Assembly: GCF_002896875.1 (NCBI RefSeq)
Contig: NZ_CP023278.1
Location: forward strand, 4,224,501-4,288,500
Length of the DNA stretch: 64,000 bases
DNA from: Nostoc sp. CENA543
GTDB taxonomy: Bacteria > Cyanobacteriota > Cyanobacteriia > Cyanobacteriales > Nostocaceae
Direction: 5' to 3'
Position numbers and translations under genes: made by a program. Numbering within the stretch: the stretch's first letter is position 1; every line of letters begins with the position of its first letter. The notes beneath the pieces are model-generated. The model did no database searches. It saw nothing but the letters and a program-made list of their open reading frames with translations, and was not told the origin of the DNA. Below, piece by piece: positions 1-64,000 of this stretch.

Positions 1-77
1 TGTTTTTACTAGCAATTTTCAACAGCAATTCTTTGTCTTCATAAGTTAACGGATCAACATCAATTCAATCTATTGAT

Positions 78-914
78 ATGACAGTAGCAAAAGTCGAATT
101 TAATAAAAAATCTCTAAATTTTAAGAATTTGATCAAACAAATTCCCATTATTTCAGATTTATTTCGCTATTACTGGAGTTTCTACCGTACTACTACTGCG
201 TGTCGGGGTGTTTATGCTTCCTTTGATGACGCTTTAAAGACAACTCCAAAAGGTGCTAAATCGGGATATAACCAACCAGAAATTAGTAAAAATCTGACAA
301 AAGCTGCGAAGATGACAACTGCTTGGGAGCCAGGTCAGTTTAATCCTCAAGATTATCCGATTCTTGTTTGGTTGGCATCTGCGTTTACTCAAAGTTCTAC
401 TGTTTTTGACCTTGGCGGTAATGTAGGACACGGCTACTACACATACAAAAAGTTTGTGCAATATCCTATGGGTTTAAACTGGTTAGTGTGTGAAATTCCA
501 GAGGTCGTGAAGGTAGGAAGAGAATTAGCAAGCCAAGGTCATAATCCAGGTTTATCTTTTACTACAGAATTTGCTCACGCTGAGAATACAGAAATATTGA
601 TCACCTGCGGTACTCTGCAATATATAGAACCATCATTGGCGGATATGATTGGGGAATTACAGACTAAACCCCGACATATTTTAATTAATCAAGTGCCATT
701 TTATGACGGAGAAAACTTTATCACATTGCAAAATATTGGTTACGCTTTTTGTCCTTATAAAATCCAAAATAGATCCGAATTTGTCGAATCACTTTCAGCA
801 CTTGGCTATGAATTAATCGATAATTGGAAATTAGAGCGTTCCTGTTCTATTCCCTTTCATCCTGAACGATTTGTGCGTAACTACGAAGGTTTTTATTTCA
901 AGTTAAAGGGATAG
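78..914 (+). CDS. Putative SAM-dependent methyltransferase, TIGR04325-like
   Basis: A 278-residue protein resembling the TIGR04325 (LIC12133) family of putative methyltransferases found in polysaccharide loci. Seen: a glycine-rich motif DLGGNVGHGY at residues 111-120 at the end of a beta strand, the usual position of the SAM-binding loop, followed by an acidic segment (VCEIPEV) and a later ILITCGTLQYIEP strand. No signal peptide or membrane segment. The ATG at 78 is the first in frame. The next gene, an acyltransferase, begins 72 nt downstream on the same strand, so the two may be co-transcribed and may decorate the same sugar or peptide product. The methyl acceptor cannot be inferred. Family assignment is from motif recall, not from a search. 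Confidence 0.75.
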   Translation: MTVAKVEFNKKSLNFKNLIKQIPIISDLFRYYWSFYRTTTACRGVYASFDDALKTTPKGAKSGYNQPEISKNLTKAAKMTTAWEPGQFNPQDYPILVWLASAFTQSSTVFDLGGNVGHGYYTYKKFVQYPMGLNWLVCEIPEVVKVGRELASQGHNPGLSFTTEFAHAENTEILITCGTLQYIEPSLADMIGELQTKPRHILINQVPFYDGENFITLQNIGYAFCPYKIQNRSEFVESLSALGYELIDNWKLERSCSIPFHPERFVRNYEGFYFKLKG

Positions 915-986
915 TCAGCAAGATGTTGTTTATCATCACTATTTGAATTAGAACACATATTGTACATAAATTGAGAGATAGCCTAG

Positions 987-2168
987 ATGACTACTGATGT
1001 AAAACACATTAAACCTCTAACTTCTATGCGAGGTATTGCCGCATTGTCAGTTGCTATTCTCCATTTCTCCTACTACGGTATCCCTAAAACTGGTGCTATA
1101 ATATCAGCCCACACTGCATTTTTCTATAATAGTTATTTGTGGGTTGATTTCTTCTTTATCTTGAGTGGGTTTATTATGACTCACGTTTATTTTAGTAATT
1201 TTGGATCTGGAGTGAATTTACATAAATATAGCTCATATCTAATATCAAGATTCGCCAGAATTTATCCTCTGCACATATTTATGATTGTGCTGTTCATTGG
1301 GTTAGAAGTAGTCAAACACTTATTACAAAATGCTTCAGTTTTTACTGGTAAATTTAACTTAACTGCTCTATTAGCCAACATTTTTATGTTGCAGGCATTT
1401 GATTTTAGTTGTCCACCTTGGTTTAAATGTGACACTTATTGGAATGAACCAGCTTGGTCAATTAGTGTAGAGTTTCTAATTTATTCTATATTTCCATTTC
1501 TTTTGTCTTTGCTACTAAAAAAGAGACGTAAGTTTGATTTAAAAATTTATATTACTTCTCTGATTACTATGCTGCCAGTAATTATCATTGCAGCTGGCAA
1601 TCTAGATAATATTATTGGTATTCCTTCTATTGCTAGATGTGGTTTAGAATGTATCATGGGTATTACTACCTATAAATTTTATCTTCAATGTACGTATAAA
1701 AAGTATTTTGAAATGAATTTAATAGGTGTAATTTCAATAATTTGGATACTATTAATTATGCACAATAACTGGGGTGATTCGAGAGTTGTTCGCAGTGTCC
1801 ACGATTGGCTTGTTTTACCTAGTTTTTCCTTATTAATTTTGTATTTATCTCATAATAGGAATGGTTTGATCACAAAAATATTGAGTCTGCCATTAATGGC
1901 ATATCTAGGAGCAATATCTTATTCAATTTATATGACTCATTGGTTTATTCAAGAATTGTTTCGTACTTTTTGGGACTATAAATTTCATGTGTATCTTGGT
2001 ACAAATCTTAATGAATATGAATCTTGGATGTGTTTGTGTCTATTTATTTTAATTGTTTTAGCATCTGCATCACTAACATATAGCTTTGTAGAGATTCCCA
2101 TGCGTAAATATTTAAAAGAAAAGTTATTAACCAAACGATATCTTCATCATCATTTGGTGGATAAATAA
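987..2168 (+). CDS. Membrane O-acyltransferase, acyltransferase-3 family
   Basis: A 393-residue integral membrane protein of the acyltransferase-3 (OafA/NodX-like) family, which transfers acetyl or other short acyl groups to extracytoplasmic sugars. Seen: the N-terminal LTSMRGIAALSVAILHF segment with the conserved Arg and His, the following FFFILSGFIM helix, and about ten hydrophobic segments ending in a basic tail. It lies between a methyltransferase and a two-gene NRPS. It is therefore a candidate to acylate either the polysaccharide repeat or the NRPS product; the sequence does not decide. AT-rich codon use is like that of neighbouring polysaccharide genes. Confidence 0.88.
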   Translation: MTTDVKHIKPLTSMRGIAALSVAILHFSYYGIPKTGAIISAHTAFFYNSYLWVDFFFILSGFIMTHVYFSNFGSGVNLHKYSSYLISRFARIYPLHIFMIVLFIGLEVVKHLLQNASVFTGKFNLTALLANIFMLQAFDFSCPPWFKCDTYWNEPAWSISVEFLIYSIFPFLLSLLLKKRRKFDLKIYITSLITMLPVIIIAAGNLDNIIGIPSIARCGLECIMGITTYKFYLQCTYKKYFEMNLIGVISIIWILLIMHNNWGDSRVVRSVHDWLVLPSFSLLILYLSHNRNGLITKILSLPLMAYLGAISYSIYMTHWFIQELFRTFWDYKFHVYLGTNLNEYESWMCLCLFILIVLASASLTYSFVEIPMRKYLKEKLLTKRYLHHHLVDK

Positions 2169-2232
2169 ATATAATCTATCTATTCAAGTAAAAATTTAAC
2201 AACCCTAATACAATTAACCAAATACTTATTCT

Positions 2233-5200
2233 ATGACCTTATCATCTGTAGAGAATAAATCTGGACTAACTGCTGTTGATTTTGACCCCTTTGCAGAAGG
2301 GGAATTATTACTAACCGCCCCCGCAACTGAATCTCAAAAAGAAATTTGGGCTTCTGTGCAGATGGGAGACGCTGCTAATTGTGCATATAATGAGTCGCAG
2401 TCTCTGCGCTTAAAAGGAAATTTAAATTTAGAAGCGTTACAATTTGCTTTACAGCAGTTAGTCCAGCGTCATGAAGCTCTACGGACAACCTTCAGTACCG
2501 ATGGTAGTACACTCTGCATAGTGGCTTCATTGGTGATTGATATTCCTGTCATTGATATTTCTGCACTAGAGTTGCAAAAAAAGGAAGCACAATTAAAAAG
2601 CTTAATCAAAGCAGAAGTAGAAACATCCTTCGATTTAGAACATGGCCCGCTATTTCGGGTAAAAATTATCAAATTGCAGCCAGAGGAGCATCTAGTCACT
2701 TTAACTGCTCATCATATTATTTGTGATGGTTGGTCTTGGGGAGTTTTAACACCGGAACTAGGTGAGATATATTCTGCCAAGGTAGAAGGTAGGACTCCAG
2801 ATTTAGAAGCCCCAAATGTATTTAGTGAATACGCGATTTTACAGGAAGAAGAACAGCAAACTCCAGAAGCGATCGCCACAGAACAATATTGGTTAGATCA
2901 GTTTGCCAACTCCGTACCTGTAGTAGATTTTCCCACAGATCGTCAACGTCCACCCTTAAGAAGCTTTAACTCAGCCCGTGAAGATTGGCAACTCAACTCA
3001 GAACTAGTTAGCAACCTCAAACAACTTGGGACAAAATTCGGTTGTAGCTTTATGACCACAATCCTGGCAGGATTTGAGGTCTGGCTACATCGCCTCACCG
3101 GACAAAATGACCTAGTTGTTGGTATTCCTGCTGCGGGTCAAGCTGCTTCAGGACAGTATAATTTGGTAGGTCACTGTGTAAATTTACTACCTTTGCGGAC
3201 TCAGATAGATAGCACCAAAGCTTTTAGTGACTACCTACAAAGCAGACGCTCAACCGTCTTAGATGGCTACGATCATCAACAATTTACCTTTGGCAGTCTC
3301 GTCAAAAAACTATCACTGCCCAGAGATTCTAGTCGTATACCTTTAGTACCAATCACCTTTAATATTGATCAAGGCTTAGACACTGATAAATTGCCCTTTG
3401 TGGGACTAGAAGTAGAATTTTTCTCTAACCCGCGCTCCTTCGAGAACTTTGAATTATTTATCAACGCAACGGAATTACGTGGTCAGTTGACCTTGGAGTG
3501 TCAGTACAACACCAACTTATTCGATGCTGATACTATCCGCCGTCGTATGGCAGAGTTTGAAACGTTGTTGTTGGGGATAGTTGCAAATCCCAATCAAATT
3601 ATTGCTAAATTGCCCATTTTGCCAGCAGTTGAGCAACAGCTATTAACAACATGGAATCAGACACAAACAGCCTATCCTCAAGATAAATGTATTCATCAGT
3701 TATTTGAGGAACAGGTAGCACGCACACCTGATGCAGTAGCATTAGTATTCCAAGAACAGGAACTCACCTATCGGGAGTTAAACTCTAGAGCGAATCAGTT
3801 AGCCCAACATCTACAAAACTTAGGCATCGGTGCAGATGAGCTAGTAGGTATCTGCATAGAGCGGTCTTTAGAAATGGTAGTAGGTCTTTTAGGTATTCTA
3901 AAAGCAGGTGGGGCTTACGTACCTCTAGATCCGGCGTATCCGCAAGAACGCTTGGAGTTCATGCTTGCAGACACCCAGATTAAATTATTATTAACCCAAA
4001 AACAACTAGCTGAAAAACTACCAACACACACTGCAAATGTCATTTATTTAGATACTGATTGGGATAGTATTAGCCAAATAAAACCAGAGAATCTAACTAA
4101 TATTGTTAAGCCTGACAACTTGGCTTACATAATGTACACATCTGGCTCTACAGGGCAACCCAAAGGTGTTAGTGTAATTCATCAAGGTGTCGTTAGATTA
4201 GTCAAAGATACTAACTATGTCAGCCTCACCAATCAAGAAGTATTTTTGCAAATCAGTCCTATCTCCTTCGATGCTTCAACTTTTGAAATTTGGGGTTGTT
4301 TACTCAATGGTGGAAAACTAGTAATTTTTCCGCCTCACACACCGTCTCTAGATGAATTAGGGCAAGTCATTCAGCAATACCAGGTGACAACCCTATGGTT
4401 AACTGCGGGATTATTCCATGTGATAGTTGATGAAAAAATTGATGCCTTAAAACCGTTGCGTCAATTATTGGCAGGTGGTGATGTTTTATCAGTTTCCCAC
4501 GTCCAAAAATTCCTCAGTACAGTAGAAAACTGTAAATTAATTAATGGTTACGGGCCAACAGAAAACACAACCTTTACCTGCTGTTATGAGATCACAGCAC
4601 CACTTAAGTCTGGGGCTTCTATCCCTATCGGTCGCCCGATCGCTAATACGCAAGTTTATATATTAGACTCCCAACTGCAAGTTGTTCCCATTGGCATCAC
4701 AGGTGAATTGTATATTGGTGGCGATGGTTTAGCACGAGAATATTTCCATCGTCCTGATCTCACAGCCGAGCGATTCATCCCTAACCCCTTTAGCCCAGAT
4801 CCTCAAGCACGTTTATATAAAAGTGGAGACTTAGGACGCTATTTACCGAATGGAGAGATTGAATATCTCGGACGCATTGATAATCAAGTAAAAGTGAGCG
4901 GTTTCCGTATAGAATTGGGTGAAATTGAAACTGCACTTTTGCAACATCCAGCAATCAAAGAAGCGGTCGTCATTGTTCGAGAAGATACTCCCGGTGAAAA
5001 ACTTTTGGTCAATTACTTTGTGGCAGCATCTAGTGCAGATAATCTGTCAATTGTTTCAGAGTTACGCCAATTCTTAAAACAAAAACTTCCTGAGTATATG
5101 GTGCCAAAGATTTTTATGGCACTAGAAACCATGCCGTTAAATGCCAACGGCAAAGTTGATCGTCGAGTCCTACCAAAACCTGATTCTTATCGCCCAGAAC

Positions 5201-5514
5201 TAGAGGCAAATTATGTAGCCCCACGCACTCCAACTGAGCAACAGATTGCCGATATCTGGTCACAGGTGATGAATATTAAGCAGGTGGGAATTTACGACAA
5301 CTTTTTTGAACTGGGGGGATATTCCCTAATAGGAATTCAAGTAGTTTCTCGAATGCGCCAAGCCTTGCAAGTAGAAATCTTGATGTCTAATTTATTTGAA
5401 TTACCAACTGTGGCCGATTTGGCGGAACGTGTAGAGACCCTGCGTTGGGCAGCCCAGAGTGTTCAATCCGCCGAGAGTGAAACAGCAGATGATTACGAGG
5501 AAGGTGAGCTATGA
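2233..5514 (+). CDS. Non-ribosomal peptide synthetase, C-A-PCP, predicted valine
   Basis: A single-module NRPS of 1093 residues. The C domain (about 25-465) has an intact HHIICDG at 160-166. The A domain (about 485-980) has A3 YTSGSTGQPKG at 635-645, A5 GYGPTE at 772-777 and A10 NGKVDR with Lys973. The PCP (about 1000-1065) has Ser1031 in LGGYS. Aligning by eye to GrsA, the pocket residues are D680, A681, F684, W722, L746, G748, G772, T780, F781 and K973, giving DAFWLGGTFK, a code I associate with valine. The leading C domain implies an acyl or peptidyl donor, but no donor module lies upstream in the window. The C terminus is acidic (DDYEEGEL), typical of a tail that docks to the TubC-type domain starting the next protein. 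Stop and next start overlap (ATGA). Confidence 0.95.
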   Translation: MTLSSVENKSGLTAVDFDPFAEGELLLTAPATESQKEIWASVQMGDAANCAYNESQSLRLKGNLNLEALQFALQQLVQRHEALRTTFSTDGSTLCIVASLVIDIPVIDISALELQKKEAQLKSLIKAEVETSFDLEHGPLFRVKIIKLQPEEHLVTLTAHHIICDGWSWGVLTPELGEIYSAKVEGRTPDLEAPNVFSEYAILQEEEQQTPEAIATEQYWLDQFANSVPVVDFPTDRQRPPLRSFNSAREDWQLNSELVSNLKQLGTKFGCSFMTTILAGFEVWLHRLTGQNDLVVGIPAAGQAASGQYNLVGHCVNLLPLRTQIDSTKAFSDYLQSRRSTVLDGYDHQQFTFGSLVKKLSLPRDSSRIPLVPITFNIDQGLDTDKLPFVGLEVEFFSNPRSFENFELFINATELRGQLTLECQYNTNLFDADTIRRRMAEFETLLLGIVANPNQIIAKLPILPAVEQQLLTTWNQTQTAYPQDKCIHQLFEEQVARTPDAVALVFQEQELTYRELNSRANQLAQHLQNLGIGADELVGICIERSLEMVVGLLGILKAGGAYVPLDPAYPQERLEFMLADTQIKLLLTQKQLAEKLPTHTANVIYLDTDWDSISQIKPENLTNIVKPDNLAYIMYTSGSTGQPKGVSVIHQGVVRLVKDTNYVSLTNQEVFLQISPISFDASTFEIWGCLLNGGKLVIFPPHTPSLDELGQVIQQYQVTTLWLTAGLFHVIVDEKIDALKPLRQLLAGGDVLSVSHVQKFLSTVENCKLINGYGPTENTTFTCCYEITAPLKSGASIPIGRPIANTQVYILDSQLQVVPIGITGELYIGGDGLAREYFHRPDLTAERFIPNPFSPDPQARLYKSGDLGRYLPNGEIEYLGRIDNQVKVSGFRIELGEIETALLQHPAIKEAVVIVREDTPGEKLLVNYFVAASSADNLSIVSELRQFLKQKLPEYMVPKIFMALETMPLNANGKVDRRVLPKPDSYRPELEANYVAPRTPTEQQIADIWSQVMNIKQVGIYDNFFELGGYSLIGIQVVSRMRQALQVEILMSNLFELPTVADLAERVETLRWAAQSVQSAESETADDYEEGEL

Positions 5515-8500
5515 AAACTTTGGAGCAACTATTATCTGAGCTACGTCAACGGGATGTAAAACTGTGGTTAGAAGGAGATCGCTTACGCTACCGAGCAGCA
5601 AAAGACAGCCTCACACCAGAATTACTGGCGGAGTTAAAAGCTCAAAAATCTGAAATTATCAATTTTTTACGGCAGATTACCACAGTGGCCACCGCCAATA
5701 TTCCCCCAATTGTCCCCTGTGAACGGAATGGCAACCTGCTGCTTTCTTTTGGTCAACAAAGGTTATGGTTTTTACATCAGTTTGAACCTGATAGTTCCTC
5801 GAATAATATGCCGGTGGTAGTGCGTTTTACAGGCAATCTCAACGTTACTATCCTAGAGGCAAGCCTAAAAGAAGTCGTTCGCCGCCATGAAGTTCTGCGG
5901 ACAACTTTTCCCGCAGTTGATGGCAAGCCAGTCGCAGTTGTTACCAGTGAGGTTTCCTTGACGTTGCCCATAGTTGATCTACGGCAAGTGCCAGAGGAAC
6001 AACGGGAGGCTGAAGCTTTCCGCTTGGCAACTGATGAAGCTCATCGACCATTTGATCTCGCCAACGGTCCAATTTTGCGGGTCTTACTGCTGCGGTTACG
6101 TGAGCAAGAGCATCTACTCGTCTGGAATATGCACGCCATAGTTTGTGATGGAGCCTCCTCTGATGTGTTCTATCAAGACTTTACTACCATCTACAAAGCC
6201 TTGGCTGAGGGAAAAACCTCTCCTTTACCACCTTTACCAGTGCAGTATGCTGACTTTGCCCATTGGCAACATCAATGGCTGCAAGGCGAAGTTTTGCAGT
6301 CTCAAGTCCACTATTGGCAGCAGAAATTAGCAGGTAGTTTACCGATTATTCAACTGCCTTATGATCACCCCCGTCCCTCGAATGTGCAAACTTATCGTGG
6401 CGATCGCGCGGCCCGGTTGCTACCAAAAACATTAAATTATGCCCTGACAGACTTGAGTCAAAAGTGGGGAGTAACCCTTTTCATGACTCTGCTGACAGTG
6501 TTTGAGCTATTACTCTACCGATATTCTGGACAGGAAGACCTACTCATTAGTTTTGCTAGTGTAGGTCGAGGACAAGTAGAAACCGAGAGGCTGATTGGAT
6601 TTTTTTCTAATACTTTGGTTCTGCGGAGTAACTTGGCAGGAAACCCAACTTTTCGAGAATTGTTAGACAGGGTGCGTAAGGATTGCCTAGAGGCTTATGC
6701 TCATCAAGACTTACCGTTTGAGAGATTAATTGAAGAACTCAAACCAGAGCAGCGCAACCGTAATAGTTCATCTCTGTTTCAGGTGAAATTTTCTCTGAAT
6801 CCACCTTGGTCGAATGGTCGTGGCATGGCATCGGTGCAACTGCCAGATTTAAACATGACTTCTCTGTTTGGATACATCTATCATGGCAAGACCAAATACG
6901 ATCTGATCTTAGTTTTACGAGAACAGGATAATGGTCTGGGCATGGTATTTGATTACAATGCAGATATGTTTGAGGTGAGTACCATAGAGCGGATGTTAGG
7001 ACACTTCCAAAGTTTGCTCGAAGGTATTGTAGCTAATCCAGACTGCCCCATTTTAGAATTGCCCCTGTTAACTAAAGCCGAACAACATCAACTTTTAGTC
7101 GATTGGAATCACACCAAAACGGCTGATATCAAGGATATTGCCATCCATCAATTATTTGAGGTTCAAGCCGAATGTACTCCCGATCGTATAGCGGCGATCG
7201 CACAACATGGGCAATTAACTTATCAACAACTCAATCAGCGAGCTAATCAACTAGCCCATTATTTGCAGACTCTAGGGGTAAGTACAGGAGTATCCGTTGG
7301 TTTATATGTAGAGCCATCCCTAGAAATGATTGTGGGATTATTGGGTATCTGTAAAGCAGGTGGAACATACGTACCCATCACACCCACATCACCAGACACA
7401 GCTTTCATCTGTCAAGATGCCCAAATCTCCCTATTACTCACTACCAGCTCATTAATTGAGCAACTGTCTGAGTGTGGAACTAAGATAATGTGCTTAGATA
7501 CTGATTGGTCAGCAATTGCCGTACACAATCAGCAAAATCCAGTCACTCCAGTCACACCTGATCACTTAGCTTGTATCACCTATCCACCCACCGCTACCGC
7601 TAGACCCCACGGGATCAGCATCAGCCACCGTAACCTAGTCAATCATAGTTTAGCCATTAGTCAAACCTGGGAATTGAGTCAAGGCGATCGCGTTCTGGTA
7701 TCCTCTGCCATAGATGAATCACTATTTTCCTGCTGGTTCAGTGGGACAGGTGCTGTGCTTCAGCCTCCATCTTTGCCAAACTCAATCACTCAGTTCTGCT
7801 CATTCATTAGCCAACAACAGATCACAGTCCTCAACCTATCCACTTATTTCTGGCATCAACTAGTTGATCATCTTGCCACATCTCCAGCAGTTTTACCTGA
7901 TAGCTTACGCTTAGTCATGGTGGGTGGGGAAAAAGTCTCACCCACAGCTTATCAAACTTGGGTTGAACGTGTGGGGACAAAAATACGCTGGCTCCACGCC
8001 TATGGTGTCAAAGAAACAACCTTCACCGCCACAGTTTACAATCCACAAACATCTAATCACAAAGAAATTCCCATTGGTAAACCGATAGCCAACACCCAAA
8101 TTTACATTCTCGATCAACTTTTGCAACCTGTACCGATTGGCTCTCCTGGGGAAATTTACATCAGTGGTGTCGGTGTCGTTCCAGGTTACTATCAACAATC
8201 TGACTTGACATCGCAAAAATTTATTCCCCACCCCTTTAGTGATGATCCCCAGGCACGTTTATATCAAACTGGGGACTTAGGCCGCTATTTGGCAGATGGC
8301 AACCTTGAGTATTTGGGACGCACAGATCGTCAAGTTAAAATACGTGGTGTTGGCATCGACTTGACACAGATAGAGTCTTTAATTGGTGAACATTCCGATG
8401 TAACTCAAGCGGTTGTCATCACTAATGAGCAGATTCCTGGGGAGCAACACTTAGTCGCTTACATCGTCTCTCATCAAGAACAGCAACCCCAAACTAGTGA

Positions 8501-9779
8501 CTTACGCTCTTTCCTATCCCAAAAACTGGCAGATGAGTTTATTCCCTCTGATTTTGTTTGTCTAAAATCTCTGCCCCTCACTGCTAATGGTCAAATCAAT
8601 TACCGCGCTTTACCAGAACCCAACTTTGTAAAACAACAGTTAGAAGGAAATTTTGTTGCTCCCCATAATGAAACAGAACTGCTCCTGACAACAATTTGGG
8701 CAAAGCTTTTAGGTATTCAAGGTTTTGGGATCAATGACAACTTCTTTGATTTGGGAGGTAACTCCATCCTAGCGGTACGTCTATTTACTGAAATTGAGCA
8801 GAATTTTGGGGTCAACTTTCCTCTATCAACGCTATTGCAAAGACCGACAATTGCAGAATTAGCGGCGATGATTCGCCAAGATGAATCTGCTCAAGAGTGG
8901 GAACACTTGGTGATCATTAAACCTGGCAGTTCTAGTAAGCCACCTTTCTTCTGTGTGAATGCTATTTGGGGCAACATCCTCTTCTACCGAGGGTTAGCAA
9001 GTTATCTCAGTCCCGACCAACCATTCTACGGGTTACAGTCTCAAGGACTAGATGGTAAGCAAACGCCCCTAAGTTCAATTCCAGAAATGGCAGCTAGTTA
9101 CATTCAAGAAATGCAGAGGGTGCAACCACAAGGCCCATACTATCTAGGTGGTTTTTCTTGGGGTGGAACTCTGGCTTTGGAAATTGCCCAACAACTGCAA
9201 GCTCAAGGCCAAGAAGTGAGATTGCTAGCTATTTTTGATACGGGTGCGCCCGCAATCGCACAATCCCAGGCACAGATGACAAATGTTCAATCTACTCGGT
9301 ACAGAACCAATTTACTTAATTTCCGACTTTGGGAACTGCAAGATTACTTAAGTAATCTGCGGGAAAAGATATCTTGGCATTTGAGAGCTGGGAAAGCGAG
9401 TATTTTATATCGTTTATATTTGCGCTATATTAAGCGATCTCTCCCAGAGTTTTACATTTTTAATGTAGCAGCCGCCAACTATAAAGCTTACAAAAGCTAC
9501 TTCGCCACCGCATATTCTGGGAAAGTTACTCTTTTTAGAGCAATTCAAGACTTAGCGCAGTTAGAAAAAAATGCGGAATTGCGTTGGGATCAAATAGCTA
9601 CTGATGGGGTAGATATTTATCAAGTTATGGGAGCTACCCACACAGGCCTGATGGAAGATTCTTACGTGAAGTTGCTGGCTGAACAATTACAATTGTGTTT
9701 GGAGCGATCGCAACAACAAAACAGAAACAAAATGCCTCCATTATCTCCTTTGCCAGAAGATGCTGTTTTAGCTTCTTGA
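5511..9779 (+). CDS. NRPS with docking-C-A-PCP-TE; C and A degenerate
   Basis: A 1422-residue NRPS whose start overlaps the previous stop by 4 nt. Order: TubC-like docking domain (1-55), C domain (about 75-515), A domain (about 545-1040), PCP (about 1050-1120, Ser1085 in LGGNS), and thioesterase (about 1140-1395, Ser1216 in GFSWG, probable Asp1243 and His1377). The C domain reads HAIVCDG at 208-214, so the second, catalytic His of HHxxxDG is Ala209. The A domain is also decayed. A3 is YPPTATARPHG (691-701) with no glycine-serine P-loop, A5 is YGVKE rather than YGPTE, A8 has GVGID, and A10 has Gln1028 where Lys is expected. A7 (TGDL) survives. PCP and TE look functional, so this is probably a carrier/offloading module that no longer selects an amino acid. 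The frame is intact over 4.2 kb, which argues for retained use. Confidence 0.95.
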   Translation: MKTLEQLLSELRQRDVKLWLEGDRLRYRAAKDSLTPELLAELKAQKSEIINFLRQITTVATANIPPIVPCERNGNLLLSFGQQRLWFLHQFEPDSSSNNMPVVVRFTGNLNVTILEASLKEVVRRHEVLRTTFPAVDGKPVAVVTSEVSLTLPIVDLRQVPEEQREAEAFRLATDEAHRPFDLANGPILRVLLLRLREQEHLLVWNMHAIVCDGASSDVFYQDFTTIYKALAEGKTSPLPPLPVQYADFAHWQHQWLQGEVLQSQVHYWQQKLAGSLPIIQLPYDHPRPSNVQTYRGDRAARLLPKTLNYALTDLSQKWGVTLFMTLLTVFELLLYRYSGQEDLLISFASVGRGQVETERLIGFFSNTLVLRSNLAGNPTFRELLDRVRKDCLEAYAHQDLPFERLIEELKPEQRNRNSSSLFQVKFSLNPPWSNGRGMASVQLPDLNMTSLFGYIYHGKTKYDLILVLREQDNGLGMVFDYNADMFEVSTIERMLGHFQSLLEGIVANPDCPILELPLLTKAEQHQLLVDWNHTKTADIKDIAIHQLFEVQAECTPDRIAAIAQHGQLTYQQLNQRANQLAHYLQTLGVSTGVSVGLYVEPSLEMIVGLLGICKAGGTYVPITPTSPDTAFICQDAQISLLLTTSSLIEQLSECGTKIMCLDTDWSAIAVHNQQNPVTPVTPDHLACITYPPTATARPHGISISHRNLVNHSLAISQTWELSQGDRVLVSSAIDESLFSCWFSGTGAVLQPPSLPNSITQFCSFISQQQITVLNLSTYFWHQLVDHLATSPAVLPDSLRLVMVGGEKVSPTAYQTWVERVGTKIRWLHAYGVKETTFTATVYNPQTSNHKEIPIGKPIANTQIYILDQLLQPVPIGSPGEIYISGVGVVPGYYQQSDLTSQKFIPHPFSDDPQARLYQTGDLGRYLADGNLEYLGRTDRQVKIRGVGIDLTQIESLIGEHSDVTQAVVITNEQIPGEQHLVAYIVSHQEQQPQTSDLRSFLSQKLADEFIPSDFVCLKSLPLTANGQINYRALPEPNFVKQQLEGNFVAPHNETELLLTTIWAKLLGIQGFGINDNFFDLGGNSILAVRLFTEIEQNFGVNFPLSTLLQRPTIAELAAMIRQDESAQEWEHLVIIKPGSSSKPPFFCVNAIWGNILFYRGLASYLSPDQPFYGLQSQGLDGKQTPLSSIPEMAASYIQEMQRVQPQGPYYLGGFSWGGTLALEIAQQLQAQGQEVRLLAIFDTGAPAIAQSQAQMTNVQSTRYRTNLLNFRLWELQDYLSNLREKISWHLRAGKASILYRLYLRYIKRSLPEFYIFNVAAANYKAYKSYFATAYSGKVTLFRAIQDLAQLEKNAELRWDQIATDGVDIYQVMGATHTGLMEDSYVKLLAEQLQLCLERSQQQNRNKMPPLSPLPEDAVLAS

Positions 9780-9796
9780 ACTTGATGGAAAATTTG

Positions 9797-9827
9797 GAAT
9801 CCTGTTTTTTGGAATAAAATAGGATTC
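9797..9827 (+). terminator. Hairpin after the NRPS operon
   Basis: Inverted repeat 9797-9808 / 9816-9827, a 12-bp stem with one G-U pair and a 7-nt loop, starting 17 nt after the NRPS stop. The T-tract behind it is weak, so termination is likely but not certain. Confidence 0.5.
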
Positions 9828-10688
9828 TCTATAAGTAAATTTTACTCAAACTTAAAACTTACTTAATATTTCCCCTCAACACCTTCCATCGTAGTGTTAC
9901 GTCAGATAATTACATAATGATGGAACAGATTTTTTATTTAAACAACTATTGTCAATTCGATGTTTATCTTACTGGTAAACAATCCCAAGAATGATTCAAA
10001 TCCAAATTTCTTAGGGTAAATAAAATTTCCCTGTATTTATTTGGTGAACTAAATATAAAAAATTCATAAATGTAATTTATATGTAAACTAATACCAATTC
10101 TCCAAAATTAGGCAACAGATGCAAAGCTTGAAACCCAGATGATATCTGACCTTCTGAATTGCGATCTTCGTAGCGGGACTTAGTTCATTGCGTTAGCGTA
10201 CCACTTTGCTACGCAATGCTACCGCGAACGTGGAAGCAAGCTATGCGTAGCGTCTCGGAGAGAAGCGGGACGTACCCCTTCGGGGAAGCAGGCTACGCGG
10301 AGCGTCTCGGAGATAAGTCTATTGCGAATTACGAATTAGTATAAATACTTGAGAGTGAAATCATCAAGTCAATTTAAAGACTTACTTGCGGAATTTATAA
10401 AGTTTTATTAAAGTAGGTCAATTTCAGGCAAAGTAAAAGAAGATTTCTTTTGTGAAGGTGGTAAAATTTTAGGGAAAATACTGAATATCATATAAAATTA
10501 TTATCAGTATAAACAAGTGAGGAATATCAGCCACTATCTCAATTATGAGATTTGATTTTTGTAATGTGCCATTAATAATAATGTATGTGATGATATATTC
10601 CTATTGTTAATTATTTATATAAGTGTGCAAAAATTCGGCTAGGCAGTAAATGAGTGTGAACCAATAATTAGCAATCTCTACAGTATTT
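9828..10688. other. Long intergenic region between NRPS and wecG-like gene
   Basis: About 860 bp without a credible gene on either strand. Apart from the GC-rich palindromic repeat block at 10158-10330 (listed separately) it is AT-rich with many stops. The promoter of the downstream polysaccharide genes presumably lies in 10500-10690, but I see no box pair I would defend. Confidence 0.5.
10158..10330. repeat. Cluster of GC-rich palindromic intergenic repeats
   Basis: A GC-rich island in AT-rich DNA, built of the GCTACGC / GCGTAGC type words common in Nostoc-like intergenic regions. Two near-identical direct copies ending in GCGTCTCGGAGA sit at about 10240-10263 and 10292-10313. Inverted pairs include GCGTTAGC with GCTACGC (10188-10216) and a CCCCTTCGGGG hairpin at 10276-10286. 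Near-matching ATTGCGA flanks suggest an inserted element. Confidence 0.75.
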
Positions 10689-11573
10689 ATGCAACAGACT
10701 AAGGTGCTGAACGTGACTATTGACAACCTCACTATGGTGGAGTTGTTACAGAAATTGAAACATGGTGGTGTTGTTTTTACTCCTAATGTTAACCACATTA
10801 CACGCTTACAAAAACAACCAGATTTTTATTCTGTATATCAAGAAGCAGACTACATAGTATGTGATAGTAAAATATTAATGTATGCTTCTCAGTTTCTAAA
10901 TACACCCATTAAAGAAAAAATCTCAGGTTCAGATTTATTGCCAGCCTTCTATAACTATTATAAGAATGATGAAACCATCAAAATATTTTTGTTGGGTTCT
11001 GAAACTGAGATAGTAAAAAAAGCACAAAGAAGAATCAACGCTAAAGTTGGAAGAGAGATAGTGGTAGGAGCATATTCACCATCTTTCGGATTTGAGAAAA
11101 ATGAAGAAGAATGCCAAGAAATTGTCAAGATGATTAATTCATCAACAGCGACAGTTCTAGCAGTTGGCGTAGGTGCGCCTAAACAAGAAATGTGGATTAG
11201 CAAATATAAAGAACAACTCAAAAATATCACAGTTTTTTTAGCGATCGGTGCAACTATTAATTTTGAAGCAGGGACAGTCAAGCGATCGCCAAAATGGATG
11301 AGCGAAGTTGGATTGGAATGGCTTTATCGACTTGCCAGTGAACCCAAACGGCTGTGGAAAAGATATTTCTTCGATGTTATACCCTTTTTCTTGCTGATAT
11401 TAAAACAAAAGCTGCATATTTATCAGAACCCTTGGGTATCTGAGCAACAAATGCACATAACTAACTGGGATGATTTAAAATTTTCACAAGCATTTGGGAT
11501 GAGAGAAGCCTCTCTAGCTATGACTTCCGAAACAGAGTCGGCTGTCCAAGAGCAAACACAAGTCAGGAGTTAA
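10689..11573 (+). CDS. WecG/TagA/CpsF family glycosyltransferase
   Basis: A 294-residue cytoplasmic GT26-type enzyme. Family members such as TagA (N-acetylmannosamine) and WecG (ManNAcA) add the second sugar to an undecaprenyl-diphosphate-linked primer. Seen: TPNVNHI near residue 32-38, IVCDSKILMYASQ, the core around KIFLLGS, and the signature GVGAPKQEMWI near residue 160-170, all expected for the family. The C-terminal 45 residues are variable. It starts a run of same-strand polysaccharide genes (Wzc-like, acetyltransferase, GT2, GT4). It should act on a primer made by an initiating transferase encoded outside this window. Confidence 0.93.
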   Translation: MQQTKVLNVTIDNLTMVELLQKLKHGGVVFTPNVNHITRLQKQPDFYSVYQEADYIVCDSKILMYASQFLNTPIKEKISGSDLLPAFYNYYKNDETIKIFLLGSETEIVKKAQRRINAKVGREIVVGAYSPSFGFEKNEEECQEIVKMINSSTATVLAVGVGAPKQEMWISKYKEQLKNITVFLAIGATINFEAGTVKRSPKWMSEVGLEWLYRLASEPKRLWKRYFFDVIPFFLLILKQKLHIYQNPWVSEQQMHITNWDDLKFSQAFGMREASLAMTSETESAVQEQTQVRS

Positions 11574-11704
11574 TACTTGCAATTGTAAGGACAATGTGAT
11601 CATTATGCCTTGTTACTGATAAGACTGGTATTGCATAAGACTTACTACAGAGGTAGATGTTGTATTATGGTGATTAAATGTCCACATAAAATCACGTAAA
11701 TACT

Positions 11705-13900
11705 ATGGAGACACAAAACTCTGCTGAAGACATAGACATTCAAAAGTATCTACTAGTTCTGAAACGTCGCTGGTTGGTGATTGCAGGAGTATTTGTGCTT
11801 TTTGCTACATTGGGTGGAACACTTGCCCTTAAGCAACCCAAAAGCTATGAAGCGACTGGTAAGTTGCTGTTTCAAATGAACAGAACTTCATCCCTAACTG
11901 GAATTGGCGGAAAAATAGGGGATTTAGAATCCATAGGATCTAATCCTCTAGACACACAAGCTTTGTTAGTGAGGTCAAAGCCAATTCTAGAAGAGGTAGT
12001 GAATACTCTCAATCTCAAAGATAAAAAAGGCGAACGACTGAAGATAGAATCGGTTGACATCCAAGTTGAAGCAATTCCAGGTACAGATGGACTAAAAGTT
12101 GGGTATGTATCTGAAGATCCCTATCTAGCAAAAGCGATAGTCAATCAGGTAATGAAATCTTATATTGCCAATAACATTCTGACTAATAGATCAGAAGTGA
12201 TGGCTGCAGGGGATTTTATCGCTAAACAATTACCAGGGGCAAAGACAGAATTAGAAGAAGCACAAAAAGCTCTATTGCAGTTTAAAACTCAAAATAAGAT
12301 TGTTAATCTCGAAGAAGAAAGCAGTGGACTAGTAAAAAATGCAATTACCATTGACAGTGAGATCAACAATGCTCGCGCCCAACTAGCAGAGACTATTACT
12401 AGAGAAAAACAAATACTTAACCAAATAAATTTGCCAGCAGATCAAGCTGTGGATATTTCGTCTCTGAGTCAAGCTGCTGGTGTGCAAGATGCTTTCATCG
12501 AACTTCAGAAAATTCAAACTCAGTTAAAAATCCAACAAACCAGATACACGGATGCCAACCCCATTGTTATTAATCTAAAAAATCAAGAAAAAGCTTTAAA
12601 TTCTCTGTTAAAACAAAGGATTACTGAGTATTTAGGATATCCGATTCAGATTGAAACTGCCAGATTACAAATAGGCGAAATTAAAAGAGATTTATCTTTA
12701 GAGTTAGGTAAGTTACAATCACAACGCTTAGGATTAGAGAAAAGAATAACATCTTTATCTAATCTAAAATCAGCTTACGAACAAAGATTAGGAGCAATTC
12801 CTGATCTAGAAAAAACTCATGGTGAATTAGAGCAAAAAATGTTAATTGCTCAGAAAAATTATGAAAATCTTTTGACGAAATATCAAGAAATAAAGATAGT
12901 CGAAAGTCAAACTATAGGTAATGCACGTATTTTAGAATATGCCGAAGTTGATAGTAGTCCCAAAGCTAGTAAAAAGAAGGGACTTACCCTCATGGTATCA
13001 GTATTTGGGGGATTATTAGTGGGAATTGCGGTGGCATTCCTATTAGATGTGATTGATAGAAGGCTGAAAACAGCCAAGGAAGCAGAAGAGCTTTTTGGCT
13101 ACACCTTATTAGGTTTAATTCCTAAGTTTAGCAATAATTTCAATACAACTCAATTAGAAGATTCTGCCTTAGCTGAACCCGCAAGACGCGTAATTGTAGA
13201 AACAACTCCACGCTCTATGATTCACGAATCATTCGGTATGCTTCAGGCTAATTTGAAATTCATTAGTTTAGATAAAAAAATTCGGACGATCGCAGTTACA
13301 AGTTCCATTGCTGGCGAAGGAAAATCAGAAATCGCAGCCAATTTAGCAGCAGTGATCGCGCAGACAGGACGACGAGTGTTATTAATTGATGCAGATATGC
13401 GTCGCCCATCTCAACATCACCTGTGGAATTTAATTAACTCCGCTGGTTTAAGTAATGTTGTAGTCGAGCAGAATGATTTCTCAGCTACAGTACAAGCAGT
13501 TACACCCAGTTTATCTGTCCTCACCAGTGGAGTGACTCCCCCTAATCCTCTGGCTTTGATAGATTCCGAAGCCATGAAGAGCCTCATTGATAATTTGTCT
13601 AAAAAATATGATTACATAGTGTTTGATACTCCACCATTACTTGGTAATGCTGATGCAGCTGTATTGAGCAAACTGGCGGATGGAGTTCTCGTCGTATCAA
13701 GAATTGGTATTGTCGATGTAACAAGTGTTAATGCTGCCAAGTCCTTACTCTCACGTTCGGAAGTGAATGTTTTGGGTATTGTGGCTAATGCAGTTGATAT
13801 CACACAAGAGCCTAACTACTTCTATTATCAAAATCCCTCTTCGGAAAAGAGCATGACTAAGCAAGATTCTACGGATACAAGTATAAAAGCGGAACTTTAA
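11705..13900 (+). CDS. Wzc-like polysaccharide co-polymerase / BY-kinase
   Basis: A 731-residue fusion of a Wzz chain-length domain and a bacterial tyrosine kinase. Seen: N-terminal DIQKYLLVLKRRW then a transmembrane helix (about 23-42), a long periplasmic coiled-coil region (about 170-410), a second transmembrane helix (about 430-450), then the kinase with Walker A AGEGKS at 536-541, Walker A' VLLIDADMRRPS and Walker B YIVFDTPPL. A short Tyr-rich stretch (NYFYYQ) near the C terminus may be the autophosphorylation cluster, smaller than in E. coli Wzc. In this family, cycles of phosphorylation control polymer length and export. It follows the wecG-like gene by 131 nt and precedes an acetyltransferase by 37 nt. 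Confidence 0.95.
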   Translation: METQNSAEDIDIQKYLLVLKRRWLVIAGVFVLFATLGGTLALKQPKSYEATGKLLFQMNRTSSLTGIGGKIGDLESIGSNPLDTQALLVRSKPILEEVVNTLNLKDKKGERLKIESVDIQVEAIPGTDGLKVGYVSEDPYLAKAIVNQVMKSYIANNILTNRSEVMAAGDFIAKQLPGAKTELEEAQKALLQFKTQNKIVNLEEESSGLVKNAITIDSEINNARAQLAETITREKQILNQINLPADQAVDISSLSQAAGVQDAFIELQKIQTQLKIQQTRYTDANPIVINLKNQEKALNSLLKQRITEYLGYPIQIETARLQIGEIKRDLSLELGKLQSQRLGLEKRITSLSNLKSAYEQRLGAIPDLEKTHGELEQKMLIAQKNYENLLTKYQEIKIVESQTIGNARILEYAEVDSSPKASKKKGLTLMVSVFGGLLVGIAVAFLLDVIDRRLKTAKEAEELFGYTLLGLIPKFSNNFNTTQLEDSALAEPARRVIVETTPRSMIHESFGMLQANLKFISLDKKIRTIAVTSSIAGEGKSEIAANLAAVIAQTGRRVLLIDADMRRPSQHHLWNLINSAGLSNVVVEQNDFSATVQAVTPSLSVLTSGVTPPNPLALIDSEAMKSLIDNLSKKYDYIVFDTPPLLGNADAAVLSKLADGVLVVSRIGIVDVTSVNAAKSLLSRSEVNVLGIVANAVDITQEPNYFYYQNPSSEKSMTKQDSTDTSIKAEL

Positions 13901-13937
13901 ACATTTTCAATATTAACAAAAATCAAAAACCACATTT

Positions 13938-14525
13938 ATGAGTACATCACTAGAGCTAGAAGGAGATATACAAAAAACACAACAGGGGCAGTTAAATCTT
14001 TGGCAGCAGATTCAAGAGGATTGGGTAGCCCACGGAAGAGACTGGACTAAACCTGGCTTTAGAGCAGTGGCAGTGCATCGGTTTGGAGTTTGGAGAATGG
14101 GTATTCCATCCAAGATACTACGCGCTCCTTTTAGTATTCTTTATGGAATGCTATATCGTAAAGTACGTAATACCTACGGTATTGAATTACCTTACACAGT
14201 CAAACTTGGTCGCCGTGTAGTGATTGAACATCAAAGTGCGATCGTCATTCATGGTTACTGTTCAATAGGTGATGACAGTATCATTCGTCAAGGAGTGACT
14301 TTAGGGAACCGTTACCTTGACCGGCTTTTTGATGCTCCACAGTTGGGTAAAAGGGTAAATGTTGGTGCAGGAGCGAAAATTTTTGGCAATGTAACGGTGG
14401 GAGATGGTGCAAATATTGGTGCTAATGCTGTAGTGTTGACAGATATTCCAGCCGGAGCTACAGCAGTGGGTATACCAGCAAAAATAGTTAAAAATGCCAA
14501 AGATGCCGAAATTATTCCCAACTAA
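13938..14525 (+). CDS. Hexapeptide acetyltransferase, serine O-acetyltransferase-like
   Basis: A 195-residue left-handed beta-helix acetyltransferase. Seen: an N-terminal helical part with RDWTKPGFRAVAVHRFG, then hexapeptide repeats from about residue 90 (VIEHQSAIVIHG, SIGDDSIIRQGVTLGN, VNVGAGAKIFGNVTVGDGANIGANAVV), ending with the typical GIPAKIV turn. The sequence is CysE-like, but such proteins in polysaccharide loci often acetylate sugars instead of serine. It lies in a tight operon: the next start is 2 nt after its stop. The substrate is probably a nucleotide- or lipid-linked sugar, by context only. Confidence 0.88.
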   Translation: MSTSLELEGDIQKTQQGQLNLWQQIQEDWVAHGRDWTKPGFRAVAVHRFGVWRMGIPSKILRAPFSILYGMLYRKVRNTYGIELPYTVKLGRRVVIEHQSAIVIHGYCSIGDDSIIRQGVTLGNRYLDRLFDAPQLGKRVNVGAGAKIFGNVTVGDGANIGANAVVLTDIPAGATAVGIPAKIVKNAKDAEIIPN

Positions 14526-14527
14526 AT

Positions 14528-15751
14528 ATGAATATTAACCAAGTCATAAATTTGTTTACCTACGCTGTCTTACTGATTGGTGCATTCGGGTTCTTCACCT
14601 TAAGTTTAATCTTGTTTTTAGAATGTTTTGCGGCTCTTCTCCCTTCTGATATCCCTAAACACGTGAATGATGGGCAGCCTAAAAAGGTGGCAGTTTTGAT
14701 TCCCGCCCACAATGAAGAGCAAGTAATTAGTTCCACACTCTTAGAAATAAAATCACAGTTAACGAATCAACACCAACTAGTTGTAGTTGCAGATAATTGC
14801 AGTGATAAAACAGCCGCAATTGCCCGTGAAATTGGTGCTAAAGTTATTGAGCGTGAAGATCCCATCTGCAGAGGCAAAGGCTACGCTTTAGACTATGGTT
14901 TGAGATTGATAGAGTCAGAACCACCAGATATAGTAGTGTTTTGCGATGCTGACTGTAAAGTTGAACCAGGGGCAATAGATAAGTTGGTACAGTATGCGAT
15001 CGCCACAAATAGACCTGTACAGGCGACTTACTTAATGGAGAAATCCTGCGACGCTAGCCCTAAAGAATCTGTCTCCGTCTTTGCCTTCAAGTTAAAAAAT
15101 CTAGTACGTTTGCGCGGGTTAGCTAAATTGGGTATTCCCTGCTTATTAACTGGAACAGGTATGGCTTTTCCTTGGTCTGTGATTAAATCAGTTGATTTAG
15201 CCAGTGGTTACATTGTTGAAGATATGAAACTTGGTCTTGACTTAGCTATTGCTGGTTACGCACCAGTATTTTGCTCAGAAGCTAATGTAACTGCGTTGTT
15301 ACCTAAGAAAACACAAGCAGTTAAAAGTCAAAGAACCCGTTGGGAACACGGTCATTTAAAGACTTTGCTCACTTATGTACCGAAACTGATTGGGGAATCA
15401 ATCAAGCAGGCCAGGTTGGATTTATTACTTAGTGGTTTAGACTTATGTGTCCCTCCTTTGTCTTTATTGATGTTGATCTGGTTAATGCTAGTAACAGTAA
15501 CTTTTGGTCTGGGGTTACTGACAAATATCTGGATGCCAGTGGCCATTTTAGCCCTAGCCAGTTTATTGTTGTTAAGTGGAATACTGATAGCTTGGATGAA
15601 ATTTGGGCGGACTGATTTACCTCTGCTACAGCTTTTAGCCATACCGCTTTACATTCTTGGGAAGATTCCTCTCTATCTGAAGTTTTTAGTTAAACCCCAA
15701 AATTCATGGATTCGGACAGAAAGAGACTCAACTAACATTTCCCAGTCTTAA
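14528..15751 (+). CDS. Membrane-bound family 2 glycosyltransferase
   Basis: A 407-residue GT2 enzyme anchored by an N-terminal helix (about 8-33) and two or more C-terminal helices (about 315-375). Seen: VAVLIPAHNEEQVI at the nucleotide-binding strand, FCDAD (about 138-142) as metal-binding DXD, VEDMKL as the catalytic-base region, and QRTRW (about 267-271), which matches the QxxRW motif of processive cellulose/hyaluronan-type synthases. It is translationally coupled to the upstream acetyltransferase (2-nt gap). Topology fits a cytoplasmic catalytic domain building lipid-linked sugar; whether it is processive cannot be told from sequence. Confidence 0.93.
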   Translation: MNINQVINLFTYAVLLIGAFGFFTLSLILFLECFAALLPSDIPKHVNDGQPKKVAVLIPAHNEEQVISSTLLEIKSQLTNQHQLVVVADNCSDKTAAIAREIGAKVIEREDPICRGKGYALDYGLRLIESEPPDIVVFCDADCKVEPGAIDKLVQYAIATNRPVQATYLMEKSCDASPKESVSVFAFKLKNLVRLRGLAKLGIPCLLTGTGMAFPWSVIKSVDLASGYIVEDMKLGLDLAIAGYAPVFCSEANVTALLPKKTQAVKSQRTRWEHGHLKTLLTYVPKLIGESIKQARLDLLLSGLDLCVPPLSLLMLIWLMLVTVTFGLGLLTNIWMPVAILALASLLLLSGILIAWMKFGRTDLPLLQLLAIPLYILGKIPLYLKFLVKPQNSWIRTERDSTNISQS

Positions 15752-15803
15752 TTTTTCTACCAAAACTAGCAAAAATAAAATTGATTTTTACATCAGTAAT
15801 TTT

Positions 15804-17057
15804 ATGAAAAAACAGGGAATTTTACTAGTGATGCCCGTTCCATTTCGGATGGTAGAGGGTCGTTTGGGCTTTGATGATCAAACATGCGAAGGACTCATAC
15901 GATGGGCGGAAAATTTTGATCATGTGGTTATGGCTTGTCCAGTCATCCCTGAACAAGTCTTTGCTACTAGTGAAACATCTCTAACTTGGCAAGCGATCGC
16001 TGATTTACCCTGTGCTGATAAGTTGGAGTTAGTTCCACTACCTTATGCTTATAAGATTCCCGATTTCATTAAAACCTACAAAGCAACTAGTCAGCTATTA
16101 AGTGAGAAAATCCAAAAGTCCCAGTATCTTTGTTTTGCCCTAAGTGGTGTCATCGGAGATTGGGGGGCGATCGCCTGTTTAGAAGCAATTAAACTCCAAC
16201 GTCCCTATGCAGTCTGGGCAGATCGGGTAGAATACGAAGTCATTAGCAGGACTTTGTGGAAAAAAGAGTCATTAAAAAAAGCTCCCCTCAAACGTCTAAT
16301 CAAGGATTTTTTGACTCTCCCATTGCACAAGCCCTATCAAAGATATCTCATCCGTCGCAGCCAGCTAGGATTATTCCAAGGACAGGATTGTTATTCAGCT
16401 TATTCACCCTTCTGTAAAAATTCTCATTGCGTTTATGACATTCACACTAAAAAGTCAGATCAAATTGATGCTGCTAGTCTTGATCTGAAAATTAAGCCCC
16501 TATCCAACGGCGAACCATTACGTATATGCTATGTAGGACGAGCCGCAGAAATGAAGGGTCCATTGGACTGGCTACGAGTTGTACATCTTCTTTGTGAGGC
16601 CGGAGTAAACTTAAAAGCCACTTGGTTAGGAGATGGGCCTCTGCTGGCTGACATGAAGTCACTTGTCAATGAATTAGGGATTACCGAAAAAGTCCATTTA
16701 GCGGGATTTGTTAGCGATCGCCACCAAATTTTGACAACCATGAAAAGCAATCATATCTTCCTGTTTTGTCATAAAACACCAGAATCGCCCCGGTGCCTAG
16801 TTGAGTCTTTAGTCTCTGGTTGTCCTATTATTGGTTACAGTAGCCCCTATTCTGAAGGTTTAGTATCTCAATTTGGTGGTGGAGCATTTGTCACACTCAA
16901 CAACTGGCAAAAATTAGCTGACTTAATCATCGATATCAATTCAGATCGAGAAAAATTAAGTAAATTAATTTTCCAAGCTGCCTTATCTGGTCAGCAGTTT
17001 GATGAAGAAACTGTATTTCAAAATCGCAGTGACTTAATTAAGCAATATTTACCATAA
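15804..17057 (+). CDS. Glycosyltransferase, GT4/group 1 type
   Basis: A 417-residue soluble GT-B fold enzyme. The C-terminal half carries the group-1 features: RICYVGRAAEMKGPLDWLRVV, then ATWLGDGPL, VHLAGFVSDRHQI, and an ESPRCLVESLVSGCPIIGY segment corresponding to the E-x7-E nucleotide-sugar binding loop. The N-terminal half is divergent and gives no acceptor clue. Last gene of the same-strand run that begins with the wecG-like gene; the gap to the GT2 is 52 nt. Confidence 0.9.
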   Translation: MKKQGILLVMPVPFRMVEGRLGFDDQTCEGLIRWAENFDHVVMACPVIPEQVFATSETSLTWQAIADLPCADKLELVPLPYAYKIPDFIKTYKATSQLLSEKIQKSQYLCFALSGVIGDWGAIACLEAIKLQRPYAVWADRVEYEVISRTLWKKESLKKAPLKRLIKDFLTLPLHKPYQRYLIRRSQLGLFQGQDCYSAYSPFCKNSHCVYDIHTKKSDQIDAASLDLKIKPLSNGEPLRICYVGRAAEMKGPLDWLRVVHLLCEAGVNLKATWLGDGPLLADMKSLVNELGITEKVHLAGFVSDRHQILTTMKSNHIFLFCHKTPESPRCLVESLVSGCPIIGYSSPYSEGLVSQFGGGAFVTLNNWQKLADLIIDINSDREKLSKLIFQAALSGQQFDEETVFQNRSDLIKQYLP

Positions 17058-17339
17058 CTTAGGAGTTAATTATTTTTATCAAACTTTCAAGATATAAGTC
17101 AGGAGGAAATTGCCCCCTGCTATGTATGTGTAGCTTTATTTGGGAGAATTGGTATTAAGTAATCTTTAGTGCTATATTTTATTTTTAAAAAATCTAATGG
17201 CAATATGAATATATCTTCTAAATCTAGTAGTCCGATATCATCTCAATAAGATTAATTAAATGTAATAATCTCTATTCATGAACTTAGGGGTGATGAGCAT
17301 ATGGTTTTCCTGTCACGCTTACACTCTTACTGTAGTTTA

Positions 17340-18206
17340 TCAATTATCACTAATTCCTAATATCGCTTGATCAATTAAGTTTAGTATTTCGACATTTCTA
17401 CTCATATCAAATTTCCGGGCAAAAAATTTTGGTGAACTCACAAGTTCTTCAAAATAACTTTTATCTAAAACTGCTGGAGGAGTAGGATTTGGATTTTCCC
17501 AATCAACATATCTTAAATCATCATTGAAAATGATAGCACCAAAAGGTGAATTAGAGATAATTGTTTGAAAAAACAATTCATCAGGAATAAATACATATCT
17601 GAAATAATTTATATAATCAGGGTTCTTCAGGAGAAAATTGTTAATATAATAAATACATTCTTTTGATAAACACCACCACTGAGAACCACCAAATGGTTCA
17701 AGTCCAGGAATGAATTTACGTTCAATAGGTAAATAGAAATGTTTGCTCCGAAAATGAAAGTGCCAGTGTTTAACTCTGTTTAATGACTGATAACATCCAT
17801 CTTGATAAGTCCATTTATTATCTTGTTTTAAGGAAAATGATTCTATAAATTCATGACCTCGTCTTTCATGAAGAAAATTTTTTATCTGAGTGATAGGCTT
17901 AATTGGATAGTCTTGTCCTGATAGCAATATTGCATAGTCAAATTCGACATTATGGTTAATTAATTGTCGTATTCCTTCTATCGTAGCCTTAACAATATCT
18001 ATTTTTCCCCAATAGCATTTATATCTTTTAAGTAGATAAACATTAGGCATATTCTGCACTTGGTTTACAATATCAGAGTAAACTTTATCGTTTACTTTTC
18101 CATCTATGTGTAGAAAGAAGGTAGCACTATCATCATTAAGCCGATAAATCAAACGTACTAATTGTTGCGGTAATTTATGCGCCAAAATGATGTAAGCAAT
18201 TTTCAT
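17340..18206 (-). CDS. Core-2/I-branching-like glycosyltransferase (GT14)
   Basis: A 288-residue protein of the core-2/I-branching (PF02485, GT14) type, whose eukaryotic members add beta-1,6-GlcNAc or xylose. Seen: N-terminal IAYIILAHKLPQQLVRLIYRL, FFLHIDGKV, the highly diagnostic LLSGQDYPIKP near residue 110-120, and GGSQWWCLSKE with PDELFFQTII downstream. No membrane helix. It is encoded opposite to its neighbours: convergent with the GT4 gene and divergent from the polymerase gene (59 nt apart). Bacterial members are common in polysaccharide loci; the sugar transferred is unknown. Confidence 0.9.
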   Translation of the reverse strand: MKIAYIILAHKLPQQLVRLIYRLNDDSATFFLHIDGKVNDKVYSDIVNQVQNMPNVYLLKRYKCYWGKIDIVKATIEGIRQLINHNVEFDYAILLSGQDYPIKPITQIKNFLHERRGHEFIESFSLKQDNKWTYQDGCYQSLNRVKHWHFHFRSKHFYLPIERKFIPGLEPFGGSQWWCLSKECIYYINNFLLKNPDYINYFRYVFIPDELFFQTIISNSPFGAIIFNDDLRYVDWENPNPTPPAVLDKSYFEELVSSPKFFARKFDMSRNVEILNLIDQAILGISDN

Positions 18207-18265
18207 AAGTTTAGATCCCGATATTTACATAAGTTGTAAATCAGTATACACCTAAATATTCAATC

Positions 18266-19468
18266 ATGAGAAAATTTTTAGCTACATCTGAGATATATTT
18301 CGTCATTTTAAGTTTAACTTTTTTCACGGGAGCTTTAGGTACCATCTTCTCATCTGCCGCTATAATAACTTTGATCAGATATTTAATATTGGGAATTAGT
18401 GGAATAGCAATTTATATTGAAAGAAGAAAAGTTGTATATGCAATACGTCGAAATATTGTACTTTCTGTATTGACAATTATAATTATCTGTTCTTTTCTCT
18501 GGTCACTGTACCCAGTATCTACGCTGAAAGACTTACGAGAAGTTTTTCAAATGACTATGTTTGCGCTATATTTTTCTATAAGATTTAGCGTGAAAGAACA
18601 GGTAAAATTCATTACTGTTACATTCAGCATAGGAATTGTCTTAAGTATTTTATATGCTGTTGCTTTTCCTAGCATTGGTATACATGGATCAGATCATCCA
18701 GGAGCATGGAAAGGCATCTACGACTATAAAAATACTTTTGGCAGCATGATGGTGTTAAGTTCTTTATTATTTTTCTCACTACCTGTAGAAAAACCAATTT
18801 ATAAACTATACAAGTTAGCAGGTTATTGTGTTTCTATTGTAATGATGTTGCTATCTACTTCTAAGACTTCTCTTGTACTTTCTTTCTTACTAATATTTAT
18901 TTTGCTGCTATATAAAAAATTTAGATGGCAAGGAAAAATCAGCGTTGTATATGTGGACATTGCTATTCTTATTTTTGGCTGTGTGGGCGCATTTGTCCTA
19001 ACTCAATGGGTAGATCTGTTAGATGGTCTGGGCAAAGATCCTACACTAACTGGAAGAACAGTAATATGGAATTATGTACTATCACAATTATTAGAAAGAC
19101 CATTACTGGGTTTTGGGAGAGGAGCATTTTGGGATCCACAGAGTCCCTATGCTTTTGCTGCTGGTAGAGAACTTTCTTCTTGGTTTCGTCCTCCCCATGC
19201 TCATAATGGTTTTATTGATTTAATGCTAGATGTAGGTTTTATAGGTTTTTTACTGTTTCTATTTAGTTTCGTCAAAACCTATATGCGCTCACTCAAAATG
19301 GCTTATGCCAGTAAAAACCAGGAAGATATTTGGCCTCTTGCTTTTCTGATGTTTCTAGCAATGAATAATATTACAGAAAGCTATTTGCTACGTTTAGCTA
19401 ATATCTACTGGGTTTTGTTTTTGACAATAGCTATCTCATTATCTATTGCACCAAAAAATCGTAATTAA
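18266..19468 (+). CDS. O-antigen ligase/polymerase family protein (Wzy-like)
   Basis: A 400-residue membrane protein with roughly ten hydrophobic segments and a longer loop at about residues 255-315. That loop contains LTGRTVIWNYVLSQLLERP, LLGFGRGAFW and PPHAHNGFIDLMLDVGF. The last piece matches the conserved Wzy_C motif of O-antigen ligases and polymerases. In a locus with Wzc- and Wzx-like proteins it is most likely the Wzy polymerase that joins repeat units on the outer face of the cytoplasmic membrane; a ligase role cannot be excluded. Confidence 0.9.
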   Translation: MRKFLATSEIYFVILSLTFFTGALGTIFSSAAIITLIRYLILGISGIAIYIERRKVVYAIRRNIVLSVLTIIIICSFLWSLYPVSTLKDLREVFQMTMFALYFSIRFSVKEQVKFITVTFSIGIVLSILYAVAFPSIGIHGSDHPGAWKGIYDYKNTFGSMMVLSSLLFFSLPVEKPIYKLYKLAGYCVSIVMMLLSTSKTSLVLSFLLIFILLLYKKFRWQGKISVVYVDIAILIFGCVGAFVLTQWVDLLDGLGKDPTLTGRTVIWNYVLSQLLERPLLGFGRGAFWDPQSPYAFAAGRELSSWFRPPHAHNGFIDLMLDVGFIGFLLFLFSFVKTYMRSLKMAYASKNQEDIWPLAFLMFLAMNNITESYLLRLANIYWVLFLTIAISLSIAPKNRN

Positions 19469-19483
19469 TTTTAACTGCAACAG

Positions 19484-19831
19484 TAATTTAAAATGTTTTC
19501 TTTTGCAATAGCTAATAAAGGTTCTTGTAATTTATCTAATGTTCCGTCTTTTTGCCAATGTTGTAGCCATCTGTGCGCCGCCCCTTTTGATACTCATATT
19601 TCTCCGGTGGGAACATCACACCAACGCCAGCCTGTATCAATTGTCTAGATTAAAAATTAAAACCTCATTTCTGGAGATGTCTAAATATAGACAGTAATGT
19701 ATTAAATACGTAGCGAAATGCCGAATGAGGCATTCCGCGAGCGCGCTTTTATACTTCCTTGGGTAATATATCTTCCAATAGACTCCATTGTAGTTTGCTC
19801 AATCTTTCAAATCGCCCAGGTATAACCTGAT
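19484..19831 (-). pseudogene. Decayed IS5-type (DUF4096) transposase fragments
   Basis: Translating the minus strand by eye gives two pieces of one transposase. The N-terminal piece, about 19752-19831, reads GRFERLSKLQWSLLEDILPKE. The C-terminal piece, about 19640-19484, reads WRWCDVPTGEI, an in-frame TGA, then AAHRWLQHWQKDGTLDKLQ and PLLAIAKENI. About 25 central residues are missing, and the gap (19650-19751) holds unrelated DNA with a GC-rich palindrome. The same domain appears at 22533-22830 on the other strand. The gene is clearly non-functional. Confidence 0.8.
19705..19750. repeat. Short GC-rich palindromic repeat inside a transposase remnant
   Basis: The sequence around GCGAAATGCC / GGCATTCCGC and GCGAGCGCGC forms an imperfect palindrome. 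It resembles the GTAGCG-type intergenic repeats of cyanobacteria and sits exactly between the two pieces of the transposase remnant. Confidence 0.5.
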
Positions 19832-19978
19832 ATAACTTACCATCATCAACAGCAGGTCATATTGCTGGTATTTAGTAAAATAGGTTCCAAGTAGATGCGG
19901 TCTAGTCAGTTCTCTCAAATTATTTCCAGGCTGCCTCCCCAGCTTCCCCATTCCTACTTTTCGGTGATTTTACTATAA

Positions 19979-21670
19979 CTATTTTCCTCTAGTTGGAATT
20001 AGCTCAGGGCTTTTCTTAATGAATTTCCAAAGAAGAACCTTTTGTTGCCGTTGTGCTTTGGAACCATATTTATCGAAGACTGAATAAACAGAAATTAGAT
20101 TTCCTTGTTCTTGCAAACTGTTTTTCATCTTCTCGGATGGATTATAAACAAATACATTTCTATATTGCTCTGAGATTTGCGGAATACGCCATTTATCAGG
20201 TTCTTTATCGGGTTCCACCATCAACTGTAATTTAACATCCTTCCTTAGTTCGTGGCTGAGAGAAAAAATTCTGATGAAAAAATCGTCACTAACTACTAGT
20301 GGCTCAGAGGAAGAGTTAATAATTTTAGCGATTTGATGATGATAATTATCTGTACCTTTTAACCACCATTGATGAGAATTTACTAAAGTTACACAAGAGG
20401 AAACTGAAATGGATATGAGAAGTACAGTTAAAAAATACCACTGCTTTTGGGATGGAAATTTAGCTGGTTGATGACCAGCTATTTTTTGGAAAAGCATGTA
20501 AATAACTGCAATCTGCATTCCCAAATAAGTGGGAATTAGATATCGGGCGCTTGATGAAAACTGAGACTTGAATAAAAAATCTGCAAAAATTGTTATGACT
20601 GCTGGAACTAACAACAGAGATAATACAAATAAATTATTCTGCTGTTGATAATTTCTGACTAGGAAATAAATGGAATAGGTAACCAAGACAATAACTATCA
20701 GCAGAACTAGAGTAAAAACAACAAGATAAATTTGGGGGCTACTGTCATTTAAGCTAAAATCTGCAAAAAACAAACTAATATTTCTAATCCATGCTTTAAT
20801 GAGGGTCAAATATGCGGCGGGAACTAAAGCATAATTACGCGCTCTATCTCTATGAATGATTAAAACAACTATCCATGGAACAAAAGTTAAACAACCAAAG
20901 CTCAGAGAAATCAGATAGGCGATGATTTTTCGATTCCATCGGAAACGTTCTGAAACCAATATATAAAATGTATGGGCTGCATAAACCAGAATAGAAAGTA
21001 AAAATGACCACAAACCTATGGATACACTTAAACTGTAAATTATCCAACTTCTAGCTGTATTGCTTCTTTGTGCCTGTAGAAGAGCAGCACTACTAAATAA
21101 TATTACTGTTATCCAAAAACTGAATGGTCTAGCTTCTTGTGAATACAAAATGTGGAATGGTGATACAGCCAAAAAAGCTACTGAAAAGTAGGCTATATAA
21201 ATGTTTTGAAAAATCTCTAAGCATAACCAATACATCATTGGCAATGCTAATATACTTGCTAAAACAGATAGACTACGAATCGCAGTTACAGAATCTCCAA
21301 AGCACTGAACCCAATACCTAGCAATGATAAAATATAATGGTGTATGTTGTGGCTCAAATGATATGATTCCTTTAATAGTATCTGAAATATTTTTGTGTGA
21401 ATTAAGTTCGGGATATTGATATTTTTTAATGTCATTAACATCAATCTCCCTGCCATCAAGTAGTTGTTCAGATACTTCTGATTGCAGATAACCAGACAGT
21501 TGTAAAGACGTAAATGTCTCATCTGTCCAATAAACTTTATCGGCTATATTAGAGCATCTAAAAAATATTCCTAAAACTAAGAGTATAGAAATTAAAAAGC
21601 ATAGTATTCTAGAAAAAATAGATTGATTAAAGATGGAAAAACTAAATTTTGGTAAATTTAAATATGTCAT
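19979..21670 (-). CDS. GT39/ArnT-like membrane glycosyltransferase
   Basis: A 563-residue polytopic protein with about eleven membrane segments and a C-terminal soluble part (from about 445). Seen: near the N terminus YWTDETFTSLQLSGYL, where the acidic pair corresponds to the catalytic Asp/Glu of protein mannosyltransferases and ArnT; then a loop containing EPQHTPLYFIIARYW, typical of this group. Such enzymes use polyprenyl-phosphate sugars on the outer face of the membrane. A decayed GT2 of the type that makes such donors lies immediately upstream (21884-22009), suggesting a former pair. The flanks hold transposase remnants, so this is a disturbed island in the locus. Confidence 0.88.
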   Translation of the reverse strand: MTYLNLPKFSFSIFNQSIFSRILCFLISILLVLGIFFRCSNIADKVYWTDETFTSLQLSGYLQSEVSEQLLDGREIDVNDIKKYQYPELNSHKNISDTIKGIISFEPQHTPLYFIIARYWVQCFGDSVTAIRSLSVLASILALPMMYWLCLEIFQNIYIAYFSVAFLAVSPFHILYSQEARPFSFWITVILFSSAALLQAQRSNTARSWIIYSLSVSIGLWSFLLSILVYAAHTFYILVSERFRWNRKIIAYLISLSFGCLTFVPWIVVLIIHRDRARNYALVPAAYLTLIKAWIRNISLFFADFSLNDSSPQIYLVVFTLVLLIVIVLVTYSIYFLVRNYQQQNNLFVLSLLLVPAVITIFADFLFKSQFSSSARYLIPTYLGMQIAVIYMLFQKIAGHQPAKFPSQKQWYFLTVLLISISVSSCVTLVNSHQWWLKGTDNYHHQIAKIINSSSEPLVVSDDFFIRIFSLSHELRKDVKLQLMVEPDKEPDKWRIPQISEQYRNVFVYNPSEKMKNSLQEQGNLISVYSVFDKYGSKAQRQQKVLLWKFIKKSPELIPTRGK

Positions 21671-22532
21671 TTTTTACCTGTAATCAATATCCTAATTTTT
21701 GCCGATTTAGGGAGTAGTTATCATCAGGTCAATATTAGAGAGATATTTTAATAAAAATTCTGATATAGCAAGTAACAATGGACAGCATTTAAAGACTTTG
21801 GCTATCTGTATTTATTTAAAATTGATGTACCAATCTATCGGGCAATCACTATATCATTCACTCTCATTTATTGCCTGAATGTATTATTTTTCAAGCAAAT
21901 TATATGATGCTTGGCTTAATATACTGATAACATTCTCTATATTTTCACTTTCTTTGTAAGTAGGAATTACTAGAGATAATAAAACTGTTCCACTAGTAGG
22001 ACTTACTTGTCAGTGTTAATTAAGGAATTTGCAAAGTACATATATGGTACTTTTACTAAATAATTACCTTGATTATCCTTCATTTCATTCATCATTCAAA
22101 ATTATTTGAGTGTAATTTATTAACAGTATTTTGTTTAACCCCTTTTATAGTTATATAAAGCTAAATCTGTAAAATTAATCAGAATTCTTACTAGGTTTTA
22201 TAAATTCTTTAATTTAGATAAGTTATCCTTTATGAATTCTTTAACCTATATCCTGTAAACACTAAATACTAGTATCAATAAATACTTTTAAGCAGATTAT
22301 CTCTTGCTAATGGAGTATCAAATGTAAGGGCAATTCATATATTTCCCATAGAGTGAATCAAGACTTTCACATCCTTTTAGATCATTTTTGTTTGCCTAAT
22401 TTCTGAAGATATCTGAAGATTTTCTAGGCCTATCTAACTGAAGTACCCTATAGATTGAATATTTTTTAATTTGTCAGTCACTCAATATGTGACTTTTGAG
22501 AAAAAAATTAGGTTAAGTTTTATCAGGCGGCT
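21671..22532. other. Decayed AT-rich interval
   Basis: About 860 bp, very AT-rich. Apart from the glycosyltransferase stub at 21884-22009 (listed separately) I see no coding potential, RNA gene or clear repeat. The following transposase remnant begins at 22533. Confidence 0.5.
21884..22009 (-). pseudogene. N-terminal stub of a GT2 (polyprenyl-P-sugar synthase type)
   Basis: The minus strand encodes, after an in-frame stop at 22010-22012, a stretch containing VLLSLVIPTYKESENIEN and then VISILSQASYNLLEK before TAA. That is the N-terminal signature (VIPTYNExENI) of dolichyl-phosphate-mannose synthase-like GT2 enzymes. There is no ATG, and nothing recognisable follows the stop. Only about 41 codons remain. 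Its position upstream of the GT39-like gene on the same strand fits the usual pairing of these families. Confidence 0.75.
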
Positions 22533-22830
22533 ATGGAGGCGAGATTTGAAGGGTTAAGTGACTCAGAGTGGAAGCTGTTTGAATATATATTACCAAAGGA
22601 ACCAGAAAAGAAAGTACGGGGAATAACTCATGCACCATTTCAATATATACTTAACACCTTATTGTATATATTGATAACAGAATGTTGTTGGTGTATGCTC
22701 CCACTGGAGAAATTTGGGCATCAAAAATTGCAACGCACAGATGGCAACAATCTTGGGAAACAGACGGAACTTTGGAAAATTTACAGATTGGTATCCATAA
22801 ATTATATAAAATTATATTTACGTTTTGATA
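22533..22830 (+). pseudogene. Frameshifted, truncated IS5-type (DUF4096) transposase
   Basis: It starts with ATG and MEARFEGLSDSEWKLFEYIL, the N terminus of the DUF4096 half of IS5-family transposases, and runs to about ECCWCMLP near 22702. The homologous reading then continues in the next frame as GEIWASKIATHRWQQSWE and TDGTLENLQ before a stop near 22830. So there is a one-base frameshift, and the C-terminal DDE half is absent. It is a second, less decayed relative of the remnant at 19484-19831, in the opposite orientation. Confidence 0.85.
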
Positions 22831-23294
22831 AAAATTACGTAAAGTTATTGGTAATTCTATTGAAACTCTATTGATATGTATTATCTTTCAAGCAGACAAA
22901 AAAATGTTATTAAGTAAATCTTTAGCCTTATGTAAATTCAGGCTTCAATAGTGTCTATGAGTCATGCTGTATTTCTGCACAGCACCTAAATTTCAGAGAA
23001 GTAGATTCTTCTTATGAATCAATATAGAAAATACTTATATTATAAATAATAAAAATATAGGTTGAATAATGATTCATTTAAAAATATCGATACTATAACT
23101 ATATAGATATCCAACGATAGATTTAAATCAGTAGGAAAATAGAATCATTCGTGGGAAAATATGCCAATAAAGCAAGTGTAATAAGAGCAAGCCTTAACTA
23201 TATAACCTACTAAGGTAAATAAGCTTAGGAAATTAATTTTTGCAAATATCATCTCAAAAAAGTAAATATGCAACCGTATATAAAGGCAAAAACT
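22831..23294. other. AT-rich intergenic region
   Basis: About 460 bp between the transposase remnant and the next glycosyltransferase. No gene or structured repeat is visible; it presumably contains the promoter of the downstream GT2 gene. Confidence 0.4.
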
Positions 23295-24209
23295 ATGAAT
23301 GAACAACCTCTAGTTAGTATTCTAATCAATAATTATAATTATGAACGGTTTTTACCTGAAGCTATTGAGAGTGTCTTGAATCAAAATTATTCCCCTGTAG
23401 AAATTGTTGTAGTTGATGATGGTTCTAAAGATAATTCTCAGGAAGTTATTAGATGTTATGGGGAAAAAGTTATCTCCGTATTTAAAAAAAATGGTGGACA
23501 AGCTTCGGCTTTTAATGCTGGTTTTAGTGCCAGTCATGGAGAAATAATTTGTTTTCTTGATGCCGATGATTACTATTATGTAGATAAGGTTGGTCACATA
23601 GTTGATATTTTTAGACAATATCCTGCTGCGGGTTGGATTTTTCACGAACTAGATGATTTAGATCAAAATGGAAATTCTGTAGAAAGAGCAGAAAACCAAT
23701 GTTTGTCTGAGTTTAAGTTGACTAATTTTCGTGATGACCTTTTAAAGGGTAATAGTCTATGTTGGATGCCAGCAACTAGCGGATTATGCTTTAGACGCAA
23801 TATATTAGACAAAATTTTGCCTATGCCAGAAAATATGAGAATATCAGCTGATAACTTTTTACGACTGGCAGCTACTTATCTAGGTTCTGGAATATTATTA
23901 CCAGAAAAACTAGCAGTACACCGTATTCATGGTTCTAATTTATTTGAATTTAGACCAGACTTAGAGTATATCAATGCAGAGACAAATATTAAAACTTCCT
24001 ATTACTTAAAACAAAAGTTTCCTGAAACAAAACCGTTTGCAGATAGACTCTTTGCTCATTCATTGGGCAGAATGGTTGCCAAAGATGGTTTTGCTAAAGC
24101 TTATAAAATAACAGAATCACGAGAGTATATAAATCAATCCTCGTGGGAGTTTTGGTTATCTTGCGCTCCTAGAATTGTTTATAACTATGCTAAGGCAGTT
24201 CTAACTTAA
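23295..24209 (+). CDS. Family 2 glycosyltransferase
   Basis: A soluble GT-A enzyme of about 304 residues. Seen from the chosen ATG: PLVSILINNYNYERFLPEAI at the N terminus, VEIVVVDDGSKDNS, NGGQASAFNAGF and CFLDADDYY with the DXD metal site. The later SADNFLRLAATYLG segment occupies the catalytic-base region. An in-frame ATG at 23268 would add nine residues. The later start was chosen because it places the GT2 strand at the usual distance and has an AAGG upstream. Acceptor and sugar are unknown. Confidence 0.92.
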   Translation: MNEQPLVSILINNYNYERFLPEAIESVLNQNYSPVEIVVVDDGSKDNSQEVIRCYGEKVISVFKKNGGQASAFNAGFSASHGEIICFLDADDYYYVDKVGHIVDIFRQYPAAGWIFHELDDLDQNGNSVERAENQCLSEFKLTNFRDDLLKGNSLCWMPATSGLCFRRNILDKILPMPENMRISADNFLRLAATYLGSGILLPEKLAVHRIHGSNLFEFRPDLEYINAETNIKTSYYLKQKFPETKPFADRLFAHSLGRMVAKDGFAKAYKITESREYINQSSWEFWLSCAPRIVYNYAKAVLT

Positions 24210-24331
24210 GTAATCAAGAATTGAAATAATTTTAATACTAGAGTAGTTTCAAATAAATTGAACACTGAGTCGCTAACTTTGCGAAAAGTGATACCCTAAG
24301 TATAAATTCCAGTGCCAGGATAAATTATCAA

Positions 24332-25522
24332 ATGTCTCAAACCTACTCCTTACAGAAGTCTGCAAAAACAGACAATGAGAAAAAAAAGTCCATAAAATCA
24401 ATTGCCATTGTTGGTTGTGGATTTGTAGCTGACTACTATCTGAAAACCTTGCCCCTGCATTCAGGAATACAATTAGTGGGAGTGATGGATCGGAATTGCG
24501 ATCGCGCTTCTAACTTTGCCACCTATCATGGAATTTCTCACATTTATAATTCCTTAGAAGAACTGCTGGATGATGATCGAGTCGATATAGTTTTGAACTT
24601 AACCAATCCTAGCAGTCATTACTCAGTTTCTCTAGCTTGTTTAAAAGCAGGTAAGCACGTTTACTCGGAAAAGCCACTAGCAATGGAGATGTGGCAAGCA
24701 GAAGAATTGGCTACATTAGCGCAGCAAAAAGGACTGTATCTTTCTTCCGCACCATGTAGTCTTCTGGGCGAAACAGCGCAGACAATCTGGAAGGCTTTAC
24801 GGGAAAATCAATTAGGAACAGTCCGACTAGTCTATGCAGAAATGGATGATGGACTCATTCATCAGATGCCTTATCAAAAATGGGTCAGCGAATCAGGTAT
24901 TCCTTGGCCTTACAAGGACGAATTTGAAGTAGGCTGTACCTTAGAACACGCTGGTTATTATGTTACATGGCTGACTGCATTTTTCGGCCCGGCAGAAACA
25001 GTCACAGCCTTTTCATCTTGCTTGATTCCAGATAAACAAACTGATGTTCCTCTAGATATTAATGCACCAGACTTTTCTGTCGCCTGTATTAAATTTGCCT
25101 CTGGCGTAGTTGCTAGATTAACTTGTAGTATCGTTGCTCCCCATGACCACTCATTAAGAATTATTGGCGATCGCGGTATACTTGGCATTCATGACTCTTG
25201 GTTTTATGGAACACCAGTATACATCAGACGCAGCATCAATATTGGCAGAAAAAGACTAGAGGGGGTTTGGAAACAACGCTATCCACTAGTGAAAAAAGCT
25301 CCCAAATTAGGATACAGAGGCGCGCAGCAAATGGATTTTTGTCGTGGTGTGGCAGAAATGGCAGAAGCGATAGTTAATGACAGACCTTGTCGGCTTTCCA
25401 CAGCGTTTTCTCTGCATAACAATGAGCTGGTTTTAGCAATACATAACTCCCTAGAGACAGGCTGCACTTATAAAATGACAACTTCCTTTGAGACAATTGA
25501 ACCTATGCCTTGGGCTAAGTAA
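24332..25522 (+). CDS. Gfo/Idh/MocA family oxidoreductase
   Basis: A 396-residue NAD(P)-dependent sugar oxidoreductase. Seen: Rossmann motif IAIVGCGFVADYYL near residues 24-37, then DDRVDIVLNLTNPSSHY and the family signature EKPLAM near residue 113-118 that carries the conserved Lys. The C-terminal substrate domain contains LEHAGYYVTW with the conserved His. Enzymes of this family in polysaccharide loci oxidise or reduce nucleotide-sugar C3 or C2 positions. An acyltransferase gene follows about 100 nt downstream on the same strand. Confidence 0.93.
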   Translation: MSQTYSLQKSAKTDNEKKKSIKSIAIVGCGFVADYYLKTLPLHSGIQLVGVMDRNCDRASNFATYHGISHIYNSLEELLDDDRVDIVLNLTNPSSHYSVSLACLKAGKHVYSEKPLAMEMWQAEELATLAQQKGLYLSSAPCSLLGETAQTIWKALRENQLGTVRLVYAEMDDGLIHQMPYQKWVSESGIPWPYKDEFEVGCTLEHAGYYVTWLTAFFGPAETVTAFSSCLIPDKQTDVPLDINAPDFSVACIKFASGVVARLTCSIVAPHDHSLRIIGDRGILGIHDSWFYGTPVYIRRSINIGRKRLEGVWKQRYPLVKKAPKLGYRGAQQMDFCRGVAEMAEAIVNDRPCRLSTAFSLHNNELVLAIHNSLETGCTYKMTTSFETIEPMPWAK

Positions 25523-25619
25523 TGTATGTATATTTTTGAACAAATTTATTATTTACGAAGTTATCATTGATGGTCATTTCCATTGGAAAATACTAATACA
25601 AAATAAAAATTGCTTTTTT

Positions 25620-26666
25620 ATGAATTCCACAGAATCTTCCTCAATAGTTTCTTTGTTCAAGACAAAAGCCCGATTAAGTTGGGTCGATTATGCTAAAGGC
25701 ATTGGCATATTTCTAGTAGTAGTGGGACACATCCTGCGGGGATTAATCAATAGTTCAATTCTCGAACCATCAGGACTACTGAGCTTTGTTGATAATTGGA
25801 TATATGCTTTCCATATGCCTTTGTTCTTTTTTATATCAGGTTTGTTTATCCAACGTTCATTAAATAAACCTTTTGGAGATTTTTTTATAGGAAAACTCTG
25901 TACAATTGCCTACCCATACTTTCTCTGGTCATTGATTCAAGGTATATTTCAAGCAATCGGTTCTAGATATGCCAATAACAATTTTTCTATCCTCAATATT
26001 TGGAAGATTATTTATGAACCACTTTTACAATTTTGGTTTCTATATACCTTATTTGCCATAGTAATTATTTATGCTATATTTTATCATTTAAAACTAAAGC
26101 CATTTTTCTTCTTTATATTTGCAGTTATTCTTTACATATGCCAAGTTTTCAATATTGATTTTGGTTCTTGGGGAATATTGTATTTGTTTCGTAACCACGC
26201 AATTTACTTTGCATTAGGTGCAGTCATAAGTGTGATAGATTTAACATCATTTCTTATGAAAATAAGGCCTCTCATTTCTATATATTTTTCGTTATTCGGA
26301 TATACAATAGTAGGTTGGGTGGCATACTTCCAGGTTACTCAAAATATAGTTGCTATTCCCCTAATTGCAGTAATTGGTATTTGTGCATCAGTGCTTTTAG
26401 CATCTGTGTTAGATAAGCTAAATGTGCTGAAATTTTTACATACTTGGGGGAAATTGTCTTTAGGGATTTTTGTTGCTCACACTCTAGCAGCATCTGTTTT
26501 CCGTATTATCTTACAACACTTTTTTAATTTTGTAGAACCAATCACCCATCTGGTATTAGGAACTATTATAGGTATATACATTCCTATCTTAATAGATTTA
26601 ACATGCTCAAAACTAAGTTTTGAATCTGTTTTTACACTAAAACTTGTTAATGGAAAAACTAATTGA
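25620..26666 (+). CDS. Acyltransferase-3 family membrane protein
   Basis: A membrane acyltransferase of about 348 residues. Seen: LSWVDYAKGIGIFLVVVGHIL with the conserved His, WIYAFHMPLFFFISGLF as helix 2, and about ten hydrophobic segments. The reading frame is open from 25488, inside the preceding gene, but the ATG at 25620 (MNSTESSS) is preferred. It puts the first membrane helix about 25 residues in and avoids an unusual overlap. It may acetylate or otherwise acylate the polysaccharide repeat. It is the second acyltransferase-3 gene of the locus and is not closely similar to the one at 987-2168. Confidence 0.9.
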   Translation: MNSTESSSIVSLFKTKARLSWVDYAKGIGIFLVVVGHILRGLINSSILEPSGLLSFVDNWIYAFHMPLFFFISGLFIQRSLNKPFGDFFIGKLCTIAYPYFLWSLIQGIFQAIGSRYANNNFSILNIWKIIYEPLLQFWFLYTLFAIVIIYAIFYHLKLKPFFFFIFAVILYICQVFNIDFGSWGILYLFRNHAIYFALGAVISVIDLTSFLMKIRPLISIYFSLFGYTIVGWVAYFQVTQNIVAIPLIAVIGICASVLLASVLDKLNVLKFLHTWGKLSLGIFVAHTLAASVFRIILQHFFNFVEPITHLVLGTIIGIYIPILIDLTCSKLSFESVFTLKLVNGKTN

Positions 26667-26789
26667 CTTAGCAAAATTATCAATCTAAAATAGACTTAAA
26701 CAATATTTACTGCTTATTTTGCAATTTTAGATGTTGGGTTGTTCAAATTAAAATCTAAAATCTTGTTAACTTTAGTTATTTATGCTGAA

Positions 26790-26808
26790 AGGGCTAGACT
26801 CTAGCCCT
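26790..26808. terminator. Small GC-rich hairpin between convergent genes
   Basis: A perfect 8-bp stem, AGGGCTAG / CTAGCCCT, with a 3-nt loop, 123 nt after the acyltransferase stop. No clear T-tract on either strand. Confidence 0.35.
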
Positions 26809-26830
26809 AATCAGACACATAAATAACATC

Positions 26831-26868
26831 ATTAATGTTGAATTGCTATTAAGCAATTCAACATTAAT
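26831..26868. terminator. 17-bp perfect hairpin overlapping a stop codon
   Basis: Arms 26831-26847 and 26852-26868 are perfect reverse complements around a 4-nt loop. The right arm includes the TAA stop (26864-26866, minus strand) of the GT4 gene. It lies between convergent genes and could end transcription from both sides, though the stem is AT-rich and lacks a strong T-tract. Confidence 0.55.
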
Positions 26869-28069
26869 CTGACAGAGCATTTTTCATCACACTGTACAAA
26901 CGCGTAGCCTCAAGGTGGATGTTAAACTCCTGTTCTACTTTTGCTCTCCCAGCTTTACCAAAAGCTATTCGCAATTGAACATCTTGAAATAATTGGTCTA
27001 TACGATATGCTAAAGTAACGGGATCGCCTGGTGGAACAAGATACCCACTTACCCCATTCTCAACTAACTCACTCACACCAGCAATCTGTGTGGCTACCAC
27101 AGGTACACCCGCAGCCATTGCTTCCATCAAGACTACAGGTACACCTTCAGCGAAGCTAGACATAATGAAGATATCTGCTTGTTGCATATATTGGCGTACT
27201 TCAGTCTGGGATTGATAGCCCACAAATTTGACATTGTTGCTCAACCCCAGTTTTTCCGTCATTTGTTCTAAATTAGAGCGATCTGGGCCATCACCGACCA
27301 CTGTTAGTAACACATCAGGGTGCGATCGCCGCGAAATTGCTAGACTTTCTAACAGAATTGGTAATCCCTTGACTACAGCCAACCGTCCTACATACAGTAA
27401 GCTTTTCCTTGACTGATTATGGTTCACTATGTTGAACAAGGCAGGATCTACACCACAGTGAATGATGTGCATTTTTTGCCATTTGTCAGCCGAGGCAAAG
27501 ATCATCCCTTGACTACGACAGTAATGGCTGATGCAAGCCACAAACAACGCCCTATTGATTTTTTCGTCAAGCCGCCATTTATGTGGTTCAAAAAATATGT
27601 AAGGGCCGTGCATCGTAAAACTAAAACTAAACCCACCCAATTCCGCAGCCAGCATAGCCACACTACAACTTGAATCACCAAAGTGGTTATGTAGGTGGAT
27701 AATTTGCTGTTGATGAATTTCTCTGGCGAGAATACCAGCTTCTATAAAGTAAAACAGTTGATAGAGTGTGCCACGCAAACCATGTTGACGGGTTTTCCAT
27801 GCTAATTTCAATGCCCCTAGATATCTCACGGGGGAACTAATCAACAGATTGCTATGGGCTAGCAATAAACGGATAGGATTTACAGGCAAAATGTAAAATG
27901 TGCGATCGCGCTCTCTCTGTTGTTCTGCTCCAACTATATGTTCATCCCCAGTCCGACGCACAGAAAATGTGTGTACGTCCATACCCAATTCTCTGAGGGC
28001 TGCTACTTCCCTTTGAATGAATGTATCTGTTGCCCTGGGATATTCTCCTGTAAGGTAGGCAATACGCAT
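26864..28069 (-). CDS. Glycosyltransferase, GT4/group 1 (colanic-acid type)
   Basis: A 401-residue GT-B enzyme. Seen: N-terminal RIAYLTGEYPRATDTFIQRE, typical of colanic-acid WcaL-like transferases; HLHNHFGDSS and FTMHGPYIFF in the acceptor half; LLYVGRLAVVKGLPILLESL at the donor domain; and FAEGVPVVLMEAMAAGVPVVA with the E-x7-E motif. It sits 20 nt downstream of the SDR gene on the same strand, so the two form an operon. In that group the enzyme often adds a galactose or glucose; specificity is not readable here. Confidence 0.93.
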   Translation of the reverse strand: MRIAYLTGEYPRATDTFIQREVAALRELGMDVHTFSVRRTGDEHIVGAEQQRERDRTFYILPVNPIRLLLAHSNLLISSPVRYLGALKLAWKTRQHGLRGTLYQLFYFIEAGILAREIHQQQIIHLHNHFGDSSCSVAMLAAELGGFSFSFTMHGPYIFFEPHKWRLDEKINRALFVACISHYCRSQGMIFASADKWQKMHIIHCGVDPALFNIVNHNQSRKSLLYVGRLAVVKGLPILLESLAISRRSHPDVLLTVVGDGPDRSNLEQMTEKLGLSNNVKFVGYQSQTEVRQYMQQADIFIMSSFAEGVPVVLMEAMAAGVPVVATQIAGVSELVENGVSGYLVPPGDPVTLAYRIDQLFQDVQLRIAFGKAGRAKVEQEFNIHLEATRLYSVMKNALSD

Positions 28070-28089
28070 AGAGAAATAATTATTAATTG

Positions 28090-29151
28090 CTATTTTAACG
28101 ATTGAGTGGGCAGGCTAGAAGATTCTAGAGTCAAATTACACTGCAAATTCGGTAATTCGACGTTACTACAACTGCGTTTAAGGGCAGTGTCGAGTGCATA
28201 TTTCGGCTGCCAGTTGAGTAGTTGCCGGGCGCGGGCGTTAGTGTATGTTAATGGCTTAAATCGCGCATGCAATCTTTCAGGTATCAGAATACCTGGTAGT
28301 CTGATTTTACCTGACAACAATGATTGATTACACAACCAAATCAGTTGAGTTAATAGTCGCATTGCTGTCCAGTTTATGGGGATAGTGTATGGCGACTGTG
28401 GCATAAGCCGACTTATTTTATCAGCATAAACCTTTTGAGTTGGTAAATCGTCATCAACAATATTGATTGTTTCACCAATTGTTTGATTGCACTCCACAGC
28501 TAAAACAATTGCCTCCGCACAGTTTTCCACGTAAGTCAAAGGAATTTGAGCATTACCGCCAATTCGCAACCACAGGTGATCGCTCACCTTCAACCCCAAA
28601 AGCGCATTCCATAAATGATCTCGCCCATAAATCATTCCCGGACGGATAATTGTGACTTGTCCCTTATTTTCCTCTTCAAACCTACGAAACAGATTTTCTT
28701 GAAGTAGCTTGACTTGTGTATAGACATCGCGATGTTTTGATTCCTTGACAATCAAGGAAGTTTCATCAACAGTTGCACCAGATGGTATATTGATGTAGTC
28801 ATACACTGAGAAAGTGCTGATTGCTACTAATCTCAATACTTGATAATCTGCTATCTCTTCTAGTAAAGTCTGTGTTGCAGCAACGGTGTTAGCATACTGG
28901 GTGTCAAAATCTCCAGTTTTCGATGCTACTAAGTGGATCACCGCATCAATCCCTTTTAAGACATCTGACAAAACATTTTGTTGAGTCAAATCTAGACAAG
29001 TCACTTCTACTGCCGGATGACCATACCAAAGTAAACGTCTCTCGTTAGTGCTTGGTCTGATCACCGCACACACTTGATGCCCACGTTGTAATGCTGCTAG
29101 GACAACATATTGCCCTAAAAAACCAGATGCACCCGTAATCAATAATTTCAT
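28090..29151 (-). CDS. NAD-dependent epimerase/dehydratase (extended SDR)
   Basis: A 353-residue extended short-chain dehydrogenase. Seen: KLLITGASGFLGQYVV with the N-terminal NAD loop, DAVIHLVASKTG, the serine of ISTFSVYD, and the YTQVK catalytic Tyr/Lys pair near residue 142-146, followed by VTIIRPGMIYG. Substrates in this group are usually nucleotide sugars. It is the first gene of a two-gene minus-strand operon with the downstream GT4. A start at 29151 gives the normal one-residue lead to the Rossmann strand. Confidence 0.92.
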   Translation of the reverse strand: MKLLITGASGFLGQYVVLAALQRGHQVCAVIRPSTNERRLLWYGHPAVEVTCLDLTQQNVLSDVLKGIDAVIHLVASKTGDFDTQYANTVAATQTLLEEIADYQVLRLVAISTFSVYDYINIPSGATVDETSLIVKESKHRDVYTQVKLLQENLFRRFEEENKGQVTIIRPGMIYGRDHLWNALLGLKVSDHLWLRIGGNAQIPLTYVENCAEAIVLAVECNQTIGETINIVDDDLPTQKVYADKISRLMPQSPYTIPINWTAMRLLTQLIWLCNQSLLSGKIRLPGILIPERLHARFKPLTYTNARARQLLNWQPKYALDTALKRSCSNVELPNLQCNLTLESSSLPTQSLK

Positions 29152-30129
29152 AGCTGAACTACCTCTCTAATGTTGAACGGTTTCATATGCCATATGTTAT
29201 GAATAACTAAATAATTTGAACCAGGATTTTGACTGAAAATCTAGTGGTTGTCTTGACATTTTTGCACTCATTAGTTACTTGTCTTTCTTTTAATATTTGT
29301 CACGAGCATACGCTACTCCAAGATCAAACGAAGCTAGCCAAGGTTTATACGTCTTCTAAAGTAGCCAGAGATTGTTGACTCTTGAGGTGACTTAGTTGCT
29401 TCCTGCTGTCCACAGTTTCGGGGGTACATGAAGTAGAGCCAGAGCCATGTGCGTCTATGGGACTTGTTCCGAATTCCAGTAGTTGCTTGAAATCAAAGCA
29501 AGGGAACTTCTGAATAATGCGATTTTCAGCTTTTGAGTGTATTTAAAGTTACAACGAATATGCACTCTCTAATTTAAGCTTTTCTTCTCTTAATGCCTAA
29601 ACTTATTACCAACCCATGCCAACTCAAAATTCACTCATGAAAATTTTAATTTAACGTATCAGCTTCGATTTTCATAATATTCAAGGCTGTAGTATGGCGT
29701 AATCATACATTGATTTACTATTGACGAGTTAATAACAGTAATTATTAATTATTCTCCATAGCGTACCTCAATAGTTTGTGAGAGGCAAAATACCTAGAAA
29801 GATTGTATGGCATAAGTTATGACTGTCCAATGTGACACAATATTTCAACACTTATAATGTACATTCTCGCCGCAGACATCATAAAGATAATAAATAATCT
29901 TTATGATAATTTTAATAAAATATTTAAGTATATGTATAAAACATGTGTATTCTTAATGACACATAATGATTTACTTTACTTTGCAATAACAGCGTGATAT
30001 TTTCGTAGGTTAGCAGAGTTAAAGATTTAAAAAAATATCAAACTGGTATAGACACCTGAGTTCTTACATTGAATTGGTGTAACCTAACCGTTATTTAGAA
30101 GACTGCAATATAGAAAAATCAATATAGAT
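29152..30129. other. Long divergent intergenic region
   Basis: About 980 bp between divergently transcribed genes, mostly AT-rich. On the minus strand 29348-29542 is open for 65 codons with protein-like composition but no ATG, GTG or TTG (see findings). Nothing else is recognisable. Promoters for both flanking genes should be here, but I cannot place them. Confidence 0.45.
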
Positions 30130-31470
30130 ATGACATCTTTAAAGAAGCTTGTTATTCGTGGAACAATTTGGACAATAGCAGGATATGGAAGCAGCCAAAT
30201 CTTGCGCTTCGGTAGCAACTTAATTTTAACCCGCCTGCTCATACCAGAGTTATTTGGTTTGATGGCTGTAGTGAATACCTTAAGAGTTGGTATAGAACTC
30301 TTTTCAGACATCGGCATTTCTCAAGTTATTGTTAATAGTAAGCGTGGCGATGAGCAAGTGTTCCTAAACACAGCTTGGACATTAGCAATAATCCGTGGTT
30401 TTGCTATTTGGTTATTTTGCTTGCTGTTGACCTGGCCAATGGCTAGGTTTTATAATGATGAGCGTCTACTGTGGTTAATTCCTGTAGTCGGATTATCTTC
30501 AGTTATTGACGGATTTGCTTCTACTAATACACATACTCTTCAGCGACGCATAGATTTAGCTAAATATACCTTGTTTAATCTCATATTACAAATACTGGGA
30601 CTATTGACCTTGATTATTTTGGCTTATTGGCAACGCAATATCACAGCTTTAGCTATGGGCGTAGTTTTGGGTTCAGTATATTACATGAGTGGCAGCTATT
30701 TTTTGATACCAGGGAAAGTCAATCGTTTTGCCTGGGACCAAAATGCAGCTGATGAAATCTTATCTTTTGGTAAATGGATGTTTTTAGCATCAGGTATGGC
30801 ATTTTTAAATGAGCAAGCCGATCGCTTAATTCTGGGCAAATTACTTTCATTTGGAATGTTAGGTGTTTACACAGTAGCCTATTCTCTAGCAAGTATTCCT
30901 CGTGAAATCATTAAGACTCTCAGCCATAGAGTGATTTTTCCAGCCATTTCCAGTCAAGTTGACTTACCACGCCCAGTCTTACGAAGTAAAGTTCTTCAAC
31001 AACGTCAGTTTATATTACTGGGGTTTGCTATTGTTTTGGCTATTTTAGTGACTACTGGGGATCAAGTAATTGCATCACTTTATGACAAAAGGTATAAAGA
31101 AGCTACTTGGATGATGCCTATCTTATGCTCTGGTATTTGGATTTCGGTGTTATTTCATAGTATGAACCCTGCACTATTAGCAGTTGGCAAAGCTGTTTAT
31201 TCAGCCCAAAGTAATCTAGCGGGATTTTTGATGATTCTTGTGGGATTACCCTTAGCATTTTTCCATTTTGGTACAGTTGGTGCAATTATTTTGATTGCAC
31301 TGAGTGATTCACCACTATATATAGTCAGTATTTTTGGACTACACAAAGAAGAACTACTTGGTATATCTCAAGATATACTCATGACTGGCTTTTTTATAGT
31401 TATTTTGAGTCTATTTATTATCATCAGATATTCTTTAGGATTTGGAACACCCATTCAAGGGTTAATCTAG
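30130..31470 (+). CDS. Wzx-like lipid-linked oligosaccharide flippase
   Basis: A 446-residue polytopic protein of the MOP superfamily polysaccharide-biosynthesis branch. Seen: N-terminal LVIRGTIWTIAGYGSSQILRFGSNLILTR-like amphipathic start, ELFGLMAVVNTLRVGIELFSDIGI, and LNEQADRLILGKLLSFGMLG near residue 230-250, a characteristic segment of Wzx/RfbX relatives; about 12 helices. It should flip the undecaprenyl-linked repeat unit across the membrane, complementing the Wzy- and Wzc-like proteins of the locus. A GH74-like gene converges on it, 175 nt away. Confidence 0.92.
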   Translation: MTSLKKLVIRGTIWTIAGYGSSQILRFGSNLILTRLLIPELFGLMAVVNTLRVGIELFSDIGISQVIVNSKRGDEQVFLNTAWTLAIIRGFAIWLFCLLLTWPMARFYNDERLLWLIPVVGLSSVIDGFASTNTHTLQRRIDLAKYTLFNLILQILGLLTLIILAYWQRNITALAMGVVLGSVYYMSGSYFLIPGKVNRFAWDQNAADEILSFGKWMFLASGMAFLNEQADRLILGKLLSFGMLGVYTVAYSLASIPREIIKTLSHRVIFPAISSQVDLPRPVLRSKVLQQRQFILLGFAIVLAILVTTGDQVIASLYDKRYKEATWMMPILCSGIWISVLFHSMNPALLAVGKAVYSAQSNLAGFLMILVGLPLAFFHFGTVGAIILIALSDSPLYIVSIFGLHKEELLGISQDILMTGFFIVILSLFIIIRYSLGFGTPIQGLI

Positions 31471-31645
31471 AATATATTTTGGCTCAAATTAGTCAATATA
31501 GAAGTAGACTACCAAACTTTTATACTCAGTAGTCTACCTCTATAGAGAAGCTATTCAAAAATCGAACTGGCAATTCCAAAGGTACTGTTTTTCTCTTGTC
31601 CAAATCCACTACTTGCAAGCAGGTATTGGACTTGGTTGATTATTC

Positions 31646-34165
31646 TTAAGGTACAGTTGTCTCTCCCATCATCAAACCACGACCTGTCAGTGCTACATAG
31701 ACTAGATTAGGCGATCGCATATCCCCTTCCATATGAGTAATTCCAGGGAATTGCAACACATTCGGATCGCTAATCTGAATCCAGCTTTGTCCCATATTTT
31801 CAGACTTGTACATAGTGTCTTTAGTCGCACCACCAACACGACCGAAAATATAGATGTTAGGGTTGGTGTCAGAAGAGCCTTTGCCAAAAGTTATGTACTC
31901 ACAACTATCTACTGATGGGATCGTCGCAAAAGTTTTGCCACCATCTGTAGAACGATATAATTTATTTCCGGTGCCTTCTTGCGGATTGCGAGCAAAACTC
32001 ATCCATACATCGCCTGTTTTTGTAGGATTGGGAACTATTGTGGGACGAATCTTCCATGTAGGAAGAGTTCCAGATGCTCCCTTTCTCCAATTAGCACCAC
32101 CATCTACACTGTAATAAAATGTCCAACCGTCATAGTAATAGAATGTCTTTCCTTGTGGGTCTTGACGGTCTGCTGCTAATATATAGCTGCTTAACCAGGG
32201 AGAGATAGTATTAGGCCAAGACTTGGGTAATGCGGTGTAATGTGTGTGATCATTGTTGTAAGGATCATAAGGCACAGGTGCTGGCGGATGATCTATGTTA
32301 TAGGTCAGCTTCCAAGTTCTACCCCCGTCAGTAGTATAGTGTGGCCAAGTTCCCCAACTAGGAGCCCAAACCATATTTTGTGGGTTGGTTGGGGACATAG
32401 CTATTTGACCTCCCACTGGTGTCACTAGTTCTTGTCCAGATTTGTCCCACTTCCACATCGTCTCCGAAGGAACAGAATCAAAAGCTCGCCAAGTTCGACC
32501 ATTATCTTGAGTTATGCCATGTATAGGCCAAAAACCCTGCCATTGGTGGAAACCTACGAATGCTGCATAGTCGGGATTCTTATAAGAGTAGTCCAAACCT
32601 GTAGCACCAGAAACGTGGGGAAACGGTGATGGATAAACGCGCCAATCAGGATTTGCCCACGTATATGCTGGGTTGACAGGTATATTGGTAGGATTAAAAT
32701 GAGCAGTTGGTACTTGATTGCGGTCTTCATGACGGAAGCCAATCATATCCTGTACCGCACTCAATAGATCAGCTCCTCCCAATGCTTTGGGCTTGGGCGG
32801 AACGCGCACCATGTTAGAATCCAGTTCTTCCAAATTGTTCATCAACCATTTGTAAGTCGGGTTAGTAACAGTTACATCGTCAGTGCGTGCGACTCCAAAG
32901 CCATTTGTCCACCAAACTTGTTTGGCATTACTGGGATCAATGGTTATTGAAGATCCCATCGTGCCAGCATGCGACTGATAGTACGGAGGAGCAGAGGCAT
33001 TGACTGGATCTTGGGGATAGTTAGGATCATAAGCACCCATATACATAGTTTGCTTAGTCCAGTTACTACCACCATTGGTTGAGCGATATACATATCGATC
33101 AGAAATTGCCATAACTGTGTTTGGCTGATCTCTTTGCACCATCACAGCCGCATAAGTTCTACTAGTACCATCAGGGGTGATATTAGACCATGTACCATTT
33201 TTGTATTTTTGAACAGAACCAGTATTAGTATCCCAATTAGTAGAACTAACATACAAAGTTCCATCAGACGCGACTACAGCACGTCCTGGGCTTCTACCTC
33301 CACCAATATTAGTCCAAGATACACCACCGTTAGTGCTGCACCAAACACCACTGCCATGAACTCCTACATATATTTTTTGGCTGGGTTGAGTTGATGTACC
33401 ACTAGTTTTGTCAAAGGCTACAAAAGTAAAACCTGGAATGTTAGGGTTGTCAGAACCATCAACATTTTTATATTTTGGCAGGCTACTAGGAGCGGGTAAT
33501 CCACCTGATACTTGAGTCCATGTTGTTGAAGAGGTTTTTTTCCAAAGGCCATTTCTGCGAGAAGCAAAATAAATTACGCCTGAATTGTTGGGGTCAACTG
33601 CTAACCTCTCACCTGTATCTGTACGGTAATCTTGGTTAGGTCCAACGAATACATTTTTGCTCCCTAGACCGGTTGTTTGCCAAGTGACTCCTCTATCATT
33701 GGAAACCATCACCTCCGCAGAAAAGTTATACTTCGTCATGCCATATTCTTGGTATGTCGAATTGCTCCGATTAACCACTGCATAGACCCTTTTTGAGTTT
33801 TTAGGATCAATGGCGATACTTTCTACTCCAATTCCGCCTCCAGAAAAGTTGGAATCAAACTTATCCATTAGAGGGAGCCATCTATTGTTGGCAAAGTCAA
33901 ATCGATAGAGACCACCAACATCTGTGCGAATGTAGACATCATAGGGTGATAACGGCGAGATGACCAAACCAGTTACATAGCCCATGCCCTGAATATTCAC
34001 ATTCTTCCAACTAAATAAGGACGATGCGACTGATTGCGCGCATACTACAGGGCTAAATGTAGAACTTGATAAAATTGATACTGTTAATCCTGTTAATCCA
34101 TACAAAAGTAGGCGTTGAAACTTTCTTCTGGAAAGTGCTAAACCTAGCTGGTGACGAATATTCAT
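31646..34165 (-). CDS. Tat-exported GH74-like beta-propeller hydrolase
   Basis: About 839 residues from the ATG at 34165 (a GTG at 34225 would add 20). The N terminus has a twin-arginine signal, SRRKFQR at residues 12-18, a hydrophobic stretch and a probable cut after VCA. The rest is made of Asp-box repeats (for example SNDRGVTW, STNGGVSW, TTDGGRTW, SVDGGANW, STDGGKTF) as in GH74 xyloglucanases, which are two seven-bladed propellers. The two GH74 catalytic aspartates appear kept: Asp82 in RTDVGG and Asp473 in AVQDMIGFRHED, although the usual GDxGG around the second is altered. It may trim or release the polysaccharide made by this locus; xyloglucan itself is an unlikely natural substrate. 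Confidence 0.85.
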   Translation of the reverse strand: MNIRHQLGLALSRRKFQRLLLYGLTGLTVSILSSSTFSPVVCAQSVASSLFSWKNVNIQGMGYVTGLVISPLSPYDVYIRTDVGGLYRFDFANNRWLPLMDKFDSNFSGGGIGVESIAIDPKNSKRVYAVVNRSNSTYQEYGMTKYNFSAEVMVSNDRGVTWQTTGLGSKNVFVGPNQDYRTDTGERLAVDPNNSGVIYFASRRNGLWKKTSSTTWTQVSGGLPAPSSLPKYKNVDGSDNPNIPGFTFVAFDKTSGTSTQPSQKIYVGVHGSGVWCSTNGGVSWTNIGGGRSPGRAVVASDGTLYVSSTNWDTNTGSVQKYKNGTWSNITPDGTSRTYAAVMVQRDQPNTVMAISDRYVYRSTNGGSNWTKQTMYMGAYDPNYPQDPVNASAPPYYQSHAGTMGSSITIDPSNAKQVWWTNGFGVARTDDVTVTNPTYKWLMNNLEELDSNMVRVPPKPKALGGADLLSAVQDMIGFRHEDRNQVPTAHFNPTNIPVNPAYTWANPDWRVYPSPFPHVSGATGLDYSYKNPDYAAFVGFHQWQGFWPIHGITQDNGRTWRAFDSVPSETMWKWDKSGQELVTPVGGQIAMSPTNPQNMVWAPSWGTWPHYTTDGGRTWKLTYNIDHPPAPVPYDPYNNDHTHYTALPKSWPNTISPWLSSYILAADRQDPQGKTFYYYDGWTFYYSVDGGANWRKGASGTLPTWKIRPTIVPNPTKTGDVWMSFARNPQEGTGNKLYRSTDGGKTFATIPSVDSCEYITFGKGSSDTNPNIYIFGRVGGATKDTMYKSENMGQSWIQISDPNVLQFPGITHMEGDMRSPNLVYVALTGRGLMMGETTVP

Positions 34166-34225
34166 GTTTTCTAGCACGAGTTGTAAGGGACTGGAAAATA
34201 GGGAAATCTTTTCAACAAACAGCAC

Positions 34226-35002
34226 AGAACCCAGCCAAATAGCTTATAAATTTAAGCTTTCATTTGGCTTAGATTCAGCAATCTTTACTAAGTTTTGACT
34301 TGTAAAGTTTTAATCCAACTCTAACTTCCATATAAAAGGAATATCAAGTTGGAAAAGATGATGTCTGTGTATGGTTTTGTCCTTAGATAAAGACCAGATA
34401 AAGAAGTATCTACTACTGAGTAATTCGTTAATCAAATTGTTGTCTTTAATCTACTAATACACTTACAAAAATATATGTCAACTGACATTATTACGTATGA
34501 GAAAGAAGACTAATTTACTAATTTATCAGCGTATTAATACTTATAAAAGCTTAATAACGACGAGATAAATTTAAGATTTGACACTTTTTGATTAAGCAGG
34601 TACTCATTAGTTTTGGCACAATTCCAAACAAAAATGATTTTGCTTTTTTCAGCAACTGAGGTTTTGGCAATTGGCAGCTTGATGATTGGACTCTAGGATG
34701 CCATAAATCGTTTTGTCGAAATCATTCACAATGCTCCTCAACACATTTCAGCTGTTTTGGCATAACAATAATAGCTCATTTGTGAATAAAATATAAAGAC
34801 AATCTAAAGAAAATTAGAATTAATGATGTATTCTTTCCTGAAATCCTCTGGAAGTAAGTACGGGAAGTACATTTGCTCTTGACAGATAGCTATGCGAACT
34901 CTTATCTATTTCATCAACTAGACATCTGTGACAGCTAATACGCAAAAAGATTGTATTATTTTATACTCCATGCTCACGACTCTGGTTTTATAGCAGTCAG
35001 AG
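34226..35002. other. AT-rich intergenic region, nothing recognised
   Basis: About 780 bp upstream of the GH74-like gene and downstream of the oxygenase gene. No open frame, RNA structure or repeat stands out on either strand. Confidence 0.5.
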
Positions 35003-35824
35003 TTATTTTCTATAGAAGTGAGGTTTTTTGAGTTTATTTTTAAAAATCTTCCGCACTATATTCCGTAAAGTAGCGTCTCCTCGTAAGACGACATCTCTGA
35101 GTTGTTGTTCTGGACGACCCCGAAAAGAAGTGACGTGATAATATTTTTCAGGTGTGGCTGGTGTTGGCGAGAAGTAATAGTTGGATACACAACAACGCCG
35201 GCCGTGATGATTAATCGGACTAACAGAGTGTAAAGAAGTTCGATTTGTCACCATAATCACTAGGCGATTAAATTTACTGTGGATAGTTCTAGCAGGTTGT
35301 TTTAACCCTCGATCCCAAAGTTCTAAGTTACCACCATAACTTTCTTGCCAATCAGGAGTTACGTAATACAGTAAGTTCAGAACTCGATAGTTTTTAATAT
35401 CTTTATCATGGGAATTATCCAAATGGGGATTGAGAAAGCAACCGTATTCCATTAGGCTAAAACCGGCAGCATACAGATATTCATCCGCCATGAGTTTTTC
35501 AAAGTCTGTGATGTCTGCGATTAAATCTACAATTCTGTTGTCCTGGAAGGCATAAATTATCTCTTCCAGAATTGGATTATATTTATTCAATTGGATGCCT
35601 ACATATTTATGTTCTCTGATATCTTTTAGCTGTAATAATTCCTCTTTATTAGGAAAGGCTTTATAGATTTCAATAACCTCGTCTTCATTTAATAAATTGT
35701 CTATATAGCAACTATTGATCCTGTCAGGAATGGCAAATTCTTCTTTTAAAACTGATTTATATGTTGTGAGCTGATTTAAAATTTGCTCTGCATAATAATT
35801 GCGTAAATCTTGTTTTTGTAGCAT
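35003..35824 (-). CDS. 2OG-Fe(II) oxygenase, prolyl-hydroxylase-like
   Basis: A 273-residue double-stranded beta-helix dioxygenase. Seen: the iron ligands His134 and Asp136 in NPHLDNS, distal His199 in SLHSV, and an Arg at 209/210 in the RRCCVSNYYF strand that would bind 2-oxoglutarate. The sequence YGGNLELWD is also typical of the prolyl-4-hydroxylase-like group. Bacterial relatives next to glycosyltransferases hydroxylate small molecules, peptides or sugars. Here it could act on the NRPS-derived residue or a sugar, but distance (25 kb) makes this a guess. It is a monocistronic minus-strand gene. Confidence 0.9.
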   Translation of the reverse strand: MLQKQDLRNYYAEQILNQLTTYKSVLKEEFAIPDRINSCYIDNLLNEDEVIEIYKAFPNKEELLQLKDIREHKYVGIQLNKYNPILEEIIYAFQDNRIVDLIADITDFEKLMADEYLYAAGFSLMEYGCFLNPHLDNSHDKDIKNYRVLNLLYYVTPDWQESYGGNLELWDRGLKQPARTIHSKFNRLVIMVTNRTSLHSVSPINHHGRRCCVSNYYFSPTPATPEKYYHVTSFRGRPEQQLRDVVLRGDATLRNIVRKIFKNKLKKPHFYRK

Positions 35825-36131
35825 TTGCGTTCTATTTTAGGTTTTTTAAAGATAATTCAATTAACTATTTTGTTTTTGATTTCGACAAAACTGTGAAGTA
35901 TGAGTAATGCAATAATTCAATCTATCAATGGAGGTATTTACTTTATGAAATTATTAATCTCATTTATGTTTTTTTTGTAAACACATAGTCGGGTGCAAAT
36001 GTCAACTACGATTATACATAAAATTCTTGTTTATTTTCAATAAAGCATGGGTAATTGCAAAAACAATTTGATATATTCGTGTTGGCAACAGATAAATTAA
36101 GTAAACATACCGTTAGGTAATCAGAGACTTT
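35825..36131. other. Divergent intergenic region
   Basis: About 307 bp, AT-rich, between divergent oxygenase and methyltransferase genes. No gene or repeat seen; it should hold both promoters. Confidence 0.4.
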
Positions 36132-37028
36132 ATGTTGACCCAAACAATTAAAAACTATTTTCAGTATTTTGCCCATCCAGAAGAAATCGAAAGATGTGAT
36201 GAAGATGTTATTGTTTGCAAAATTTTCAACCCAACTCCTGCAATTCAGGCTAACAGCTACTATTTTGGGCATCCAGAATGGGGGTTAAATTACTTTGAAG
36301 CGTGTCACAGAGATGAAAAGTTTATTGAACTTTGGAGAGAAGTGATTGGTAGTTGGCAGGGCAAAATAGTTGTAGATATTGGTTGTGGCCCTGGAAATGT
36401 CTATGCGTCTTTAAAAGAGTTTTGTGGTGAACCAGAGTTATTACTTGGTGTAGATGTTTCTTTGGGGGCGTTGAAAACAGCTTCTCAACTGGGATATACA
36501 GCCATTTTGGCAGATGCTCATAATTTACCATTAAAGTCTGGGTTTGCTGATATTGTTATGTTGAATGCGTGTTTACACCATTGCGATAATATGGCTCAGG
36601 TGTTAAAGCAAGCAGCTAAGTTAGTAAAGCCTGGTGGAATTTTAATTACAGATCATGATCCGCAAAAAAGTGCTTATCAGTTTAAAGGTTTAGGTTCACT
36701 ATTATGGCAATTGCGCTTGCCAATATATCGATGTATGAAACGAGGTGGACATTCTACTGCTGAGGAACAATCTTGGGGTTTAGCAACAGAAGTACACCAC
36801 AAAGCTTGTGATGGTGTGACATCAAAAATGTTTTACGAAATGCTAGAACCTATGGGTTTTGCGGTTAAGGTTTACCCTCATAATCATCAGGTGGGTGCGG
36901 CTGCATTACAGGGCGATTATGGTAAGCCTTTTTGGAAGTATCGCGTAGCTCAAAGATTATCAGGTATAAACCCTAATTCCCCAGAGGCTGCATTATCGTT
37001 GATGTGTGTTGCAACTCGCATTAATTGA
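36132..37028 (+). CDS. Class I SAM-dependent methyltransferase
   Basis: A 298-residue methyltransferase of the UbiE/Methyltransf_11 type. Seen: motif I VVDIGCGPGNVYASL near residues 80-94, LLGVDVSLGAL with the acidic ribose-binding residue, DAHNLPLKSGFADIVMLNACLHH as motifs II-III, and KPGGILITDHDP as the following strand. No membrane helix. It lies between an oxygenase and a GT2 gene, each on the opposite strand, so it is probably transcribed alone. Target unknown; a sugar O-methylation is plausible from context. Confidence 0.9.
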   Translation: MLTQTIKNYFQYFAHPEEIERCDEDVIVCKIFNPTPAIQANSYYFGHPEWGLNYFEACHRDEKFIELWREVIGSWQGKIVVDIGCGPGNVYASLKEFCGEPELLLGVDVSLGALKTASQLGYTAILADAHNLPLKSGFADIVMLNACLHHCDNMAQVLKQAAKLVKPGGILITDHDPQKSAYQFKGLGSLLWQLRLPIYRCMKRGGHSTAEEQSWGLATEVHHKACDGVTSKMFYEMLEPMGFAVKVYPHNHQVGAAALQGDYGKPFWKYRVAQRLSGINPNSPEAALSLMCVATRIN

Positions 37029-37060
37029 TTGTTATCAAAACTAAGGGTAGAAGAATTTTT

Positions 37061-37888
37061 TTAATGATTTTTTAAGTTTTCGGCTTCGATCAACCGTATG
37101 GCGAGGATAGTCTCTGCTAAAACGCGTTGAAAAACGTAATACCAACCACGCCAACCGTCAAAAATCCAGCCTTCAACAAATAAGCAATAGATAAATACCA
37201 TCCAGGGGGCTAAAACTTTTTTTCTGCGGATACGGTCTACCCAGTCTAATTCGTTGACGGGAGTTGCTAAGATTTTTTTAGATTCTAGGACTGTGTAGCG
37301 TTCTTGCGCCCATAGCCATCTACTGAAGGGTTTGCGATCGTCATGATAGATATAAGCAGATAGTAAGGTAGATTGACCAGTTAATTGTAAAACTTGTGTG
37401 TGTCCATCATCAATATAGATGGCTTTGCTTTTTTTAAACAGGACTTGACGGGGAGGCAGAATTCTAGTGTTGCGAACGGGTTGACCAAATACACAATATT
37501 TGAATTGAGCAAAGTAGCCATCGATTTGCCCATCAACTGGTAAGGTGGCAATTTCAGAGACTAAATCATCTGTGACTAGATAATCTGCATCTAGGGAGAG
37601 TACCCAAGGAGTATGGACTTGCTCTAGACCGTAGTTCCATTGTTTGCCGTGGGTATCAAATTCACGCTGAAAGACCTGGACTTGGGGATAGGATTTGAGA
37701 ATTTCTAGGGTTGTATCAGTGCTGTAGCTATCAATAACTATAATCTTTTTTGCCCAAGTTAGGCAATCAAGGGTGCGACCAATATTGGGAGTTTCATTAT
37801 AAGTCAGAATGAGAGGAGTGATTTGCTCTAGCATAGATACATTGGTACCATCGGGATTAGACCAATTCTCTGTCGTTGGTGTTTGCAT
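37061..37888 (-). CDS. Family 2 glycosyltransferase, WaaE/KdtX-like
   Basis: A 275-residue GT-A enzyme. Seen: ITPLILTYNETPNIGRTLDCL, KKIIVIDSYSTDTT, REFDTHGKQWNYGLEQ and LSLDADYLVT with the metal-binding acidic pair. This combination is characteristic of the WaaE/KdtX subgroup (LPS core beta-1,4-glucosyltransferases). The C-terminal third ends in a WIFDGWRGWYYVFQRVLAE segment that probably sits on the membrane. It converges with the preceding methyltransferase gene (32 nt apart). Confidence 0.92.
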   Translation of the reverse strand: MQTPTTENWSNPDGTNVSMLEQITPLILTYNETPNIGRTLDCLTWAKKIIVIDSYSTDTTLEILKSYPQVQVFQREFDTHGKQWNYGLEQVHTPWVLSLDADYLVTDDLVSEIATLPVDGQIDGYFAQFKYCVFGQPVRNTRILPPRQVLFKKSKAIYIDDGHTQVLQLTGQSTLLSAYIYHDDRKPFSRWLWAQERYTVLESKKILATPVNELDWVDRIRRKKVLAPWMVFIYCLFVEGWIFDGWRGWYYVFQRVLAETILAIRLIEAENLKNH

Positions 37889-38528
37889 AGGGAATTAGAT
37901 AACTGATGCAGTTGGTGGTTTTGTGAGCGATTTACAAAAAATAGCATTACTCCTGTACAGTCAGCCATAATCTGACTTTTCACGGGATCTAAAAAACCCC
38001 TCTCCAAACCTCTCCCCTGCAAGGAGAGAGGCTTTGATTCTTGCTCCCCTTCCCTAGTAGGGAAGGGGTTGGGGGTTAGGTTTTGCGTTAACTTTTCAAC
38101 ATAACGTGAAAAGTCAGCAGCCATAATTAGTATAATTTCCATCTCAAGTGAGTTTGAACTAACTGGGGATTTTAGATGGGGAATTTTGGCTTGAAACCGT
38201 AGCGCAAGAGAAAATACGTCCTTATTTCAATCCTCCCGCTTTGCTATAGGGTTGCACTCAACACTCACTACTCAGCACTAATGAAAGTTTTGATTGCCAA
38301 ATGAATTATGCAACCTATGGATGTCATAGTTTCAAGGGTGCAATAGTTTTGATTGGGAGTGCTGCACTGACTTTGATTTGCGGTGTGAAGTGATGAAAGC
38401 ACGGGGTCTTAGTTAGTGAAGCTATGCTTTAGTCTGGGATAATTCTTAGTTTTAGGTATATTTTACTAGTTTTGGGAGAAAGACTATATTTGTAGCGATC
38501 GCAATTTTTTAGTCTTTCTCAGGAACTC
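37889..38528. other. Intergenic region with a MITE
   Basis: About 640 bp without a gene. It holds the 146-bp inverted-repeat element at 37972-38117 and a 10-bp hairpin at 38476-38520 (arms GAGAAAGACT / AGTCTTTCTC, 25-nt loop containing GCGATCGC). The rest is unremarkable. Confidence 0.5.
37962..38127. mobile_element. MITE-like element with 13-bp TIRs and 10-bp target duplication
   Basis: Terminal inverted repeats CTGACTTTTCACG (37972-37984) and CGTGAAAAGTCAG (38105-38117) are perfect. Directly outside both ends stands CAGCCATAAT (37962-37971 and 38118-38127), a 10-bp direct repeat as left by transposition. The interior (about 120 bp) encodes nothing and contains two C/G-rich hairpins built from CCTCTCC / GGAGAGG and CCCTTCCC / GGGAAGGGG words. 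It is too short for a transposase, so it would need one in trans. Confidence 0.8.
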
Positions 38529-38738
38529 TTAATTTTTTTGTTTTAAAAATCTATTGGTGCTGACTAGAACAGCAATCAGGAGAAAAAGTTGTATTTGCCA
38601 AGGTGCTAAAATCAAGCTCAAAATCAGACTCAGAATTGTAAACAGACTGATAATATAGCCGGTTTCATCGCGGCATTTTTGGGATATGTATCCTGTTGCT
38701 ATACCTGTAGCCAGAGGAATCAAAAAAAACAAGGGCAT
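38529..38738 (-). CDS. Small hypothetical membrane protein
   Basis: A 69-residue protein with two or three hydrophobic segments (about 2-17, 27-43 and 46-60) and a basic end (RFLKQKN). It has a plain ATG start and a compact, protein-like sequence. I do not recognise a family. It is encoded alone on the minus strand, divergent from tex. A 10-bp hairpin lies just downstream of its stop (38476-38520) and could end its transcript. Confidence 0.6.
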   Translation of the reverse strand: MPLFFLIPLATGIATGYISQKCRDETGYIISLFTILSLILSLILAPWQIQLFLLIAVLVSTNRFLKQKN

Positions 38739-38977
38739 TTCTACTTACCTCTACAGCGAAGATGTGAAGTTTTGATAAAACTTATGACAGTTATTTTTCT
38801 CTTTGTGGTTAATATTACAACTTAGCAGATCAGCTTACAATACATTACTTAAAATAACTATGTATTTTGTGAAGTTTACAAAATACTTATAGTAAATTAG
38901 CTTAACATTCAGTGCTGTTACTGGCACAACGATTTAGCATATTACCTCTAGGACTTTATTTTTCCCTCAAATACGTA

Positions 38978-41140
38978 ATGCTCAACATTCCTCATCTACT
39001 GGCCACTGAACTAGAACTAAGACCACAACAGGTAGAAAACGCGCTAGAACTTTTGGCTGAGGGTGCGACAGTTCCCTTCATTGCACGTTACCGCAAAGAA
39101 CGTACTGGAGAAATGAATGAAATCCAACTGCGGGAACTGGCTGATAGGTATACTTACTTATCAGAATTAGAGGAAAGAAAGTCAGTAATTTTAAAAGCGA
39201 TCGCTGAACAAGGTAAACTAACCGACGAGTTAGAAAACAAAATTTCATCTTGCTTACAAAAAACAGAACTTGAGGATTTATACCTACCATATCGACCAAA
39301 ACGCCGCACCCGTGCAACTATCGCTAGAGAGAAAGGTTTACAGCCATTGGCGGATTTTATCAAAGCTTTAAATGTCAAAAATCCTATTTCCGCCTCATGG
39401 GAAGAAGAAGCCGCAAAATATATTTCGGAAACTAACGGAATTAAAACCGCCGATGAAGCTTTAAAAGGTGCGGCTGATATCCTAGCGGAAGAAGTAGCAG
39501 AAAAAGCGGATTTACGTGCTTATATTCGCGAATATTTCCTAGAAGATGGGGTTTTCGTCTCCCGTATTAAAGATGATTATCCCGAAGGTACGACTAAATT
39601 TGAAATGTACCGGAATTATCAAATTAAAGTCAAAAATATCGCGCCTCATAATATGTTGGCTTTATGCAGAGGCGAAGCTGAGGGAATATTAAGCTTTGAT
39701 ATTAGCTTTGAGGAAGATTTTGTTCTCTCCTATCTAGAATCCCAGGAAATTAAAACTAAAGTGCGTGGAATTCGCGATTTTTATCAAGCAATGTTAAAAG
39801 ATGCGTTTAATCGCTTGATGAAAAATTCCCTTATCGGGGAAGTGATGACGGAAAAGAAAACCTATGCAGATATAGAATCTATTAAAACCTTTGAAGCTAA
39901 TTTACGCGAACTATTACTATCTGCACCTGCGGGAATGAAACCCACTTTAGCCATAGATCCTGGATTTAGAACTGGTTGTAAAGTCGCAATTTTGGAACAA
40001 ACTGGTAAATTTTTAGAATATCAGGCGATATTTCCCCATCAAGCGGTTGAACAACGCCACAAAGCCGCACAAACTCTCAAAAATTTGATTGAAAAATACA
40101 AAGTTGAATTGATAGCCATTGGTAATGGGACTGCTTCTCGTGAAACAGATGAATTTGTCACGGAAGTCTTACAAAGACTAGACCGAAAACCGATTAAGGT
40201 CATAGTTAATGAGTCTGGTGCATCTATATATTCTGCTAGTAAAGTGGCAATTGAAGAGTTTCCTGATTTAGATATTACAGTCAGGGGTGCTATTAGTATT
40301 GGTCGGCGGTTACAAGACCCTCTAGCCGAATTAGTCAAAATCGACCCCAAATCAATTGGTGTGGGACAATATCAGCATGATGTAGATCAAAAGTTATTGA
40401 AAAAGAAATTAGATGAGACTGTAGAAAGTTGTGTGAACTATGTTGGTGTAGATTTAAACACAGCCTCTAAAGAATTATTAACTTTTGTTTCTGGCATTAC
40501 TCCCACAATTGCTAATAATGTTGTGGCTTATCGCAATCAACACGGAGCGTTTAAAAATCGCCAACAGTTATTGAAGGTAGCGAAATTAGGGCCGAAAGCC
40601 TTTGAACAAGCGGCTGGATTTTTGCGTATTCGTGGGGGAGAGAACCCCTTAGATAATACAGCCGTGCATCCAGAAAGTTATCCTCTAGTGAAAGCGATCG
40701 CTTCTGACTTAAATGTACCATTAAATCAAGTCACACAAATTGCTGAAAAACTGCAAAAGACCAACTTAAAGAAATACGTCAATGAGCAAGTTGGTGAACC
40801 TACACTGCGGGACATTCTCAAAGAATTAGAAAAACCAGGTAGAGACCCCCGTGCAGAATTTAAGTACGCCACCTTTAAAGAAGGAATTAAAGAAATCAGT
40901 GATTTACAAGAGGGAATGGAACTAGAGGGAATAGTTACTAATGTCGCCAACTTTGGCGCATTTGTTGATATTGGTGTTCACCAAGATGGTTTAGTACATA
41001 TCTCTCAACTCGCTGACAGATTTATTGATGACCCGAAAAAAGTAGTCAAAGTGGGACAAGTGGTAAAAGTGCGGGTATTAGAAGTGAATGAGAAATTAAG
41101 GCGTATTAGTCTTTCCATGAAAGCAGTCAATCAAGTTTAG
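38978..41140 (+). CDS. tex: Tex family RNA-binding transcription accessory protein
   Basis: About 720 residues from the ATG at 38978. The frame is open from a GTG at 38912, but homologues begin near MLNIPHLLATELEL. Seen: the Tex N-terminal domain (VPFIARYRKERTGEMNE), the YqgF-like RNase H fold (LAIDPGFRTGCKVAIL), helix-hairpin-helix repeats (NTASKELLTFVSGITPTIA) and a C-terminal S1 RNA-binding domain (GIVTNVANFGAFVDIGVHQD). Length is near the family norm of 720-780. Tex binds nucleic acid and affects transcription and stress tolerance. The stop codon is the start of a heptamer repeat array. Confidence 0.96.
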   Translation: MLNIPHLLATELELRPQQVENALELLAEGATVPFIARYRKERTGEMNEIQLRELADRYTYLSELEERKSVILKAIAEQGKLTDELENKISSCLQKTELEDLYLPYRPKRRTRATIAREKGLQPLADFIKALNVKNPISASWEEEAAKYISETNGIKTADEALKGAADILAEEVAEKADLRAYIREYFLEDGVFVSRIKDDYPEGTTKFEMYRNYQIKVKNIAPHNMLALCRGEAEGILSFDISFEEDFVLSYLESQEIKTKVRGIRDFYQAMLKDAFNRLMKNSLIGEVMTEKKTYADIESIKTFEANLRELLLSAPAGMKPTLAIDPGFRTGCKVAILEQTGKFLEYQAIFPHQAVEQRHKAAQTLKNLIEKYKVELIAIGNGTASRETDEFVTEVLQRLDRKPIKVIVNESGASIYSASKVAIEEFPDLDITVRGAISIGRRLQDPLAELVKIDPKSIGVGQYQHDVDQKLLKKKLDETVESCVNYVGVDLNTASKELLTFVSGITPTIANNVVAYRNQHGAFKNRQQLLKVAKLGPKAFEQAAGFLRIRGGENPLDNTAVHPESYPLVKAIASDLNVPLNQVTQIAEKLQKTNLKKYVNEQVGEPTLRDILKELEKPGRDPRAEFKYATFKEGIKEISDLQEGMELEGIVTNVANFGAFVDIGVHQDGLVHISQLADRFIDDPKKVVKVGQVVKVRVLEVNEKLRRISLSMKAVNQV

Positions 41141-41171
41141 ATTTTAGATTTTAGATTTTAGATTTTAGATT
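41136..41171. repeat. TTTAGAT heptamer array on the tex stop codon
   Basis: Five tandem copies of the 7-bp unit TTTAGAT run from 41136 to about 41171; the first copy includes the tex stop TAG (41138-41140). Confidence 0.9.
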
Positions 41172-41188
41172 GACTGTGCCATCATACT

Positions 41189-41223
41189 CACCTCAAGCCT
41201 AGTAACGAACACAGCTTGAGGTG
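41189..41223 (+). terminator. Hairpin downstream of tex
   Basis: Arms CACCTCAAGC (41189-41198) and GCTTGAGGTG (41214-41223) form a perfect 10-bp stem with a 15-nt loop, 48 nt after the tex stop. No T-tract follows. Confidence 0.45.
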
Positions 41224-41403
41224 TGAAACAATATTTAGCAGAGTTCACAACTCATCTCAAAAATTTAAGCATACTCAACATCAATCATATAAATCATCCC
41301 ATTGGCAGAAACTCAATCTGCCTAGTAATAGATGGCATATATTTAACCAATTAAAGATACTAGAAGGAGTCGTAAATCATTTTTAAATCTATAAGGTAAC
41401 GAA

Positions 41404-41799
41404 ATGCTGGGAACTTTTTTAATAACCTTAGCTACAGCACTGAGTCTACTAATTGTAGATTTAGTTGTACCAGGTGTAAATATTGCTAATTTTCCGGCTG
41501 CATTAATTGCCGCTTTAGTTATTGGTCTAATTAATGGGTCAGTGAAACCTGTTCTCTCAACCTTATCTTTACCCCTCAATTTCTTAACTCTGGGAGCATT
41601 TTCCCTAGTAGTTAACGGTATTTGTTTTTCATTAGCAGCCGCGCTAGTTCCTGGTTTCAGTGTTCACGGACTGATTGCTTTTATTTTGGGGCCTGTTGTT
41701 TTATCTTTTGCTAATACATTTATTAGCAAGTATTTTGCTGAAAGAAATCTCGCTTTGAATCCTAATGTGGATACTAAAGGCGAATTACCATCTAGCTAA
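41404..41799 (+). CDS. Phage-holin family IV / YvlD-like membrane protein
   Basis: A 131-residue protein with four membrane segments, matching the mycobacterial-4TMS phage holin family (PF04020, YvlD-like). Seen: LGTFLITLATALSLLIVDLVVPGV, FPAALIAALVIGLINGSVKPVL, the characteristic LPLNFLTLGAFSLVVNG, and LAAALVPGFSVHG. Despite the name, bacterial members are not phage genes; some are linked to envelope stress. It is followed after 110 nt by another small membrane protein gene, and both may belong to one stress-related transcript. Confidence 0.9.
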   Translation: MLGTFLITLATALSLLIVDLVVPGVNIANFPAALIAALVIGLINGSVKPVLSTLSLPLNFLTLGAFSLVVNGICFSLAAALVPGFSVHGLIAFILGPVVLSFANTFISKYFAERNLALNPNVDTKGELPSS

Positions 41800-41909
41800 T
41801 CCTCCACTTCAACTTAGTCAACCAAATAAGAAGATAATTCCTCAGATGCGGTAACTAATTTGGTTGGTTAGAGACAATGTAAAACCACTTGAAACTTAAC
41901 AACAAACTT

Positions 41910-42101
41910 ATGAAATTATTACGTTTTATTCTGGGTTTAGTGCTACCACCATTAGGTGTTTTCCTAACTGTTGGAGTAGGGCCGACCTTAGTGATTAATA
42001 TTTTACTGACACTTTTAGGTTGGCTTCCTGGTAGTATTCATGCAATTTGGGTAATTGCTAAACGTGAAGAACAATTAAACGCAGAGAGAGGAGTTTACTA
42101 A
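41910..42101 (+). CDS. YqaE/Pmp3 family small membrane protein
   Basis: About 63 residues from the ATG at 41910; a TTG at 41889 would add seven. Seen: two membrane helices, LLRFILGLVLPPLGVFLTVG and LVINILLTLLGWLPGSIHAIWVI, which is the YqaE/Pmp3 (PF01679) signature PPLGVFL plus LGWLPGxIHAxWVI. Members are small plasma-membrane proteins tied to salt, cold and ion stress. A strong terminator follows 30 nt after the stop. Confidence 0.92.
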   Translation: MKLLRFILGLVLPPLGVFLTVGVGPTLVINILLTLLGWLPGSIHAIWVIAKREEQLNAERGVY

Positions 42102-42131
42102 GATTTTGAGTCATTGTAGGGTATGAATTGA

Positions 42132-42164
42132 AATCCCCGACTTATTTAAAGTCGGGGATTTTAA
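42132..42164 (+). terminator. Rho-independent terminator after YqaE/Pmp3 gene
   Basis: Perfect 10-bp GC-rich stem AATCCCCGAC / GTCGGGGATT (42132-42141, 42151-42160), 9-nt loop, then TTAA following the T run at the stem end. Confidence 0.8.
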
Positions 42165-42196
42165 CATAGGAAATTACTCAGTAGATTGTCAACAAC

Positions 42197-42997
42197 CTAT
42201 TTATGAACTATTTCCTTATCTTGTTTGTTCGGCTCTTTATCTTTGAATAAATCTGCTGTGGCTAGTAATAATTCGCGCAATGTTTGTTTGATTTGACGTT
42301 CTTTTCTGGCTATAGCTGTACCAGCTTCACCTAGTTTAAGTTCTAACTGCGATCGCTTCTGCTCTACCTGTGTAGCTAAAACCTCAGCTTGGGGGCGAGC
42401 TTGATTATACCAGTTGTTAGCTTCCTCTAAATAATGCTTGACTTCGTCAGCGCGTCCACCGTAGCGTGCAGCTAAATTAGCACGCACAATTGCTAGTTGT
42501 GCTTGTAATTGTGCGTAGCGTTTCTTTAATAGTGCCGCTTCTTCACTATCTTTGATGGCATCAATGGCAGAATCAATGGCACTTTTCGTATTAGCAGTTC
42601 TTTCTTTCCCTGTTTCAGCAATTTCTGCGAGAATGCCATCAACATCCTGTTGAATCTTTTCCTCTTCGCTATCTATTTGAGCTTGGAGTCTTTGCAATTC
42701 TGACTGAGTTTTCACTATAGCCTCATGTCTTTTAGTGTTGACTCCCTCAATAGCACCTTCTATTGATGCTGTCACTTCTTCTTTTAATTCAGTACCTTTG
42801 TCTTGCAGATTTTCAATTACGGCGGAAACTGCATCTTTGACAAGTGTGCGAATTTCGTGAGAACCTTCTTTGAACTCAGAAGCTACTTGAGCAACTGCTG
42901 ATTTGACAATCTCACGAATACGTTCAGTTCTTAACTGACCAGTTGCTTTTGCTTGCTGCAAATCAGATTGAATTTGATCTTTGATATTATTAGCCAT
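42197..42997 (-). CDS. Hypothetical coiled-coil protein
   Basis: A 266-residue, highly charged, almost wholly helical protein without membrane segment or signal. Heptad-like stretches run from about residue 95 to 150 (ELQRLQAQIDSEEEKIQ) and 160 to 250. The first 90 residues (IREIVKSAVAQVASEFKEG, LVKDAVSAVIENLQDKG) form apolipoprotein-like 11-mer amphipathic helices. I do not recognise a family with certainty; it resembles conserved cyanobacterial proteins of unknown role. It is encoded opposite to and convergent with the YqaE/Pmp3 gene, sharing the terminator region. Confidence 0.8.
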   Translation of the reverse strand: MANNIKDQIQSDLQQAKATGQLRTERIREIVKSAVAQVASEFKEGSHEIRTLVKDAVSAVIENLQDKGTELKEEVTASIEGAIEGVNTKRHEAIVKTQSELQRLQAQIDSEEEKIQQDVDGILAEIAETGKERTANTKSAIDSAIDAIKDSEEAALLKKRYAQLQAQLAIVRANLAARYGGRADEVKHYLEEANNWYNQARPQAEVLATQVEQKRSQLELKLGEAGTAIARKERQIKQTLRELLLATADLFKDKEPNKQDKEIVHK

Positions 42998-43235
42998 TTT
43001 TAATTCTTGCTATTTAGATAATTTGGATAAACTTCTTTAAACACGATCTGCTAAGAATATTATGATGCGGGAATTTGATGGTAGCTACTTCCTTTAGATA
43101 GAAGTTAAAATACTCAGAACCTCAACTTCATTCTAGATTTGCTAGTAGTCTTAAGAATAACAGTGCAGGCGATCGCCAATTTATGAGAAAATAATCCCTG
43201 GCTAATAGTTATGATCATGAACAGGAATAATAACT

Positions 43236-43568
43236 GTGAAAAAAATATTTACATTAGTATTTATCATGTTATTGATTGCCTTTAATTTTCCGTTACCCGT
43301 CAATGCAGTAGATACAGCAAATGGTGCGGAAATATTCAGTGTTCATTGCGCTGGTTGTCATATTAATGGGGGTAACATTGTCAGGCGCGGTAAGAACTTA
43401 CAAAAAAAGGCACTCAAAAAATATGGTATGGACTCCATAGAAGCTGTTACAGATATTGTAACTAATGGTAAAAATAATATGTCAGCTTACAAAGACCGCC
43501 TGACTGAGCAAGAAATTCAAAATGTTACTGCTTATGTTTTAGAGCAAGCAGAAAAAGGATGGCGGTAA
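43236..43568 (+). CDS. Cytochrome c6-like monohaem cytochrome
   Basis: A 110-residue class I cytochrome c. Seen: a signal peptide (1-24, ending VNA), haem-binding CAGCH at 38-42, Met82 in NNMSAYKDRLT as probable sixth ligand, and a C-terminal helix QEIQNVTAYVLEQAEKGW, all as in cyanobacterial cytochrome c6. Classical c6 carries electrons from cytochrome b6f to photosystem I in the thylakoid lumen. This one differs from the standard PetJ around the loop after the haem site (INGGNIVRRGKNL) and in MSAYK where MPAFK is usual. It could therefore be a c6B/c6C-like paralogue, and I give no gene symbol. Confidence 0.92.
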   Translation: MKKIFTLVFIMLLIAFNFPLPVNAVDTANGAEIFSVHCAGCHINGGNIVRRGKNLQKKALKKYGMDSIEAVTDIVTNGKNNMSAYKDRLTEQEIQNVTAYVLEQAEKGWR

Positions 43569-43572
43569 TTAG

Positions 43573-43685
43573 GGACTTCCAACTAAAAAATATACCATCG
43601 CTGTGGTAAGCAGGGGGCAGGGAGCATGGGGAAAAATTAAAATATTCGCTCTAGGAAATTGGATAATTTATTTTCTGGAAATCTC
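43573..43685. repeat. Interspersed inverted-end repeat, copy 1
   Basis: Begins GGACTTCCAACTAAAAAATA and ends AATTTATTTTCTGGAAATCTC, with a G-rich GGGGGCAGGGAGCA centre. A second copy in the same orientation is at 45508-45626. The right end has drifted from the TGGAAGTCC seen in copy 2. Confidence 0.75.
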
Positions 43686-43723
43686 TTAGTCAAGAATTAA
43701 CAGTTAACAAGCAAAATTTAAAT

Positions 43724-44743
43724 ATGAAATTACCCGGAGAAAGTCGGTTACAGTTTACTGCTGACTTAAATATTTGTCGGATACTCAATGGGATGTGGCA
43801 GGTATCTGGCGCACATGGCAGAATTAATCCTCAAGCTGCCATCGAAAGTATGTTTCAATATGTGGATGCAGGTTTTACAACTTGGGATTTAGCAGACCAC
43901 TACGGCCCAGCAGAAGATTTTGTTGGAGAATTTCGTCGTCAGTTCGCTGCTAAACGTGGACAAGCAGCTTTATCTCAAATTCAAGCTTTTACCAAATGGG
44001 TTCCTCGTCCTGGGAAAATGACGAAGAAATTCGTGACTGAAAATATTGAAATTTCCCTAAGAAGAATGGCTGTAGAATCTCTAGATTTGATGCAGTTTCA
44101 TTGGTGGGAATATCGAGACAGCAATTACTTAGATGCTCTCAAATATATGGCAGAACTGCAAACTGAGGGCAAAATTAAACATTTAGCATTAACTAACTTT
44201 GACACTGAACACCTGCAAATTATTACAGAAACTGGGATCAAAATTGTCTCTAATCAAGTGCAATTTTCTTTAGTTGATCGCCGTCCTGAAGTAAATATGG
44301 TGAAATTTTGTCAACAACATGACATCAAACTATTTACTTATGGTTCACTCTGCGGCGGATTTTTATCAGAAAAGTATTTGGGTAAACCAGAAGCACGGAG
44401 TTTTGATTTAACTACAGTCAGCTTACGCAAATACAAAAATATGATAGATGCTTGGGGTGGTTGGCAATTATTTCAAGAGTTGCTCAATACTCTCAAACAA
44501 ATTGCTGATAAACATAAAGTTAGTATTGCTAACGTGGCTGTTAGATATATTTTAGATCAACCAGCCGTTGGTGGAGTGATAGTTGGTGCCAGACTAGGAA
44601 TAGCTGAACATCTAGAAGATAATGCCAAAGTCTTTAGTTTTCAATTAGATGCTGAAGATAGCGATCGCATTAATACCATATCCCAAAAATCACGCAATTT
44701 GTATGAGCTAATTGGTGATTGTGGTGATGAATATAGGCGGTAG
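43724..44743 (+). CDS. Aldo/keto reductase
   Basis: A 339-residue NADPH-dependent TIM-barrel oxidoreductase. Seen: the catalytic region TTWDLADHYGPAEDFVGEF with the conserved Asp and Tyr, the Lys of AFTKWVP, and the His of LMQFHWWEY, completing the AKR tetrad. The C-terminal GVIVGARLGIAEHLEDN segment matches the phosphate-binding loop of the family. Substrate unknown. It heads a same-strand trio with a glyoxalase-fold gene (29 nt downstream) and a small hypothetical gene, and the trio is bracketed by two copies of one repeat. Confidence 0.92.
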   Translation: MKLPGESRLQFTADLNICRILNGMWQVSGAHGRINPQAAIESMFQYVDAGFTTWDLADHYGPAEDFVGEFRRQFAAKRGQAALSQIQAFTKWVPRPGKMTKKFVTENIEISLRRMAVESLDLMQFHWWEYRDSNYLDALKYMAELQTEGKIKHLALTNFDTEHLQIITETGIKIVSNQVQFSLVDRRPEVNMVKFCQQHDIKLFTYGSLCGGFLSEKYLGKPEARSFDLTTVSLRKYKNMIDAWGGWQLFQELLNTLKQIADKHKVSIANVAVRYILDQPAVGGVIVGARLGIAEHLEDNAKVFSFQLDAEDSDRINTISQKSRNLYELIGDCGDEYRR

Positions 44744-44772
44744 TTGGTAATTTGTAATTATGTAGGTGCTTT

Positions 44773-45213
44773 ATGAACAGTGTTTTGGTCACTGGAAATT
44801 TGCGGAAGGTGCATCACATTGCGCTGAATGTGAAAGATATGCAAGCATCCCAATATTTTTACGGGACTATTTTAGGTTTGCATGAATTGACTGGTGAAGA
44901 AGTTCCAGCTACTTTAGTGGAACTAGTGGCTGAGGGGAAAGTGGCAAATTTTATTACCCCTGACGGTACAATTCTCGACCTATTTTGGACACCTGACTTA
45001 ACACCACCCAATCCAGACCCAGAACAAAGTTTTACTAGAGCATATCACCTCGCCTTCGATATTGACCCGCAATTATTTGAACAAGCGGTGGCCGTTTTGC
45101 GAGAAAATCAAATTCACATTGCTCATGGCCCAGTTAGTCGTCCGACTGGTAGGGGTGTGTATTTTTATGACCCCGATGGTTTTATGATCGAAATTCGTTG
45201 CGACCCACAATAA
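44773..45213 (+). CDS. VOC (glyoxalase/dioxygenase superfamily) protein
   Basis: A 146-residue metal-binding VOC-fold protein. Seen: VHHIALNVKDMQASQYFYGTIL with the first metal His, YHLAFDIDPQLFEQAV with the second module's His, and GVYFYDPDGFMIEIR with the Glu ligand. The single-chain length equals one glyoxalase-I-like domain pair. Such proteins detoxify aldehydes or act as dioxygenases. The partner aldo/keto reductase upstream suggests handling of a reactive carbonyl, as an inference only. Confidence 0.9.
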   Translation: MNSVLVTGNLRKVHHIALNVKDMQASQYFYGTILGLHELTGEEVPATLVELVAEGKVANFITPDGTILDLFWTPDLTPPNPDPEQSFTRAYHLAFDIDPQLFEQAVAVLRENQIHIAHGPVSRPTGRGVYFYDPDGFMIEIRCDPQ

Positions 45214-45219
45214 TTAGAT

Positions 45220-45504
45220 ATGTCAACACGGTTATTTCAAGTAATTGAAGACGTAATTAAACAACCACCAATTCCCCACGAACCGCACAAACAATCATTG
45301 AAAGCTTGGGCGATGTATTGTTTAAGAGATAGAGGTTTTATTGTTGTTTATGCCCAAAATGCCGACTTTGCCATTGAACCCAAAGGCGGAAACAAACTTT
45401 ACTTTAAGGTGACAACTAATCAAGCCGATGTTGACGATGCTTACAACTGGATAATCTGGGATAGCGTCACTCAAACCGCCAGCCTCATTCCCGCACAGGG
45501 TTAA
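45220..45504 (+). CDS. Small hypothetical protein
   Basis: A 94-residue soluble protein starting 6 nt after the VOC gene, so very likely translated with it. Seen: an alpha-helical start, then LRDRGFIVVYAQNADFAIEP, GGNKLYFKVT and a WIIWD segment. The beta-strand pair with an Asp and a later Lys faintly recalls the PD-(D/E)xK nuclease fold, but the acidic residue next to the Lys is Phe, so I do not assign it. No known family recognised. Confidence 0.7.
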   Translation: MSTRLFQVIEDVIKQPPIPHEPHKQSLKAWAMYCLRDRGFIVVYAQNADFAIEPKGGNKLYFKVTTNQADVDDAYNWIIWDSVTQTASLIPAQG

Positions 45505-45507
45505 GGG

Positions 45508-45626
45508 GGACTTCCAAGCTAAAAAATATACTATCACTGTGTAGGCAGAGGGGCAGGGGGCAGGGTGCAGGGGGAAAAAGAACGATGTCTTATCCAGAAA
45601 TTGGATAATTTATTTTCTGGAAGTCC
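45508..45626. repeat. Interspersed inverted-end repeat, copy 2
   Basis: Ends GGACTTCCA and TGGAAGTCC are perfect 9-bp inverted repeats. The internal words CTAAAAAATATA, the G-rich GGGGCAGGG stretch and GAAATTGGATAATTTATTTT are shared with the copy at 43573-43685. It is non-coding and about 119 bp long. Confidence 0.8.
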
Positions 45627-45693
45627 TTAAAATAATTCGCAATTCGCGTTAGCGTAGCGGGGCGGGAGCATCGTTGCAAATTGCAAATTGGTT

Positions 45694-47298
45694 TCATCTT
45701 TTCAAAAAGCGTTGACGCATCCGCACAGTAAAACTATTGACTTCTGGGATTTTCATGAGGTAGGCAATTACTCCAAATACTATTAACCCCACTGCACCAG
45801 ATACACACAACTGTAAAATTTGAATCATTAAACCCTGTGTACCCAATAGTTTCTGTGTTCCCACCAACACCCCAAAGCTAGTAACTCCCGCCACTACACT
45901 ACCAGCAATCAACCCTAAAATCGGCAAACTCCACTCCCGTAGAGGCAAACCATGTAAGCGGCGGTGTAGTATCCATAACAGCATTAACATGGAGCTACAA
46001 TTGACACCAACGGTTGCTAACACCAAACCAGGCGCACCGAAGGGTTTCACGAAAATCCCATCTAGGACAATATTGAGAAAGATGTTAAATGTACTGATAC
46101 GGAAAGGTGTCTGTCCATCGCCCAATGCGTAAAATACCCGCACCAAAACATCCCTTCCCAGATAGACGAACATCCCAATACCATAGGAGATGAGTAGTGA
46201 GGAAACTAACTGTGTAGCCCCTTGTTTAAATGCACCACGTTCATAAACTATCTGCACAATCGGCACAGACAACGCCACCATTAACGCCCCTAACGGTAAC
46301 ATCGTCACAGCAGTGAGTAATAATCCCTGACGAATGCGTAATTTCAAGTCTGGCCAGTTTTCTGGTTCGGCAAGCTTCGCGAAAATCGGTAATAGGGGCA
46401 ATAAAATAATGTTAGAAATAATACCTAAAGGTGTTTGTACTAGCAAATTGGCATAGTTAAAACCAGCCGCCGCCCCTTGAATGGGGCTAGCAAAATACAA
46501 GTCAGTCGCCACATTAATCGGCATCATCCCCGAAGAAATCGTAGCAGGGGTCATGATTTTGATTACTTCCTGCACTCCAGGGGATTTAAAATCAAACCTC
46601 AGCCTTAATTTACCGAGTCCTAAACGCCACTGCACAACTAACTGGACTAACCACTGAAGAATTGCCCCGGCTAGAGTTCCCCAAGCCAAAACCATTCCAC
46701 CAATCACAGCGTATTCTGGCTTGATAATGTCTTTGCCATATTGCAAAGCCAGTACCGCAATCCCAATTACTACCGTTACACTCGATAACAGGGGACTAAT
46801 AGAGAGTAGCCAGTATTGATTAGCAGCGTTGAGAGTCCCAAAACCGATACCAATTAACCCAGAAAATAAAGCCATCGGGGCCATAATTTGCAACTGTTGA
46901 ATGGCGATCGCTCTCGTTTTCGCATCCAAACCATAACCAACAATATCAATCACAGTATCCGCCAAGAAAATCTGCGCTACTGTCACCAGTAACAACAAAC
47001 CCCCCACCAAAGTAGTCACTGTCTCTACTAAAGGGGCGGCTTCTTCTTGCTTACGCTTGGCTAAAACGCTGATAATCGCGCTATGTAACGGCCCGTTCAC
47101 CCCTCCTAGTAAGACTAATAAAAACCCCGGAATCACATAGGCGTAACTATAAGCAGTAGCGGCCGCACCCACACCAAAAGCAGCTGCGATCGCCTGCTGT
47201 CTGATTAAACCGAATACTTTACTAATTAACGTGGCTGCGGCCACAATGCCAGCAATCCCAGCGAAAGAACGAGAAGGTTTTTGGTCTTGATTAGTCAC
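45694..47298 (-). CDS. murJ: Lipid II flippase MurJ
   Basis: A 534-residue MOP-superfamily protein with 13-14 predicted helices. Seen: AATLISKVFGLIRQQAIAAAFG at the N terminus, PGFLLVLLGGVNGPLHSAII, and the ALGDGQTPFRISTFNIFLNI segment, all typical of MviN/MurJ. It moves lipid II across the cytoplasmic membrane for peptidoglycan synthesis, and the family length is about 510-550. It is encoded alone, in opposite orientation to the preceding small gene and divergent from the sensor kinase gene (270 nt). Confidence 0.95.
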   Translation of the reverse strand: MTNQDQKPSRSFAGIAGIVAAATLISKVFGLIRQQAIAAAFGVGAAATAYSYAYVIPGFLLVLLGGVNGPLHSAIISVLAKRKQEEAAPLVETVTTLVGGLLLLVTVAQIFLADTVIDIVGYGLDAKTRAIAIQQLQIMAPMALFSGLIGIGFGTLNAANQYWLLSISPLLSSVTVVIGIAVLALQYGKDIIKPEYAVIGGMVLAWGTLAGAILQWLVQLVVQWRLGLGKLRLRFDFKSPGVQEVIKIMTPATISSGMMPINVATDLYFASPIQGAAAGFNYANLLVQTPLGIISNIILLPLLPIFAKLAEPENWPDLKLRIRQGLLLTAVTMLPLGALMVALSVPIVQIVYERGAFKQGATQLVSSLLISYGIGMFVYLGRDVLVRVFYALGDGQTPFRISTFNIFLNIVLDGIFVKPFGAPGLVLATVGVNCSSMLMLLWILHRRLHGLPLREWSLPILGLIAGSVVAGVTSFGVLVGTQKLLGTQGLMIQILQLCVSGAVGLIVFGVIAYLMKIPEVNSFTVRMRQRFLKR

Positions 47299-47567
47299 AA
47301 ATAATACCCGACAACTTTTGCAGACTGCATACCTGAGTAAATTTAACCGGAAAGTTGGCAGTCTGTCAGGCTAATTTTAAGTGATCATGGCAAACATTGC
47401 ATATCAACATAGAATTAATGGACAAAAATGGGAAATATAAAGTAGCCCCTGTTCAGGGGGAAATAATTCATTGCATCTCCATCAATCATTAAATCAGTAT
47501 TTTTGCTTGATTTCACAAAAATTTGGTATAAAAAATATCAACTATCAAATCAACAAAACTTGCGACT

Positions 47568-50500
47568 ATGGGACTGCCTGCGAATCAAATTTTATTATCC
47601 AGCACTCAACTACAAGAACAACTAGAACAACAAAAAACCCTAGCCAGGGTGATTGGCAGAATTCGGGAATCTCTGGATTTAGAAACAATTCTCAAAATTA
47701 CTGTTCAAGAAGTGCGTCAATTGTTGAATACTGATCGGGTTGCTGTTTTTCAATTTGATCCTGCACGAGACTGGGAGGGGGAATTTATTGCTGAAGATGT
47801 TGCCCCTGATTGGCTATCCGCTATGTCAGCCAAAGTCTACGATCACTGTTTTGGTGAAAAATTTGCGGCTTATTATCAACAGGGAAGAGTGCAAGCAGTT
47901 GCAGATATTTACGCTGCCGGATTAAGTAATTGTCATGTAGAAATACTCAGTAAATTTCAAGTACGCGCTAACCTCATTGTTCCTTTATTAAGAGATCAAG
48001 AACTATGGGGATTAATTTGTATTCATCATTGTCAGGAAGCTCGTCAATGGCAAGATTCAGAGATTGAATTTATCCGCCAAATCGCTGACCACCTCACCAT
48101 TGCCATTCAACAAGCCAAACATCTCCAAGAAGTCCAATTGCAAGCCGTAAAATTAGCACAAGCAGCCCAACGAGACCAAGTAATTTCTCAAATTGTTGAT
48201 CAAATTCGCACACCTCTAGACATTGAAACTATTTTTCAAAGCACAACTCACGAAATTCGGCAGTTACTCCAAGCTGACCGAGTTGCCATATTTCGCTTTA
48301 ATTCTGATTGGAGTGGTAACTTTGTCGCTGAATCTTTCGCTGAAGGTTGGACACCTCTAGTAGATGTGCAACCTGTAATTAATGATACCTACTTACAACA
48401 AAACCACGGCGGACGTTACGCTCAAAATCAGACATTTACCGCTAACGACATTTATCAAGCGGGATTAAGTGAATGTCATATTCTCTTATTAGAACAATTT
48501 CAGGCAAAAGCTTTTGCTACTGCTCCCATTCTTCAAGGCGATCAACTCTGGGGTGTCATCGCCGTTTACCAAAATTCTGCACCCAGACAGTGGCAAGCCT
48601 ATGAAGTAGAGTCCTTAAGTAAAATCGGCACGCAAATTGGTCTAGCTTTGCGTCACCACGAGTTACTAGCACAAGCTCACAACCAAGCAGAACAACAAAA
48701 GACCTTAACCAGCGTCATTACGCGCATTCGCCAATCTTTAGATTTAGAGACAATCTTTCAGACTACAGTTACCGAAGTCCGACAAATGCTACAAGCCGAC
48801 AGAGTAGCAATTTTTCATTTCGATCCCCAACAAGACTGGACGGGAGAATTTATTTCTGAAGATGTCGCTATTGGTTGGGATTCGGTTATAGCTGCCAAAA
48901 TCCATGACCACTGTTTTGGAGAGCAATTTGCAGCCTTTTATCAACAAGGTCGAGTACAGGCTGTTGCTGACATTCATGACGCAGGTCTAAGTAAGTGTCA
49001 TGCTCAGATTCTAGGTCAATTTCAAGTCAGAGCTAATTTAGTAGTACCACTGCTCAAACAGGGTAATTTATGGGGCCTATTATGTGTACATCAATGTCAT
49101 CACCCCAGAATTTGGCAGTCTTCGGAAATTGAATTTGTCAGTCAAATAGCAGAAAACTTAGGAGTAGCCCTACAACATAACCAACTTTTATTAGCAGCTC
49201 AATACCAAGCAGAACAACAAAAGACCTTAACCAGCGTCATTACACGCATTCGAGAATCTCTGGATTTAGAAACGATTCTGCAAACTTCCGTTACTGAGGT
49301 GCGGCAACTACTACAAGCTGACCGTGTGGGAGTCTTCCGTTTTGAACCCCAAACAGATTGGGAAGGGGAATTTATCTATGAAGATGTAGCTGATGGTTGG
49401 AATTCAGCGATCGCCGAAAAAGTTTATGACTACTGCTTTGGTAAAAATTTTGCATTACTTTACGCTCAAGGTCGAGTCAATGCGATCGCGGACATCCACC
49501 AAGGCAATTTTCCAGCCTGCTACATCCAAATTCTCGAACGATTTCAAATACGTGCCAATCTAGTTGCACCACTTTTAAAAGCAGGTGAACTTTGGGGATT
49601 ACTCTGTATTCACCAATGTAAACTTCCTCGCCACTGGCAACCCTCAGAAATTGAATTTGTTAGCCAAATAGCTGAACAACTAGGAGTCGCCTTAAAACAA
49701 GATTCTTATTTAAAACAAGTACAAATCCAAGCCGTTCAACTAGCAGAAGCTAACGAGCGGGAAAAATCAATGGAGCGGCAAAAATTATTAGCTGCAACCA
49801 TTGATAAAATTCGTCAATCTCTTGATATCAAAACCATCTTTAAAACCACTACTCAAGCTGTCCGTGAGTTGTTAGAAGTCGAACGAGTCGCTATATACCG
49901 TTTTAACTCTGATTGGAGTGGTAAATTTGTGGCTGATTCCTTCAAAGATGGCTGGAAACCTGCAACAAAAGTACAACCAATTGTTCTAGAAATCTTTGAA
50001 GATACAGATGAAGATGATAAATTACCCCGCAATGAAACTTTTGTTCCCATTCGCCAAGGAGAAAAATTATGGGGATTATTAGTAGCTTATCAACACTCTC
50101 AAGCCCGCTACTGGAAAGATGAAGAAATTAACTTATTAGCTCAAGTAGGTGTACAGTTAGGCATTGCCATTCAACAAGCAGAATTACTTGAACAAACCAA
50201 ACGTCAAACCCTAGAACTGACTCAAGCTTTATATGAATTAAAACAGACCCAAGCTCGATTAATTCAGGGAGAGAAAATGGCAGGTCTGGGACAATTATTA
50301 GCGGGAGTTGCTCACGAAATCAACAATCCTGTCAATTTCATTTCTGGCAATCTGACTCACCTGAATGAATATATTGAAAATATTTTCCATGTTTTGCAGA
50401 TGTATCGTCAATATGAATCACAGTTTCCCGACATCCAAGCAGCAACAAAAAACATGGATTTAGAATTTATCATTGATGATTTACCTAAAACACTCGATTC

Positions 50501-51101
50501 TATGAAAATGGGTGCAGATCGGATTCTGCAAATTGTCCTGTCCTTAAGAACTTTCTCTCGTACCGATGAAGCCGAATTAAAATCAGTGGATATTCATGAA
50601 GGTTTGGATAGTACCTTGCTCATTTTAGGACATCGCCTCAAAGATAATAACCAACGTCCTGCCATAGAGGTGATCAAAGACTATGTTAATTTGCCTTTAG
50701 TTGAATGCTATCCAGCACAACTAAATCAGGTGTTTATGAACTTGATTTGCAATAGCATCGACGCATTAGAAGAAAAATTTACCAATATTTGGCAAAGAAG
50801 TTTAAAAGCATCAAAGCCCTGTCCTACAGTCCCTTTAACTATTTGGATCAGCACAAAAATTGTAGAACAAAAAATTATTATTAAAATCGCTGACAACGCT
50901 TTTGGAATAGCACAAGAACTAGTTGATAAAATCTTCGACCCTTTCTTTACTACCAAAGAACCGGGTAAGGGAACAGGTTTAGGTTTGTCTATTAGTTATC
51001 AAATAATTGTAGAGAAACACTCTGGTAATATCAGATGTTTTTCTACCCCAGGAGAAGGAACAGAATTTATTATTGAACTTCCCCACACCAATAGCAAGTA
51101 A
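47568..51101 (+). CDS. Five-GAF histidine kinase, cyanobacteriochrome-like
   Basis: An 1177-residue soluble sensor kinase: five GAF domains (about 25-185, 205-365, 380-545, 555-712, 740-870), a short coiled coil, DHp with His916 in [13 protein letters not shown], and HATPase_c (N-box [31 protein letters not shown]). GAF1 and GAF3 carry both the DXCF motif (Cys94, Cys449 in DHCF) and the canonical bilin Cys-His (122-123, 477-478). GAF4 has DYCF (Cys623) and Cys651, but Tyr instead of His next to it. GAF2 has only the canonical pair (303-304). GAF5 lacks both. QGRVxAVADI before the Cys is typical of cyanobacteriochromes. It is therefore a probable blue/green-range photoreceptor kinase. No response regulator is adjacent. 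Confidence 0.93.
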
Positions 51102-51118
51102 ACATATAAAAATAGTTT

Positions 51119-51164
51119 GTAGTAAGGACTTTAGTCCTGAGATGAGGACTGAAGTCCTCACTAC
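51119..51164. terminator. Bidirectional hairpin between convergent genes
   Basis: A 20-bp stem with two mismatches (51119-51138 and 51145-51164, 6-nt loop) built of AGGACT / AGTCCT words, a common cyanobacterial intergenic hairpin. It sits 17 nt after the kinase stop and 11 nt after the pentapeptide gene stop. Confidence 0.7.
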
Positions 51165-51175
51165 AAACCTCTTAT

Positions 51176-51682
51176 TTATCGACATCCTAAACTTTCTCTT
51201 GTGGAAATACCCGTAACAGAATTGACTCCATCGGCTCTTTCGCACAGTAAAGATACTTGATAACGGTCGATAATTGCGTCTGTAAAATCAGCCCCAGTAA
51301 TATCAGCGTCATAAAAACGGCTGCGAGTTAAAGTCGATTCGGTAAAAATGGCATTTTTCAAATTTGCACCGTCTAAAGTCACCCGATCTACCAAAGCACC
51401 TGTTAAATTTGCATTTTCTAAATTAGCTTTTAATAAAACGCCCTTAGTCAAAATAGCATTAGTTAAATTTGCGCCTTGAAAATTTGTACCCCGCATTTCT
51501 GCTGCGACAAAAGTTACACCTGCTAAATCAGTGTTAGTAAAATCACGATTTTCTAGATTAGTGTTGTTGTAGTTAATTGTACTAAGTTGAGCAAAAGCTG
51601 GCTTGGGATTGATGATGAGCCAAAACCAAGCCAGCAGCAAGATTACAATCAAACTTAATAATCTCAGCAAGAACTTTTTCAT
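51176..51682 (-). CDS. Exported pentapeptide-repeat protein
   Basis: About 168 residues from the ATG at 51682 (an upstream ATG at 51709 adds nine). Seen: a signal peptide or anchor [20 protein letters not shown] with a probable cut at AFA-Q, then about 20 A(D/N)LxX pentapeptides ([33 protein letters not shown]) forming a right-handed beta-helix, and a C-terminal tail containing two cysteines. Related proteins occur in the thylakoid lumen or periplasm of cyanobacteria with unknown roles. It converges on the kinase gene. Confidence 0.88.
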
Positions 51683-51816
51683 AACTTTACAAATCTCATG
51701 AATAGTCAAAAGTCAAAAGCAACAACCAGTCACCCTGACAGCTACTTTTCTATCATTCCTTCATAAAAAATAGTCAGTCATAGTGAATAACATCAAAAAG
51801 ATACCTGCTAGCTCAC

Positions 51817-51851
51817 TATTGACTATTGACTATTGACTATTGACTATTGAC
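51817..51851. repeat. TATTGAC heptamer array abutting a stop codon
   Basis: Five perfect copies of the 7-bp unit TATTGAC, ending at the first base of the stop codon of the LCP-family gene (minus strand, 51851-51853). Confidence 0.9.
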
Positions 51852-53356
51852 TACTTCCAATCCTTGCCGATGCGGATTGTGATATCTGATTCTAAATCCC
51901 CTGTGGATTTAACTTCAACTAAACCCAATCCTAAGATTTTCTGTAGGTTAACTCCTGCCGAGCGATCGCCCTTCTGTACAATAATTTGTGTTTGACGTTG
52001 GGTGTCAGGCCAAGCTGGAATAGTGTAAATATTTGTAAAACCTTTTTGTTTCAAGTAAGCAATAGCTTTTTCAGTTAACTGGGGTTGATTGGAAGCATTT
52101 TGAATAGCAATTTTGAGCTTAGATACTGGTCGTGAATCTGGCTTTAGACCAGGTATATCTACCCCTACATAATTATTCAATAAATTTTGCTGTCCGTTCA
52201 AATTCAGCCAATAGCTATGGGGATCTTTACTAAATTTGCTGAATGTACCAGGTAACATAGTCATTTGGAAATTATCCCGTTCTAAATTGACGGAAAAATT
52301 CACCAACGCCATCATTTCTTCGATCTTCAAATTGGTATCGAAATATTTCCGCATCAGGCGGGTTAATTGGGGCAATCTCGGTAAAACCGTGGGACTGTTA
52401 AGCCTTTGCAACACTGCTGTTACTAGTGCTTGTTGTCTTTGCACTCTGGGTAAATCCCCTAATCCTGCTTCTCGGTAACGAGCAAATAATTCTGCTTGTT
52501 CGCCATTGAGAGTTTGCCAACCACTAACTAAACTGACAGTTGATCCACTTACTGGATCTTGATAAGTCATAGCTTTGGGGACAAAAACTTCTACCCCACC
52601 TAATTGATCGACTAATTGCCGTAATCCACTCGTAGAAAGGCGAATATAGCGGTCAATTCGGGCATTATTCAGAGTCCGGCTGACAGTCCGTGCGGCTAAC
52701 ACTGGCCCGCCTTTGGCATTTGCCTCTGCCACTCTGGTTAATCCCTGTTCTGGGATAGCAATCATTGTGTCGCTGGGAATCGACAGTACCCGCATAGTTT
52801 TACTGTTGGGGTTGATTCTAGTCAGCAGCATGGTATCGCTATTGCCAGAAAAACTTTCCGGTGAGCCATCCACAGCACCTTTGACTGGTTCAATTCCCAT
52901 AATCAGAATATTCATTGGTTTGGATATCTGATACTGGGAAATTTTGCTCCATAGTTCCCCAGGTAAGGGCATCTTCTGTTCATTTTGACCGGAAAATCCC
53001 AATTCTTCATCGGTACGGTCTAAGTTACTCCATAAAGGAGTCCATAAAGCCAAGGTGGATACTAACAGCCCAGACATGATGATCCCTAATACGGCTGTCA
53101 AAATCCACAGTAACCAGCGCGGCATGGATAAGCCCAATCGCTCATACAGCTCATTGGGAATCGCTCCTACAGACTCTACAACATTACGAGAACTGCTAGC
53201 TGCTTGTTCTTGTGTTGTTATTTCTTGGTCTGTTGCTGATTGCGCTAGAACTTGATTATCGATACGTTGTAGTTGCCCAGGTTTTACCCCAAGCTCTAAA
53301 TCTGGTATCTGTTGAGGTGTAACCTGATCTTCTGACCATTGAACCTGTTTAATCAC
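51851..53356 (-). CDS. LytR-CpsA-Psr (LCP) family protein
   Basis: About 501 residues. The GTG at 53356 is preferred because GGAGA stands 5-6 nt before it; an ATG at 53410 would add 18 residues. Seen: a cytoplasmic linker, one membrane helix (about 80-105), the LCP domain (NILIMGIEPVKG, SDTMLLTRINP with the Asp-Arg pair, LSIPSDTMI, FARYREAGLGDLPRVQRQQ) and a C-terminal LytR_C domain (about 400-500). LCP enzymes transfer lipid-linked glycopolymers to the cell wall. In this strain it could anchor a polysaccharide, possibly the one made by the neighbouring cluster. Asp and Arg residues used for pyrophosphate binding are present. Confidence 0.92.
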   Translation of the reverse strand: MIKQVQWSEDQVTPQQIPDLELGVKPGQLQRIDNQVLAQSATDQEITTQEQAASSSRNVVESVGAIPNELYERLGLSMPRWLLWILTAVLGIIMSGLLVSTLALWTPLWSNLDRTDEELGFSGQNEQKMPLPGELWSKISQYQISKPMNILIMGIEPVKGAVDGSPESFSGNSDTMLLTRINPNSKTMRVLSIPSDTMIAIPEQGLTRVAEANAKGGPVLAARTVSRTLNNARIDRYIRLSTSGLRQLVDQLGGVEVFVPKAMTYQDPVSGSTVSLVSGWQTLNGEQAELFARYREAGLGDLPRVQRQQALVTAVLQRLNSPTVLPRLPQLTRLMRKYFDTNLKIEEMMALVNFSVNLERDNFQMTMLPGTFSKFSKDPHSYWLNLNGQQNLLNNYVGVDIPGLKPDSRPVSKLKIAIQNASNQPQLTEKAIAYLKQKGFTNIYTIPAWPDTQRQTQIIVQKGDRSAGVNLQKILGLGLVEVKSTGDLESDITIRIGKDWK

Positions 53357-53471
53357 AATTATCTCCCCACTCAACCACTCCCTAAAATTTATGTTAATCC
53401 AAGCCACCAAACTTGCCAGTGTCAGACTGCACTGTAAACTTGAAATGTTCTAGCGTAGGTCGTATGACAAC

Positions 53472-54536
53472 ATGAGTAGTTCTTTGTTCCCAGTCATCCT
53501 GGCAGGTGGTAAAGGTGAACGTTTTTGGCCTTTGAGTCGGCAAGACCGACCCAAACAATTTTTAAGTCTTGATGGTAGCTCTAGAAGTCTATTACAGGCA
53601 ACTGCCGAACGACTAATTGATGTTGCAGGCAGTTGGCAGGATTTATGGGTAATTACTTCTAGCCAGCTAGCTACAGGTATACTACAGCAATTACCAGAAT
53701 TGCCACCTCCAAACCTGTTGGTAGAACCGCAAGGTAGAGACACTGCTGCTGCTGTTGCTTGGACAAGTTTAGAAATTCAAAAACGTTACGGAGACGACGC
53801 TATTATCGGCTTTTTCCCCTCTGACCACTGGATAGCTGACCAACAGGCATTTAAACGCACATTAGATGCGGCTACTCAACTAGCGGCAAGCACTCCAGCT
53901 ATTGTCACATTAGGGATTAAGCCTACCTTTCCATCAACTGGTTACGGCTACATTGAACAAGGCGAAAAAATTGGTAGCTTTAATGAGTTGCCAGCTTATC
54001 ACGTCAACCGCTTTACTGAAAAGCCAGACCGTGAAACAGCCCAGACATTTCTGTCTACAGGACGATTTAGCTGGAATAGCGGTATGTTCGTCTTTCGGGC
54101 TGGTGTTGTTCTCAAGGAACTGTATACCCATGCACCAGAAATTATTGAACAAATAGCACAAAAAGGCGTTGATGTCTATCCCCAATTGCCGAAAAAAAGT
54201 ATAGACTATGCACTCATGGAAAAAACTAATTTAGCATATGTTTTACCGGCAGAATTTGGGTGGGATGACTTGGGTGATTGGAACGCTATCGAAAGACTAC
54301 TGAAAAAACCAGACAATCCTAACGTTGAACTGGCTACCCATGTAGGTCTAGATACACAAGGCGCAATTATTTATGCTACTAACCCAGAGGATGTAGTTGT
54401 TACTATTGGGTTAGAGGATGTGGTGATTGTACGCGATCGCAATGTCACCCTCATTGTTAACAAAGAACGCACCCAGGAAATTAAACAAGTCCTCAAAACC
54501 CTACAAAGCGATCCCCGATTTACTGACTTACTTTGA
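53472..54536 (+). CDS. Mannose-1-phosphate guanylyltransferase
   Basis: A 354-residue nucleotidyltransferase making GDP-mannose from GTP and mannose-1-phosphate. Seen: FPVILAGGKGERFWPLSRQDRPKQFL with the nucleotide loop and the FWPLS signature, FFPSDHWI, TGYGYIEQG, FTEKPD, WNSGMFVF and AEFGWDDLGDW, all typical of the ManC/type II family. The C-terminal isomerase domain of bifunctional ManC is absent, so it is monofunctional. GDP-mannose would supply the glycosyltransferases upstream or GDP-fucose synthesis. Start at the ATG at 53472 gives the usual four-residue lead. Confidence 0.94.
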   Translation: MSSSLFPVILAGGKGERFWPLSRQDRPKQFLSLDGSSRSLLQATAERLIDVAGSWQDLWVITSSQLATGILQQLPELPPPNLLVEPQGRDTAAAVAWTSLEIQKRYGDDAIIGFFPSDHWIADQQAFKRTLDAATQLAASTPAIVTLGIKPTFPSTGYGYIEQGEKIGSFNELPAYHVNRFTEKPDRETAQTFLSTGRFSWNSGMFVFRAGVVLKELYTHAPEIIEQIAQKGVDVYPQLPKKSIDYALMEKTNLAYVLPAEFGWDDLGDWNAIERLLKKPDNPNVELATHVGLDTQGAIIYATNPEDVVVTIGLEDVVIVRDRNVTLIVNKERTQEIKQVLKTLQSDPRFTDLL

Positions 54537-54544
54537 AGAGGCAG

Positions 54545-54674
54545 AGAGCAAGAAGCAAGGGGGCAGGGAGCAAGGGGGCAGGGAGCAGAGAGCAATTTAA
54601 ATTAATGCCCACTCCCCAGTCCCCAATCCCCAATCCCCAATCATTCTTAAATTTTGAATTTTGAATTTTGAATT
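54545..54674. repeat. Low-complexity and STRR heptamers downstream of the GDP-mannose gene
   Basis: Three kinds in a row: a 15-bp-period GGGGGCAGGGAGCAA stretch (54555-54595), four CCCC(A/G)(A/G)T heptamers (54614-54641, the STRR1 type), and TTTGAAT heptamers (54650-54674). Confidence 0.85.
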
Positions 54675-54700
54675 GATAAGTCCCCAATCCCCAAAACAAA

Positions 54701-56344
54701 ATGTTTTTAACATACACTGTTCCGCGCCAAAGAGAAATTATTGAAGTTGTTCTCCGCAATGGCTGGGATTATATGCGGAGGTTGCTAACTGGTGGTAAAG
54801 CTGATGAACCCCAATTACCTACACCTGCGGTGTTAAAAAATATTCTGGTGGATTTGGGGCCTGTTTATGTCAAACTCGGTCAGCTACTGTCTACCCGTCC
54901 AGATTTACTGAGTGCTGCTTATATTGATGAACTTTCCACTTTACAAAACGAAGTACCGCCCGTACCTTGGGCAGAAGTGGAAATCGTCATTCGTCAGCAA
55001 CTCAAACGCCCTTTAGAAGAAACTTTCAAATACATCAATCCTGTGGCAGTAGCGGCGGGATCAATTGCCCAAACCCATCGCGCTACGTTAATTGATGGTC
55101 GGGAAGTGGCATTAAAAGTCCAGCGACCAGGAATAGATATTACGATTGTCCAAGATATTGCCCTGATTCAAGGGATTGCTGATTTGGTGGCGCGTACTGA
55201 TTTTGGGCAGAATTATGAAATCAAATCAATCGCCGAAGAATTCACTAAAGCCCTAGAGGCTGAATTAGATTTTACCAGGGAAGCTGGTTTCACAGACCAA
55301 CTGCGACGTAATTTATCGCACAGTCGTTGGTATGAACCGCAAAAAATTGTCGTTGCGGAAATTTATTGGCATCTGACTACAGAAAAATTAATGGTGATGG
55401 AGTGGCTAGACGGAGTACCAATACTCTCAGCCCAATTAAGCAGCATTAACGGTAAAGACCCAGTGGCAGAACGTAATGCCGTTACTACACTATTATTTCG
55501 TGCCTTTTTTCAGCAGTTATATGTTGATGGCTTTTTTCATGCTGATCCCCATCCTGGGAATATTTTTTATCTGACTGATGGGCGCGTAGCGTTGTTAGAT
55601 TGTGGGATGGTGGGTAGGCTTGATCCCCGCACTCAGCAAATTTTGACGGAAATGCTATTGGCTATTGTCGATTTAGATGCGGGAAGATGCGCTCAACTGA
55701 CTTTACAACTGGCCGATTCCGCACAACCAGTAATTTTATCGCGCCTAGAAAGCGATTATGACCGGATGCTGCGGAAGTATTACAACGTCAGTTTGACGGA
55801 GATGAATTTTAGTCAAATCTTTTATGAAATTTTGCAAGTTGCTCGTAATAATAAAATTCGCTTACCCGGTAACATGGGCTTGTATGCCAAAACTTTGGCA
55901 AATTTAGAAGGGGTAGCCCGTACCTTTAATCCAGAAGTAAATTTATTTGAAGAAATTCAGCCTTTAATTACAGACTTGTTTCGACGGCAATTATTAGGCG
56001 ATAATCCAGTGCGATCGCTCCTCAGAACCGCCTTAGATATTAAAAGCCTGTCGCTACAATCTCCCCGACAAATCGAACTGTTATTAGATCGAGTCACATC
56101 GGAAACTTTGCGATGGAATCTTTCTCTACATGGTTTAGATGGTGTCCGCCGCACAATGGACGATGCTGCTAACCGCTTATCCTTTAGCATCCTCGTAGGT
56201 TCACTGATTATGGGGGCAGCAATTATTTCCACTAAAGCCCAAACCACACAGCTATCTTTTATTAGTAGTGTGTTATTTGCCGTCGCCAGCTTATTAGGAT
56301 TGTGGCTAATTATTAGTATCTTGCGATCGGGGCGTTTGAGATAA
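54701..56344 (+). CDS. AarF/UbiB (ABC1) family atypical kinase
   Basis: A 547-residue protein of the ABC1/UbiB/ADCK group. Seen: GPVYVKLGQLLSTRPDLL with the KxGQ motif near residue 55-62, PVAAGSIAQTHRATL with the Ala-rich nucleotide loop, VALKVQRPG, HADPHPGNIF near 280-289, ALLDCGMVG as the metal-binding segment, and two C-terminal hydrophobic helices (about 495-545). Family members support quinone and isoprenoid metabolism in mitochondria, plastids and cyanobacteria. The particular substrate is unknown. It converges on argJ across a heptamer array. Confidence 0.94.
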   Translation: MFLTYTVPRQREIIEVVLRNGWDYMRRLLTGGKADEPQLPTPAVLKNILVDLGPVYVKLGQLLSTRPDLLSAAYIDELSTLQNEVPPVPWAEVEIVIRQQLKRPLEETFKYINPVAVAAGSIAQTHRATLIDGREVALKVQRPGIDITIVQDIALIQGIADLVARTDFGQNYEIKSIAEEFTKALEAELDFTREAGFTDQLRRNLSHSRWYEPQKIVVAEIYWHLTTEKLMVMEWLDGVPILSAQLSSINGKDPVAERNAVTTLLFRAFFQQLYVDGFFHADPHPGNIFYLTDGRVALLDCGMVGRLDPRTQQILTEMLLAIVDLDAGRCAQLTLQLADSAQPVILSRLESDYDRMLRKYYNVSLTEMNFSQIFYEILQVARNNKIRLPGNMGLYAKTLANLEGVARTFNPEVNLFEEIQPLITDLFRRQLLGDNPVRSLLRTALDIKSLSLQSPRQIELLLDRVTSETLRWNLSLHGLDGVRRTMDDAANRLSFSILVGSLIMGAAIISTKAQTTQLSFISSVLFAVASLLGLWLIISILRSGRLR

Positions 56345-56371
56345 GGGGCATTGGGCATTGGGCATTGGGCA
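56345..56371. repeat. GGGCATT heptamer array
   Basis: Four near-perfect GGGCATT units right after the kinase stop. GGGCATT is the reverse complement of AATGCCC, a unit junction in the array just downstream, so the two can pair. Confidence 0.85.
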
Positions 56372-56386
56372 TAAACATAATCTGTT

Positions 56387-56580
56387 CCCGATTCGCGATT
56401 CCCGATTCCCGATTCCCCATTCCCAATGCCCGATTCGCGATTCCCGATTCCCCATTCCCCATTCCCAATGCCCGATTCGCGATTCCCGATTCCCCATTCC
56501 CCATTCCCAATGCCCGATTCGCGATTCCCGATTCCCGATTCCCCATTCCCAATGCCCGATTCGCGATTCCCGATTCCCTT
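56387..56580. repeat. 42-bp tandem array made of six heptamers
   Basis: Four 42-bp units (56387-56554) and a partial fifth, each read as six heptamers of the CCCGATT, CGCGATT, CCCGATT, CCCGATT or CCCCATT, CCCCATT, CCCAATG kind. The second and third units differ from the first and fourth only at the fourth heptamer. The array runs to the argJ stop codon (56579-56581). Confidence 0.95.
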
Positions 56581-57892
56581 ATGTTGTGTACTCAGCGTTA
56601 ATTTTCACGTAGTCGTAACTTAAATCACAGCCCCACGCTTTACCTGCACCGTGACCGTTACCAACGTTGACAGCGATAATTACTGGATTATCTACTCTTT
56701 GACCTGGAATATTCTTGCGATCAACGGATAAATCATTACTATTGTTAGTCGCAACAAAGTCTTGGGGAAGCACAGAATTCGCTGCCGCTTGCTTTAAATA
56801 TGCACTAGCGGCGGCGCGGTCAAATGGTAAAGGTTGACCGTTTTCAAACAGGAGAAAATCCCCCAGTTTAATATTCAAATTTTCTTGCTCAAAAGGTACA
56901 CCTGCGCGTCCGGCGGCGGCGGCGATGCGTCCCCAATTGGGGTCACGACCGAAGATAGCGGATTTCACTAGGGATGAACCTGCGATGGTTTTGGCGATTT
57001 GTCTGGCTGCAAGTTCGTCATGCGCCCCTGTAACTTGCACTTCCATCAGACAAGTTGCACCTTCACCATCACGAGCGATCGCTTTGGCTAAATGCTGACA
57101 TACTGCTGTTAACATGGCCTCTAATTTTTCGGCTTCTGCACCCATTTCTGTAATTGCTGGGGTGCGCGATTCACCATTAGCTAGAGCAATCAGGCTATCG
57201 TTGGTACTGGTATCACCATCTACAGTAATAGAATTAAAGCTTCTGTCTGCTGCTCTGCTTAACATTTCTTGCCATAGATGCGGTGAGACAGCTGCATCAC
57301 AAGTAACAAAAGCTAACATCGTCGCCATATTTGGATGAATCATCCCCGAACCTTTAGCAATGCCACCAATGCGGACTGGACGATCTGCGATAGTAGTTTC
57401 CAGGGCAATGGATTTAGTGACTAAATCTGTAGTGATAATTGCACCTGCGGCCGTATCTGACCCAGTAGGAGATAGTGCTGCGACTAATTTGGGAATTCCA
57501 CCCCGCAGCGCATCCATTTTAATACGCTGACCGATTACCCCTGTAGAAGCTAAAAGAATCGATTCTGGGGAAATATTTAACTCTTTTGCCAACAATTCTG
57601 CACTTTCTTCTGCATCCCGCACACCTTGACTACCTGTAGCGGCGTTAGCTTGTCCAGCGTTGCAGAGAATCGCCCGCGCAAATGGTTTAGCTTGCAAGCG
57701 TTGACGACAATAATCTACACAAGCAGCTTTGACTTGGCTGGTAGTAAATACACCAGCTGCGATCGCTTCCACATCTGATACTATCAAAGCCAAATCCGGC
57801 AATCCCGAAGGCTTCAACCCAGCAGTAATCCCAGCCGCCTTATAACCTTTAGGTGCTGTCACTCCACCAGTAATTTCCTGCCACTCTGCCAT
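56579..57892 (-). CDS. argJ: Bifunctional ArgJ, ornithine acetyltransferase / NAG synthase
   Basis: About 437 residues from the ATG at 57892; an ATG at 57901 would add three. Seen: GGVTAPKGYKAAGITAGLK, GSGMIHPNMATMLAFVTCDA with the Thr of ATML where the precursor cleaves itself into alpha and beta chains, TNDSLIALANG, and GRDPNWGRIAAAAGRAG. In the cyclic arginine pathway ArgJ moves the acetyl group from acetylornithine to glutamate. Length is a little above the usual 405-415 residues. The gene stops inside the last unit of the 42-bp array and is convergent with the UbiB-like kinase gene. Confidence 0.96.
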   Translation of the reverse strand: MAEWQEITGGVTAPKGYKAAGITAGLKPSGLPDLALIVSDVEAIAAGVFTTSQVKAACVDYCRQRLQAKPFARAILCNAGQANAATGSQGVRDAEESAELLAKELNISPESILLASTGVIGQRIKMDALRGGIPKLVAALSPTGSDTAAGAIITTDLVTKSIALETTIADRPVRIGGIAKGSGMIHPNMATMLAFVTCDAAVSPHLWQEMLSRAADRSFNSITVDGDTSTNDSLIALANGESRTPAITEMGAEAEKLEAMLTAVCQHLAKAIARDGEGATCLMEVQVTGAHDELAARQIAKTIAGSSLVKSAIFGRDPNWGRIAAAAGRAGVPFEQENLNIKLGDFLLFENGQPLPFDRAAASAYLKQAAANSVLPQDFVATNNSNDLSVDRKNIPGQRVDNPVIIAVNVGNGHGAGKAWGCDLSYDYVKINAEYTT

Positions 57893-57946
57893 ATTTCTCA
57901 CCCTTACAACTAATTAGCAGCTTGACTGGCGATTATAGCTTGAAAG

Positions 57947-58065
57947 TGCTGAGTGCTGAGTTTTGAGTAATGAGTAATGAGTAATGAGTGCTAAAAAAAA
58001 TTGCTCCTTATCTACTTTCCAATCCCCAATCCCCAGTCCCCAGTCCCCAGTCCCCAATCCCCAAC
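57947..58065. repeat. GAGTAAT and STRR1 heptamer arrays
   Basis: GAGTAAT x3 plus GAGTGCT at 57965-57992, preceded by AGTGCTG units, and six CCCC(A/G)(A/G)(T/C) heptamers at 58024-58065. The second type is the classic STRR1 heptamer described from Calothrix and other heterocystous cyanobacteria. Confidence 0.9.
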
Positions 58066-58076
58066 CCCCTTCCATG

Positions 58077-58128
58077 AAAAAAGGAGAGCCACTTGGGCAG
58101 CTCTCCAGATCATCAGGGTGCATCTACT
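58077..58128 (-). ncRNA. Candidate small RNA ending in a strong terminator
   Basis: On the minus strand a TATACT -10-like box (58135-58140) is followed, about 7 nt on, by some 20 nt and then a perfect 7-bp GC-rich hairpin (GGAGAGC / GCTCTCC, 58083-58106) directly followed by six T. No open frame lies upstream on this strand to use this terminator, so a short transcript of about 50 nt is the simplest reading. The -35 box is poor. This is a prediction from sequence only. Confidence 0.35.
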
Positions 58129-58933
58129 TAGCACAGTATAGCATTTTTGCCATGAGGAGTAACACCCATTATTTCTTTATTTGTATAAAGATCATTAAGA
58201 ATTTTTACTGATCCGGTTGAACTCAGCAGTTTTTCTGAGAAGAAGTCTTCATAAATTACTATATTTTTAGGTGTTGTTTCATGTTTATTACTATTAATAG
58301 TCAATATTATTTATGTACTAAAAAGCTTGCTACTTCAGTAAATGTCGGTTTATTTTCATACTAAATTAAAACCAGTGTACTGATATCTTCAGCATCATTT
58401 CATTTATAGAGAGTATTTTCACAGATAAACCAAGAAAGTTTTTCAAAGGTTCATCCGGGCTTAAAAATATATGAGCAAAAATTTAGTATATTTATCTTAA
58501 TTAGCAAACTACTAACTCTAACAGTCATGATGTCCAAGTTAGCACTTAAGTATACTAAAGAAGTTAACTTTTGACATTGCTACCGTATTGTGTAACACAA
58601 TAAATCGTAGCTCAGTTGTTAATATATTCAACTGAGATAAAACTCCTAATCTTTTCTTAGCTGTTCCCTATTCTTTCTTACTTTCTTACGCAAATTATCT
58701 CAGTGATCCACCTCGGCTACCGCATCCAATTGATAATAATTTAAGTAATTAAGTAAATATGTAGAAAATTTATAACTATTTTATTGCTTTATTGTGAACT
58801 GAGTGGGACTAATCTTTTATAAATTGTTCCAGCAGCTTATCGATAATAAGAATTTATAGTGTTTTCTCTTTCGTAGCATAGTCATATTTAAGAACAAATA
58901 CTTATCACTTGTATTACCAACAAAGCCAAAGTT

Positions 58934-59713
58934 ATGCTAGTTTTTATCATTCCTCTCAAAAGTGCAGAAGTATCCGAATCATGGAATACAGTCTCCAAGC
59001 TTTTTGAAAGATCCTTACGCTCAATTTGTAGTCAAACTGACTCAGATTTTCGAGTAGTTGTAGTGTGTCATGAACGTCCAAAAATTGACTTTAGTCATCC
59101 TCATGTTCACTATCTAGAAGTTAACTTCCCTATCCCTAATTGCAACCGTAAAGACAAGAACATAGATAAGTGCAAGAAAATTATTAAGGGCTTAATGTAT
59201 GCGAAAGCTGTATTTGCACCTAATCATATTATGATTGTTGATGCTGATGATTGTATCAGTCGTCATCTAGCTAGTTTTGTTAACCAATATCCAAAATCTA
59301 ACGGGTGGGTTGTTAATAAAGGCTATGTATATAAAGAGAGTAGTTCTGTAATCTACTATAGAAAATCGCACTTTTATGCGTGGTGTGGAACTTGTAATAT
59401 ACTCAATATGAATTTATGTCCTTTACCTGAACAAGATAACGATTATCCTGATGATTTAGTAGAATTTTATAGATCACATGGACGTTTGAAAGAAACCCTC
59501 AGAAATAAAGGACACATTCTGGAAAATTTACCTCTGATTGGATCTGTTTATATTATTGGTAACGGCGAAAACATATATCAAAAAGGGTTTTCTACTATTC
59601 ACAACGCTAATCAAGGCAAAATTTTCTTCTTTTTCAAAGAATTACTAAAATTCCGTCCTTTAACTTCATCAATCAGAAAGGAATTTAATCTTTATCAACT
59701 AAAACAAAATTGA
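58934..59713 (+). CDS. Glycosyltransferase-like protein (GT-A type)
   Basis: A 259-residue protein with features of a retaining or inverting GT-A fold. Seen: LVFIIPLKSAEVSESWNTVSKLFERSLRSI at the N terminus, SDFRVVVVCHE, and HIMIVDADDCISRHLASFV with a DXD-like DADD near residue 105-108. The C-terminal half, with GNGENIYQKGFST, is of a type I know only from hypothetical cyanobacterial and marine proteins. It is preceded by a long, gene-free region and stands alone. Acceptor and sugar are unknown. Confidence 0.78.
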   Translation: MLVFIIPLKSAEVSESWNTVSKLFERSLRSICSQTDSDFRVVVVCHERPKIDFSHPHVHYLEVNFPIPNCNRKDKNIDKCKKIIKGLMYAKAVFAPNHIMIVDADDCISRHLASFVNQYPKSNGWVVNKGYVYKESSSVIYYRKSHFYAWCGTCNILNMNLCPLPEQDNDYPDDLVEFYRSHGRLKETLRNKGHILENLPLIGSVYIIGNGENIYQKGFSTIHNANQGKIFFFFKELLKFRPLTSSIRKEFNLYQLKQN

Positions 59714-59798
59714 ATAAATTTAGGCAATATCTCTGACAAAAATAGCCGCGAATTGCTTACTAGTAAAGAGTTTTAAAGTTATTCAACAGACCCTAAGT

Positions 59799-59859
59799 AG
59801 GGTGCGTAAGTCTGAGTAACCCAGGAAATACCAAGAAATTACTGATACTTACGCACCCT
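59799..59859. repeat. 13-bp perfect inverted repeat between convergent genes
   Basis: Arms AGGGTGCGTAAGT (59799-59811) and ACTTACGCACCCT (59847-59859) around a 35-nt centre. It may be a decayed small palindromic element or a shared terminator for the flanking genes. Confidence 0.7.
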
Positions 59860-59884
59860 AAAAATTTAAGTATTTGCTAACTCA

Positions 59885-61360
59885 TTAGCCATTGAGTTTC
59901 TTTTCTACTAATTCATTGGTGAGTTTAGGATCAGCACGTTTATTGGTCTTTTTCAAAACTTGACCAACAAAGAAGCCTTTGAGGTTGATGTTACCGCTAC
60001 GATATTTTTCTAGTTCTTTGGGGTTGGCTGCAATTACTTCCTCAACGATGGGTTCTAATACACTGGGGTCTGTAATTAGCTCTTGACCGGCAAAAGCTTT
60101 TTCAGGAGACAAGCCAGTTAGTAAGTCTGGTAACTTTTGTTTAGCTTGGGCGTTACTGATTTTGCCACTTTCAATCAGCTTAATTACCTCAGCTAAATTG
60201 GCGGGTGTTAAACCAATCTCAGTAATACTGAGTTTTTGCTTGTTGAGGTAGGCGGCGATATCTTGAGTAATCCAGTTAGCGGCGGTTTTAGGATTAGCAC
60301 CACTGGCAATTACAGCTTCAAAATAGGCAGATGCGCTACTTTCTTCTGTTAAAACTCTTGTATCGTAGGCCGAAAGCCCTAGTTCACTTTCATAGCGGTG
60401 GCGTTTTTGGGCTGGGAGTTCTGGAAGTTCACTGCGCCATTGATTTAACTGTGATTCTGACACTTCAATGGGTGCTAAGTCTGGTTCGGGAAAATAGCGA
60501 TAATCACTAGAACCTTCCTTACTCCGCATACTGATGGTACGTTGTGAACCTTCTTCCCAGAGGCGGGTTTCTTGAATGATGCGTTCTCCTGCTTCTACAG
60601 CAGCAATTTGACGTTCAATTTCGTACTCAATGGCGCGTTGAATGGCGTTGAAGGAGTTCATATTTTTAATTTCTACCTTCGTACCAAATTCTTTTTGTCC
60701 TACGGGACGAATGGAAATATTCACATCACAGCGTAGAGAACCTTCTTGCATATTGCCATCGCTGACACCGAGATAGCGCAAAATCCGCCGTAATTCTTGG
60801 GCATACTCAGCTGCTTCTTGTCCTGAACGGATATCCGGTTCAGAGACGATTTCCACTAATGGCACACCTGCACGATTGTAATCTACCAGCGAATAGGTAG
60901 AACCAGACAAGCGATCGCTACCAGCATGGACTAATTTCCCTGCGTCTTCTTCCATATGTAGGCGCGTAATCCCAATACGTTTACGCGTGGGATTCCCGTC
61001 TGCATCTACTAATTCAATCTCTAACCAACCATGTTCTGCAATGGGGAGGTCATATTGAGAAATTTGATAATTTTTCGGTAAATCTGGGTAAAAATATTGT
61101 TTACGGTCAAATTTGCTATATCTAGCGATTTGACAATTTAATGCCAATCCTGCTTTCACAGCGTATTCTAGAACTTTTTGGTTAAGTACAGGCAAAACCC
61201 CTGGTAAACCCATACACACTGGGTCAATATTAGTATTGGGATCAGCACCAAAGGCTGTAGAGCTATTAGAGAAAATCTTGGTATTTGTACTTAGCTGACA
61301 GTGGGTTTCCAAGCCAATAATCGCTTCATACTCAGTTTTTACGCTCGTAGCAGCAGTCAT
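59885..61360 (-). CDS. gatB: Asp/Glu-tRNA amidotransferase subunit B
   Basis: A 491-residue GatB. Seen: YEAIIGLETHCQLST near the N terminus, KQYFYPDLPKNYQISQYDLPI, the Mg/Zn-linked region, VDYNRAGVPLVEIVSEPD, GSLRCDVNISIRP and VEIKNMNSFN, and a C-terminal YqeY-like tail domain (from about 395). GatCAB converts Glu-tRNA(Gln) to Gln-tRNA(Gln), and cyanobacteria lack GlnRS. gatA and gatC are not adjacent, as is usual in cyanobacteria. Length matches the family norm. Confidence 0.97.
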   Translation of the reverse strand: MTAATSVKTEYEAIIGLETHCQLSTNTKIFSNSSTAFGADPNTNIDPVCMGLPGVLPVLNQKVLEYAVKAGLALNCQIARYSKFDRKQYFYPDLPKNYQISQYDLPIAEHGWLEIELVDADGNPTRKRIGITRLHMEEDAGKLVHAGSDRLSGSTYSLVDYNRAGVPLVEIVSEPDIRSGQEAAEYAQELRRILRYLGVSDGNMQEGSLRCDVNISIRPVGQKEFGTKVEIKNMNSFNAIQRAIEYEIERQIAAVEAGERIIQETRLWEEGSQRTISMRSKEGSSDYRYFPEPDLAPIEVSESQLNQWRSELPELPAQKRHRYESELGLSAYDTRVLTEESSASAYFEAVIASGANPKTAANWITQDIAAYLNKQKLSITEIGLTPANLAEVIKLIESGKISNAQAKQKLPDLLTGLSPEKAFAGQELITDPSVLEPIVEEVIAANPKELEKYRSGNINLKGFFVGQVLKKTNKRADPKLTNELVEKKLNG

Positions 61361-61431
61361 AATATTAAATTCAACAAGTTCACGTAGATTCCTATTTTAG
61401 CTTTCACGGGGACTAGGCATCGGGAATTGGG

Positions 61432-61571
61432 CAGGGGGCAGAGGGCAGGGGGAATGGGTAATGGGGACTGGGGACTGGGGACTGGGGATTGGGAACTGGG
61501 GATTGGGGACTGGAAGGTAGACAAGATAGAAGAGGAGAAAAACTAATGACTAATGACTAATGACTAATGAC
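61432..61571. repeat. G-rich STRR and TAATGAC heptamer arrays
   Basis: GGGCAGGGGGCAGAGG stretch, then reverse-oriented STRR1 heptamers (ACTGGGG / ATTGGGG type) at 61461-61513, and four TAATGAC units at 61544-61571, upstream of gatB. Confidence 0.9.
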
Positions 61572-61583
61572 TATTTACTAAAA

Positions 61584-61799
61584 TTAAAACTCTTCTAATA
61601 AATTCATCAATGCGTTCAATTCTGGCTCATCTTGTGAATCTGATAGCTGATTTTTTAAATCTAATAGCTGACTTTCGATTGCTGCTGCAACATAATTCAT
61701 ATTAGATGCCCTGGCAATTTTTAGCTGTTTTTCTTTGATTCTGATTTTTCTGAGCAGTTCATCCACAAAATCAACGGCATTGCAATCTTGAGAAATCAT
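61584..61799 (-). CDS. Small hypothetical helical protein
   Basis: About 71 residues from the ATG at 61799 (MISQDCNAVDF); a GTG at 61862 would add 21 helical residues that also look protein-like. Seen: charged amphipathic helices with ELLRKIRIKEKQLKIA and AAIESQLLDLKNQLSDS, then an acidic end (LNALMNLLEEF). No family recognised. It is encoded opposite to the following large gene and could be an expressed small protein, but could also be a chance frame. Confidence 0.45.
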   Translation of the reverse strand: MISQDCNAVDFVDELLRKIRIKEKQLKIARASNMNYVAAAIESQLLDLKNQLSDSQDEPELNALMNLLEEF

Positions 61800-62056
61800 A
61801 CCCTGATACCTTTTTAAAATCTCCAAAAATTCAGTTAAATTCGCAATTTTAGTGAAAAACACTGCAAAGACGTATTTGCAGTAGTTGAAGCATCGGTCTG
61901 GTATTAATTTTGTAACTGGAGAAAATTTTTTACTAAAAGCCTACGGTAAAATATTAGACCATCATTCATGGGTACGCTCTACTGCTTCATTTGTTGTTAC
62001 ATTACTTGCGCCCGAAAAAATTGTAAATTTGATATGGACTAAAATCAGCCTTGCAG

Positions 62057-64000
62057 ATGGGACAAAATGTCATCAATGCCGACACTTTCTTGGTGTGTGG
62101 TTTGGGCAATTTGGGGCAATATTGCGTATTATCTCTCAAGGAGTTTGGGGTAACAGTTAACGCGATTGAGGCGGTTAATCGTCAAAGCTGGGAAATCCCT
62201 GGCTTACCGGATGCAATTGACAACTTAGTCATCGGTGATTGTTGTCAAACTAAAATACTGGAACAGGCGCAAATTCGCCAATGTCGAGCCATTCTGATGG
62301 TAACAAGTGATGAGCGCGTTAACATTGCTGGGGCTTTTGCAGCGCGATCGCTCAATCCCGATATCCGGCTTGTCATTCGTTCCTCCCAAGAAAACCTCAA
62401 TGATTTACTCAGTGCAAGTTTGGGTAATTTTGTCGCCTTTGAAGCTACGCAGTTACCCTCTAAAAGTTTTGCTTTAGCCGCTTTGGGGAGTGAAACCACG
62501 GGCTTTTTTACTTTAGAAAATTATTTTCTCAAAGTAATGCAAGTTTCTATTGATGTGGGACATCGTTGGCGCAATTGTTGGCAAATTTACGAACTCAACA
62601 CCAGTCATCGCCGCATCCTCACCCACAACCGAGCCGGGGAATCCCCAACGCAGACATTCTATCAATGGGATGCAGATGCTGTCATCCACCCAGGAGATAT
62701 AATCACTTACATTGAAGCTACGGAAAATCTAGTTTATCGCTCGCAAAAACCAGCTAATCATATCAAGCATCTTTGGCTGACTGTATTGTCAACTATCACC
62801 AAGACAAATCTGCGTGAGCAGCTGATTCAATTTTGGGTAGAGAGTAGCCAAACTCGTCGTGTAGCTTTGATGAGTTGTTTAGTGATGGTGAGTTTATTTT
62901 TTGGCGGCGCATTCCTTTATAAACTGCAATATCCCCAACTAAGTTGGCAATCTGCCCTAAATATCTCATTAATTCTTAGTTTAGGGGGTTATGGTGATAT
63001 ATTTGGCGGCATAGAACAGTCATTTCCGATTGCTTGGTGGCTACATTTATTCAGCATTGCTCAGACTGTAGCTGGTACGGTATTTGTCGGGATTCTCTAT
63101 GCAGTAATGACTGAGCGTATCTTAGCTGCTAGATTTCAGTTTTCTATCCGTCATTTACCCATACCTAAATCAGATCATGTGGTGTTGATTGGTTTGGGAA
63201 GAGTAGGAAAACTAGTGGCACACCTCCTGCAAGAATTAAAACAACCCTTGGTAGGAGTCCACCCCCATGATATAGACCCCAGTTTACTGCCACCCATACC
63301 CTTAATTGTGGGTAACATCAAAAATGCTTTACATAGAGTCAATCTGGCCACTGCTAAAAGTGTAGTTGTGGTGACAGATGATGAGGTGACAAACTTAGAA
63401 ATTGCCTTGATGACCTATGCAGTCAATCCCAAAGCCTGCATCGTCATTCGCACCGTTGACCCGCGTTTTAGTCAGAATATTGCCAGATTACTACCTCATG
63501 CGAGGGTTTTGGGAGTATACGAACTAGCGGCTGAAGCTTTTGTGGGTGCGGCTTTTGGAGAAAATATTCTCAATCTCTTTCGTCTACACAACCAAACTAC
63601 TTTAGTTACCGAATATCGAATTGAAACTAACGATACTCTCAATGGGCGATTATTAGCAGAAATTGCCTATGGTTATGGAGTAGTACCGATTCTTCACGCG
63701 AGAAATAGCCAGCGCACACCGAAGTTTATGCCCTCTGATGATCTTAGGTTAGTTGTAGGCGATCGCTTAGTAGTTCTAGCTACTATTGAAGGACTACAGC
63801 GAGTAGAACGGGGGACTATGTTACCCCGTCAATGCTTAGTGCAAGTAGAAAAAGCCGTGTCGCAAGAAGCAGTTTTTGAAGGTGCAGCCTTAATTTCCCG
63901 CATATCTGGCTGTGATATGTATCTTGCTCGCACCTTGATGAATCAATTACCCGCCACTCTACAGTATCCTCTCTACAAACACCAAGCCCACCGCCTAGTT
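62057..64000 (+). CDS. NAD-binding TrkA-N / ion-channel-like protein, 3' partial
   Basis: An open frame of 648 codons from the ATG at 62057 to the right edge with no stop, so the end is missing. An in-frame TGA at 62030 limits the start. Seen: a first Rossmann RCK_N-type domain (DTFLVCGLGNLGQY, about residues 8-22) with VNAIEAV; a membrane helix near 276-292 (CLVMVSLFFGGAFLY) and another near 340-360; LSLGGYGDIFGG between them, resembling a K+-channel selectivity loop with TVGYGD replaced by GGYGD; and a second RCK_N domain (VVLIGLGRVGKL, about 382) with DDEVTNLEIALM. It most likely encodes a potassium channel or related transporter protein with two RCK units. Confidence 0.88.
   Translation, partial: MGQNVINADTFLVCGLGNLGQYCVLSLKEFGVTVNAIEAVNRQSWEIPGLPDAIDNLVIGDCCQTKILEQAQIRQCRAILMVTSDERVNIAGAFAARSLNPDIRLVIRSSQENLNDLLSASLGNFVAFEATQLPSKSFALAALGSETTGFFTLENYFLKVMQVSIDVGHRWRNCWQIYELNTSHRRILTHNRAGESPTQTFYQWDADAVIHPGDIITYIEATENLVYRSQKPANHIKHLWLTVLSTITKTNLREQLIQFWVESSQTRRVALMSCLVMVSLFFGGAFLYKLQYPQLSWQSALNISLILSLGGYGDIFGGIEQSFPIAWWLHLFSIAQTVAGTVFVGILYAVMTERILAARFQFSIRHLPIPKSDHVVLIGLGRVGKLVAHLLQELKQPLVGVHPHDIDPSLLPPIPLIVGNIKNALHRVNLATAKSVVVVTDDEVTNLEIALMTYAVNPKACIVIRTVDPRFSQNIARLLPHARVLGVYELAAEAFVGAAFGENILNLFRLHNQTTLVTEYRIETNDTLNGRLLAEIAYGYGVVPILHARNSQRTPKFMPSDDLRLVVGDRLVVLATIEGLQRVERGTMLPRQCLVQVEKAVSQEAVFEGAALISRISGCDMYLARTLMNQLPATLQYPLYKHQAHRLV

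Follow-up and report, generated by a model that had tools for sequence, protein, structure and literature searches.

What does a nonribosomal peptide synthetase (NRPS) module do when residues needed for condensation and for adenylation are both replaced in a frame that has stayed open? The question was raised by a single open reading frame at 5511-9779 (+ strand) of the window, by which we mean the whole stretch of 64,000 nucleotides analysed (positions 4224501-4288500 on a contig of a 7.2 Mb genome). The frame encodes a protein of 1,422 aa with the Pfam architecture TubC_N-C*-A*-PCP-TE, where C* denotes a condensation (C) domain without its second histidine and A* a degenerate adenylation (A) domain. 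Nostoc sp. 106C and Nostoc sp. T09 are among the organisms with a relative of this protein.

Architecture and motifs of the terminal module

All domains of the protein lie on the + strand. Pfam placed the TubC_N docking domain at residues 5-55 (5523-5675), Condensation at 75-529 (5733-7097), AMP-binding at 549-894 with its C-terminal part at 953-1027, PP-binding at 1059-1121 (8685-8873) and Thioesterase from residue 1145. A* spans 7155-8612, and the TE domain was set at 8943-9695, its end being placed by hand at residue 1395 (the best Pfam stretch is 1145-1272).

The sequence was re-read, and the substitutions listed by the first-pass annotation were all there. Residues 208-214 of the strongly conserved C* domain read HAIVCDG, with Ala209 in place of the second His, and Ala215 replaces the Trp that usually follows DG (HAIVCDGA, 6132-6155). 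In A*, the A3 loop is broken to YPPTATARPHG (residues 691-701; 7581-7613), A5 reads AYGVKE (830-835; 7998-8015; listed as YGVKE) and A10 is NGQINYR (8586-8606), with Gln1028 in place of Lys; the A3 P-loop, the A5 motif and the A10 Lys thus all fail as those of a functional adenylation domain. At the A4 position, the A domain of the window retains an Asp (IDESLF); by hand alignment, Ile is the usual residue there among relatives. The frame is intact over its 1,422 residues, and the PCP serine (Ser1085 in FFDLGGNS) and the TE residues Ser1216 (GGFSWGG), Asp1243 (FDTGAP) and His1377 (GATHTG) are present, as had also been claimed.

C* retains the signature of a Condensation domain (Pfam, 370 bits) but not the second His of HHxxxDG that marks a functional LCL-type C domain. 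The folds were confirmed by Foldseek with a model of a relative lacking the A domain (G122), which gave TM values of up to 0.84 by target against single C domains; this model was built from 24 alignment rows, two of them intact relatives, and with a mean pLDDT of 66 and a pTM of 0.45 it is too weak for reading tunnels.

One clade of C domains has lost the second histidine

A family-level search, run on 192 genomes with the whole protein and on 217 with the docking and C domains, found C* in 32 genomes, the window's included. Relative to the window C*, 29 of these members are 84-86% identical and two (G116 and G102) 52%. An order-level sample of 388 genomes added G395, G447, G319, G412 and G519, and a class-level sample, also of 388, added 12 C* domains from 11 genomes; the cut-offs used on both samples favor near relatives, and the count omits some weaker matches such as G845.

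The first-pass annotation had named intact catalytic residues in most strains as the sign of local decay. The opposite was found: the second His is absent in 32/32 family members and in 17 more, that is, in all 49 C* domains read, from 48 cyanobacterial genomes. The position is occupied by Cys in 36, Ser in 8, Arg in 3, Ala in 1 and Asn in 1, and the motif starts with HC (36), HS (8), HR (2), DR (1), HA (1, the window) or HN (1). Identical rows, rows rich in unknown letters and short matches were dropped before trees and counts were made; among the 100 aligned C-type rows, the second His was then found in 63/63 outside the clade (58 of them distinct) and 0/37 inside it. Local decay or sequencing error was rejected, given that the loss is conserved across many separate assemblies and that the dN/dS of C* is low.

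The 37 C* domains formed one clade in a quick tree of 95 domains (SH-aLRT 99), as they did with the class-level members added in a quick tree of a thinned set, from which 14 near-identical family members were left out (SH-aLRT 97). These trees indicate that the C* domains share one origin. Their sister group consists of intact terminal C domains from four genomes, the nearest intact relatives, which belong to related gene clusters. One of these genomes (G212) has a PKS with an aminotransferase and a cupin-like gene, in two (G163 and G059) the PKS is shorter, at about 1,160 aa, and the fourth (G514) has a PKS, an acyltransferase and a C-A-PCP protein, its related terminal module with an intact C domain being spread over several frames (L146). 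Within the C* group, the low-completeness genome G790 has a C* frame followed by separate pieces (L162).

A condensation site that looks rebuilt

Much of the C-domain machinery is still present in C*, which retains 95 of the 112 columns that are conserved both in intact C domains at large and in the sister group; the 35 comparison domains were picked for HHxxxD, which makes the His column conserved by construction, and one of the five sister rows is a duplicate. The residues lost in C* include His209 (37/37), Trp215, Tyr98 (Asn in 36/37) and Gly347. New residues have become conserved in their turn, among them Trp205, Ala215, Tyr221, Phe348, Ser350 and Ser366, each in 34-36 of the 37 domains, and several of the motifs that carry the changes surround the active site. 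Taking the second His of SrfA-C to be residue 147 and counting without gaps from HHxxxDG, Trp205 and Tyr221 would map to SrfA-C 143 and 159. Both are given among the residues lining the acyl site in the accessible part of PMC11142918. The C* site therefore looks rebuilt and then held, rather than merely rotted. Position 209 itself varies (C, S, A, R, N) and therefore fits no fixed catalytic role.

The upstream partner and the gene cluster

The gene directly upstream (2233-5514, + strand) encodes a C-A-PCP protein of 1,093 aa, the probable feeder of the C* module, in which HHIICDGWS, YTSGSTGQPKG, NGYGPTE, NGK and the PCP Ser are all intact. Its end is overlapped by four bases by the start codon of the 1,422-aa protein. 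This partner ends in an acidic tail, DDYEEGEL (5488-5511, + strand), which is the likely docking partner of TubC_N. An EEGE[LI] tail was found in 31 of the 32 family-level partner proteins of C* clusters, the window's included, the sole copy without it being cut short (G187); in the intact relatives the tail is EEGQL. TubC_N was detected in 6/6 scanned relatives, and in G412 the partner and the C* protein are fused in the same order. On account of this tail, TubC_N and the fusion, the upstream partner most likely supplies the chain to the C* protein.

The same cluster includes an Acyl_transf_3 (OafA-like) acyltransferase (987-2168, + strand) and a TIGR04325-family methyltransferase in a variable tailoring slot (78-914, + strand), and genes just upstream in the genome encode a stand-alone A-PCP protein, a cupin-like protein and a PKS of composition KS-AT-ACP with a class III aminotransferase. 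PKS, acyltransferase, C-A-PCP and C* protein occur together in 16/16 compared neighborhoods (L058-L073), the acyltransferase being only a 165-aa fragment in one of them. No acyltransferase was seen in the stretches read from G395, G447 and G319, and G514 has one together with an intact C domain; the idea that it always goes with C* was therefore rejected.

Wherever the stretch extends that far, the A-PCP gene adjoins the PKS. With hand-made anchors, the A-PCP protein of the window's cluster and the upstream A domain gave the same specificity code, DAFWLGGTFK, which resembles a valine code; a script read this code in 21 of the 32 partner proteins of C* clusters and obtained none for 11. The tailoring slot between PKS and NRPS holds a putative tailoring gene in all 16 neighborhoods and in five further C* clusters, and what it holds varies by cluster (cupin-like, TIGR04325 methyltransferase, OafA-like, GT8 or other methyltransferases). 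No tailoring partner covarying with C* was found in the neighborhoods examined, no P450 matched among the subset of neighbor proteins scanned with Pfam, and no dedicated trans-loading shuttle was recognised among the subset of genes scanned at the loci read.

C* is held by selection and the A domain is let go

We compared the domains by median dN/dS, using the crude NG86 method. Among 22 full-length members, the medians were 0.091 for C*, 0.108 for the partner C, 0.248 for A* and 0.158 for the partner A, the last being raised by the two types of partner A domain present among the 22. For the window against the 22, they were 0.095 for C* (dS 0.96), 0.105 for the partner C, 0.206 for A* and 0.099 for the partner A. 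Wherever dS was unsaturated, dN/dS of C* was 0.05-0.13, as low as that of the partner's intact C domain (dS of C* was saturated against G116 and G102, as was dS of the TE in many comparisons). A* gave 0.21-0.30 versus 0.08-0.16 for the partner A in the same comparisons, where domain limits in the f55 partner proteins were taken from alignment columns. In two pairs of intact relatives, the two A domains were near equal, at 0.159 and 0.175. C* is under strong purifying selection, like the intact partner C domain. The constraint on A* is relaxed, and some of it remains, since dN/dS is well below 1.

The A domain could be assessed in 46 members; in three class-level ones the stretches end or break too early. 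It is full-length and degenerate in 32, partly degenerate in one (G555), intact in its motifs in four, and without its core in nine (G088, G141, G122, G133, G056, G447, G412, G519 and G675, the last judged by alignment only), which retain C*, PCP and TE. The four with A3, A5 and A10 all kept (G642, G605, G689 and G677) belong to one genus and are nested within the C* clade in a quick tree. Joint death of the C and A domains was rejected on these 4/46; because of these members, the change in C and the change in A are separate. A quick tree of A domains places theirs as the sister of the clade of degenerate A domains from Nostocaceae (SH-aLRT 94). In this genus plus G555, dN/dS of the A domain was 0.10-0.24 (ten pairs), and that of the partner A was 0.046-0.079 in the six pairs with the partner at hand; by dN/dS in six pairs including G555, the A domain behind C* evolves 1.7-3.7 times faster. 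The C* gene of G689 is not adjacent to any C-A-PCP gene in the stretch read. In this genus, loss of the A domain may have progressed less far, or C* and the A domain may still add a residue.

Among the degenerate A domains, those of the Nostocaceae group together in a single clade, and those of G395 and G319 fall outside it in both A trees. The A domain thus probably decayed at least twice behind C*, and only probably, because the branches of G395 and G319 are long and their placement differs between the two trees. We estimate at least two independent decays, with that reservation, and at least five deletions, which were told apart by differing remnants and tree positions. In most lineages the A domain seems to be without a needed job, since it has been relaxed and repeatedly deleted. 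The first-pass annotation had held that selection keeps the module and that a non-canonical job is likely; this stands for C*, which is strongly constrained, and fails for the module as one unit.

In the 45 C* proteins that reach that far, the PCP Ser is present in 45/45, the PCP always stands between C* and the TE, and the TE nucleophile is Ser or Cys. The window TE shares 62% identity with its G116 counterpart, against 36-40% with the TEs of the 22 full-length members; G185 and the intact relative G163 have TEs that are 89% identical. The PCP-TE portion appears to have been exchanged as a cassette.

Possible functions of the C* module

The explanation that we favor, tentatively and with slightly less than even confidence, is a termination module that does not elongate, in which the chain would go from the docked upstream protein to PCP-TE and gain no residue. 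It is supported by the uniform loss of the second His, the constraint on C*, the relaxation and loss of the A domain, the kept PCP and TE, and the conserved cluster and tail. The C-A-PCP protein would dock through its EEGEL tail onto TubC_N and offer its PCP-bound chain to C*, which would bind and position this donor chain, peptide-bond formation having been abandoned. The chain would then move to the module's own PCP-TE, or directly to the TE, and leave the enzyme with no third amino acid added. After the end of elongation by C*, the A domain would have been superfluous, decaying in most lineages and being deleted in several, while docking domain, C*, PCP and TE were retained. Transfer without extension is the simplest account because A and the His are gone; we infer the absence of elongation, the route of the chain, donor binding by C* and the docking pair. 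The strongest result against it is the genus with intact A motifs behind C*, since there is no obvious reason for these four members to keep their A motifs if nothing is added, although the A domain there evolves faster than that of the partner. The retention of 95 of the 112 conserved columns in C* also counts against it. In addition, mutation of the second His does not always abolish activity, and an active HQxxxDM domain is described, in the accessible part of PMC11546977.

These same observations favor a model in which condensation by C* continues with no need of the His. Members with an intact A domain would use it to load the PCP; in the others, loading would occur in trans, by the A-PCP protein or the upstream A domain. 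We consider this model possible, if rather unlikely. The role of the second His is debated (PMC11546977, in the part available), the PCP Ser is retained in 45/45, and the cluster has a stand-alone A-PCP protein; loading of modules with a missing or inactive A domain by stand-alone A-T proteins is known for syringomycin, albicidin, ramoplanin and enduracidin from the available part of PMC8949500. However, the G059 cluster (L076), whose terminal module is intact, also has an A-PCP protein of this kind, 57% identical and differing in its hand-read code, and there it is most simply understood as loading the PKS. Among the genes scanned at the loci, none was recognised as a dedicated shuttle, the Trp after DG has gone along with the His, and residue 209 is not fixed. 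Trans loading would also have to pre-exist at each of the repeated A deletions.

It seems still less probable that C* serves in recruitment or as a scaffold, docking tailoring enzymes as X domains do or holding a dimer as VibF C1 does. According to the available text of PMC8949500, X domains are C-related, have lost HHxxxDG and are believed to go back to an additional module of which part of the A domain survives at the TE, and a title cited in the available part of PMC8795117 has VibF C1 as catalytically inactive and dimerising the subunit. Position 209 is Arg in three C* members, matching X domains, and the slot between PKS and NRPS holds a putative tailoring gene in the 16 neighborhoods and five further C* clusters. 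Yet the tailoring genes differ between clusters, so that no single partner is seen to track C*, no P450 was found among the Pfam-scanned neighbors, and several of the C*-specific changes sit in active-site motifs.

A covalent relay, with the Cys or Ser of 44/49 domains as a new nucleophile that forms an acyl-enzyme with the chain from the upstream PCP before transfer to the module's own PCP, would resemble the KS0 modules of trans-AT PKS, and we regard it as very improbable. On this view, the nucleophile would have been lost secondarily in the window protein (Ala) and in the forms with Arg or Asn, which would serve as scaffold only. Plain decay, with a dying pseudogene whose frame is open by chance, might be suspected from the decaying A domain, the broken-up G790 locus, the truncated G187 partner and the G514 module in several frames, but the constraint on C* (dN/dS of about 0.09 between genera, at dS near 1) refutes it as a general explanation. 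Against it also stand frames that are long and open in nearly all members, the kept PCP and TE residues and the spread of C* over several families of the class, and we give it next to no credence.

Comparison with known systems

We found no description of such a termination module, with a C domain lacking the His and a dead A domain, in the open-access literature searched. It is rare for the successive stages in the evolution of a C-domain pseudoenzyme to be available together. In this group they coexist among living relatives: an intact module, a His-less C domain with an intact, degenerate or partly deleted A domain, and C*-PCP-TE with no A domain. This series closely resembles the origin that the accessible part of PMC8949500 proposes for the X domain of glycopeptide synthetases. 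The relatives also offer natural test proteins for the role of the second His, debated according to the available part of PMC11546977, and for how a residue is dropped while the release step stays. Product prediction from module counts can overshoot by one residue at such loci.

The KS0 modules of trans-AT PKS are non-elongating and keep the acyl-accepting Cys. The C* module would resemble them as a module that has lost a catalytic His and is proposed to pass the chain on unextended, but the enzyme family is different, and C domains have no covalent intermediate in their normal cycle, so that an acyl-enzyme is not normally formed. Modules without a working A domain are known from the terminal C-T-TE of SyrE, fed by SyrB1, and from the inactive A domain of the albicidin type (PMC8949500, in the part available). 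In those systems the residue is supplied in trans by a stand-alone A-T protein and then condensed, whereas C* lacks the His and none of the genes scanned at the loci was recognisable as a dedicated supplier. VibF C1, as far as the available source describes it, is likewise a C domain kept without catalysis; the C* protein is a different enzyme, for which dimerisation is only proposed.

The glycopeptide X domain (4TX2/4TX3), the nearest parallel that we saw in the literature, is, like C*, a C-related pseudo-condensation domain of the same fold in a termination region. Unlike C*, which precedes a PCP, the X domain stands between the last PCP and the TE and recruits P450s. Its motif is HRxxxDD in the accessible part of PMC11546977, whereas HR occurs in 2/49 C* domains (G116 and G519), both HRxxxDG. 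The window protein lacks this motif and this placement and is therefore not an X domain. The available text of PMC8949500 describes the X domain as what is left of the C domain of an additional module that once existed, and the C* module may show the same evolutionary route.

The PCP-TE end of the protein carrying the His-less condensation domain (C*) (window 8943-9695) and of its relatives seems to have been swapped between clusters. C* proteins whose C* domains are at least 84% identical can carry TEs that are only 36-50% alike, and TEs that are 80-89% alike can be common to C* modules and to intact modules. The TE nucleophile is Cys in one family member (genome G102) and in several class-level members.

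An adenylation domain of the DAFWLGGTFK type may have moved. Three intact relatives, G163, G059 and G212 (stretches L074, L076 and L128), carry a domain of this type in their terminal module; in 21 of the 32 family-level C* clusters it was instead read one step earlier, in the C-A-PCP partner protein (window 2233-5514 included). The partner in genome G187 (L064:7522-10620) is only 1,032 aa long and stops short of the PCP serine, suggesting that the assembly line may be broken there.

The tailoring genes found in the slot between PKS and NRPS vary by genome (stretches L138, L139, L140, L141, L149, L156, L157 and L159). They include a GT8 glycosyltransferase, several methyltransferases, and cupin-like and OafA-like genes.

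A 113-aa ORF (window 22533-22874), which matches DUF4096 (IS4/5-type transposase), is probably a transposase remnant. After the synthetase cluster lies a polysaccharide-type gene group (window 10689-17057) encoding WecG/TagA-like, Wzc-like kinase and serine-acetyltransferase-like proteins and two glycosyltransferases; relatives of some of these genes also adjoin the synthetase clusters of genomes G116 and G102.
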